38,906 nt of DNA, taken from Bacteroidota bacterium. Lineage in GTDB: Bacteria; Bacteroidota; Bacteroidia; B-17B0; Aurantibacillaceae. Below the pieces are notes generated by a model. That model worked only from the letters and a program-made list of their open reading frames with translations, made no database searches and was not told where the DNA came from. Each line of letters opens with the position of its first letter. Within the stretch, counting starts at the first letter, position 1. Shown piece by piece: positions 1 through 38,906 of this stretch. The DNA lies in contig OMJH01000194.1 in the NCBI GenBank assembly GCA_900299295.1, forward strand, positions 1 through 38,906, given 5' to 3'. The position numbers and the translations under genes are program-made.

Positions 1-195
1 GCCATAAAACCCGAAGACCGCACGCTTCCCGCAAACAAAGCGTTCATGACAGAGGCGCTGGATTACCTCATCAACGAAAGTATTAACGGTTCCAAAAACA
101 ATGAAAAAGGAAATGAGTATTTGGAGCAATTAACAAAGGTTGATCCTAAAAACGCCAAAATACCGGGATTTAAAAAGTTACTTGGAGGAAAATAA
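1..195 (+). CDS. C-terminal end of an unidentified protein (partial)
   Basis: An open frame enters from the left edge in frame 1 and ends at TAA 193-195, leaving 64 residues. The visible part is hydrophilic and helical in character, with repeated Asn/Lys/Glu and a tail ending in LLGGK. It contains a stretch like a TPR helix pair (ALDYLINES ... GNEYLEQLTKVDPKN), so a tetratricopeptide-type protein is possible, but the fragment is too short to name. A strong hairpin terminator follows 21 bp after the stop, which supports this being a real gene end. Confidence 0.65.
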   Translation, partial: AIKPEDRTLPANKAFMTEALDYLINESINGSKNNEKGNEYLEQLTKVDPKNAKIPGFKKLLGGK

Positions 196-216
196 TTTCA
201 AACTTCTACAAATAAA

Positions 217-246
217 AAAGGCCGGAAATTCCGGCCTTTCTTTTTC
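217..246. terminator. bidirectional intrinsic terminator
   Basis: A perfect 10-bp inverted repeat, AAAGGCCGGA / TCCGGCCTTT with a 3-nt loop (217-239), is followed by a T-rich run on the plus strand and preceded by an A-rich run that serves the minus strand. It sits between the converging ends of the left-edge gene and the phosphate transporter gene, so it can terminate both. Confidence 0.85.
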
Positions 247-257
247 ATTGTTTTTGG

Positions 258-1556
258 TTAAACAAACAAGCTGATCAGCCAGTAACAAAGCGCGGCAATA
301 AATCCTGAAACAGGAATTGTCAATATCCAGGCCCACAATAAACTTACGGTAACACCCCAGCGCACCGCCGAAACGCGCTTCGATAAGCCTACACCAATGA
401 TTGAGCCCGTAATCGTGTGCGTTGTGCTAACGGGTATTCCAAAAAATTGCGTAATGTAAAGCGTAATCGCTCCGGCAGACTCTGCGGCAACTCCCTCAAG
501 CGGTGTAACCTTAGTAATTTTAGTTCCCATGGTTTTAATAATTCGCCAACCACCGGAAAGCGTTCCTAATCCAATCGCAATGAAACACGCATACGTTACC
601 CACTCCGGAATATGAGAAATTTCTCCTTTGGGTTTTAATTCTTCGAGTTTGGTAAATTTTGCTTGTGGTGCTCCCGATAAAATTTTTCCATCAATACTAA
701 TTTCTTTTTCAAAATCTGTAACGGCTACTGCCATTGCTTTTTTTGTTGTTGATTTTCCTTTTTTTCCAAAATCTTCGGCCGAGCCCAGCACATAAGGAAC
801 GCCGTTAATTGTATCTATTTGAAGCGATTTTTCGCTGATAGCATAATAGGTTGTATCAAACTTATACACTTTGTCCACCTGGGCCCAGGTCGGAACTTTT
901 TTATCTTCTTTATGCAGGCTTGCTGAAAAGACTAAAAGTGCGGCAGCAATAATTCCCATCACTTTTTGCGCATCATTACTTCCATGACCTAATGAAAATG
1001 CCGCGGAAGAAACCAGTTGCAGACGCTTAAACCAACGCTCTGCCCGAAACGGATTTGATTTTCTGCAAATATTAATAATGATAACCGTCAGGAAATAGGC
1101 GAGAATCATCCCGATTAAGGGAGCAAGAAAAATAAACGCCAGTGTGGTATAAATTTTTGCAATATCAGCAAGCGCACCAAAACCCGCTTTAGCTATTGCC
1201 GCCCCGGCGAAACCGCCCAGTAACGTATGGGATGAACTTGAAGGAATTCCTGCCCACCAGGTTAGAAGGTTCCAAAAAATTGCAGCTATAAGTCCTGCCA
1301 GAATAACCCACATATCAATGGATTCGGTTTTTACAATTTTAGAAACCGCGTCAGCAACTTTAAATTCAAACCCTAGTAGTTTGTGCTGGCATAAAAAAAT
1401 CACAACGGCATTAAAAAAGGCTGCCCACGCCACTGCCTGAAACGGGCTTAAAACTTTGGTTGACACAACTGTTGCAATTGAATTTGCCGCGTCGTGAAAT
1501 CCGTTAATATAGTCGAAAAGTAATGCAAGAACGATTACGGTAATTAACAGTGCCAT
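258..1556 (-). CDS. PiT-family inorganic phosphate transporter
   Basis: This is a 432-aa polytopic membrane protein of the PiT (PHO4) family, which imports phosphate with H+ or Na+ across the inner membrane. The two internally related family signatures are visible: GFHDAANSIATVVSTK near residues 19-34 and the second copy SLGHGSNDAQKVMG around residues 187-200. Several hydrophobic helices flank each. A soluble, Lys-rich segment of about 100 residues (roughly 213-315) separates the two halves, as in many bacterial PiT proteins. It lies 9 bp downstream of the DUF47 gene and is almost certainly co-transcribed with it, the common arrangement for low-affinity Pit systems. Upstream Pho-box-like repeats suggest phosphate control. 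Ion coupling cannot be read from the sequence. Confidence 0.93.
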   Translation of the reverse strand: MALLITVIVLALLFDYINGFHDAANSIATVVSTKVLSPFQAVAWAAFFNAVVIFLCQHKLLGFEFKVADAVSKIVKTESIDMWVILAGLIAAIFWNLLTWWAGIPSSSSHTLLGGFAGAAIAKAGFGALADIAKIYTTLAFIFLAPLIGMILAYFLTVIIINICRKSNPFRAERWFKRLQLVSSAAFSLGHGSNDAQKVMGIIAAALLVFSASLHKEDKKVPTWAQVDKVYKFDTTYYAISEKSLQIDTINGVPYVLGSAEDFGKKGKSTTKKAMAVAVTDFEKEISIDGKILSGAPQAKFTKLEELKPKGEISHIPEWVTYACFIAIGLGTLSGGWRIIKTMGTKITKVTPLEGVAAESAGAITLYITQFFGIPVSTTHTITGSIIGVGLSKRVSAVRWGVTVSLLWAWILTIPVSGFIAALCYWLISLFV

Positions 1557-1565
1557 CGTTTGGTA

Positions 1566-2213
1566 TTAGGAGTATTTAATAATAATTGTTTCAAGTGTGT
1601 TTGCCGCGTCCTCTGCCTTGTCGGTTGCCGTTTCCAAAATGGAAAGAATTTCTTTTTGTTTAATCAACTCCACGGCATCTTTTTCGGTTTCAAATAAACT
1701 GGCCAGCGCGATATTAAAAATTCTGTCTGCCTCGTTTTCAAGGCTATTTAATTTAATGCACGATTCTCTGACTAGTCGGATGTTTTTTTGGTTTTTTAAT
1801 CCGGAAACTGCTTTTTCAATTTCCATTGCTCCGGCATGAATGTTTTCTGTTAATTGCACAATTGCATTTGTAAAAACCTTGATGTTATAAAGATCAATGC
1901 GCGTGCTGGCTCCTAAAATGAAATCTGCGACATCATCAATAGCCGTTGCTAATGCATGAATGTCTTCCCGGTCAAAAGGTGTAATAAAATTTGACCCTAA
2001 TTCAACAAAAAGTTGATGGGTGATTTCATCTCCCTTATGCTCAAGCTCCTCAATTTGACGTAAAAATATGGAGCGCTCGGTATGATTTTCTGTTTTTACC
2101 AGTTTCACCAATATCTCGCTCATCTGCACTAGATTTTGAGCGTCTTTTTCAAACAGGGGAAAAAACTTTTTGTCCTTTGGAACAAAAAACTGGAAGATGG
2201 AGTTTGCTGACAT
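1566..2213 (-). CDS. DUF47 / PhoU-like Pit accessory protein
   Basis: This 215-aa, largely helical, soluble protein matches the DUF47 (PhoU-related) family that accompanies PiT transporters and is thought to modulate their activity. Family features seen are an N-terminal FFPLFEKDAQNLVQM segment, the central EELEHKGDEITHQLF stretch with its acidic/His metal-binding character, the FDREDIHALATAIDDVADFI motif, and a C-terminal ENEADRIFNIAL / ATDKAEDAANTLE pair. It is the first gene of a two-gene unit with the transporter (9-bp gap). The promoter region at 2231-2265 contains tandem 11-bp repeats that look like a Pho box. The family assignment is firm; the regulatory mechanism is not established from sequence. 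Confidence 0.9.
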   Translation of the reverse strand: MSANSIFQFFVPKDKKFFPLFEKDAQNLVQMSEILVKLVKTENHTERSIFLRQIEELEHKGDEITHQLFVELGSNFITPFDREDIHALATAIDDVADFILGASTRIDLYNIKVFTNAIVQLTENIHAGAMEIEKAVSGLKNQKNIRLVRESCIKLNSLENEADRIFNIALASLFETEKDAVELIKQKEILSILETATDKAEDAANTLETIIIKYS

Positions 2214-2230
2214 GTTTTTGATATTTTTTG

Positions 2231-2265
2231 TAAATATAATTTTCGAATATTAAGCGAATGTTAAG
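2231..2265 (-). promoter_or_regulatory. candidate Pho box and promoter of DUF47-pit
   Basis: Read on the minus strand, 2265-2244 is two adjacent 11-bp copies, CTTAACATTCG and CTTAATATTCG, differing at one base. Five bases further is TATATTTA (2238-2231), one base off the Bacteroidota -7 element TAnnTTTG, about 18 bp before the DUF47 start codon. Each half resembles the PyTTAAPyPyW half-site with 11-bp period described for cyanobacterial Pho boxes. The same pattern recurs upstream of the porin at 3640-3661. The repeats are visible directly; binding by a PhoB-type regulator is inferred. Confidence 0.5.
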
Positions 2266-2280
2266 AATTTAATTGAAGGG

Positions 2281-3576
2281 TTAAAATCGATATTGAACTC
2301 GCATTGTAAAGACATTATCTCTAACATCTTTCGTATAACCAACGACCCTTGTTGCTTCATTTTTTACAATATTATAATAGAACATAAATTTTACATGTTC
2401 ATCGTAATAATAATTATACCCCAGCCCGGTAGCGTTGTACTTTATTTCAGCTTTTGTAAACCCTAATGAAGACGCGATTTGATTTCCTTTTAATTCGGTG
2501 TTGGGATCGTACCACTCATACTTACATACCAATTCATGTTTGGAGTTTCCAATCCGTTGTATAAAGTAGGCGCAACCCGCATTAAAATTTCTTGTATAAA
2601 CGTCAGGTGTAGCGAGAAGGGTTGCCCAGCTTTTATTTTCATCTTTAGTTGACGACTGTTGTCCCTGTGCATACTCTGCTCTAATTGTTGTAACACCTAT
2701 ACCGCTTTTAATAGAAAACTGAACGTCGCCCGCATAATATCTGCGCGGGGCGATGCGGCCTTTCATGTTTGGATTTGAAACGGTGTCTTGCATTGTCCAT
2801 ACAAAATTTCCGGAAGTGTCTTTTTTTAACTCATTATACCAATGATTATTTTGAAACAAAACGCCGCCATAATATAATGATGAGCCGATTCCAAATTTAA
2901 TTTTATTGTTTTTTGATGCTTTATCAAAATGAATTCGGGAAATAAAATCTTTAATATAATCCGGATCAACTACCCCGGCGCCGTTCAGGCTGGTTGTACC
3001 CGGCACAGCAATTCCTGTTCCGTTAAAAAGCCCTGCATCAATTTTAAGCCCGTACAGCCTACTAGCGGCTACAGGCTGATAGGTAAGCATCATACCAAGA
3101 TCGCGTTCGTTTGGGGTTATAATCTGGAGGTAGCGTGAGCGCTCCGGGGTTTCTCGGTCTGCTGAAGACTGTTGAATCTCGAAACTGTACGGGCGGTTCA
3201 TTGTGCCAGCGGTCAATATAAAAGATTTAGTTAATGGGTCTGTTACCTTCAAATAAGCCTCAACCAAATTAACCCCCCGCTCTGTGGCGTTTAGCTGCAT
3301 AACATACTGGGAGTTTTTTGCAGAATAGGTAAATTTTACACGACCGCGTCGAATGATAAAACGTTTGTCTGAATTGGGAAGAAAATCGCCCCCGTCAAAA
3401 TTTTTTGCTCCGGAGGAATCAGTAAACTGAAGCTGCGGCTGAATCCATCCTGTAATTTTAAGGTTTTTCCAACGCTCGCTTTCTTTTAATAACTCCTTAA
3501 CTAAAGAGTCCGTTTGAGATTTCAGATTTATAAAGAAAAACGGTAAAAAAAATGGTAAAAATTTAATTGATTTCAT
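2281..3576 (-). CDS. OprO/OprP-type phosphate-selective porin
   Basis: This 431-aa protein has a Sec signal peptide (MKSIKFLPFFLPFFFINLKSQ) and a body rich in alternating aromatic/polar beta-strand patterns, ending in an outer-membrane barrel signature with terminal aromatic residues (FTMRVQYRF). Sequence style (KITGWIQPQLQFTDSSG, then FIIRRGRVKFTYSAKN, AYLKVTDP, and ATGLGYNYYYDEHVKFMFYYNIVKNEA near the end) fits the phosphate-selective porin O/P family. It would let phosphate or polyphosphate through the outer membrane. It lies directly upstream of the DUF47-pit pair on the same strand and has its own Pho-box-like element, so a phosphate-uptake role is consistent. Substrate selectivity is an inference from family and neighbours. 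Confidence 0.85.
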   Translation of the reverse strand: MKSIKFLPFFLPFFFINLKSQTDSLVKELLKESERWKNLKITGWIQPQLQFTDSSGAKNFDGGDFLPNSDKRFIIRRGRVKFTYSAKNSQYVMQLNATERGVNLVEAYLKVTDPLTKSFILTAGTMNRPYSFEIQQSSADRETPERSRYLQIITPNERDLGMMLTYQPVAASRLYGLKIDAGLFNGTGIAVPGTTSLNGAGVVDPDYIKDFISRIHFDKASKNNKIKFGIGSSLYYGGVLFQNNHWYNELKKDTSGNFVWTMQDTVSNPNMKGRIAPRRYYAGDVQFSIKSGIGVTTIRAEYAQGQQSSTKDENKSWATLLATPDVYTRNFNAGCAYFIQRIGNSKHELVCKYEWYDPNTELKGNQIASSLGFTKAEIKYNATGLGYNYYYDEHVKFMFYYNIVKNEATRVVGYTKDVRDNVFTMRVQYRF

Positions 3577-3620
3577 TTGTTTTAATTTTCGATTACAAAA
3601 TTGTAGTCTGAAGATTAATT

Positions 3621-3661
3621 CAATGTTATCTGAAATGCCCCAATATTAAGAAATGGTTAAG
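3621..3661 (-). promoter_or_regulatory. candidate Pho box and promoter of the porin gene
   Basis: On the minus strand, 3661-3640 reads CTTAACCATTT then CTTAATATTGG: two half-sites beginning CTTAA with an 11-bp period. It matches the DUF47 upstream site at 17 of 22 positions. Eleven bases on is TAACATTG (3628-3621), one mismatch to TAnnTTTG, about 45 bp before the porin start. A separate TACAA-aa-TTGTA dyad lies at 3594-3605 in the presumed leader. Regulatory function is inferred from position and repetition. Confidence 0.45.
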
Positions 3662-3682
3662 TTTGTTTTGTTGGGGGGTGGT

Positions 3683-4498
3683 TTAATCGGCAAAATTTTT
3701 TCTCCAAAGCGCCTCGATAATTTTGTAATAATCCTGTTCTATATTTAATTTTTCTGCCGCCGGCTTTTGTTCTTTAAAAAACTGATTGTTTCTAAACTCC
3801 CACTTCAAAGAGCGGTCCTCGTTAAAGGCAAACAGGGTTGTACTGTTTTTTTCAAATATTTTTACCCCTTTTTCATTGAATATTTCCATTGTCCCGTTGA
3901 TTAGTTGGTAAAACAGCTTTCCGTTATCATAGCGCCCTGTTTCACTTACAACGTGACCGTCTTTGTCTGTAGTTATGTCGCCATCAGAATAACCGCTTAA
4001 ATCATTAAAACAGAATACTGTGTTCGGGTTTTTACCTGCTAAAAAATAGCGATGAAAAAATAAATGGAAATCATCTTCTTTCTGAAGCCAGGCGGGTCGT
4101 TGTAAGATCCTTTTTAACTCGGCTTCAGAGGCAAAAATACGCGCAAGATTATTTTGAGAAATTTTTTTGCCATGCCGCAAACGAAATTTTTCTCCGCCTG
4201 GTAAAATCCATCTCACGTTTTCCTCAGATTTATATACCAACTCTACAAATTCATTATTAAAAAGTAATTTAAGCATTGTAAACAAAGAGTCTTCGAAATC
4301 TTTATTAAAATGCAGCGCGCCGTCAGTTAAATGATATTCTCTTACTAATTGTTTTTTGTTGTTTAAAAAATAATTTTTCTTGTTGTCGTGATGTAAGTAA
4401 TCCGAGAAATACGGAACCTTCTCCAGTGTGTCGTATACATTTATTTGCGCCGATAAAAAATTTAACCCTAAAAAATAAAAAAAAATTAGCTTTTTCAT
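3683..4498 (-). CDS. secreted hypothetical protein downstream of gmk
   Basis: A 271-aa protein with a clear signal peptide (MKKLIFFYFLGLNFLSAQ) is encoded; I do not recognise the family. The first two thirds mix charged helices and aromatic residues (DFHLFFHRYFLAG). Residues about 170-225 (GYSDGDITTDKDGHVVSETG ... GTMEIFNEKGVKIFEKN) have the YxxNGxxxxE rhythm of MORN_2/YwqK-type repeats. It starts 13 bp after gmk and 597 bp after rpiB, on the same strand, so it is likely the last gene of an rpiB-gmk operon. The export signal suggests a periplasmic or surface role unrelated to the enzymes upstream. Confidence 0.75.
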   Translation of the reverse strand: MKKLIFFYFLGLNFLSAQINVYDTLEKVPYFSDYLHHDNKKNYFLNNKKQLVREYHLTDGALHFNKDFEDSLFTMLKLLFNNEFVELVYKSEENVRWILPGGEKFRLRHGKKISQNNLARIFASEAELKRILQRPAWLQKEDDFHLFFHRYFLAGKNPNTVFCFNDLSGYSDGDITTDKDGHVVSETGRYDNGKLFYQLINGTMEIFNEKGVKIFEKNSTTLFAFNEDRSLKWEFRNNQFFKEQKPAAEKLNIEQDYYKIIEALWRKNFAD

Positions 4499-4511
4499 TA
4501 AATACGGTTGA

Positions 4512-5084
4512 TTAGATTAATAAGAATTCAGAAAAAAGCTTGTCTGCTTCCGCTAGGGCTTTTTCAAGGTTTTCGTTTATGATAAACTTATCGAACAGAC
4601 TTGCAGTTTTTAGTTCTTTTTCCGCTTTTTCAATTCTTCGTGAAACGCTTTCTTCCGAATCCGTATTACGTGAGCGCAATCGCTCTTCCAGTATTTTTAT
4701 TGATGGAGGCATTACAAAAACAGACAAGGCGTTGAGCTTTAGTTGTTTTTTTAAATTAAGCCCCCCCTCAACATCAATATCAAATAAAATAATTTTACCT
4801 GAATCCCATATTCTTTTCGCTTCGGTCTTTAGTGTTCCGTAAAATCTTCCTTTATACACCTCTTCCCATTCTAAAAAATCGTTTGTTTCTATTTTGCTTT
4901 TAAATTCGTCTTCTGAGATAAAATAATAATCGACCCCGTTTTTTTCCTCGCCGCGCGGCGGCCTGGTGGTGGCTGAAACAGAAAAAGTTATTCTTTCCGG
5001 ATAGGTTTTTAATAAAAACCGAACCAGTGTTGTTTTACCGCTGCCACTGGGTCCTGAAAAAATTATTGCCTTATTCTTTTCCAA
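4512..5084 (-). CDS. gmk: guanylate kinase
   Basis: This 190-aa cytosolic enzyme phosphorylates GMP to GDP with ATP and is essential for guanine nucleotide supply. The P-loop GPSGSGKT lies at residues 11-18. It is followed by the GMP-binding features SVSATTRPPRGEEKNGVDYYF and the EWEEVYKGRFYGT motif, and then LFDIDVEGGLNLKK. The lid region with Arg residues (RLRSRNTDSEESVSRRI) is intact. Length is typical of the family. The gene starts 11 bp after rpiB and is followed 13 bp later by a secreted hypothetical gene, so the three are probably co-transcribed. Confidence 0.96.
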   Translation of the reverse strand: MEKNKAIIFSGPSGSGKTTLVRFLLKTYPERITFSVSATTRPPRGEEKNGVDYYFISEDEFKSKIETNDFLEWEEVYKGRFYGTLKTEAKRIWDSGKIILFDIDVEGGLNLKKQLKLNALSVFVMPPSIKILEERLRSRNTDSEESVSRRIEKAEKELKTASLFDKFIINENLEKALAEADKLFSEFLLI

Positions 5085-5095
5085 CTACAAGCGTT

Positions 5096-5527
5096 TTACT
5101 TTTCTTCTATTTTCAAAATACGATCCTGGTGTCTGCCCCCTTCAAATTCTGAGTTTAAAAATGCGTTTACACAGTCAATCGCTTCTTTTACGGAAATAAA
5201 ACGCGCCGGTAAGGCAATGATGTTTGCGTTATTGTGTTGGCGCGCAAGCGCTGCAATTTCCGGGTTCCAACAGAGCGCGCTTCGTACACCCTTATGTTTG
5301 TTGGCTGTCATATTTATCCCGTTACCGCTGCCACAAATCAAAATTCCCAACATAGATTCTGAAGATAAAACACTTACCGCCACGGCGTGTGCGTAATCGG
5401 GATAATCAGCCCTGTCCTCTGAAAAACATCCCTTATCAATAACAAAACAATCCTTTTGTTTTAAATAATTTATAATTTGAGTCTTTAAATTAAACCCAGC
5501 ATGATCAGAGCCAATAGAAACGTTCAT
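5096..5527 (-). CDS. rpiB: ribose-5-phosphate isomerase B
   Basis: This 143-aa RpiB/LacA/LacB-family enzyme interconverts ribose 5-phosphate and ribulose 5-phosphate in the pentose phosphate pathway. Visible features are the N-terminal GSDHAGF motif (Asp8, His9), the catalytic Cys65 in CGSGNG, the anion-hole region after it, the WNPEIAALARQHNNANI stretch carrying His98, and GRHQDRI near the C terminus. It heads the rpiB-gmk-hypothetical unit and faces a long AT-rich intergenic region that must contain its promoter. Confidence 0.95.
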   Translation of the reverse strand: MNVSIGSDHAGFNLKTQIINYLKQKDCFVIDKGCFSEDRADYPDYAHAVAVSVLSSESMLGILICGSGNGINMTANKHKGVRSALCWNPEIAALARQHNNANIIALPARFISVKEAIDCVNAFLNSEFEGGRHQDRILKIEEK

Positions 5528-6086
5528 AAAATCAGTTTAAAAACTCAAAAATAATGTTATTCACAAAGCGAAATAAAAAAATAAGTCATATCTTTTAATG
5601 TTGTTTTTCAATTATTTAGTTGATAGGATGTAAACATTCATGTTTTAATAAAGTGTTAAATAAAAATTAAATTTCTTTCGCATTTTTTATTCTTCTTAAA
5701 GTTTTTTTTTTATCAAAAATTGTTTTCGGTCTCACAAAATAAAAACAAGAATATCGTTACTCTGTTTTCAAGAAATAATGAACATTATAAAAAATAAAAT
5801 ATATGGTGATTTTTAAATTACATTTTAAAACTAACATTTATTTAAAATCTGTTATTTGCTTAATAATTAATAATTTAAAAATAATAAAATGTTAATAACC
5901 AAGGGTTACATATTTTAATTTACTAAATGATGAGATAACTTTGATTCTAAATTAACATTACTAACAAGCTATAATAATATAACAAATATTATTTTAAATA
6001 AAAGTATAATATAAATAAGAACCTTGATATTTATTGAAGTGATTTTTGTAGTTTCAGTAAGATGAATATTTTTAGAACCTGATTGC
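5528..6086. other. AT-rich divergent intergenic region without a gene
   Basis: About 560 bp separates the divergent rpiB and MORN-repeat genes. It is extremely AT-rich, with many A and T runs, and no credible coding frame was seen on either strand. It must hold the promoters of both units. TAACTTTG at 5935-5942 fits the Bacteroidota -7 element TAnnTTTG for the plus strand, but no TTG stands at the expected -33 distance. An 8-bp inverted repeat lies at 5973-5993. Confidence 0.7.
5973..5993. repeat. AATAATAT/ATATTATT inverted repeat
   Basis: A perfect 8-bp inverted repeat AATAATAT-aacaa-ATATTATT lies about 95-115 bp upstream of the MORN-repeat gene. It could be an operator, for example for the regulator encoded two genes downstream. 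The surrounding sequence is so AT-rich that chance is a serious alternative. Confidence 0.3.
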
Positions 6087-7694
6087 TTGTCTAAATTTAC
6101 AGTGAATTTTTTTGTGACATTTCAGAGAATACAAAAAGATTTTTTGCGCCACGGTAAAAAATTAATTTTTGCTACTATACTCTGGTGGTTACCATTCTTC
6201 TTTTTGGTTTCCCAGGAAAAGGTTTCTTACTACGATGAAAATGGTAAACTTTTGTCAGAAGGATTAATTTCTAACGGAAAACCGGACGGATACTGGAAAA
6301 ATTATTTTACTTCTGGAATTATAAAAAATGAGGGAAACAGAAAGAATTTTTTATTGGACAGTACATGGATTTTTTATTTTACGAATGGTAACCGACAGAG
6401 GGTAATAAATTATAAGGACGGTAATAAAAACGGTGAATTAGTGAATTATGACACAAGTGGTAAAATAATTTCTAAAGAACTTTATATTAATAATTTTCGC
6501 AACGGCATTTCTGAAATTTATCACGATAACGGAAGAGTAAAGCTTTCAATACCTTATAAAAACGACAGGATTCATGGTCTTGTTATCGAATATTCAGATA
6601 AGGGAATAATTATTACCCAAACAAATTATGTTTACGGAATAGTGGAAAGCACTGAGAAAGTTAATCGATTGAATGATACCGGGGAAAAAGAAGGTAAATG
6701 GCTTAGTTTTTATGCAAACGGCAATGTTCGGACAGAGGAAAATTACAGATCAGGAGTTTTAGACGGATATAAAAAATATTTTAATGAATCAGGAAATCTA
6801 TTAACGATAGAAAAGTTTAAGTCCGGAAATAAAATTAAAAAACCTAAAGAACTAAAGGAAATCCGGTTGCAAAAGGCGTTTTATCCGGGAGGTAAACTTC
6901 AATTCGAAGGAACTTTTTTTGATGACACTCCTCACGGTGTGCACTTTTACTACGCACCGAACGGTAAAATCGATTCGGTTTATATTTATGAAGAGGGTTA
7001 TTTAATTGAAAAGGGAAATTTAAATGAGCAACAACAGAAAACAGACCGGTGGATTGAATATTATTTAAGCGGGGAAGAAAAAGGTAAAGGCACTTATACA
7101 TCCGGAAAAAAAACAGGCGAGTGGTTATATTATTTTCCATCAGGTAAAATTGAACAACAAGGAAAATATAATGATAAAGGTGAACAGATTGGAATTTGGA
7201 ACTGGTATTATGAAGACGGTGATACATTACGGTCAGAACAATATATCAATGGGACGCGAGAAGGAAGATTTATTGAATTTTTTGAAAATGGCGAAGTTTT
7301 ACAACAGGGCTTATATCAAAATGATGTGAAGGAAGGATTTTGGTATTACAAAATGGGTAATTATCTAGAAAAAGGAAAATATGTAAACGGTGAAAAAGAT
7401 AGTTTATGGGTTGGTTGGTGGTCAACCACTCAAAAAATAAGATATAAAGGTAAATGGAATCAAGGTCTTGCAGAAGGAAAGCATGATTGGTTTTATGAAA
7501 ACGGAAATAAATTTATCCAAGGATTTTTTATAGGCAATGAAATGAGCGGCGAGTGGTTTTTTTATGATCCAAATAATGTGTTATTTTTATCTATTATGTA
7601 TGAAAACGGCGAAGAAGTGGGTTTTAATGGAATAAAAAATACAGCTGAATTTCAAAAAGCAACAGAAACACTGGAAGAGTTTCGCGAAAAATGA
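6087..7694 (+). CDS. exported MORN_2/YwqK-type repeat protein
   Basis: This protein of up to 535 aa consists almost entirely of about 17 degenerate repeats of roughly 22-24 residues with the pattern (Y/F)(Y/F)xxNGxxxxxGxYxxGxxxGxW, typical of MORN_2 or YwqK-family proteins. There is no in-frame ATG at the 5' end. The frame opens with TTG at 6087; GTG 6102, GTG 6114 and TTG 6144 are alternatives. Starting at 6144 gives MRHGKKLIFATILWWLPFFF, a textbook signal peptide ending in VSQ, so 6144 may be the true start. Mature protein would be periplasmic or at the surface. Its stop overlaps the next start (ATGA, 7691-7694), coupling it to a histidine kinase and response regulator. Many databases label such repeats as an antitoxin; nothing here supports that. 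Function unknown. Confidence 0.8.
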   Translation: MSKFTVNFFVTFQRIQKDFLRHGKKLIFATILWWLPFFFLVSQEKVSYYDENGKLLSEGLISNGKPDGYWKNYFTSGIIKNEGNRKNFLLDSTWIFYFTNGNRQRVINYKDGNKNGELVNYDTSGKIISKELYINNFRNGISEIYHDNGRVKLSIPYKNDRIHGLVIEYSDKGIIITQTNYVYGIVESTEKVNRLNDTGEKEGKWLSFYANGNVRTEENYRSGVLDGYKKYFNESGNLLTIEKFKSGNKIKKPKELKEIRLQKAFYPGGKLQFEGTFFDDTPHGVHFYYAPNGKIDSVYIYEEGYLIEKGNLNEQQQKTDRWIEYYLSGEEKGKGTYTSGKKTGEWLYYFPSGKIEQQGKYNDKGEQIGIWNWYYEDGDTLRSEQYINGTREGRFIEFFENGEVLQQGLYQNDVKEGFWYYKMGNYLEKGKYVNGEKDSLWVGWWSTTQKIRYKGKWNQGLAEGKHDWFYENGNKFIQGFFIGNEMSGEWFFYDPNNVLFLSIMYENGEEVGFNGIKNTAEFQKATETLEEFREK

Positions 7695-9697
7695 CAACAA
7701 AAAAAATAATATCTAAAAACGCTTTGTCCTTTTTTATAAATGAACAAAAGGAGTTTTTTGAAAAATCAGGAAAGAAATATATAATTCTAAAAAACAATAA
7801 AATTTACCAGCTTACTCCCGGACTTAACAGAGAGAAACAGCTAATTCTGTTTACGGAAACTAAAAGCAAAAAACATTTTTTATGTGTTAAGCAAGATAAA
7901 AAGCCGGATTTAAATATAATAGAGCTCGCTTTATTTACAGCCGTAAAACACGGTAAAGACAACTACAATCTGTATTTTTTACTGACACCCTTAAGCGCGT
8001 CTACAAACCATAATATTTTACTATTGTCCGGAGGAAAAAAAATAATAGGCTTTACTAAAGGTTTTTTAGCGCTTTTTAATTTCCGAAAAGAAACAATCCT
8101 AAAAAAGGACAACAAAGCTATATCTCCAGATTTTAACTATTTAAAAAGCAACCCGAAGAACAAGCACAAGCTTTATGATACCGTATTTTTAGCCGCAAGG
8201 AAAAACAAACCAATGTTTTTTTGTCATTTAAAAGAACATTTAATAAACGAACAACACAGTAAAAACGAGTTCAGTATTTTCAGCGCAACAGACGTTACCC
8301 ACGACGCTTCATCATTAACAGAATATAATCAGAAAAATAGAAAAATTTTTCAAGATGTTTTCACCTTTGCGAAAACCGGTATAGCCAGGGTAGCGGCAGC
8401 CAATGGAAAAATTATTAGCGTGAACGATTATTTTGTAAAACTTTTTGGACTCCCCAGAACAAAGATATTGTCATGTAATATAAACGAACTGGTCGGAGAG
8501 GCACACCCCGGAAAGACAGTGAAATTCGGAAAATTAAGCAACAGAAAAATCCAAAAAAGCTTAATCAGCCTAAAAGGAGATTCAAAGGGCCGTGTATTTA
8601 ATGTTTCGTGTTCAACCTACGAAAAGAATAATAAGCCGCTTTTTTTTATCTTGGTGTTTTCAGATATTACAGAACAGAAAAAAAACCAGGACGATCTATC
8701 ATATCAAAACGCGAAATTAAACGCCGTATTTCAACTTCGCTCACACAGAATGTGGGTTATTAATAAACAACTAAAATTTATTGATTACAACCAACAGTTT
8801 TTAGATGATATCTTGAAACATAAAACAGGTTCAAATACCAGCAGAACAAATAAACAAAAAATTACTGTAAACCCGGCCCTTAATCCAATATGGAAATCTC
8901 GTTACAAAGAGGTCTTTAATGGAAAACCTTTACACGTTGAAACCGAATTAATAACTCGAGAAGGAAAAAGTGTGTGGAGAGAAGTGTTCCTCGAGCCCAT
9001 TAAAGGGATCGACGGAAAGATAAATGAGGTTTTTGGGTTAGCGCATGACATTACAGAAAAAAAACACAACCAACTTGTTATTCAGGCTTCTTTGAATGAA
9101 AAAGAGATTTTACTGAAAGAAGTGCATCACCGCGTTAAAAATAATATGCAGGTTATCAGCAGCATTTTAAATTTACAATCAGGTTTAATAAATGACACTT
9201 CAACAATTGAAATATTAAAGGAGTGTCAGGGGAGGATAAAAACAATGGCCTTAATCCATGAAAACTTGTATTTATCAAAAAACTTTGCTCAAATTCAAAC
9301 TAAAACATATTTTGAATCAATAATTCAAAATGTCTCCATGTCCTATGAAAAGCCAAATCAAGAAATTGAGATTGTTCAAGACGTGTTTCCTACAACGATA
9401 GACATAGACAAAGCGATTCCTTGCGGATTAATTTTAAATGAGCTGATTGTAAACTCCTATAAGCACGCGTTTAAAGGTTTAGAAAAAGGAATTATAAAAG
9501 TTTTGTTGTTTCAGGATAACGGCACTTTTCATTTACAAATTCAAGATAACGGCGTCGGGCTAGGAAAGAAGTCGCCGGAGCAGTTAAAATCTTCTTTAGG
9601 GATTCAATTGGTTTACACCCTTGTTGATCAGCTTGAGGGGGGCCTTGTTGTTAAAAGCGCCCAGGGAACATCGTTTTTAATTACCTTTAAAAAATAA
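7691..9697 (+). CDS. soluble PAS-domain histidine kinase (HisKA_2 type)
   Basis: This 668-aa protein has no signal peptide or membrane helix and so should be cytosolic. The first 200 residues are a divergent, possibly PAS-like region. A PAS domain follows around 215-330 (GIARVAAANGKIISVNDYFVKLFG, ending VFSDITEQKK), and a second PAS/PAC around 340-455 (MWVINKQLKFIDYN, ending LAHDITEKK). The HisKA_2 dimerisation segment carries EVHHRVKNNMQVISSILNLQ; the His before RVKNN (residue 480) is the expected phosphoacceptor. The ATPase domain has the N box (LILNELIVNSYKHAF) and G box (IQDNGVGLG). It overlaps the MORN gene by 4 bp and lies 9 bp before the LytTR regulator, its probable phosphotransfer partner. 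The signal sensed is unknown. Confidence 0.92.
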   Translation: MTTKKIISKNALSFFINEQKEFFEKSGKKYIILKNNKIYQLTPGLNREKQLILFTETKSKKHFLCVKQDKKPDLNIIELALFTAVKHGKDNYNLYFLLTPLSASTNHNILLLSGGKKIIGFTKGFLALFNFRKETILKKDNKAISPDFNYLKSNPKNKHKLYDTVFLAARKNKPMFFCHLKEHLINEQHSKNEFSIFSATDVTHDASSLTEYNQKNRKIFQDVFTFAKTGIARVAAANGKIISVNDYFVKLFGLPRTKILSCNINELVGEAHPGKTVKFGKLSNRKIQKSLISLKGDSKGRVFNVSCSTYEKNNKPLFFILVFSDITEQKKNQDDLSYQNAKLNAVFQLRSHRMWVINKQLKFIDYNQQFLDDILKHKTGSNTSRTNKQKITVNPALNPIWKSRYKEVFNGKPLHVETELITREGKSVWREVFLEPIKGIDGKINEVFGLAHDITEKKHNQLVIQASLNEKEILLKEVHHRVKNNMQVISSILNLQSGLINDTSTIEILKECQGRIKTMALIHENLYLSKNFAQIQTKTYFESIIQNVSMSYEKPNQEIEIVQDVFPTTIDIDKAIPCGLILNELIVNSYKHAFKGLEKGIIKVLLFQDNGTFHLQIQDNGVGLGKKSPEQLKSSLGIQLVYTLVDQLEGGLVVKSAQGTSFLITFKK

Positions 9698-9706
9698 TAC
9701 TTTAAT

Positions 9707-10468
9707 ATGTCAAAATATAGCGTGCTGATTGTGGAGGACGAGGCTATTGTTAGTAAAGATATTCAGCAAAGCCTAAAAAAACTTGGGTATACAATCGCAG
9801 GAGCGTGTTCAAAAGCAGAAGACGCAATTATGGCCGCAAAAGAACGGGCCCCGGACCTTGTTTTAATGGATATAATGCTGAAGGGTTCAAAAACCGGAAT
9901 TGAGGCGGCTGAAATAATTCGCAAAACCACAAACATTCCCACAGTATTTCTTACGGCTTATGCTGATGAAAACACACTTGAAAAAGCAAAGCGCGCAGAA
10001 CCATACGGTTATATTTTAAAACCATTCAGGGAAAACGAATTGCGCAGTGTTATTGAGGTGGCGGTTCATAAACACCAGAAAGTTTGTGAACTCGTTTATG
10101 CCCGCGAACTTGTAAAAAATCAAATCCAACAGTCATCCCTCAGTCAAGAGCAAGACGTTCTTTTTGTTAAGCACAACGGCCGCGTTGTTCGCGTAGATTA
10201 TACTGAAATTTGTTTCGTGGAAGCGTTAAAGGATTATGTTGCTATTAACACCGAATCATCAAAATATGTTGTTCATATAACAATGAAGGAAATAGAAAGG
10301 CGCCTAACCAACCCAAACTTTCTTCGCGCGCACCGTTCTTTTATTGTAAGAAAAGATAAAATAATCGCCATTGAGGATCATCATTTGATTTTAAAAAACG
10401 ACAAAAAAGCTATTCCGGTTGGCGGACTTTATAAGCACTCCGTTTATGATGCTTTGAATTTAATTTAA
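9707..10468 (+). CDS. LytTR-family response regulator
   Basis: This 253-aa response regulator has an N-terminal CheY-like receiver (residues 3-125) with acidic pocket Glu10/Asp11, phosphoacceptor Asp55 in LVLMDIML, TAY and the KPF lysine motif (GYILKPF). A C-terminal LytTR DNA-binding domain (about 145-253) has the characteristic ICFVEALKDYVAI, FLRAHRSFIV and GGLYK segments. Such proteins bind tandem direct repeats in DNA as dimers. It is co-encoded with the HisKA_2 kinase and probably forms a two-component system with it. The target promoters are not evident; the AT-rich region upstream of 6087 is the obvious first candidate. Confidence 0.93.
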   Translation: MSKYSVLIVEDEAIVSKDIQQSLKKLGYTIAGACSKAEDAIMAAKERAPDLVLMDIMLKGSKTGIEAAEIIRKTTNIPTVFLTAYADENTLEKAKRAEPYGYILKPFRENELRSVIEVAVHKHQKVCELVYARELVKNQIQQSSLSQEQDVLFVKHNGRVVRVDYTEICFVEALKDYVAINTESSKYVVHITMKEIERRLTNPNFLRAHRSFIVRKDKIIAIEDHHLILKNDKKAIPVGGLYKHSVYDALNLI

Positions 10469-10472
10469 AGCC

Positions 10473-10922
10473 TCAGTGTTTTTTGTTCTGAAATAAAACA
10501 TTTCCTCTTTTACGGCTGACCTCACGTTTTCTGCGTTGTTTTTGTTGGACCTTTGTGTGCTGATTTTTTGCAGACGTTCTTTGTCTTTTAAAAAGCGCAC
10601 GCTCATCGTGTTTGCTTGCCGGCTTTGTTTTTCGGAGCGAAGCGTTGCTAGCGTGTCTTACACCAAAAAAAGATTCAAAAAAATTTTTTCGACCTAAAAT
10701 ACGATGAGACGCAAACAAATTTGCATTACCCCGCTGCGTTGATCCGCGACGGAAAAGGCTGCCGCGTCCGGAAAATGCTTTTTGATTTTTTTTCTCTTTT
10801 TTTCTTCTTCCAAATGGAGAATGATTTTCCTTGAAATTTTCCTTACGGCTTTTTTGTTGACAAAAAAGGCTGCCGGATATTACAAAAAACATCATCAGCA
10901 AGAAAATCTTTCCGGAGCGCAT
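10473..10922 (-). CDS. small, highly basic secreted protein
   Basis: This 149-aa protein has a convincing signal peptide (MRSGKIFLLMMFFVISGSLFCQQ). The mature part of about 126 residues contains roughly 39 Lys/Arg (about 30%) and few acidic residues, with clusters such as FGRRKKEKK, QQKQRRKR and SRKRG. It also has aromatic/Gly segments (GRGSLFRRGSTQRGNANLF, KNFFESFFGVRHAS). No enzyme fold is recognisable, and it is probably disordered outside the Phe-rich centre. The gene ends 4 bp from the end of the converging LytTR gene and no other credible frame covers the interval. Binding to nucleic acid, LPS or another polyanion in the periplasm is a guess from composition. Confidence 0.7.
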   Translation of the reverse strand: MRSGKIFLLMMFFVISGSLFCQQKSRKENFKENHSPFGRRKKEKKNQKAFSGRGSLFRRGSTQRGNANLFASHRILGRKNFFESFFGVRHASNASLRKTKPASKHDERALFKRQRTSAKNQHTKVQQKQRRKREVSRKRGNVLFQNKKH

Positions 10923-11063
10923 ATAAGCGCAAATTTAATTCTTTAAGAGCCTTGAAATATTTAATTATTATTTTTTCGTATTAGTTTTTGAACATTGGTT
11001 TTTAACAATCCAATCATGTTACGCGCAAGAAATCATTACTTTTATTTTTGTGTCATTATTTTT

Positions 11064-12089
11064 ATGAAGGTGTCCCCCGAAGAATTTCTTAGATTATCAC
11101 AAACAACCCCCGTGGTTGACGTTCGTTCGCCCGAAGAATTTAGTCGGGGCAATATTCCGGGCTCGGTGAATCTGCCCTTATTTGATAACGTTGAGCGCCA
11201 TGAAATCGGGTTGCTATATAAACAAAAAAGCAAAGAAGACGCCGTTGAACGAGGCTTAGAGGTGGTAGCGCCAAAACTTGCTGATTTTGTGCGAAAGGCA
11301 AAGAGTTTATCTGCAGACAAGCACATTCTGGTGTATTGCTGGCGAGGAGGGATGAGGAGTCAAAGTTTTGCTTGGTTAATGAATACCGCCGGGTTAAAAC
11401 CTCTGGTTTTAGAGGGGGGCTATAAAAAATTCAGAAATTATGTTTTGAATTTTTTTTCTACGCCATTTAATTTGCTTCGTTTAGGAGGAGAAACCGGGAG
11501 CGGAAAAACAGCGCTTCTTCGTAAATTAGCAGAAAAAGGAGAACAGGTTTTGGACCTTGAAAAACTTGCAAACCACAAGGGTTCAGCGTTTGGATCTATT
11601 CATGAATCGCCACAATTACCCCAGCAACAATTTGAACATTTGGTTTTTAAAAAGATAAACACCTTCAATTCTTCCGGGGTAATTTGGGTAGAAGACGAGG
11701 CTATGGCAATTGGGTGGAACAAGATTCCGATTCAGCTCTGGAAACAAATGAAAGCCGCCCCGTTAATTAAATTAAACATTCCTTTCGAAAGGCGCGTTTG
11801 CAGACTTGTTGCAGATTATTCAACAACAGACACCGCCTTGTTGCGAGCCCCGTTAATTAAAATAGGAAAAAAATTAGGGGGGCAGAATTTAAAAGCGGCA
11901 CTAGAGTATTTGGAACAAGGCAGATTAAAGGAGGTTGCGGAAATTGCGCTGACTTATTACGATGAAGCCTATCGCCATGACATTAAAAAGCACGAAACAA
12001 AAAATATAGTTACTTTGGATTGTGGCGAACTTTCAGAAGACAATATACTAACGGAGCTAATTAAAAAAAGCCAAAACCAGAATGTTTAG
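11064..12089 (+). CDS. mnmH: tRNA 2-selenouridine synthase
   Basis: This 341-aa MnmH/SelU/YbbB enzyme replaces sulfur by selenium (via a geranylated intermediate) at the wobble 2-thiouridine-34 of certain tRNAs, using selenophosphate. The N-terminal rhodanese domain has VVDVRSPEEFSRGNIPGSVN and the active-site Cys92 in YCWRGGMRS. A P-loop NTPase-like domain follows with GETGSGKT at 142-149. ATG 11064 was chosen because it places the rhodanese motif at the usual distance from the N terminus; the frame stays open upstream to 10995, but that extension (YFYFCVIIF) does not fit the family. The gene converges with the DUF151 gene and overlaps it by 4 bp at the 3' ends. SelD, needed to supply selenophosphate, is not in the window. 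Confidence 0.92.
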   Translation: MKVSPEEFLRLSQTTPVVDVRSPEEFSRGNIPGSVNLPLFDNVERHEIGLLYKQKSKEDAVERGLEVVAPKLADFVRKAKSLSADKHILVYCWRGGMRSQSFAWLMNTAGLKPLVLEGGYKKFRNYVLNFFSTPFNLLRLGGETGSGKTALLRKLAEKGEQVLDLEKLANHKGSAFGSIHESPQLPQQQFEHLVFKKINTFNSSGVIWVEDEAMAIGWNKIPIQLWKQMKAAPLIKLNIPFERRVCRLVADYSTTDTALLRAPLIKIGKKLGGQNLKAALEYLEQGRLKEVAEIALTYYDEAYRHDIKKHETKNIVTLDCGELSEDNILTELIKKSQNQNV

Positions 12090-12670
12090 CTTTTTTTTCT
12101 GGCGTTTAATTCGTCTCTTATTTTTGCCGCCATTTCATATTGTTCTTCCTCTTCGGCTGCGGCAAGCAATTCTTTAAGCTCATCAATGCTTTTTGAGCTT
12201 AAAGGCTCTTCCTCCGGAACTTCTACAGCCTCTTTTTCCGGGGCTTCACCCTCTTCTGTTTCTTTTGTATAACCAGTAGTAGACAAGATAAACTCATAAG
12301 TATAAATCGGACACTTAAAACGAACAGCCACGGCAATTGCGTCTGATGTTCGTGAATCAATTTCAGCCGAAACCCCATCAGAACGCAAACAAATCAGCTT
12401 TGCATAAAAAACGCCTTCTTGTAAATTATAAATGATTACTTCTGTTACGGAAATATCAAACGCTTCAGCCATAGACCTAAAAAGATCATGCGTTAGAGGT
12501 CGGGTCGGTGTCATTTTTTCAAGCTCCACTGCAATAGCCTGTGCCTCAAACCCACCAATAATAATCGGAAGCCGTCGCTTTCCTTCACTTTCCTCAAGTA
12601 TAAGTGCATATGCTCCTGATTGTGACTGGCTATAAGACAAACCAACAATTTCGAGACGAATTTTTTCCAT
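12086..12670 (-). CDS. DUF151 bifunctional nuclease-family protein with UVR motif
   Basis: This 194-aa protein has an N-terminal DUF151 domain (about 1-135), recognised by EIVGLSYSQSQSGAYALILEE, LPIIIGGFEAQAIA, TRPLTHDLF and IDSRTSDAIAVAVR. Members have been reported as RNase/DNase ('bifunctional nuclease'). An acidic Glu/Pro linker then leads to a C-terminal UvrB/UvrC-type UVR motif (about 158-190, IDELKELLAAAEEEEQYEMAAKIRDEL), a helical hairpin used for protein contacts. The gene starts 31 bp after etfA on the same strand, so it may be part of an etfB-etfA-DUF151 unit, a neighbourhood I recall from other Bacteroidota. The biochemical role in this organism is not certain. Confidence 0.88.
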   Translation of the reverse strand: MEKIRLEIVGLSYSQSQSGAYALILEESEGKRRLPIIIGGFEAQAIAVELEKMTPTRPLTHDLFRSMAEAFDISVTEVIIYNLQEGVFYAKLICLRSDGVSAEIDSRTSDAIAVAVRFKCPIYTYEFILSTTGYTKETEEGEAPEKEAVEVPEEEPLSSKSIDELKELLAAAEEEEQYEMAAKIRDELNARKKS

Positions 12671-12701
12671 TAAAAAATGAAGCGATTAAAATTACATAAA
12701 A

Positions 12702-13685
12702 TCAATTCGTCCCGGCTTTAAATTTTTCTATTGCAGAGGTTAGTTTAGGAACTATTTCAAACGCATCGCCTACCACCCCATAGTCCGCACTTTTAAAGAA
12801 TGGCGCCTCTTTATCGTTGTTAATCACAACGATTGTTTTACTTCCGTTGACACCGGCCAAATGTTGAATGGCGCCGGAAATTCCAACGGCAATGTATAAG
12901 TTAGGACGAATAGCAACACCAGTTTGACCAACGTGTTCGTGGTGCGGGCGCCAGTGCATGTCTGCCACGGGGCGCGAACACGCCGTTGTTGCTCCTAATG
13001 ATTTCGCTAAATCTTCTATGATACCCCAGTTTTCAGGGCCCTTTAAGCCCCGCCCCGCAGACACAACCAATTCAGCCTCCGGAAGCGAAACGGTTTCTCC
13101 TGATGAAAGTTGTTTAATTTCTTTTACAATTAACCTTGATTTCGCGTTATCTAGATTAACAGAAAAATCGGAAACGATTGCCGTGTTATCGCTAAACTGC
13201 ACAGGAAATGAATTTGGCAATAATGAAATAACTTTTATAGCTGAGTGAATAGAATAAATTGCGGTTGCTTTACCACTGAAAACATTCTTCTTTACTTCAA
13301 ACGAGTTTCCGTTAATCACCGGATAGTCTGTTGCGCCTGCAACTAGTCCGGCTTTTAAACGAGCAGCAATTCGCGGGGCAACACTTTTACCGGTGGCGTC
13401 AAACGAAAAAAGAATTACCTGTGCGTTTTCAGCTTTTTGAGCCTGCTCAATTGCTGAAGATAGCGCTACGGCGTCGAGATTTTTAAAAGCGTTTTCTTTT
13501 ACGGAAAGAATTTTTTTTGCCCCCGCTTTCCCGATTTCGCTAAGGTGTGAGTCGTCTGCATTAAATGCAATAGCAACAACATCCGAACCGATCATTCCGG
13601 CAATTTTTGCCCCGTAGTTAACGGCCTCAAGAGAGGATTTTTTAATTTTCCCTTTTGAAATTTCTGTGTATACAAGTACTGACAT
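12702..13685 (-). CDS. etfA: electron transfer flavoprotein alpha subunit
   Basis: This 327-aa ETF alpha subunit forms a heterodimer with EtfB. It carries FAD and shuttles electrons from acyl-CoA and other dehydrogenases to the quinone pool. The C-terminal FAD-binding half is well conserved: GRGLKGPENWGIIEDLAKSL, the SRPVAD segment, HEHVGQTG, and the IAVGISGAIQHLAG stretch with the NNDKEAPFF motif. The N-terminal half shows the expected Rossmann-like domain (GSDVVAIAFNADD). The gene starts 18 bp after etfB. There is no FixX or bifurcating-type neighbour, so the ordinary respiratory role is favoured. Confidence 0.95.
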   Translation of the reverse strand: MSVLVYTEISKGKIKKSSLEAVNYGAKIAGMIGSDVVAIAFNADDSHLSEIGKAGAKKILSVKENAFKNLDAVALSSAIEQAQKAENAQVILFSFDATGKSVAPRIAARLKAGLVAGATDYPVINGNSFEVKKNVFSGKATAIYSIHSAIKVISLLPNSFPVQFSDNTAIVSDFSVNLDNAKSRLIVKEIKQLSSGETVSLPEAELVVSAGRGLKGPENWGIIEDLAKSLGATTACSRPVADMHWRPHHEHVGQTGVAIRPNLYIAVGISGAIQHLAGVNGSKTIVVINNDKEAPFFKSADYGVVGDAFEIVPKLTSAIEKFKAGTN

Positions 13686-13703
13686 ATTTCGTTAGCTCTC
13701 TGG

Positions 13704-14447
13704 TTATATTACTTTAGCCTGGGTGTGCAACAAATGCACTAATTCATCAAGGTTATTTGAGTCGACATAATGACAAGCGGTGCGGCCCGGCGACAAAGCA
13801 AATGATTTTATGCTTGTGAGTTTTTCCGAAGGGCCCGGCTCTACCACTTTAATGGGTTTTGTTCGGGCAGCCATAATGCCGCGCATATTGGGAATTCTTT
13901 GTTCCGCCATCCCTTTAGCACAGGAAACAACAACGGGCAAAGAACATTCGACTACCTGTATTCCTCCATCTGCATCTTGCTCTGCATAAACGTTGTTGTC
14001 GTTAACATCCAGCTTTGTTGCAAGAGAAATTAAAGGCAGATCCATTAAGCCGCCCACCATTGCCCCAACCGAAGAACCATTGTAATTAATTGTTTCTTTT
14101 CCTACCAAAATCAACTCATAACCATTTGCTAAAGCGTATGAAGAAATTTGTTCTGCAACAAAATAAGCGTCAGCACTTTCAGCGTTGACTCGCACCGCGT
14201 CGTCTGCCCCTAAAGCAAGACCTTTTCTTATAGTGGCTTCACTATCGGCAAGCCCCACGTGCATTAATGTTACCAACGAAGCCTTTCCACTTTCTTTTAA
14301 CTCCAGGGCGCGCACAAGCGCATACCATTCATCGTAAGGATTTATCACGAATTGAACACCGGACTTATTGAATTCTGTATCGTTGTTGGTAAAAGAAATT
14401 TTTGTTGTAGTGTCGGGAACATTGCTAATGGCTACTAAAATTTTCAT
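13704..14447 (-). CDS. etfB: electron transfer flavoprotein beta subunit
   Basis: This 247-aa ETF beta subunit is the AMP-binding partner of EtfA. It is recognised by the N-terminal MKILVAISNVPDTTTKI, the NPYDEWYALVRALELKE segment, and the nucleotide-contact region VGLADSEATIRKGLALGADDAVRV. LILVGKETINYNGSSVGAMV and the PNMRGIMAARTKPI motif follow. It heads the minus-strand etfB-etfA-DUF151 unit. Its promoter must lie in the 142-bp divergent region shared with the T9SS cargo gene at 14590. Confidence 0.95.
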   Translation of the reverse strand: MKILVAISNVPDTTTKISFTNNDTEFNKSGVQFVINPYDEWYALVRALELKESGKASLVTLMHVGLADSEATIRKGLALGADDAVRVNAESADAYFVAEQISSYALANGYELILVGKETINYNGSSVGAMVGGLMDLPLISLATKLDVNDNNVYAEQDADGGIQVVECSLPVVVSCAKGMAEQRIPNMRGIMAARTKPIKVVEPGPSEKLTSIKSFALSPGRTACHYVDSNNLDELVHLLHTQAKVI

Positions 14448-14589
14448 GGACTAAATTTTAAGGACAACAAAAATAACCAAAACAACACGACTTTAACCCC
14501 TTTATTCCAAAAAAGATGTTGGTAAGCAACGCTTTTAAATAAGCACAATAAACATAATTTCGTTATTTTTAAGCCACCAAAAACAACTA

Positions 14590-16920
14590 ATGAGCGTTCG
14601 ATATAATAGATTTTTGAGATGGACAATTGGTTTTATTGTTTGTTTTTTATATTCCTTCTCTTCGGTTCAGGTTTGTGATACTGCAAACGCGGGCACAGAT
14701 CAAAATGTTTGTACTGACACCGTTTTTTTATTTGGAAATCCTCCCGCCACAAGCACCGGAACCTGGAGTTTGGTTTCAGGAAGCGGAACGATTCTTTTTC
14801 CTACACAGCCAACAACCGCAGTGGTAAATTTAGGCTTGGGTCAAAATATTTTTGTCTGGACACTTTCCGGCGGAGGCTGTCCAACATCTGTTGATACGGT
14901 TATAATTACGGTAAGCTCAAACCCTACACAGTCGGTTGCCGGCCCCGATCAATTTTTATGTAATGATTCGGTGGCAACGCTTTCCGGAAACATCCCGGTT
15001 ATAGGAAGTGGAGAGTGGGCTTTAGTTAGCGGTAGTGGAATAATTCAAAACCCTTTTTCAGCCTCCACAACGGTTTCAGGTTTAGGGTTCGGCATAAATG
15101 TTTTTAAATGGAAAATAGAAAGCGGTTCTTGTGCAAGCATAGATAACGTGAGTATTTACCGTTATCCACCAACAATAACCTCGGTTGCCGGACCCGACCA
15201 CGCGGTTTGTGACACTACGTTTTTTTTATCTGCAAATATCCCTGCCACTGGGCAGGGGCAATGGTTCGTCGTTTCCGGTTCGGCAAATATTTTTTATGAC
15301 AACATCGCAGGAACTCAGGTTGACAGTGTTCATTTTGGCGACACATTAAATTTTGTTTGGACAATCAGTAGTGGAGTTTGCCCCACCTCAAGCGACACAC
15401 AGCAGATAATTGTTTTAATTCCGCCAAACCCCATTGCTGGAAACGACCAGGTTCTTTGTTCTCCACTTACTGCGCTCAGCGCCTCTTTAGATGCCGGCAC
15501 CGGATTTTGGAGTGTATTAAGCGGATTTGGCGTTTTTGGAAACCCGACATCGCCTAATACATCAATTGACTCAATTGGCCCCGGAGAAAACATGTTTGTG
15601 TGGACAGGAATAAATGGTGTTTGTCCGACAGACAAAGACACGATAAGCGTTTTTAATTATGAAAATTCTGCTCCAAACGCCGGAACCAATCAACAACTTT
15701 GCGCGCTGTCTTCTGTATTTGCGGCTACTCCGCCTGTAATTGGCACCGGCGCCTGGACACTAATTTCAGGATCCGGCAGCGTATTATTTCCTAACTCACC
15801 AACATCAATTGTATCAAATTTGTCGCTAGGACAAAATATTTTTTCCTGGACAATCAGTAACGGAACGTGCCCATCAAAAACCGACACTGTTATTTTAACG
15901 GTTTATGCCCCAAGCACAACCGCTTATGCGGGCCAGGATTTTACGGTTTGTGGAAGTTCCGCCGCACTTTCGGGGACAATACCGGTTAACGGAACAGGAA
16001 GCTGGTCAGTGTTGACAGGAACGGGAAGTTTTTTGTCTTCTACTTCCGCAAGCACTTTTGTAAACGGGCTGAGTCCCGGGCAAAATACACTTACCTGGAC
16101 AATTGTAAATGGCGCATGTCCCGCGTCGACGGATACAATTGTAATAACAAGCATTGTTGCCCCTTCAGGCGCCTTTATTTCTGCCGACACCGTAATCTGT
16201 AATGACACCATTGTACTTCATGCTACAAACCCTTTTAACGGTTCCGGTTCGTGGAGTGTTTTAACTTCCGGGGCTCAACTATCATCAATCACAGACACAA
16301 ACGTTGTTGCCTCAGGTTTAGTAGTAGGTCAAAATATTTTTGTGTGGACAGTTGTAAGTGGAATTTGTCCGGCGGTGGACGATTCTGTTGTTGTTACGCG
16401 TGACGAGGTCCCCACGATTGCTGTTGCCGGTGCCGATATTTCAAGTTCTGCAGGCACTCTGCAGCTTAGCGCAAACACGCCGGTAATTGGGGTTGGCGCA
16501 TGGTTGAATTTTTCTTCACAAGGTAATGTTGTTACGCCTCAAAATCCAAATTCAATATTTATCACCAATCAATCATTGGACATTGATTTGATATGGAGCA
16601 TTACCAACGGTGTTTGCCCGGGCTCTTTTGATACGCTTCATGTAAAAGTTGAATTAATTCCAATTCCTGAAATTATTACACCGAACGGGGACGGAAAAAA
16701 CGATTATTTTTTAATACGTGCAACACAGTTTTCCGGCGCTGTTGGAATAAAGTTATTTAACCGCTGGGGAGGGTTGGTATATGAAAATCAAGACTATAAA
16801 AATGAGTTTGAAGGAAAAAACAACAAAGGCGAAGACCTTGCGGACGACACTTATTTTTATGAGGTTCAGGAAAACGGAGTTGTCATGTTTAAAGGATATT
16901 TAACGATTAAAAGAAAATGA
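14590..16920 (+). CDS. T9SS type B cargo: Ig-like repeat surface protein
   Basis: This 776-aa exported protein has an N-terminal hydrophobic signal (FLRWTIGFIVCFLYSFSSV) and eight Ig/PKD-like units of about 80 residues (residues 33-690). Each begins AGxDQxxC and closes with a (F/T)xWTxxxGxC motif, so each can form one disulfide; unit 8 (VAGADISSSAG) lacks the first Cys. Residues about 690-776 are a gliding-motility/T9SS type B C-terminal sorting domain, starting at ITPNGDGKND and containing FNRWG and DTYFYEV. The protein should be exported by Sec, then passed over the outer membrane by the Type IX system. The next gene, overlapping by 4 bp, encodes a PorP/SprF partner. Function could be adhesin or matrix; ligand unknown. 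Confidence 0.9.
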   Translation: MSVRYNRFLRWTIGFIVCFLYSFSSVQVCDTANAGTDQNVCTDTVFLFGNPPATSTGTWSLVSGSGTILFPTQPTTAVVNLGLGQNIFVWTLSGGGCPTSVDTVIITVSSNPTQSVAGPDQFLCNDSVATLSGNIPVIGSGEWALVSGSGIIQNPFSASTTVSGLGFGINVFKWKIESGSCASIDNVSIYRYPPTITSVAGPDHAVCDTTFFLSANIPATGQGQWFVVSGSANIFYDNIAGTQVDSVHFGDTLNFVWTISSGVCPTSSDTQQIIVLIPPNPIAGNDQVLCSPLTALSASLDAGTGFWSVLSGFGVFGNPTSPNTSIDSIGPGENMFVWTGINGVCPTDKDTISVFNYENSAPNAGTNQQLCALSSVFAATPPVIGTGAWTLISGSGSVLFPNSPTSIVSNLSLGQNIFSWTISNGTCPSKTDTVILTVYAPSTTAYAGQDFTVCGSSAALSGTIPVNGTGSWSVLTGTGSFLSSTSASTFVNGLSPGQNTLTWTIVNGACPASTDTIVITSIVAPSGAFISADTVICNDTIVLHATNPFNGSGSWSVLTSGAQLSSITDTNVVASGLVVGQNIFVWTVVSGICPAVDDSVVVTRDEVPTIAVAGADISSSAGTLQLSANTPVIGVGAWLNFSSQGNVVTPQNPNSIFITNQSLDIDLIWSITNGVCPGSFDTLHVKVELIPIPEIITPNGDGKNDYFLIRATQFSGAVGIKLFNRWGGLVYENQDYKNEFEGKNNKGEDLADDTYFYEVQENGVVMFKGYLTIKRK
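14686..16657 (+). repeat. eight Ig-like coding repeats (~80 aa units)
   Basis: Eight tandem units of about 240-255 bp encode the AGxDQxxC ... GxWSVxSGSG ... GQNxFxWTxxxGxCP pattern. Unlike the 3'-terminal gene of the window, the copies are diverged at the DNA level and vary in length, so they look like an old array kept by selection on protein structure. Confidence 0.85.
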
Positions 16921-17867
16921 AAAACTTTTACGCAGCAATTAGCTTGCTTTTGCTTATCAGCAAACCTGTTTCAGCTCAGCATTATTCATTGTTGAGTCAA
17001 TACATGTACAACGGGCTAATGATAAACCCGGCTTACGCAGGAACCAACGGGGCCACCGACATTACTTTTTCAACACGCAGGCAATGGACAGGCTTATCCG
17101 AGTCGCCGGCCACCTCTGTTGTTTCTCTGAACTCCCCCTTACAAAATGAAAAACTTAATCTGGGTTTTATTTTTGTTGATGACAAAATTGGCCCTGCATC
17201 ACGGCAAACTGTAAATGGAATTTATGCTTATCGACTGAAAATGGGAACCTACCGTTTAAGTTTCGGAATACAGGCCGGCTTGCAGTTTTCGCGAACCAAT
17301 TGGGACGAATTATTACGCAATGATCAGAACGACGACTTGTTGTTAGGCTTAAATCCGCGAGCTATCGGGGCAACCACCGGCGCGGGCCTTTATTTAAACA
17401 ATAATAATTCTTTTTTCAGTTTAAGCGCACCTTATTTGGTTAACACCGGAAGCTATAAAGCATTCGGATATGGCCCTGTAATTTTGAATGCGGGGTTAAA
17501 AATTTCAATGAAAGACAGCAGTCAAATAAAACCTTCTTTTTTATTCCGATATGAAAAAGGATCTCCCGTTCAGTTTGATCTAGGTTTTCTTTATTCGTGG
17601 AAAAAAAAGGTAGGGCTGGGAGCGGCATACCGGTTTAAAGAATCAATTATCGCAATGCTTGAAATTCCATTACAAGAACAATTTTTATTGGTTTACAGTT
17701 ATGACGCCGGCATTGGTCCAATAAAAAAATACCACAACGGATCTCACGAAATAATGTTAAGATATATAATGACAAAAGCCCCAGTAAAAGAACTAAAGGA
17801 TTCAACCAAAGAAGCAGAAACAAATCCTGACAACGAGAAGAAGGAGAAACCACAGGAGAAAAAATAA
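16917..17867 (+). CDS. PorP/SprF-family T9SS outer-membrane protein
   Basis: This 316-aa protein has a signal peptide (MKNFYAAISLLLLISKPVSAQ) followed by the PorP/SprF hallmark QYMYNGLMINPAYAGTNG and RRQWTGLSESPATSV. An outer-membrane beta-barrel with repeated aromatic strands follows (GLGAAYRFKESIIAML, YSYDAGIG, GSHEIMLRYIM). The last ~35 residues are a Lys/Glu-rich, probably disordered tail. PorP/SprF proteins are known to be needed for secretion or surface attachment of specific type B cargo (SprF for SprB in Flavobacterium). Its 4-bp overlap with the upstream cargo gene points to a dedicated cargo-partner pair. It ends 3 bp from the converging murF-alr gene. Confidence 0.92.
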   Translation: MKNFYAAISLLLLISKPVSAQHYSLLSQYMYNGLMINPAYAGTNGATDITFSTRRQWTGLSESPATSVVSLNSPLQNEKLNLGFIFVDDKIGPASRQTVNGIYAYRLKMGTYRLSFGIQAGLQFSRTNWDELLRNDQNDDLLLGLNPRAIGATTGAGLYLNNNNSFFSLSAPYLVNTGSYKAFGYGPVILNAGLKISMKDSSQIKPSFLFRYEKGSPVQFDLGFLYSWKKKVGLGAAYRFKESIIAMLEIPLQEQFLLVYSYDAGIGPIKKYHNGSHEIMLRYIMTKAPVKELKDSTKEAETNPDNEKKEKPQEKK

Positions 17868-17870
17868 AAG

Positions 17871-20393
17871 CTATTCCGAAAGGTAAATTCGTTTAACGCG
17901 AGGCGAAACAGAAGTTAATATTTCGTATGGAATTGTGCCTGCGCTTTCTGCAAGGTGTTTTAATTTGTCTGAAGAATCAAAAATTATTATTTCTTCCCCT
18001 TCTACTATTGGGTTTGTTGTGTTTTCATGGTAAACCTTAGTGATGTCGAGCATACACATATCCATGCACACATTACCAACTGTAGGAACTTTAACTCCCC
18101 GTAACCACATATGACCCTTGCCGCCGCTAAACTTTCTTGAAAACCCGTCCGCATACCCCACCGGTACCGTGGCAATTATTGAATCTTCCTTAATGTATTC
18201 CGCGCGGTTGTAACCAACGGAATTATTTTTAGAAACCTTTTTTATCTGAGAAATGCTGGTTTTCCAGCAGCCGACATTTACTAGTTGGACTTGCTCTTTT
18301 TCAGAGCCGCTTACGCCATACATACCAATCCCAAGGCGAACCATATCAAATTGTGCTTCGGGATAACTGGAAATTGCGGCAGAATTACAAATATGAAGCA
18401 AGGGACGGTAGCCAAGCGATTTGGTTATTTTTTCTGAAATTTTAGAAAACACATTGATTTGGCCCAGTGTAAATTTTTGATGTTCGCTATTGTCGCTGGC
18501 AACCAGATGCGAAAAAATACTTGCCACCTTAAGCGATGGGTTTTTTTTAAGATTTTTCAAGATAAAAGGAATCTCTGGAGGTAAAAACCCAAGACGATTC
18601 ATTCCGGTGTCTATTTTTAAATGAACAAGTTGTGTGGGCTTGTGTTTTTTTGAGTTTATAAATGTGCAAAAAGCATCAAGAATACGAAAGGAAAAAATTT
18701 CCGGCTCTAATTGATATCGTAACAAATCCTCGAATGAACTAATTTCTGGATTCATCACCATAATTGGTGCTTTTATTCCGCCCTTTCTTAGTTGTACACC
18801 CTCGTCTGCATATGCGACCGCAAAATAATCCACGTGATGATGTTGAAGAAAAGAGGCTATCTCATAACTGCCGCTACCATAAGAAAAAGCTTTAACCATT
18901 GCCATTACTTTGGTTTCCGGTTTAAGTAAAGAACGATAGTGGTTGAGGTTGTTAAGAATATGGCTGAGGTTTATTTCTAATACGGTATCATGACTTTTCT
19001 CTTGAAGAAAATCACTAATTTTTTCAAACAGGAAGGCGCGCGCCCCTTTAACCAAAATCGCCTGATGAAAAAAATCAATATCCGCGGCTCTTTCAAGAAA
19101 TGCTTTTGTGGAAGAAAAAAACAGGGAATTGTTCGGGAACAATTTTTTTTGAGAACTGAAGGCTTTTCCGATTGCAACGAGATTGTGAATTTTTTTTTCT
19201 TTGAGAATTTCCGCAATTTTTCTATAAAGCATTCCGGATGATAGTGCTGACTCTGCAATGTCAGACAGAATAACGGTTTTTTTCGGGTGCTGATTCTGGC
19301 GGTTAAGTAAATCAATTGCAATGACAAGCGAGTCAATATCTGAACTGTAACTATCATTAATGACGGTGCTTTGTTGAATTCCCTGTTTAATTTCGAGGCG
19401 AAGCGGTAGAGAGCTAAGCGTGTTGACGGTAACCTGTATCCAGGCTTCATTATGTCCGGCGTCAAGCAAAAAAAGCCAACAGTGAATGATGTTTTCAATT
19501 GACGCCTCGTCCGTAAACGGAACCTCAAGACGAATAGCCTTTTTTTTGTAATAAGCTAAAAGTCCAGATTTAAATTCGCGGCGAATAATCTTTTTTATAA
19601 AAAGAGTTGCACTTTTCTTTTCTTTCGGCGAAGAAGACCAGGAAATTTTTTTTATTTTCTTAAATCGTTGAGAGTTTAATGCTTGTTTTAGTTCGACATA
19701 ATCAGCGCAGTAAAAAACTTTTTTTACCCGGGCAAACAGGTTTAGTTTTTCCAGTGTTTTTTCATTCTTAGAAATAAAGTTTTCGTCATGAGCTGAACGA
19801 ATGTTAGTAATGATTCCGATGTCAGGAGAAATTATTTTTTCAAGCAACTCCATCTCTCCCGGCTTTGATATTCCAGCTTCAAAAATTCCGAGAGTATGTT
19901 CTTTTTCTAATTTCCAAACAGAAAGCGGAACACCAATTTGAGAATTAAAACTTTTTGGATTCTTACAAACACTTTCCTTTTCGTTCAGCAAAATGCTCAA
20001 CCATTCTTTTACAACAGTTTTTCCGTTGCTGCCGGTAATGGCCACAACCGGGTGTTTAAATTTTTTCCTTTTTAACGTGACAATTTGTTGAAGCGCACCA
20101 ATTGTGCTGTTGCTTATTAAAAAGCCGGCATCGGGAAATTGGCTTGTGTTAAATTTTTCATTACTGATTAAAAAACAACGTACACCTAATTGATAAGCAT
20201 TTGTAATGAAACGATGACCATCGTTACGCTTAGTTTTTATTGCGACAAATAACGTTTGCGAGGGGAAGGAAAGCGCGCGCGTGTCAATTGCCAGTTCAGA
20301 AAATGAAGCGCGCGCATTTCCCTTTTTAAGTAGGTTAAATTTCGCTGCAATATCGTTAATCGTGAAAGGCAATTTTATCGTGAATTTGATCAA
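17871..20393 (-). CDS. MurF-alanine racemase fusion
   Basis: This 840-aa bifunctional protein combines two steps of peptidoglycan precursor synthesis. Residues 1 to ~460 are MurF (UDP-MurNAc-tripeptide:D-Ala-D-Ala ligase), with ATP-binding TGSNGKT at 120-126. Residues ~470-840 are a PLP-dependent alanine racemase, with PLP lysine Lys501 in [11 protein letters not shown] and C-terminal [11 protein letters not shown] and [14 protein letters not shown]. Such fusions are known in Bacteroidota. The first codon is TTG at 20393, overlapping the tdk stop; the resulting start ([19 protein letters not shown]) fits MurF, and no nearby ATG does. In the MurF part the central motifs are somewhat diverged ([17 protein letters not shown] is present), so whether the ligase half is fully active would need testing. 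Confidence 0.93.
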
Positions 20394-20959
20394 ATTTTAT
20401 TGTAACACTCACGACACAAAGGTTCATAACTTTCCATTTCTCCAACGACCACCTGCTCCTTGCTTTCGGTTTTACGATGAGATATGTGAGCCAGATTTCC
20501 ACAGGTCACGCAAATTGCATGCACCTTGGTAACATATTCCGCGCACGCTAGCAACTCGGGCATTGGTCCAAAAGGTTTTCCCTGAAAGTCCATGTCTAAA
20601 CCGGCAACAATTACCCTGTACCCGTTGTCGGCAAGCTGGTTACAAACACCGATAATCGATTTATCAAAAAACTGAGCTTCATCAACACCAATAACTTCTC
20701 CGCCATTAATATAACTCAACATTTCCTCGGCGTTAATAACAGGGACGCTTAGGGTTGTGTTGGCGTCGTGCGACACCACTTTTTTTTCATCGTAACGATT
20801 GTCAATTTTCGGTTTAAAAATTTGCACCTTTTGATTAGCAATTTTTGCCCGCTTTAATCGTCTGAGCAACTCTTCGGTTTTACCGGAAAACATACTGCCA
20901 CAAATAACCTCAATCCACCCGCGGCGTGAGGTTCCCGGTTTATGATTCTCTAAAAACAT
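20390..20959 (-). CDS. tdk: thymidine kinase
   Basis: This 189-aa type II thymidine kinase phosphorylates thymidine to dTMP in the salvage pathway. The P-loop is GSMFSGKT at 21-28, the catalytic Glu94 lies in GVDEAQFF, and [12 protein letters not shown] is the lasso-side motif. The structural zinc is bound by two CxxC pairs: Cys150/Cys153 and Cys182/Cys185. Its stop codon overlaps the TTG start of murF-alr, so the two are translationally coupled. The divergent 75-bp region upstream also serves the gene at 21035. Confidence 0.95.
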
Positions 20960-21034
20960 GTTTAATTGTTATTGGTATAAAAGTAAGATTTGTTTCAAAA
21001 TATGAGGTAAATTTAAACCTGTTTTTAATTTTTT

Positions 21035-21622
21035 ATGCAAAAATCTATTTTAAAAAAACAAGCACACAAAAAAATAAAGCTACTAAATAACCGCCTGCAA
21101 AATTTTCGCGAAGAAAATTTAGATTCGGCAGAAGATTTAGCTGCAATTTTAAATGAAATTCGTCAAGCGGAACAAGTCATAACTGTTTTGGAATATCATG
21201 TTCTTAATAATGAAATATCCAGCGACCTGGCAATGCATTTAAAGGTGATGGAGAATACAGACAACGATACTCACAAACCGGAGCCCGCGTCGGCGATTCA
21301 GGATTCTAATCAAGCGTCTCTCCCGGAAAAAACAGAAATCCGACAGGAGGCCGATTCAGTTGAAATTAAGCCGCCGTTGGTTTCAGGGGCCAAATCTGTT
21401 GGCAAGATAGAGTTTTCGATTAATGATAGGTTTAGAATAATAAATGAACTTTTTTCGCAAAATACACAGGAGTTTTCGGTTGCTCTTCAGCAGTTAAACG
21501 CAACCGAAAACTGGCAAGATGCCCAACATTATTTAACCGGCCTGATTGGTTTATATCATTGGGATGAAGAGCGCGACACGTATAAAATATTATACCGCGC
21601 CGTCCAAAAAAGATTTTCATGA
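21035..21622 (+). CDS. conserved hypothetical cytosolic protein
   Basis: A 195-aa soluble protein without a signal peptide. The N-terminal ~75 residues are basic and helical, with heptad-like Leu/Ile spacing (KIKLLNNRLQNFREEN), suggesting a coiled coil. A disordered, acidic linker (about 75-120) follows, then a compact C-terminal part (125-195, INDRFRIINELFSQNTQEFSVAL ... YHWDEERDTYKILYRAVQKRF). The C-terminal pattern resembles a conserved hypothetical protein of Bacteroidota, but no function can be named. It overlaps the M28 peptidase start by 4 bp (ATGA), so the two are expressed together. Confidence 0.8.
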   Translation: MQKSILKKQAHKKIKLLNNRLQNFREENLDSAEDLAAILNEIRQAEQVITVLEYHVLNNEISSDLAMHLKVMENTDNDTHKPEPASAIQDSNQASLPEKTEIRQEADSVEIKPPLVSGAKSVGKIEFSINDRFRIINELFSQNTQEFSVALQQLNATENWQDAQHYLTGLIGLYHWDEERDTYKILYRAVQKRFS

Positions 21623-22788
21623 TCCGCGTATTTTTTAATAAAATTATTTTATCACTCTTTTTTTTTAATGCCCTTTCTGGGCAGGACATTTCTTTGGTGC
21701 GAAAAGATCTTCGTTTTCTTACGTCAAAAAAATGTTTTGGACGAGGATATGTAAAACATGGACAAGAGCGTGCCGCCGGTTATCTGATCAATTCTTTTCG
21801 TAAGCTCGGATTACAGTCTCCCGGGCTTCAGGATTATTCTCAGAAACTAATTATGAGTGTTAATACATTTCCGAATAAAATGAAAGTTTTGGTGGATGGT
21901 AAAAAATGCGCCCCGGGAAAAGATTTTTTGATTGAAAACACCAGTTGTTCGGTTAAGGGCAAATTTTTTTTAGATAAAAAGGACAGCGTAACTTATTTAG
22001 GGAAAAAAACAACCGGAACACAAACAGCCTTAGTAGTTTCTCTAAAAAAAAAACTTACCTGGTCTGTTGCGCGCGAGCAGGGAAACCTCACTGAAATTCA
22101 GTTTGATTCAAAACTTTTTAAAAAGAATCCAAAGTGTATTGATGTGGATATTGAGGCTGTAATGATCGACTCTTTCGCTGTGAAAAATATCTGCGGGTAT
22201 TTACCTGGAACAACCCAACCCGATAGTTTTATTTTTTTTTCAGCACACTATGATCATTTGGGAGGGATGGGAAAAAAAACTTTTTTTCCGGGAGCAAATG
22301 ACAACGCGTCAGGGGTGAGCATGCTGCTTTCATTGGCGCGTTATTTTAAATTGCACCCACAGCGATATAGTATTGTCTTTGTTCTGTTTTGCGGCGAAGA
22401 GGCCGGGCTTATCGGAAGCCGTTACTTTGTCGATCATTCTCCCATTGCTATTTCTTCAATCAAATTTCTTGTGAATTTGGATTTACTGGGCACCGGAGAC
22501 GAAGGAATTACTGTTGTTAACGCAACAGAATTTACCGATGCGTTTCAGTGTTTAAAAAAGATTAATGAGGAGAAAAAATTTTTGCCGCAAATAAAATCCC
22601 GTGGCAAGGCGGCAAACAGCGATCATTATTGGTTTTCTGAACTTGGAGTGCCGTGCTTTTTTATTTATACGCTCGGAGGAATAAAAGCATATCATGATGT
22701 TTATGATGTTTATCATACGCTGCCACTTACCCGATTTAGTGAAACGCAAGCGCTTTTAATCGAGTTTATCCAAAAAATTTCACAATAA
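21619..22788 (+). CDS. secreted M28-family zinc aminopeptidase
   Basis: This 389-aa exported metallopeptidase of family M28 has a signal peptide (FFNKIILSLFFFNALSGQ). Two-zinc site residues can be read: His210 and Asp212 (HYDH), bridging Asp228 (GANDNASG), catalytic Glu260 with ligand Glu261 (FCGEEAGLIGS), Asp288 (VNLDLLG) and His366 (VYHTL). Its likely action is removal of N-terminal residues from peptides in the periplasm or outside the cell. It is the second gene of a two-gene unit, overlapping the conserved hypothetical gene by 4 bp. It has no T9SS C-terminal domain, so it is probably periplasmic. Confidence 0.92.
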   Translation: MIRVFFNKIILSLFFFNALSGQDISLVRKDLRFLTSKKCFGRGYVKHGQERAAGYLINSFRKLGLQSPGLQDYSQKLIMSVNTFPNKMKVLVDGKKCAPGKDFLIENTSCSVKGKFFLDKKDSVTYLGKKTTGTQTALVVSLKKKLTWSVAREQGNLTEIQFDSKLFKKNPKCIDVDIEAVMIDSFAVKNICGYLPGTTQPDSFIFFSAHYDHLGGMGKKTFFPGANDNASGVSMLLSLARYFKLHPQRYSIVFVLFCGEEAGLIGSRYFVDHSPIAISSIKFLVNLDLLGTGDEGITVVNATEFTDAFQCLKKINEEKKFLPQIKSRGKAANSDHYWFSELGVPCFFIYTLGGIKAYHDVYDVYHTLPLTRFSETQALLIEFIQKISQ

Positions 22789-22861
22789 GGTCCGCGCTGT
22801 TTTTTCACAGGCGCATGCTGAAAAGTAACATAGATATACAAATCTACGCCTGAAAATAATG

Positions 22862-22889
22862 TATATTTGTTTTACGTGGCCGAGCCACG
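22862..22889 (+). promoter_or_regulatory. TATATTTG -7 element and leader stem-loop
   Basis: TATATTTG at 22862-22869 matches the Bacteroidota -7 consensus TAnnTTTG exactly. No TTG is found at the ideal -33 spacing. Transcription would start near 22876 and the leader would begin with a perfect 6-bp stem CGTGGC-cga-GCCACG (22875-22889), 17 bp before ATG 22907. The hairpin lacks a U tract, so it does not look like a terminator. Confidence 0.4.
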
Positions 22890-22906
22890 CTTTACTAATT
22901 TATACT

Positions 22907-25900
22907 ATGAAAAAAATTTTTTTACTTTTTATTACTTTTATTTGCATGGTTGTAACTAAGGCTCAAGATTTAGCTTTAGCTTCCCCAAGCGGAAATATTA
23001 CAGCGCCCGTATCAGGATGTGGACTTACAGCTTCACAAGCGGTTACTGTAAGCATTTTTAATTTCGGAACAACCTTAATCGCTGGCAGCACATTCGATGT
23101 AAGTTACACTGTTAACGGCGGCGCTCCAGTTACCGAAACAGTAACACTTGCAAGTCCATTTGCCCAAAACAGCTCACTCTCTTACACATTTTCTACTGCC
23201 GCTGACCTTTCCATTTCTGGCACCTACACCATAACCGCAACCGTAGCTTTAGCGGGGGATATCAATGCGGCGAATGATACTTATAGCAATTATCAGGTGG
23301 TAAACAATTCTCCCTCCGTCGGCGGAACCATCGCTTCAAGCGCGAGTGTTTGTATTACCTCAAATAGCGGCGTATTGACTTTATCCGGACAAACCGGCAA
23401 TGTGTTGAACTGGGAGTATTCCGAAGACGGTGGTATTACCTGGTTACAGATTTCAAATACAGGAACGACGCAGTCTTACTCAAACATTCTTGATACGACA
23501 CAGTACAGGGCAAAAGTTCAGAACGCGACTTGTCCCACCGCCTTTTCAAATACGGTAACACTAACCACAAATCCGGCTACAGTTGGCGGAACCGTTTCTG
23601 CTTCAGCAACAAAATGTATTTCAGGAAACAGTGGAACACTTACACTTTCCGGAAAAGTAGGAACAGTTGTTCGTTGGGAGTTTGCCGTTTCTCCATTTAC
23701 TGTTTATACTCCCATCACAAACACCACCACATCGCAAACGTATTTGAATTTAACCCAAACCACAAAGTATAGGGCGGTGGTGCAGAGTGGCGTTTGCCCT
23801 TCCGCCAACTCAACGCTTGCAACAATTACCATTAGCCCATTATCCGTGGGTGGAGCTTTATCAACCCCCGTCGACACTGTGTGTTCGGGGGCTAATTCAG
23901 GAACAATTTCACTTACCGGACAAACAGGATCGGTAACTCGCTGGGAGTTCTCCACCAACAACGGAACCTCATGGACAAACATTGCCAACACAACCAACGC
24001 ACAAAATTTTGTCAATTTAGTAACTACGCGCTGGTATAGGGCCTTAGTAACTAGCGGAGCTTGTTCCGCAAAGTATTCAGACACCATGAAAATAGTTGTT
24101 ACTGCGGCTTCTGTTGCAGGGTTTTTATCGGTAAGTGACACAGTTTGTGCCGGCAATAATTCAGGCTCTCTGGTAATTACCGGTTTTACCGGAACAATTC
24201 ACGATTGGGAGTCTTCCACAAACAACGGAGCAAGTTGGAACTCATTGGGCGTAATCGCCAATTCTTTTTCTTACACAAACCTTGACTCTACAACGTTGTT
24301 TCACGCAATAGTTCAGGCTCCGGGCTGCTCACCCTCCACAACACCGCCAGCCACTATTACGGTTAATAGCCAGTCCGTCGGAGGGTCTACCTCGGGAAGT
24401 GCAATCGTTTGCGCAAGCGGCAATTCAGGGAGTGTTCAGGTTTCATCAACGACCGGCTCCGTTCAGTCCTGGCTAACCTCGACAGATAACGGCACAACAT
24501 GGACAGCCAACCCAAGCACATCCTCAGCTTTTCCTTATTCGAATCTAGATACAACAACAACATTTGCGGCGGTAGTTGTAAACGGAGTTTGCCCATCAGA
24601 CACTTCGGCCTCTGTAATTGTTACAGTAAATCCAATAACCGTTGGCGGATCAATTTCCAGCGGGGGTGCTGTATGTTCGGGGGCTAATAATGGCGCGTTG
24701 GTTTTAACGAATTATACAGGGATAATTCAAGGTTGGGAGTATTCAACAGATGGCGGAACAACCTGGTTTAACATTAGTAATTTGTCTGACACCTTATTTT
24801 ATAACAATCTCACTACAACCAGTTTTTATCGGGTATTAGTTAAAAGCGGCGTGTGTGCCAGCGCATATTCAGGTTCTTCAACTATATCTGTTGATCCGGC
24901 ATCAGTGGGTGGAACAATCTATGGCGGCACAACAGTGTGTGCTACTGCAAACACCGGAACTTTAACACTGGTGGGTCATGTGAACAACGTAAGCTCATGG
25001 GAAAATTCCACCGACAATGGCGCGACCTGGAATCCGATTTCAAACACAACTCCTTTTGAGTCATTTTCCAATCTCTCACAAACAACCTGGTATCGGGCAA
25101 TTGTAAGTTCCGGGGTATGTCCAACCGACACGTCTTCTGTCGCTGAGGTAAATGTTGACTCGGCGTCGTTTGGAGGAATTGTTTCCGCTGATGACACAGT
25201 TTGCGCAAATCAAAATGGCGATACATTAACAGTTACCGGGAATATTGGCGGTGTTGTAGGGTGGCAAATGTCAACTGACGGAGGGTCAACCTGGATTTCT
25301 TTAGCAAACACTTCCGCTACTCAGTCTTATTCTAACCTGTCTGTTACAACAGAATACCGAACAGAAATTAAAAACGGCGTATGTCCTTCTGCCACATCAG
25401 TTGTTGCAAAAATTACCGTCGACCAAGCGTCAATAGCGGGAACAATTTCGTCTCCAGCCACCGTCTGTGAGGCGTATAACTCCGGCGTATTAGTTTTATC
25501 TGGAACTTACGGACAAATTTTAGATTGGGAATCTTCAACCGACGGCGGTCAAACATGGACATCGCTCTCCAACACCGGAACACAACAAACCTATTCAGGT
25601 TTAATTGATACGACAATGTTTCACGCAATTGCCCAAAGCGGCGTGTGTGTAGCAGACACCGGAAATGCTGTTACCATTACCGTTATCCCTAAACCAACAG
25701 CCTCTTTTACTGCTCAGGACACTTGCTTTGGCTTGCCTACTTTTTTTACCAACACAACAGTTGCAAACGCAGGCTATGTTCAGCTTTACAACTGGGATTT
25801 TGATGACAACACTTCTGCGATTTCCGGTAACCCGGCTCATCAATATGGCGACACCGGAACCTTTAATGTTTCTCTGGTTGCATTATCAAACTTTGGCTGC

Positions 25901-26665
25901 CTCGACACCTTTAATCTTCCGGTTAAAGTGTATGGACTTCCATCCGTTGCTTTTACTGCTTCAGGTCCTCTCGAGTTTTGTAGTAACGACAGCGTGGAGA
26001 TTGCTGTTCCTTTTGCGGCGAGTCTATCATTTGAGTGGAATACAACCGACACAACAAATTCAATCACGGTTGACACCACAGGAAATTGGGTTGTTATGGT
26101 AATGGACAACCTGACCGGCTGCATGAATAGTGGAACGATTTCTACTGTAGTTTTTCCTGCCCCCGAGGTTAGCGCAGGGCAAGACGACACCCTAAGCCTT
26201 GGCAATTCGATTCAGCTTCTCGGCACCGGAAATGGTTTTTTTAACTGGTCACCCTCAGCCTCATTAGACGCGGCAACATTGCAAAACCCTACCGCAAATC
26301 CGGTTGTAACCACAACCTATACTTTAGAGGTTACAAGCATAAACGGCTGTACATCTAAAGACTCAGTGAAGATCGTTGTGGAACCGCGATATGAATTTGT
26401 AATCAGCACAGTGATAACACCGAATGGAGACGGCTTTAACGACAAATGGTTTATTAAGAACATAGAATTTTATCCATCCAATGAAGTGGTTATTTTTAAT
26501 CGATACGGCCAAAAAGTTTTTGGAATGACCGGATACGATAACTCCTGGGACGGAACTTTTGGAGGAGGACCGGTACCTGATGGCACATACTATTATGTTT
26601 TAAGATTCACCGATAATGAAAAGAGTTTTAACGGAGCAATAACAGTATTAAGAGCTAACAAATAA
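22907..26665 (+). CDS. giant T9SS type B cargo with nine 88-aa repeats
   Basis: Starting at ATG 22907, which yields a good signal peptide (MKKIFLLFITFICMVVTKAQ), this encodes 1,252 aa; the frame stays open upstream but the extension is unlikely. After a CARDB-like domain (~20-135) come nine repeats of 88 residues beginning VGGxxxxxxxVC and ending (T/S)xYRAxVxSGVCxxxxS. A PKD domain follows (TASFTAQDTCFGLPTFF ... YNWDFDD), then two further Ig-like units, the second with SAGQDDTLSLGNSIQL. The type B sorting domain is at ~1164-1252 (VITPNGDGFNDKW, FNRYGQKVF, DGTYYYVLRF). Two Cys per unit suggest disulfide-stabilised rods. A PorP/SprF-SPOR gene follows 15 bp later. Likely a surface adhesin or filament; ligand unknown. 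Confidence 0.9.
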   Translation: MKKIFLLFITFICMVVTKAQDLALASPSGNITAPVSGCGLTASQAVTVSIFNFGTTLIAGSTFDVSYTVNGGAPVTETVTLASPFAQNSSLSYTFSTAADLSISGTYTITATVALAGDINAANDTYSNYQVVNNSPSVGGTIASSASVCITSNSGVLTLSGQTGNVLNWEYSEDGGITWLQISNTGTTQSYSNILDTTQYRAKVQNATCPTAFSNTVTLTTNPATVGGTVSASATKCISGNSGTLTLSGKVGTVVRWEFAVSPFTVYTPITNTTTSQTYLNLTQTTKYRAVVQSGVCPSANSTLATITISPLSVGGALSTPVDTVCSGANSGTISLTGQTGSVTRWEFSTNNGTSWTNIANTTNAQNFVNLVTTRWYRALVTSGACSAKYSDTMKIVVTAASVAGFLSVSDTVCAGNNSGSLVITGFTGTIHDWESSTNNGASWNSLGVIANSFSYTNLDSTTLFHAIVQAPGCSPSTTPPATITVNSQSVGGSTSGSAIVCASGNSGSVQVSSTTGSVQSWLTSTDNGTTWTANPSTSSAFPYSNLDTTTTFAAVVVNGVCPSDTSASVIVTVNPITVGGSISSGGAVCSGANNGALVLTNYTGIIQGWEYSTDGGTTWFNISNLSDTLFYNNLTTTSFYRVLVKSGVCASAYSGSSTISVDPASVGGTIYGGTTVCATANTGTLTLVGHVNNVSSWENSTDNGATWNPISNTTPFESFSNLSQTTWYRAIVSSGVCPTDTSSVAEVNVDSASFGGIVSADDTVCANQNGDTLTVTGNIGGVVGWQMSTDGGSTWISLANTSATQSYSNLSVTTEYRTEIKNGVCPSATSVVAKITVDQASIAGTISSPATVCEAYNSGVLVLSGTYGQILDWESSTDGGQTWTSLSNTGTQQTYSGLIDTTMFHAIAQSGVCVADTGNAVTITVIPKPTASFTAQDTCFGLPTFFTNTTVANAGYVQLYNWDFDDNTSAISGNPAHQYGDTGTFNVSLVALSNFGCLDTFNLPVKVYGLPSVAFTASGPLEFCSNDSVEIAVPFAASLSFEWNTTDTTNSITVDTTGNWVVMVMDNLTGCMNSGTISTVVFPAPEVSAGQDDTLSLGNSIQLLGTGNGFFNWSPSASLDAATLQNPTANPVVTTTYTLEVTSINGCTSKDSVKIVVEPRYEFVISTVITPNGDGFNDKWFIKNIEFYPSNEVVIFNRYGQKVFGMTGYDNSWDGTFGGGPVPDGTYYYVLRFTDNEKSFNGAITVLRANK
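23318..25696 (+). repeat. nine tandem 264-bp coding repeats
   Basis: Units begin at 23318, 23582, 23846, 24113, 24377, 24641, 24905, 25169 and 25433: 264 bp (88 aa) each except one of 267 bp. Protein identity is moderate and DNA identity clearly lower, so the array is old compared with the 231-bp array near the right edge. Confidence 0.88.
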
Positions 26666-26680
26666 TTTAAACGATTTTTT

Positions 26681-28033
26681 ATGAAGAGAAATATATTCTT
26701 TTTGATTTTGCTTGTAAACGCGTTAATGGTAACTGCGCAGCAATTACCTCTTTATACGCAGTATTCTTCTATCCCTTATTTGTATAATCCTGCTTTTGCC
26801 GGGAGTCGGGACGAGGTTAACGCTTCATTGCTACACCGAAATCAATGGAAGGGCGTCGCGGGCGCTCCCACCACAAGCCTTTTTTCTTTGGAAGGGCCGG
26901 TTCCGGTTGAAAATATTGGGATTGCGGGCACTGTATTTCAAGATGTGACTGCCATCACTCAGCGCACAGGATTTTATACCTCCTACTCTTATAAGTTAAA
27001 AATCAACGATGACCAAAAGCTATTATTAGGCGCAAGCGTTGGTTTTCTACAGCAACGTATTGATTTGTCGAGCTCAATAATACACGATGAAAATGATCCA
27101 ATGCTTCTTAACAGAGATAACCTGCGTAAAAACGTTGCTGATGCAACTTTTGGTGTGGCTTATATCTGGAAGTCCCTTGAGGCAGGGCTAGCCATACCGC
27201 AGTTAACGGGATCCAAAATACAATATTCCGGAACCGGAGCTTCAAGTTATTATTATATGGCCAGACATTTTTTAACCTCAATTAAATATACCTTCATAAT
27301 AAATGAAGATCAAGGTATGACGGCCTATCCATTAGTTTTAATTCGTTATGTAAAAGGCGCTCCAGTTCAATATGATATCAACGGCTATTTTGACTGGAAA
27401 AAATATGGTTGGGCGGGAATAACTTACAGAAGTGGCTATGCAATTGGGTTAAATCTTGGATTTAGAGTCAATAATTCATTGAGAGCAGGATATGCATATG
27501 ATTATAGCATTAATTCAGTAAAAAATTATATCGCAGGATCACATGAGTTCTTTTTAGGTTATACTTTTGGTCGCGCACCCTCCAAGGACTATCAAGCCAA
27601 CGAAACTTCAACAAAAGACAGAGATAGTTTAATGGAAATTTTAAGAATCTCTGACGAAAAGCACATGGAGGAAATCATAAGACTTAAAGAAAGTATAGCC
27701 CTTTTAAAAAAAGAAAATGATTCAACTCATAAGCTTCTTAGTGAACTGCCGGGTATGCAGTTCGCTAAAGCCACCGATTTTAAAACTGAGGACGGAAAAG
27801 CCATTGAGAAAGGGTTTTACGTAGTTGTTGGCGCATTTAAAAACCTATTAAATGCTGAGACAGCACAGAAAATCAATAAGAAAAAATACCCCAAGACAGA
27901 CATTCTCTATAATAAATCAAGAGGTTTTCATTATGTATATGTAATAAGTTCAAAGGATGCTAATGCCGCAGAGGAAGTTTTAAAAGAGGTTATAAAGCAA
28001 TATTCCGACGCGTGGATTTTTGATATGGAATAG
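26681..28033 (+). CDS. PorP/SprF-family protein with C-terminal SPOR-like domain
   Basis: This 450-aa protein has a signal peptide (MKRNIFFLILLVNALMVTAQ) and the PorP/SprF N-terminal hallmark YTQYSSIPYLYNPAFAGSRD with HRNQWKGVAGAPTTSLFSL. A barrel body runs to about residue 295 (GSHEFFLGYTFGRAPS). A predicted coiled coil (about 308-345, MEEIIRLKESIALLKKEN) then leads to a terminal domain at ~376-450 (KGFYVVVGAFKNLLNAETAQ ... YVYVISSKDANAAEEVL) with the pattern of SPOR domains, which bind glycan strands of peptidoglycan. The upstream giant cargo gene is 15 bp away, so this is its presumed outer-membrane partner. The added domain may tether the complex to the cell wall (inference). The other PorP in the window lacks it. 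Confidence 0.88.
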   Translation: MKRNIFFLILLVNALMVTAQQLPLYTQYSSIPYLYNPAFAGSRDEVNASLLHRNQWKGVAGAPTTSLFSLEGPVPVENIGIAGTVFQDVTAITQRTGFYTSYSYKLKINDDQKLLLGASVGFLQQRIDLSSSIIHDENDPMLLNRDNLRKNVADATFGVAYIWKSLEAGLAIPQLTGSKIQYSGTGASSYYYMARHFLTSIKYTFIINEDQGMTAYPLVLIRYVKGAPVQYDINGYFDWKKYGWAGITYRSGYAIGLNLGFRVNNSLRAGYAYDYSINSVKNYIAGSHEFFLGYTFGRAPSKDYQANETSTKDRDSLMEILRISDEKHMEEIIRLKESIALLKKENDSTHKLLSELPGMQFAKATDFKTEDGKAIEKGFYVVVGAFKNLLNAETAQKINKKKYPKTDILYNKSRGFHYVYVISSKDANAAEEVLKEVIKQYSDAWIFDME

Positions 28034-28088
28034 TCTCCATCGATTTTTTTGAGGGGGTTGCGTCTTTTTCTCTAATTTTATTCCCCGA

Positions 28089-29951
28089 ATGCTGGATAAG
28101 TATGATATTATAGTTGTTGGCGCCGGACATGCCGGCTGCGAAGCCGCCGCCGCTGCTGCAAACCTTGGTTCTAAGGTTTTGCTAATAACTATGAACATGC
28201 AAAACATTGCGCAAATGAGCTGTAATCCAGCAATGGGCGGTGTTGCAAAGGGTCAAATTGTTCGTGAGATTGATGCGCTTGGTGGCTATAGCGGGATTGT
28301 TACCGACCGGTCAACCATCCAATTTAAAATGCTCAACTTAAGCAAGGGCCCCGCAATGTGGAGTCCTCGAGCTCAAAACGATCGCGCCCAATTTGCGGCC
28401 ATATGGCGTGAGATGCTTGAAAACACTCCGAATTTGGATTTTTGGCAAGACACTGTTACTTCCCTTATTTTTAATAATCAAACAATATCAGGCGTTGTAA
28501 CAAATTCAGGCAGTAAAATTTATTCCAAATCGGTAATATTAACGAATGGAACTTTTCTTAATGGGTTAATTCATGTCGGCGAAAAAAATTTTTCTGGAGG
28601 ACGCAGCGGCGAAAGAGCATCATTTGGCATTACGGAGCAATTAGTTGACGTTGGGTTTAAAAGCGGACGAATGAAGACCGGAACCCCTCCCCGGTTAGAT
28701 GGCCGTTCAATTGATTATTCAAAAATGGAAATTCAACCCGGAGATATTAGCCCTTGTAAATTTTCCTTTACCCCTACCCTTCCGGTTTCACATCAACTGC
28801 CTTGTTATATTACCTATACCAGCCCGGATGTCCATGAAATATTAAAGGAAGGGTTTGACAAATCTCCAATGTTTACGGGAAGGATTCAAGGGCTCGGGCC
28901 TCGTTATTGTCCAAGTATTGAGGATAAGATAAGTCGTTTTTCTGAGCGAGATCGCCATCAATTGTTTGTAGAACCCGAAGGAAAAAATACGGTTGAGGTT
29001 TATTTAAATGGCTTTAGCACCAGCCTCCCACAAGACGTTCAATATCAAGCAATTAGAAAAATCAAGGGATTAGAAAAAGTTAAAATATTTCGACCAGGTT
29101 ATGCAATAGAATATGATTTTTTTCCACCTACCCAATTAAAACTATCGCTCGAAACAAATTACATCGAGAATTTGTTTTTTGCCGGTCAAATTAATGGAAC
29201 TACCGGTTACGAAGAAGCGGCTGCTCAGGGTTTAATTGCGGGGATTAACGCACATCGTAAAATCAATCAAGATGAGCCTTTTATATTACAAAGATCTGAA
29301 GCCTATATTGGGGTTTTAATTGATGATTTAATAACTAAGGGCACAGACGAGCCTTATCGAATGTTTACAAGCAGGGCTGAGTACCGATTAATTTTGCGGC
29401 AGGATAACGCCGACATTCGTTTAACACCAAAGGCATATGATTTAGGCCTTGTTAATGTTAATAGATTACGAAGCGTCGAAAGAAAAATAAAAGAAGCAGG
29501 AGAGATTATAAAATATTTTAAGGATACCAGTGTTTCTCCGGATGAAATTAATTTCTATTTAGGCACAATTGATTCTGCGCCTATAAATCAACGTCTAAAA
29601 CTTATTTCAATTCTTTCTAGACCTTCAATTGATATTTCGGGCTTAGCTAGTCGACTAAACGGATTGCATGATTATTTATCGACTATGAATTCTGATTCTA
29701 TTCACGAAGCTGAGGTATTAATGAAATATCAAGGATATATTTTAAGGGAAAAAGATCTTGCCGCAAAGTTTTTAAAGTTAGATAACATACCAATAGACCC
29801 AAATTTTGATTTTGATAAGGTTAAGAATTTATCAAATGAAAGCCGGGAAAAGTTCTCAAAGATGCGCCCACTTAATTTTGGACAAGCCTCTCGTATCTCA
29901 GGAGTAAGTCCTAGTGATATTTCAGTACTATTGGTTCATTTGGGCAGATAG
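28089..29951 (+). CDS. mnmG: tRNA uridine-34 carboxymethylaminomethyl enzyme MnmG (GidA)
   Basis: This 620-aa FAD protein, with MnmE, installs the 5-carboxymethylaminomethyl group on wobble U34 of tRNAs. The N-terminal FAD-binding motif is GAGHAGCEAA (11-20). Family signatures include CNPAMGGVAKGQIVREIDALGG, RMKTGTPPRLDGRSIDYSKM and FAGQINGTTGYEEAAAQGL. The C-terminal helical domain is complete (SRISGVSPSDISVLLVHL). Length is normal. MnmE is not in the window. In many bacteria this gene (gidA) sits near the origin with parAB, and a parS-like palindrome starts exactly at its stop codon. A methyltransferase gene follows 15 bp downstream. Confidence 0.97.
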   Translation: MLDKYDIIVVGAGHAGCEAAAAAANLGSKVLLITMNMQNIAQMSCNPAMGGVAKGQIVREIDALGGYSGIVTDRSTIQFKMLNLSKGPAMWSPRAQNDRAQFAAIWREMLENTPNLDFWQDTVTSLIFNNQTISGVVTNSGSKIYSKSVILTNGTFLNGLIHVGEKNFSGGRSGERASFGITEQLVDVGFKSGRMKTGTPPRLDGRSIDYSKMEIQPGDISPCKFSFTPTLPVSHQLPCYITYTSPDVHEILKEGFDKSPMFTGRIQGLGPRYCPSIEDKISRFSERDRHQLFVEPEGKNTVEVYLNGFSTSLPQDVQYQAIRKIKGLEKVKIFRPGYAIEYDFFPPTQLKLSLETNYIENLFFAGQINGTTGYEEAAAQGLIAGINAHRKINQDEPFILQRSEAYIGVLIDDLITKGTDEPYRMFTSRAEYRLILRQDNADIRLTPKAYDLGLVNVNRLRSVERKIKEAGEIIKYFKDTSVSPDEINFYLGTIDSAPINQRLKLISILSRPSIDISGLASRLNGLHDYLSTMNSDSIHEAEVLMKYQGYILREKDLAAKFLKLDNIPIDPNFDFDKVKNLSNESREKFSKMRPLNFGQASRISGVSPSDISVLLVHLGR

Positions 29952-29964
29952 TTTCACGTGGAAC
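29951..29964. promoter_or_regulatory. candidate parS (ParB-binding) site
   Basis: GTTTCACGTGGAAC matches the 14-bp core of parS (GTTYCACGTGRAAC), differing from the common 16-bp consensus TGTTTCACGTGAAACA only at A/G inside the right arm and at the two outer bases. It spans the last base of the mnmG stop codon and the gap before the methyltransferase ATG. I noticed no second copy in the window. Position next to gidA/mnmG fits known origin-proximal parS placement. Confidence 0.6.
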
Positions 29965-29966
29965 CT

Positions 29967-30863
29967 ATGGAAGAAAAAATTACGTTTTGTCCTGTTTGCG
30001 GGTCTTTGGATGCCTCAATATTTTTGACTTGCACCGACCATCTTGCGTCGTTAAAAAAATTTACAATTTGTTCATGTGCAGGGTGTGGGTTTAAGTATAC
30101 GTCCCCCAGCCCGACACCTTCAGAGCTGCCAAAATACTACCAGTCCTCTGAGTATATTTCCCATACCGACTCCAAAAAGGGTTTAATCAATCAACTTTAT
30201 CAATTTGTAAAGAAGTATTCTGTATATAAGAAATTAAAATTAGTATTTCGATATAAACAAGAAAGGGGTAATTTATTGGATTTTGGTTGTGGAACCGGCT
30301 CCTTTCTCGAAGCCTGTAATAAAGCTGGATGGCGCAGCTTTGGTATAGAGCCAAACGATTCCGCAAGGGCATTGGCTGCGACAAAAACGCCCGGAAAAGT
30401 TTTTGAATCAATCGAAGAATTATACAATAATGAACAGGCGCTAAAGTTTGACGTAATTACTTTATGGCATGTGCTGGAACATATTCCTAATCTGGAATCG
30501 TGGTTTGATTTTATTAATAATCGTTTAAAAGAAAACGGTATTGTTATTATTGCTGTGCCTAATTGCAATTCCCATGACGCACTGTTTTTCAAGGAGTTTT
30601 GGGCTGCATATGATTTGCCGCGTCATTTGTGGCACTTTACTCCAAAAACAATTACGGATCTTTTTTCAAGAAAGGGATTTAAATGTCTTGGAATTTCTCC
30701 CATGATTTTCGACTCCTTTTACGTAAGTATTTTAAGCTATAAAAATCGATATGGAAAGGCCAAATTTGTAGCCTCGTTCTGGCGAGGATTTGTTTCAAAC
30801 TTAAAAGCAATTAAAGACCAGAAATCTTACTCGAGTCAAATTTATATTTTCCAACGGAAGTAG
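29967..30863 (+). CDS. class I SAM-dependent methyltransferase with N-terminal zinc ribbon
   Basis: This 298-aa protein is counted from ATG 29967; a GTG at 29958 is in frame but lies inside the parS-like palindrome. The N terminus has two Cys pairs (FCPVCGSLD and CSCAGCGFKY) that probably bind zinc, then SELPKYYQSSEYISH. A Rossmann methyltransferase domain follows with SAM motif I DFGCGTGSFLEAC (about residue 108 on) and ALKFDVITLWHVLEHIP as motif II/III. The C-terminal part (WAAYDLPRHLWHFTPKTI) matches the Methyltransf_23-type family seen in sugar or quinone-like O/C-methylation. Substrate unknown. It follows mnmG closely and ends at a terminator. Confidence 0.85.
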   Translation: MEEKITFCPVCGSLDASIFLTCTDHLASLKKFTICSCAGCGFKYTSPSPTPSELPKYYQSSEYISHTDSKKGLINQLYQFVKKYSVYKKLKLVFRYKQERGNLLDFGCGTGSFLEACNKAGWRSFGIEPNDSARALAATKTPGKVFESIEELYNNEQALKFDVITLWHVLEHIPNLESWFDFINNRLKENGIVIIAVPNCNSHDALFFKEFWAAYDLPRHLWHFTPKTITDLFSRKGFKCLGISPMIFDSFYVSILSYKNRYGKAKFVASFWRGFVSNLKAIKDQKSYSSQIYIFQRK

Positions 30864-30887
30864 TCTCCACTAACACATCCATATTGT

Positions 30888-30912
30888 AATGCGCCCAAAA
30901 GGCGCATTTTTC
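30888..30912 (+). terminator. intrinsic terminator after the methyltransferase
   Basis: AATGCGCC and GGCGCATT pair perfectly across a 5-nt loop (30888-30908) and are followed by TTTTC. It lies 25 bp past the methyltransferase stop. The remaining ~165 bp up to the converging yifB end is AT-rich and shows nothing else. Confidence 0.85.
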
Positions 30913-31077
30913 ATTTATATTTCTTAAAGGTTAAAAAAATAGTCAAACATGTTTTTTTGTAAATATTTACATAAATTAAAAAAATTAAGTCCATAAAAAT
31001 ATAATGACATAAATAATAATTATTAACTTTAAACAAATAGAAATAAAAATTTTGATAATACATGTTACAACACGCAA

Positions 31078-32610
31078 TCAAAGTTTGCGATCCAATTGTC
31101 GATATTGAATCGCTTCTGATATGTGACTTGTTTTAATCTCATCAGAATTTTCCAGGTCAGCAATTGTTCTTGCTACCTTAAGAATTCTATCATAAGCGCG
31201 GGCGGAAAGATTTAGCTTTTTAACCGCGTTTTTTAAAATAGACCCTCCCTTTAAAGATAGCCGACAAAACAAATTAATTTCCCTGGTTTGCATTCTAGAA
31301 TTTAAAGCCAGTGTATTTGGTAAATGTTTAAAACGAGCTAGTTGAATATTTCGCGCCGACTCGACCTTAGCCCGAATTTCCGAAGAGTTCTCGCTAACAA
31401 TATTCGAGGATAATTCATCAATTTTTACCGGATTCACTTCTATGTGAAGATCAATTCTATCGAGTAGGGGCCCAGAAATTTTTTTTCTGTATCGTGAGAT
31501 CATTACGGTTGAGCACGAGCACAAAATATCCGGGTGACCATGATATCCGCATGGGCACGGGTTCATACTGGCAATAAGAATAAATTGTGCAGGAAACTCT
31601 GTGCTAATTTTAGACCGTGAAATCGTAATTTTTCCATCCTCAAGTGGCTGACGTAATACTTCTAAAACTGAGCGTTTAAATTCAGGAAGTTCATCAAGGA
31701 AAAGAATTCCATGATGAGCGAGCGAAATTTCCCCTGGCCTCGGGCTTGTTCCGCCGCCCACTAATGCTACATCTGAAATGGTATGGTGTGGGCTCCTAAA
31801 CGGACGAATAAAAAGCGGTTCTGTAGTTTGATTGATTCCCGAAACGCTATGAACCGCTATAGTTTCAAGTGCCTCTTCTTTTGACAAGGCTGGGAGTATT
31901 CCTGAAATTCTTTTAGACAGCATTGTTTTTCCGGAGCCCGGAGGGCCAATTAATATCGCATTATGACCGCCAGCCGCCGCGATTAAAAGCGCGCGTTTTA
32001 CGTCTTCCTGCCCCTTAACCTCATTGAAATCAGCGGCATAGCACTTTTTCGGTGTTTTAATGTCTAATTCATTGCGGTTATGCGTAATGAAATTTGATAC
32101 ATCGGACTGAGCTAAAAAATGAAAAATTTCATTGATGTGTTCAAAGGCATAAATCGTTATTCCTTCTACAATTTTCGCTTCATTCAGGTTTGCTTTTGGC
32201 AGAATAGCGCAGCTAAAACCATCCTTTTTTGCCTGAACCAACATGGGTAACACACCCCTTATTGCGCGCAATTCACCACCAAGAGAAAGCTCGCCCATGA
32301 TAAACGTTCGACTTAAATTTTTATCGGACACCTGTCCGGAGGCGATTAACAGCGCAAGACTTATCGGCAAGTCATATCCGGAGCCCTCTTTACGCAAATC
32401 CGCGGGAGCAAGATTTACGGTAATTCCTTTAATGGGTATTGGTTTTTCATTGTTTTTTAAGGCAGATAAAATTCTTTGATAGCTTTCTTTAACTGAATTA
32501 TCAGGTAAGCCTACCATGGAAAAAAAAGCCCCGTTGCACACATTCGCTTCGATTGAAATTTTAATCGCGGTTATCCCGTTGAGCGTGTATCCGTAAACAG
32601 TAGAGAGCAT
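31078..32610 (-). CDS. YifB/ComM-family Mg-chelatase-like AAA+ ATPase
   Basis: This 510-aa YifB-family protein is related to ComM, a helicase that promotes branch migration during natural transformation in several species. It has the N-terminal ChlI-like domain (VCNGAFFSMVGLPDNSVKES), Walker A GPPGSGKT at about 221-228, the Walker B-like GILFLDELPEFKRSVLEVLRQPLEDG, and SRSKISTEFPAQFILIASMNPCPCG with a Cys cluster (CPCGYHGHPDILCSCS). The C-terminal Mg_chelatase_C region (NLSARAYDRILKVARTIADLE) is complete. It stands alone on the minus strand between a terminator and a divergent small gene. Confidence 0.93.
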   Translation of the reverse strand: MLSTVYGYTLNGITAIKISIEANVCNGAFFSMVGLPDNSVKESYQRILSALKNNEKPIPIKGITVNLAPADLRKEGSGYDLPISLALLIASGQVSDKNLSRTFIMGELSLGGELRAIRGVLPMLVQAKKDGFSCAILPKANLNEAKIVEGITIYAFEHINEIFHFLAQSDVSNFITHNRNELDIKTPKKCYAADFNEVKGQEDVKRALLIAAAGGHNAILIGPPGSGKTMLSKRISGILPALSKEEALETIAVHSVSGINQTTEPLFIRPFRSPHHTISDVALVGGGTSPRPGEISLAHHGILFLDELPEFKRSVLEVLRQPLEDGKITISRSKISTEFPAQFILIASMNPCPCGYHGHPDILCSCSTVMISRYRKKISGPLLDRIDLHIEVNPVKIDELSSNIVSENSSEIRAKVESARNIQLARFKHLPNTLALNSRMQTREINLFCRLSLKGGSILKNAVKKLNLSARAYDRILKVARTIADLENSDEIKTSHISEAIQYRQLDRKL

Positions 32611-32713
32611 AAAAAAATTTCACCAAATTTTGCGAGAAAAACAGACGTACTAAAAGTTTGTTGCTGGAATAATTTTTTTTCAACAGTTATTTTTTTTTGT
32701 AAGCACAAAAAAA

Positions 32714-32747
32714 TTGATGCATTATAGGGAAAATTTTTATACATTTA
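32714..32747 (+). promoter_or_regulatory. weak candidate promoter for the small gene and giant surface protein
   Basis: TTG at 32714-32716 and TACATTTA at 32740-32747 are 23 bp apart and approximate the Bacteroidota -33 (TTG) and -7 (TAnnTTTG, here with a final A) elements. They lie about 30 bp upstream of ATG 32778. Spacing is on the long side. Confidence 0.3.
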
Positions 32748-32777
32748 TTTCTTTAAACACAGATCAATCGAGATGGT

Positions 32778-33131
32778 ATGATGAAAGGTAGTTTTTTGTT
32801 TTTCTTATCATTCAATTTGTTTTCTATTTCGACTGTGTTTTCACGTAGCATAAACAAAACCCACTATAATGTTTTGGCTAATACTAAATACGCGCCTGAT
32901 GATTTAATTTGCACAATTGATAATTCGCTTAAGTACGCGAATTGCTATATCTGCCGGCGCCCGCATATTGAAAATGAAGCGGTAGATTTCATGTTGGAAT
33001 TTTTTTCATCAAATGAACTATTCGAACGAAATAGCCTGCTTCCAGTACCGCAAAACAAATTGATTGTCAGAGATGACGTTGAGTATTTTACTCATTACGA
33101 TAAAGGAAATATTTGTTACATTAAAAAATAA
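32778..33131 (+). CDS. small secreted hypothetical protein upstream of giant adhesin
   Basis: This 117-aa protein (a second ATG at 32781 is equally possible) has a signal peptide (MKGSFLFFLSFNLFSISTVFS). The mature domain is short and has a CYICRRPH motif near residue 56, where two Cys are spaced CxxC, plus Cys at positions around 45 and 113. I do not recognise it. The gene ends 8 bp before the start of the giant repeat protein and is likely co-transcribed with it. The CxxC could be redox-active, metal-binding or structural; sequence alone does not decide. Confidence 0.65.
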   Translation: MMKGSFLFFLSFNLFSISTVFSRSINKTHYNVLANTKYAPDDLICTIDNSLKYANCYICRRPHIENEAVDFMLEFFSSNELFERNSLLPVPQNKLIVRDDVEYFTHYDKGNICYIKK

Positions 33132-33139
33132 GTTTTTCA

Positions 33140-36100
33140 ATGAGAAAATTTTTTACAAATTACTATCACTTTTTATTTGTTCTCTTTTTGATAGTTGTAG
33201 CACCAACTACTATTTTATCGCAGTCGTTTAACATGTGTAACTCAACCGGAACAGTTACAGCGTGTTCCGGAACGGTTTACGATCCCGGAGGAGTTAATGG
33301 GAATTATGCAAATAATCAAAATTGTACACTTACAGTTTGTTCGGGAAACGGACAACAAATAAACCTGACATTTACTTCGATGAATTTGGAATCAAATTTC
33401 GATTTCATTAAAATTTATAACGGAACAAATACAAACCCGCCAAACTTAATAGGAAGTTATACGGGCACAACCTTGCCGGGCACCGTAAGTTCAAACACGA
33501 CGTGTATAACGTTGATATTTACATCCGATGGATCTGTTACCTATTCAGGTTTTGCGGCTACAATTTCTTGCGGAACACCACCGCCACCGCCACCCGCTCC
33601 TCCCGGAGACGCCTGTAATTCTGCGATACCATTCTGTACGGGCACAACATATAATTTTCCCGCAGGTGTAAATCAGCCGCCAGCACCGGTTGGCCCGGCT
33701 TATGGTTGTCTTGGGACCCAGCCGAACCCGGTTTGGTATTACTTACAAATTGCCAACTCAGGAACAATAAATATTACGCTAACAAATTCAAGCAGCGTTG
33801 ACGTAGATTTTATTGTCTGGGGCCCTTTTACTTCCCCGTATGGACCCTGTCTTTCTGGTTTAGGATCAAACAACATAGTTGACTGTTCTTATTCAACAGC
33901 AGCAACAGAATACATTGATATTCCAAATGCGGTTTCCGGACAGTATTACATGGTATTGATAACAAATTATTCTAATGCAAACACGAATTTTATTTTTTCT
34001 CAGACAGGTGGAGCCGGAACAACGAACTGCAATGTATTATGTAACATTACAGCAATGACCGCAACCGCCGGTCCTTGTAACGCCACAAACAATACCTTTA
34101 ATTTAACCGGAAATATTTCAACCTACGCCCCACCTAATACGGGTACTTTAACCATTACCACGAGTTGCGGGGGCTCTACTGTATATAACACGCCATTTGG
34201 CACCTCAACTAATTACACCGTTTCAAATATTCCCGCCACAGGAAGCACGTGTACGGTAACCGCACAATACAGCGCAGATCCACTGTGTACTTTTACCACA
34301 ACAGTAACTGCGCCGGCTCCTTGCGCAACATGTACGGCCACAGCAACGAATACGGGTCCATATTGTCCCGGCGCAACGATTCAATTAAACGCAACCGGCG
34401 GAGGAACTTATTCATGGAGCGGTCCGGGCGGATTTACCTCAACCTTGCAAAATCCAACTCGACCAGGAGCCACAACAGCGATGAGCGGAGTTTATACATG
34501 TACCGTCGTTAATGGAACGGCGACTTGTATTGCAACAACAACCGTAACGGTAAATCCAACGCCAACAATAACCGCGACTAACACCGGCCCCTATTGTCCG
34601 GGCGCAACAATTCAATTAAATGCAACCGGGGGTGGAACTTATTCATGGAGCGGTCCGGGCGGATTTACCTCAACGCTTCAAAATCCAACTCGACCGGGAG
34701 CTACAACGGCAATGAGTGGTGTATACACTGTAACAGTTACATTAAATGGTTGTACTGCAAGTGCAACAACTTCCGTCACCGTAAACCCAACACCGACAGT
34801 AACGGCAACGAACACCGGACCCTATTGTCCGGGCGCCACAATCCAATTAAATTCAACGGGAGGGGGAACTTATTCATGGACCGGCCCGGGAGGATTTACC
34901 TCAACTTTGCAAAATCCGACAATCGGATCCGCAACAACGGCGATGAGCGGTGTTTATACAGTAACAGTAACATTAAACGGTTGTACCGCAACTGCAACAA
35001 CATCAGTAACGGTAAATCCAACACCGACTGTTACCGCAACGAATACCGGTCCTTATTGTCCGGGCGCCACAATCCAATTAAATTCAACGGGAGGGGGAAC
35101 TTATTCATGGAGTGGCCCGGGTGGTTTTACCTCAACTTTGCAAAATCCGACAATCGGATCCGCAACAACGGCAATGGGCGGTGTTTATACGGTTACAGTT
35201 ACTGTGAGTGGTTGTACTGCAACAGCAACAACGAATGTCGTAGTTAATCCTTTACCCACGCCAACAGCAACCAATACGGGGCCGTATTGTGTTGGTGCTG
35301 CTATTTCCTTAAGTTCAAGCGGAGGAGGAACGTATTCGTGGAGCGGTCCCGCCGGATTTACCTCATCAAATCAAAACCCTGTTATTGCCGGCGCAACAAC
35401 GGCTATGGGTGGCGCATATACAGTTACTGTGACATTGAATGGCTGTACCGCCACAGCAACAACGAACGTTGTAGTTAATCCCTTGCCTGTACCGACCGCA
35501 ACGAACACCGGACCTTATTGTGCCGGAACAGCGATTTCATTAAGTTCGAGTGGGGGAGGAACCTATTCGTGGAGTGGTCCCGGTGGTTTTGCATCAACAA
35601 GTCAAAACCCAACAATAGGAAGCGCTACAACAGCAATGAGTGGTGTATACACAGTTACTGTAACGCTGAACGGCTGTACTGCAACAGCGACAACTTCAGT
35701 TACGGTTAATCCAACCCCAACAGTCACCGCGACAAATACAGGTCCGTATTGTCCTTCAACAACAATCCAGTTGAACGCTACAGGAGGAGGGACTTATTCT
35801 TGGAGTGGTCCCGCAGGATTTACTTCAACAAGCCAAAACCCAACGATAGGAAGTTCTACCACAGCGATGAGTGGGGCTTATACTGTTACAGTGACCTTAA
35901 ATGGTTGTACCGCCACAGCGACAACGAATGTCGTGGTTAATCCTTTACCTGTACCAACCGCAACGAACACCGGCCCTTATTGTGCCGGAACAACGATTTC
36001 ATTAAGCTCTAGTGGGGGAGGAACCTATTCTTGGAGCGGTCCCGGAGGATTTACTTCAACAAGTCAAAACCCAACGATAGGAAGTGCTACCACGGCGATG

Positions 36101-38906
36101 AGTGGTGCTTATACCGTTACAGTGACCTTAAATGGTTGTACCGCCACAGCGACAACCAATGTCGTAGTTAATCCCTTGCCTGTACCCACCGCAACGAACA
36201 CGGGTCCATATTGTGCCGGAACAACGATTTCCTTAAGTTCGAGTGGGGGAGGAACCTATTCATGGAGTGGTCCAGCAGGATTTACTTCAACAAGCCAAAA
36301 CCCAACAATAGGAAGTTCTACAACCGCAATGAGTGGTGCTTATACGGTAACTGTTACATTGAGTGGCTGTACCGCCACAGCGACAACGAATGTCGTAGTA
36401 AATCCATTACCAGTACCGACTGCAAATAATACGGGTCCGTATTGCCCTGGTCTTCCTGTGCAACTTAATGCGACCGGCGGTGGGACTTATTCCTGGTCTG
36501 GTCCAAATAGCTTTACGTCTACAAATCAAAATCCTGCGTTAGGTAATGCTACATCCGGACTTGTTGGAGTTTATACCGTTACAGTAACATTAAATAGTTG
36601 CACAGCTGTCGCGACTACAAGCGTCAGTGTCAATGCTTCAATTACTCCTAACCTTTCAAGTAATTCGCCGGTTTGTTTAGGAGGGCCCCTTAACCTTACT
36701 TGCTCAAATGGTGTTAGCTGGTCGTGGACCGGCCCGAACGGTTTTACCTCATCTTTACAAAGTCCAAGCTTATCTCCATCCACGGCAGCAATGTCAGGTG
36801 TTTATACCGCTTCGGTTACGGATGCGGCGGGATGTTCAGGAACCGGATCATTAACGGTAACCGTAAATCCATTACCAACACCCACGGCAACGAACACGGG
36901 TCCGTATTGTGCCGGAACAACGATTTCATTAAGCTCGAGTGGGGGCGGAACCTATTCTTGGAGTGGTCCCGGTGGTTTTGCATCAACAAGTCAAAACCCA
37001 ACGTTAGGAAGTTCCACCACAGCGATGAGTGGTGCTTATACCGTTACTGTGACGTTAAATGGTTGTACCGCCACAGCGACAACGAATGTCGTAGTTAATC
37101 CTTTACCTGTACCAACAGCAACGAACACGGGGCCTTATTGTTCCGGAACAACGATTTCATTAAGTTCGAGTGGGGGAGGAACCTATTCATGGAGTGGTCC
37201 CGGCGGTTTTACTTCGACAAGCCAAAACCCAACGATAGGAGGTTCTACGACAGCGATGAGCGGAGCCTACACGGTAACAGTTACGTTGAGTGGCTGTACA
37301 GCCACAGCGACAACGAATGTCGTAGTTAATCCTTTACCTGTTCCAACAGCAACGAATACCGGCCCTTATTGTGCCGGAACAACGATTTCATTAAGTTCGA
37401 GCGGTGGCGGAACCTATTCTTGGAGTGGCCCCAGTGGTTTTGCATCAACAAGTCAAAACCCAACGATAGGAAGTTCTACCACAGCGATGAGTGGTGTTTA
37501 TACGGTAACCGTTACATTGAGTGGCTGTACTGCCACGGCGACAACGAACGTCGTAGTTAATCCTTTGCCTGTACCAACAGCAAGCAATACCGGGCCATAT
37601 TGTTTAAACTCGCCTGTGCAGTTGAATGCTACCGGCGGTGGTTCCTATTCATGGAGCGGCCCTTCTTCCTTTACTTCTACAGCTCAAAATCCAAGTGTTG
37701 GTAATGCCACCAGCGCAATGAACGGAGTCTATACCGTTACAGTTACCCTCAATGGCTGTACTGCAACAGCCACCACAAGTGTTGTTGTAAACACCGCGCT
37801 AGCACCTTCAATTTCCTCCAATTCCCCTGTTTGTGCGGGGGGTACGCTTGCGCTTACGGCAACCAATGGTAATTCCTGGACATGGACCGGGCCTAATGGG
37901 TTTTCGTCTACAGCCCAAAATCCAACAATAAATCCAATTACAGTTCAAGGTGCCGGAACGTATAGTATTTCAATTACAGACGCGAACGGATGTGTTGGTA
38001 CAGGAACATTATCAGTGGTTGTTAATCCATTACCCATAGTTACAGTGAATTCAGTCGCGATTTGCAACGGCCAACAAGTGGCGAATTTAACTTCAAGCGG
38101 AGCAACAACTTATTCGTGGAGTTTGGGAACCTCTCCGTCAACCGGGTCCGCAGTAATTGCGACGCCGACCTCAACAACATCTTACACCGTTACAGGAACA
38201 GATGTTAATGGTTGTTCTAACACAGCCGTGGCAACCGTAACGGTAAATCCGCTGCCCGTCGTTAGTGTTAGCAACACGGGCCCTTATTGCTTAAACGGAA
38301 CAATTCAATTAAACGCATCCGGCGGAACATCTTTTTCATGGACGGGACCTTTGGGTTATTCAAGCGCGGTTCAAAATCCAACCATAACCCCTGCCGCGCT
38401 TACGAATGCCGGACAGTATTCTGTTACGGTAACAGACAACAACGGATGTACTGCTTCTGGAACAACAAACGTTGTGGTTAATAATATTCTTGTACCGACA
38501 GTAGGAAGTAATTCGCCGATATGTGAAGGGTTCTCATTGAATTTAACCTCGTCGAATGGTGTGAACTGGTCGTGGTCAGGTCCGGGGGGCTTTACTTCTT
38601 CGTCACAAAATCCGATTATTAATCCTGCATCGCCAACGGCAAGCGGAACTTATTCTGTTTCTGTAACCGATGTAAACGGATGTGTTGGAAACGGAACAAT
38701 TTCAGTAACTGTAAATCCTTTGCCCATCGTATTGGTTACTTCAGACTCAATTTGTTTTTCTCAGGCGACAGGTGTTCTGAATGCATCAGGCGCAAACTCC
38801 TATCAGTGGTCTTCAGGAGTGAGTCCGTCAACCGGAGGAACAGTTACCGCAACTCCCGCGTCAACGACTTCTTATACTGTTACAGGAACTGATGTTAACG
38901 GCTGTA
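33140..38906 (+). CDS. giant repeat surface protein with CUB domain (5' part, runs off window)
   Basis: From ATG 33140 the reading frame stays open to the window edge: 1,922 complete codons and no stop. Residues 1-28 are a signal peptide (FLFVLFLIVVAPTTILSQ). A CUB domain lies at ~33-144 with paired Cys and FDFIKIYNG. A proline run (147-153) leads to a PPC-like jelly roll (~158-290, VWYYLQIANSGTINITL), one further Cys-rich domain (~290-400), and then about 20 Ig-like units from residue 403. The main unit is 77 residues (TNTGPYC ... GGGTYSWSGPGGFTS ... GVYTVTVTLNGC). By analogy with the two complete neighbours it should end in a type B sorting domain outside the window. Probable adhesin/filament. 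Confidence 0.9.
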   Translation, partial: MRKFFTNYYHFLFVLFLIVVAPTTILSQSFNMCNSTGTVTACSGTVYDPGGVNGNYANNQNCTLTVCSGNGQQINLTFTSMNLESNFDFIKIYNGTNTNPPNLIGSYTGTTLPGTVSSNTTCITLIFTSDGSVTYSGFAATISCGTPPPPPPAPPGDACNSAIPFCTGTTYNFPAGVNQPPAPVGPAYGCLGTQPNPVWYYLQIANSGTINITLTNSSSVDVDFIVWGPFTSPYGPCLSGLGSNNIVDCSYSTAATEYIDIPNAVSGQYYMVLITNYSNANTNFIFSQTGGAGTTNCNVLCNITAMTATAGPCNATNNTFNLTGNISTYAPPNTGTLTITTSCGGSTVYNTPFGTSTNYTVSNIPATGSTCTVTAQYSADPLCTFTTTVTAPAPCATCTATATNTGPYCPGATIQLNATGGGTYSWSGPGGFTSTLQNPTRPGATTAMSGVYTCTVVNGTATCIATTTVTVNPTPTITATNTGPYCPGATIQLNATGGGTYSWSGPGGFTSTLQNPTRPGATTAMSGVYTVTVTLNGCTASATTSVTVNPTPTVTATNTGPYCPGATIQLNSTGGGTYSWTGPGGFTSTLQNPTIGSATTAMSGVYTVTVTLNGCTATATTSVTVNPTPTVTATNTGPYCPGATIQLNSTGGGTYSWSGPGGFTSTLQNPTIGSATTAMGGVYTVTVTVSGCTATATTNVVVNPLPTPTATNTGPYCVGAAISLSSSGGGTYSWSGPAGFTSSNQNPVIAGATTAMGGAYTVTVTLNGCTATATTNVVVNPLPVPTATNTGPYCAGTAISLSSSGGGTYSWSGPGGFASTSQNPTIGSATTAMSGVYTVTVTLNGCTATATTSVTVNPTPTVTATNTGPYCPSTTIQLNATGGGTYSWSGPAGFTSTSQNPTIGSSTTAMSGAYTVTVTLNGCTATATTNVVVNPLPVPTATNTGPYCAGTTISLSSSGGGTYSWSGPGGFTSTSQNPTIGSATTAMSGAYTVTVTLNGCTATATTNVVVNPLPVPTATNTGPYCAGTTISLSSSGGGTYSWSGPAGFTSTSQNPTIGSSTTAMSGAYTVTVTLSGCTATATTNVVVNPLPVPTANNTGPYCPGLPVQLNATGGGTYSWSGPNSFTSTNQNPALGNATSGLVGVYTVTVTLNSCTAVATTSVSVNASITPNLSSNSPVCLGGPLNLTCSNGVSWSWTGPNGFTSSLQSPSLSPSTAAMSGVYTASVTDAAGCSGTGSLTVTVNPLPTPTATNTGPYCAGTTISLSSSGGGTYSWSGPGGFASTSQNPTLGSSTTAMSGAYTVTVTLNGCTATATTNVVVNPLPVPTATNTGPYCSGTTISLSSSGGGTYSWSGPGGFTSTSQNPTIGGSTTAMSGAYTVTVTLSGCTATATTNVVVNPLPVPTATNTGPYCAGTTISLSSSGGGTYSWSGPSGFASTSQNPTIGSSTTAMSGVYTVTVTLSGCTATATTNVVVNPLPVPTASNTGPYCLNSPVQLNATGGGSYSWSGPSSFTSTAQNPSVGNATSAMNGVYTVTVTLNGCTATATTSVVVNTALAPSISSNSPVCAGGTLALTATNGNSWTWTGPNGFSSTAQNPTINPITVQGAGTYSISITDANGCVGTGTLSVVVNPLPIVTVNSVAICNGQQVANLTSSGATTYSWSLGTSPSTGSAVIATPTSTTSYTVTGTDVNGCSNTAVATVTVNPLPVVSVSNTGPYCLNGTIQLNASGGTSFSWTGPLGYSSAVQNPTITPAALTNAGQYSVTVTDNNGCTASGTTNVVVNNILVPTVGSNSPICEGFSLNLTSSNGVNWSWSGPGGFTSSSQNPIINPASPTASGTYSVSVTDVNGCVGNGTISVTVNPLPIVLVTSDSICFSQATGVLNASGANSYQWSSGVSPSTGGTVTATPASTTSYTVTGTDVNGC
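34346..38906 (+). repeat. 231-bp tandem coding repeat array (about 20 Ig-like units)
   Basis: Unit starts, at the TNTGPYC/SNSPVC position, are 34346, 34577, 34808, 35039, 35270, 35501, 35732, 35963, 36194, 36425, 36659, 36890, 37121, 37352, 37583 and 37817, then ~38048, 38270, 38507 and ~38737. Spacing is exactly 231 bp for most and 234 bp after two units. Three units are of SNSP(V/I)C type and two of (V/D)SxxC type; the rest are NTGPYC type. Units 5-9 and 12-14 are nearly identical in DNA; gcgacaacgaatgtcgtagt recurs exactly in units 9, 12 and 13. Units after 37.8 kb are much more diverged. Confidence 0.92.

Follow-up and report, generated by a model that had tools for sequence, protein, structure and literature searches.

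Probable Pho boxes phased to the −7 promoter element upstream of phosphate-uptake genes in Bacteroidota

Two tandem 11-bp repeats lie upstream of the phosphate-uptake genes in a 38,906-nucleotide stretch of DNA from a Bacteroidota bacterium of the Aurantibacillaceae (contig OMJH01000194.1; "the window" below is this whole stretch). They are very likely PhoB-type sites (Pho boxes) that replace the −33 promoter element and activate the DUF47-pit unit and a phosphate porin gene, as far as binding and the direction of control can be read from sequence. In a wider frame, the box very probably serves this large group of bacteria as its switch for phosphate starvation. What is new here is the layout, an 11-bp array phased to the promoter through the −7 element TAnnTTTG, which stands 7+11k bases past the box core. 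The window holds the following features:

258..1556, minus strand: Pit-type phosphate transporter (PHO4; PF01384, E=1.8e-86)
1566..2213, minus strand: DUF47/PhoU_div protein, 215 aa (PF01865, E=3.6e-19), opening the DUF47-pit unit; ATG at 2213
2231..2238, minus strand: −7-like element TATATTTA, 7 bases past the core of box 1 (phase 7+11k, k=0)
2244..2265, minus strand: putative Pho box 1, tandem 11-bp units CTTAACATTCG + CTTAATATTCG, upstream of DUF47-pit; 24.4 bits, the top position of the window
2281..3576, minus strand: outer-membrane protein of the phosphate-selective porin O/P family, 431 aa (PF07396, E=1.2e-8); ATG at 3576
3596..3603, minus strand: −7-like element CAATTTTG of the porin promoter, at offset 7 from box 2b
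3609..3630, minus strand: putative Pho box 2b, degenerate, GATAACATTGA + ATTAATCTTCA, in phase with CAATTTTG; 1.4 bits, window rank 3
3640..3661, minus strand: putative Pho box 2a, CTTAACCATTT + CTTAATATTGG, upstream of the porin gene; 16.9 bits, window rank 2

A sequence-only reading of this DNA had placed repeats at 2265-2244 and 3661-3640 on the minus strand, ahead of DUF47-pit and the phosphate porin. Sequences and coordinates proved exact, and Pfam names the genes as that reading did (PHO4, PhoU_div and Porin_O_P). The DUF47 protein is further related to 3l39 (E=8e-49), and the porin match is strongest toward the C-terminus (E=1e-8). The 11-bp period, which had been likened to the geometry of PhoB boxes, also holds: there are at least two direct repeats with this period and a conserved core of 7-8 bp, exact in the window and kept over 58 sites. 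Box 2b, lying between box 2a and the porin start, had been overlooked.

These 58 sites, all from other genomes and with the window sites excluded, were used to build a scoring matrix. Among ~78,000 window positions it ranked box 1 first and box 2a second, after which the scores drop to 1.4 bits. The strict pattern CTTAAY-N5-CTTAAY has five matches in the 2.82 Mb genome, two of which are the window sites; the matches on contigs C170 and C172 both fall inside genes and were set aside. A looser pair, YTTAAY-N5-YTTAAY, was not enriched in the same genome (38 matches versus 56 for the control) and was dropped as a test, so that it is the precise repeat, not richness in TTAA, that carries the signal.

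We scanned 396 genomes of the class for STTAACATTnnSTTAACATT with at most one mismatch, using the reversed pattern as control, and obtained 254 matches in 175 genomes compared to 59 in 44 genomes. This threshold was adopted because the excess was modest at up to two mismatches (176 versus 112). Of 72 sites that were read, 71 are intergenic, and the genes downstream are mostly DUF47/pit, phosphate porins, pst genes, phoB, ppk and Na/Pi transporters. A Pfam search of 57 nonredundant downstream proteins returned DUF47 (13), Porin_O_P (7), PHO4 (5), Na/Pi cotransporter (2), ppk (1) and Response_reg (1); the DUF47 share is partly by construction, because the search consensus was drawn in part from DUF47 upstream regions, which does not apply to the porin, pst and phoB shares. 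For the same reason, sets chosen independently of the box weigh more. Of the 15 strong pstC loci, ten have a box of at least 7 bits in the gene cluster, some of the pst operons in this set being without one. Among the 26 top-scoring PhoB-like genes, 15 have a box of at least 5 bits within 260 bases upstream on either strand, and a box precedes 6 of 10 readable DUF47 loci, the window's own locus excluded. At the DUF47 loci of relatives in distant families, the same repeat pair stands 50-100 bases upstream of the start. Across genomes, then, the box precedes genes for phosphate scavenging more often than chance would allow, and the conservation upstream of orthologous phosphate genes that the sequence-only reading had set as its own test was found in many families, at DUF47/pit, porins, pstS/pstC, phoB, ppk and Na/Pi transporters. 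Its further suggestion, that the repeats could define the Pho box of this lineage, sets too small a range for phosphate genes in general and too large a one for DUF47-pit, since the box is absent upstream of 56 Bacteroidales DUF47 loci.

Strong boxes were also seen near short secreted proteins, some of MORN-repeat type, at four loci (L181, L193, L205 and L214); these proteins are a possible uncharacterised member of the regulon. Separately, a single genome (G062) has long 11-bp tandem arrays of TGTAATACGAT at C1:44530-44645 and C4:112114-112197, which could be a decayed or an unrelated repeat.

The distance between box and promoter follows the same period. Allowing one mismatch, TAnnTTTG is found at 7, 18, 29 and 40 bases past the core, that is, at 7+11k; when each family contributes at most one match per offset, 53 matches remain, of which 19, spread over 10 of 15 families, have phase 7 mod 11 (p=9e-8). 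The register of box 1 with the −7-like TATATTTA, previously noted at this one promoter, therefore holds and now has statistical backing. The slots between core and −7 element are occupied by decayed units that keep the register, and together with the 7+11k spacing this describes the box as an 11-bp array running up to the promoter core. In-phase sites make up 7 of 14 for DUF47 and 4 of 7 for PIT, in the same −7 phase as at the porin and other sites. Within the window, TATATTTA and CAATTTTG each differ by one base from TAnnTTTG, and the fixed spacing at the upstream edge of the promoter core is present with k=0 at DUF47-pit and, at the porin, via box 2b only: the degenerate box alone is in the −7 register there, the strong box 2a being two bases out of it. 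A congener (G001) has kept the DUF47-pit box, which like box 1 fits k=0, with an exact TACCTTTG at offset 7 and an unchanged distance of 52 bases to the ATG, at an overall identity of 34 of 55 bases.

In the mechanism we propose, each 11-bp unit (consensus [C/G]TTAACATTnn) would be bound by one PhoB DNA-binding domain, head to tail. Because the core of the last unit of the array ends 7 bases before TAnnTTTG, the −7 element of the Bacteroidota promoter, PhoB would stand in for the −33 element and recruit RNA polymerase when phosphate is scarce. The targets switched on in this genome would be DUF47-pit, the phosphate porin and a PhoB-like receiver gene. The last of these lies directly downstream of a third in-phase box (C57:6402, L049:1501) with TAATTTTG at offset 29; it encodes a receiver only, and its reading frame appears to shift within a run of A. 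As neither pstC nor a Na/Pi cotransporter was found in the assembly, which is 93% complete, phosphate may be taken up chiefly through the porin and Pit. An Rfam search of three loci of this genome gave no match. An intergenic 26.7-bit box was also observed on the minus strand at C176:10718-10737 (L048), between a carA-like gene and the following 824-aa ORF; it faces the 3' end of that carA-like gene, and no target gene was seen.

The genome holds PhoB-family response regulators. Two of them, at C60:8437-9093 and C149:164-808, fall in a clade with all box-linked regulators (support 100/99), and both have the E. coli PhoB-like recognition helix DRT-x-DVH. Both score below the curated cut-off of TIGR02154, as do the regulators of all 50 genomes searched. 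No box was found upstream of the full-length phoB-like gene, and the upstream region of the second regulator is at a contig edge. PhoB-type recognition helices are common to other OmpR-family regulators, so the binder is not named by sequence alone, and we infer rather than observe which of the two regulators acts.

The unit is closest to the Pho box of cyanobacterial SphR/PhoB, CTTAACCT, which consists of three 8-bp repeats with 3-bp linkers (PMC1906773). The 8-bp unit here, CTTAACAT, is near-identical, the period is 11 bp, and both boxes stand upstream of pst, phosphatase and other phosphate genes. The resemblance to the cyanobacterial box, put forward in the sequence-only reading, is borne out to this extent, but the strict form PyTTAAPyPyW, with pyrimidines at positions 6 and 7, fails: position 6 is C or T, whereas position 7 is A in 56 of the 58 class-wide first units and in 3 of the 4 window units, of which only CTTAACCA fits. 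It also differs in that two strong units are enough, that the array is phased to TAnnTTTG and that the regulator belongs to the Bacteroidota PhoB clade. The E. coli PhoB box comprises direct repeats of CTGTCAT in 11-bp units ~10 bp upstream of the −10 element (PMC4415409, PMC1906773). It shares with the box described here the 11-bp tandem geometry, a similar recognition helix and the position just upstream of the promoter core, where it replaces the upstream promoter element; the sequence of the unit differs, however, the core here is the Bacteroidota −7 TAnnTTTG and not a sigma-70 −10, and the length of the array varies in 11-bp steps.

Within the phylum, Bacteroides fragilis has a PhoRB regulon in which the pst genes and a phosphate/sulphate permease depend on PhoB: the pstC promoter is a target of PhoB binding in vitro, and in the phoB mutant the pst genes and the permease BF3715 are strongly down, the latter 52-fold, while the accessible part of that report defines no box (PMC3547664). 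In related Bacteroides, pst promoters carry a TGTAACA variant, and the Bacteroidales DUF47 genes lack the CTTAACATT box. In Phocaeicola vulgatus and B. xylanisolvens, 11-bp repeats of TGTAACA type precede the pst genes with a −7-like element in the same phase, which suggests a drifted unit in the same layout; this rests on few promoters, as the three-unit TGTAACA pattern is not widespread (26 of 247 class genomes).

We considered whether PhoB might bind the box yet repress DUF47-pit. There is precedent in Sinorhizobium meliloti, where orfA-pit, an operon with a Pho box that comprises pit and its preceding gene, is reported to be shut off in phosphate starvation (PMC3131613), and the box here is close to the promoter core. 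In S. meliloti, however, the box is found immediately before the translation start, a position that other Pho promoters do not share (PMC3131613), whereas the box here is upstream of the −7 element, and the DUF47 and pit boxes share their −7 phase with the porin and other sites. The fall of permease expression in the B. fragilis phoB mutant also indicates activation (PMC3547664). We therefore regard repression as unlikely. Slightly less probable again is that the box answers to a different OmpR-family regulator (the second PhoB-like paralogue, for instance) and reflects some stress unrelated to phosphate. The presence of two close paralogues in this genome would fit such a reading, as would some sites whose downstream genes encode TonB-receptor-like proteins or MORN-repeat proteins or have no known function; against it, phosphate genes are the commonest downstream genes and the best PhoB-like regulators bear the box themselves. 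Also against it, a genome of the same family (L266) has boxes in the region that separates the divergent genes for phoB and a TonB receptor, an arrangement resembling the starvation-induced Fjoh_0544/0545 neighbourhood (PMC8115612). That AT-rich tandem repeats happen to lie near two phosphate genes is scarcely credible. Looser TTAA-type pairs are indeed common in this genome, at a level not above the control, but conservation, intergenic placement, the ranks under an independent matrix and the phase to the −7 element all contradict chance. Activation by PhoB through the box is thus the reading we prefer.

In open-access papers, we found no Bacteroidota Pho box consensus. The present layout of operator and promoter is concrete and searchable, and would apply to phosphate control across a major bacterial class; Pho regulons become predictable in Bacteroidota genomes and metagenomes. 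It also predicts a starvation-controlled Pit transporter in a lineage where no Pst was found, and makes a coupling of phages to the phosphate state of their host testable.

In IMG/VR, the box pattern matched at least 120 stretches versus 36 for the control. The 120 stretches among the matches listed contain 272 sites of at least 12 bits, 245 of them intergenic, and the control contigs contain no site reaching 12 bits. Among the matches listed, 79 contigs of uncultured phages form one cluster of relatives (within loci L336-L455, e.g. L354, L342 and L347), in which a fragment has as many as six tandem 11-bp boxes with in-phase TAnnTTTG, like the host Pho promoters. The exact element is in phase at 115 of 164 phage sites among the matches listed, and at 27 of 53 sites that the search pattern had not selected, counts that are not independent because the contigs are related to each other. 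The terminase nearest to that of the box phages is from Nonlabens phage P12024L (53%); this phage and Riemerella RAP44, the cultured relatives, have no strong box (best 7.1 bits), and the phage fragments showed no clear homologue of PhoB. An uncultured lineage of Bacteroidota phages might have adopted the class-wide 11-bp PhoB array, read in helical steps to the −7 element, for several of its own promoters, which would tie phage expression to host phosphate starvation via host PhoB; we hold the arguments for and against this to be evenly balanced. A further phage-like contig (L113, G095:C12), which encodes an amidase, head-tail connectors, a helicase and a metallophosphoesterase, has four strong boxes at 993, 2177, 4181 and 7635; past each core, at a distance of 18-19 bases, comes a −7-like element (CATCTTTG or similar).
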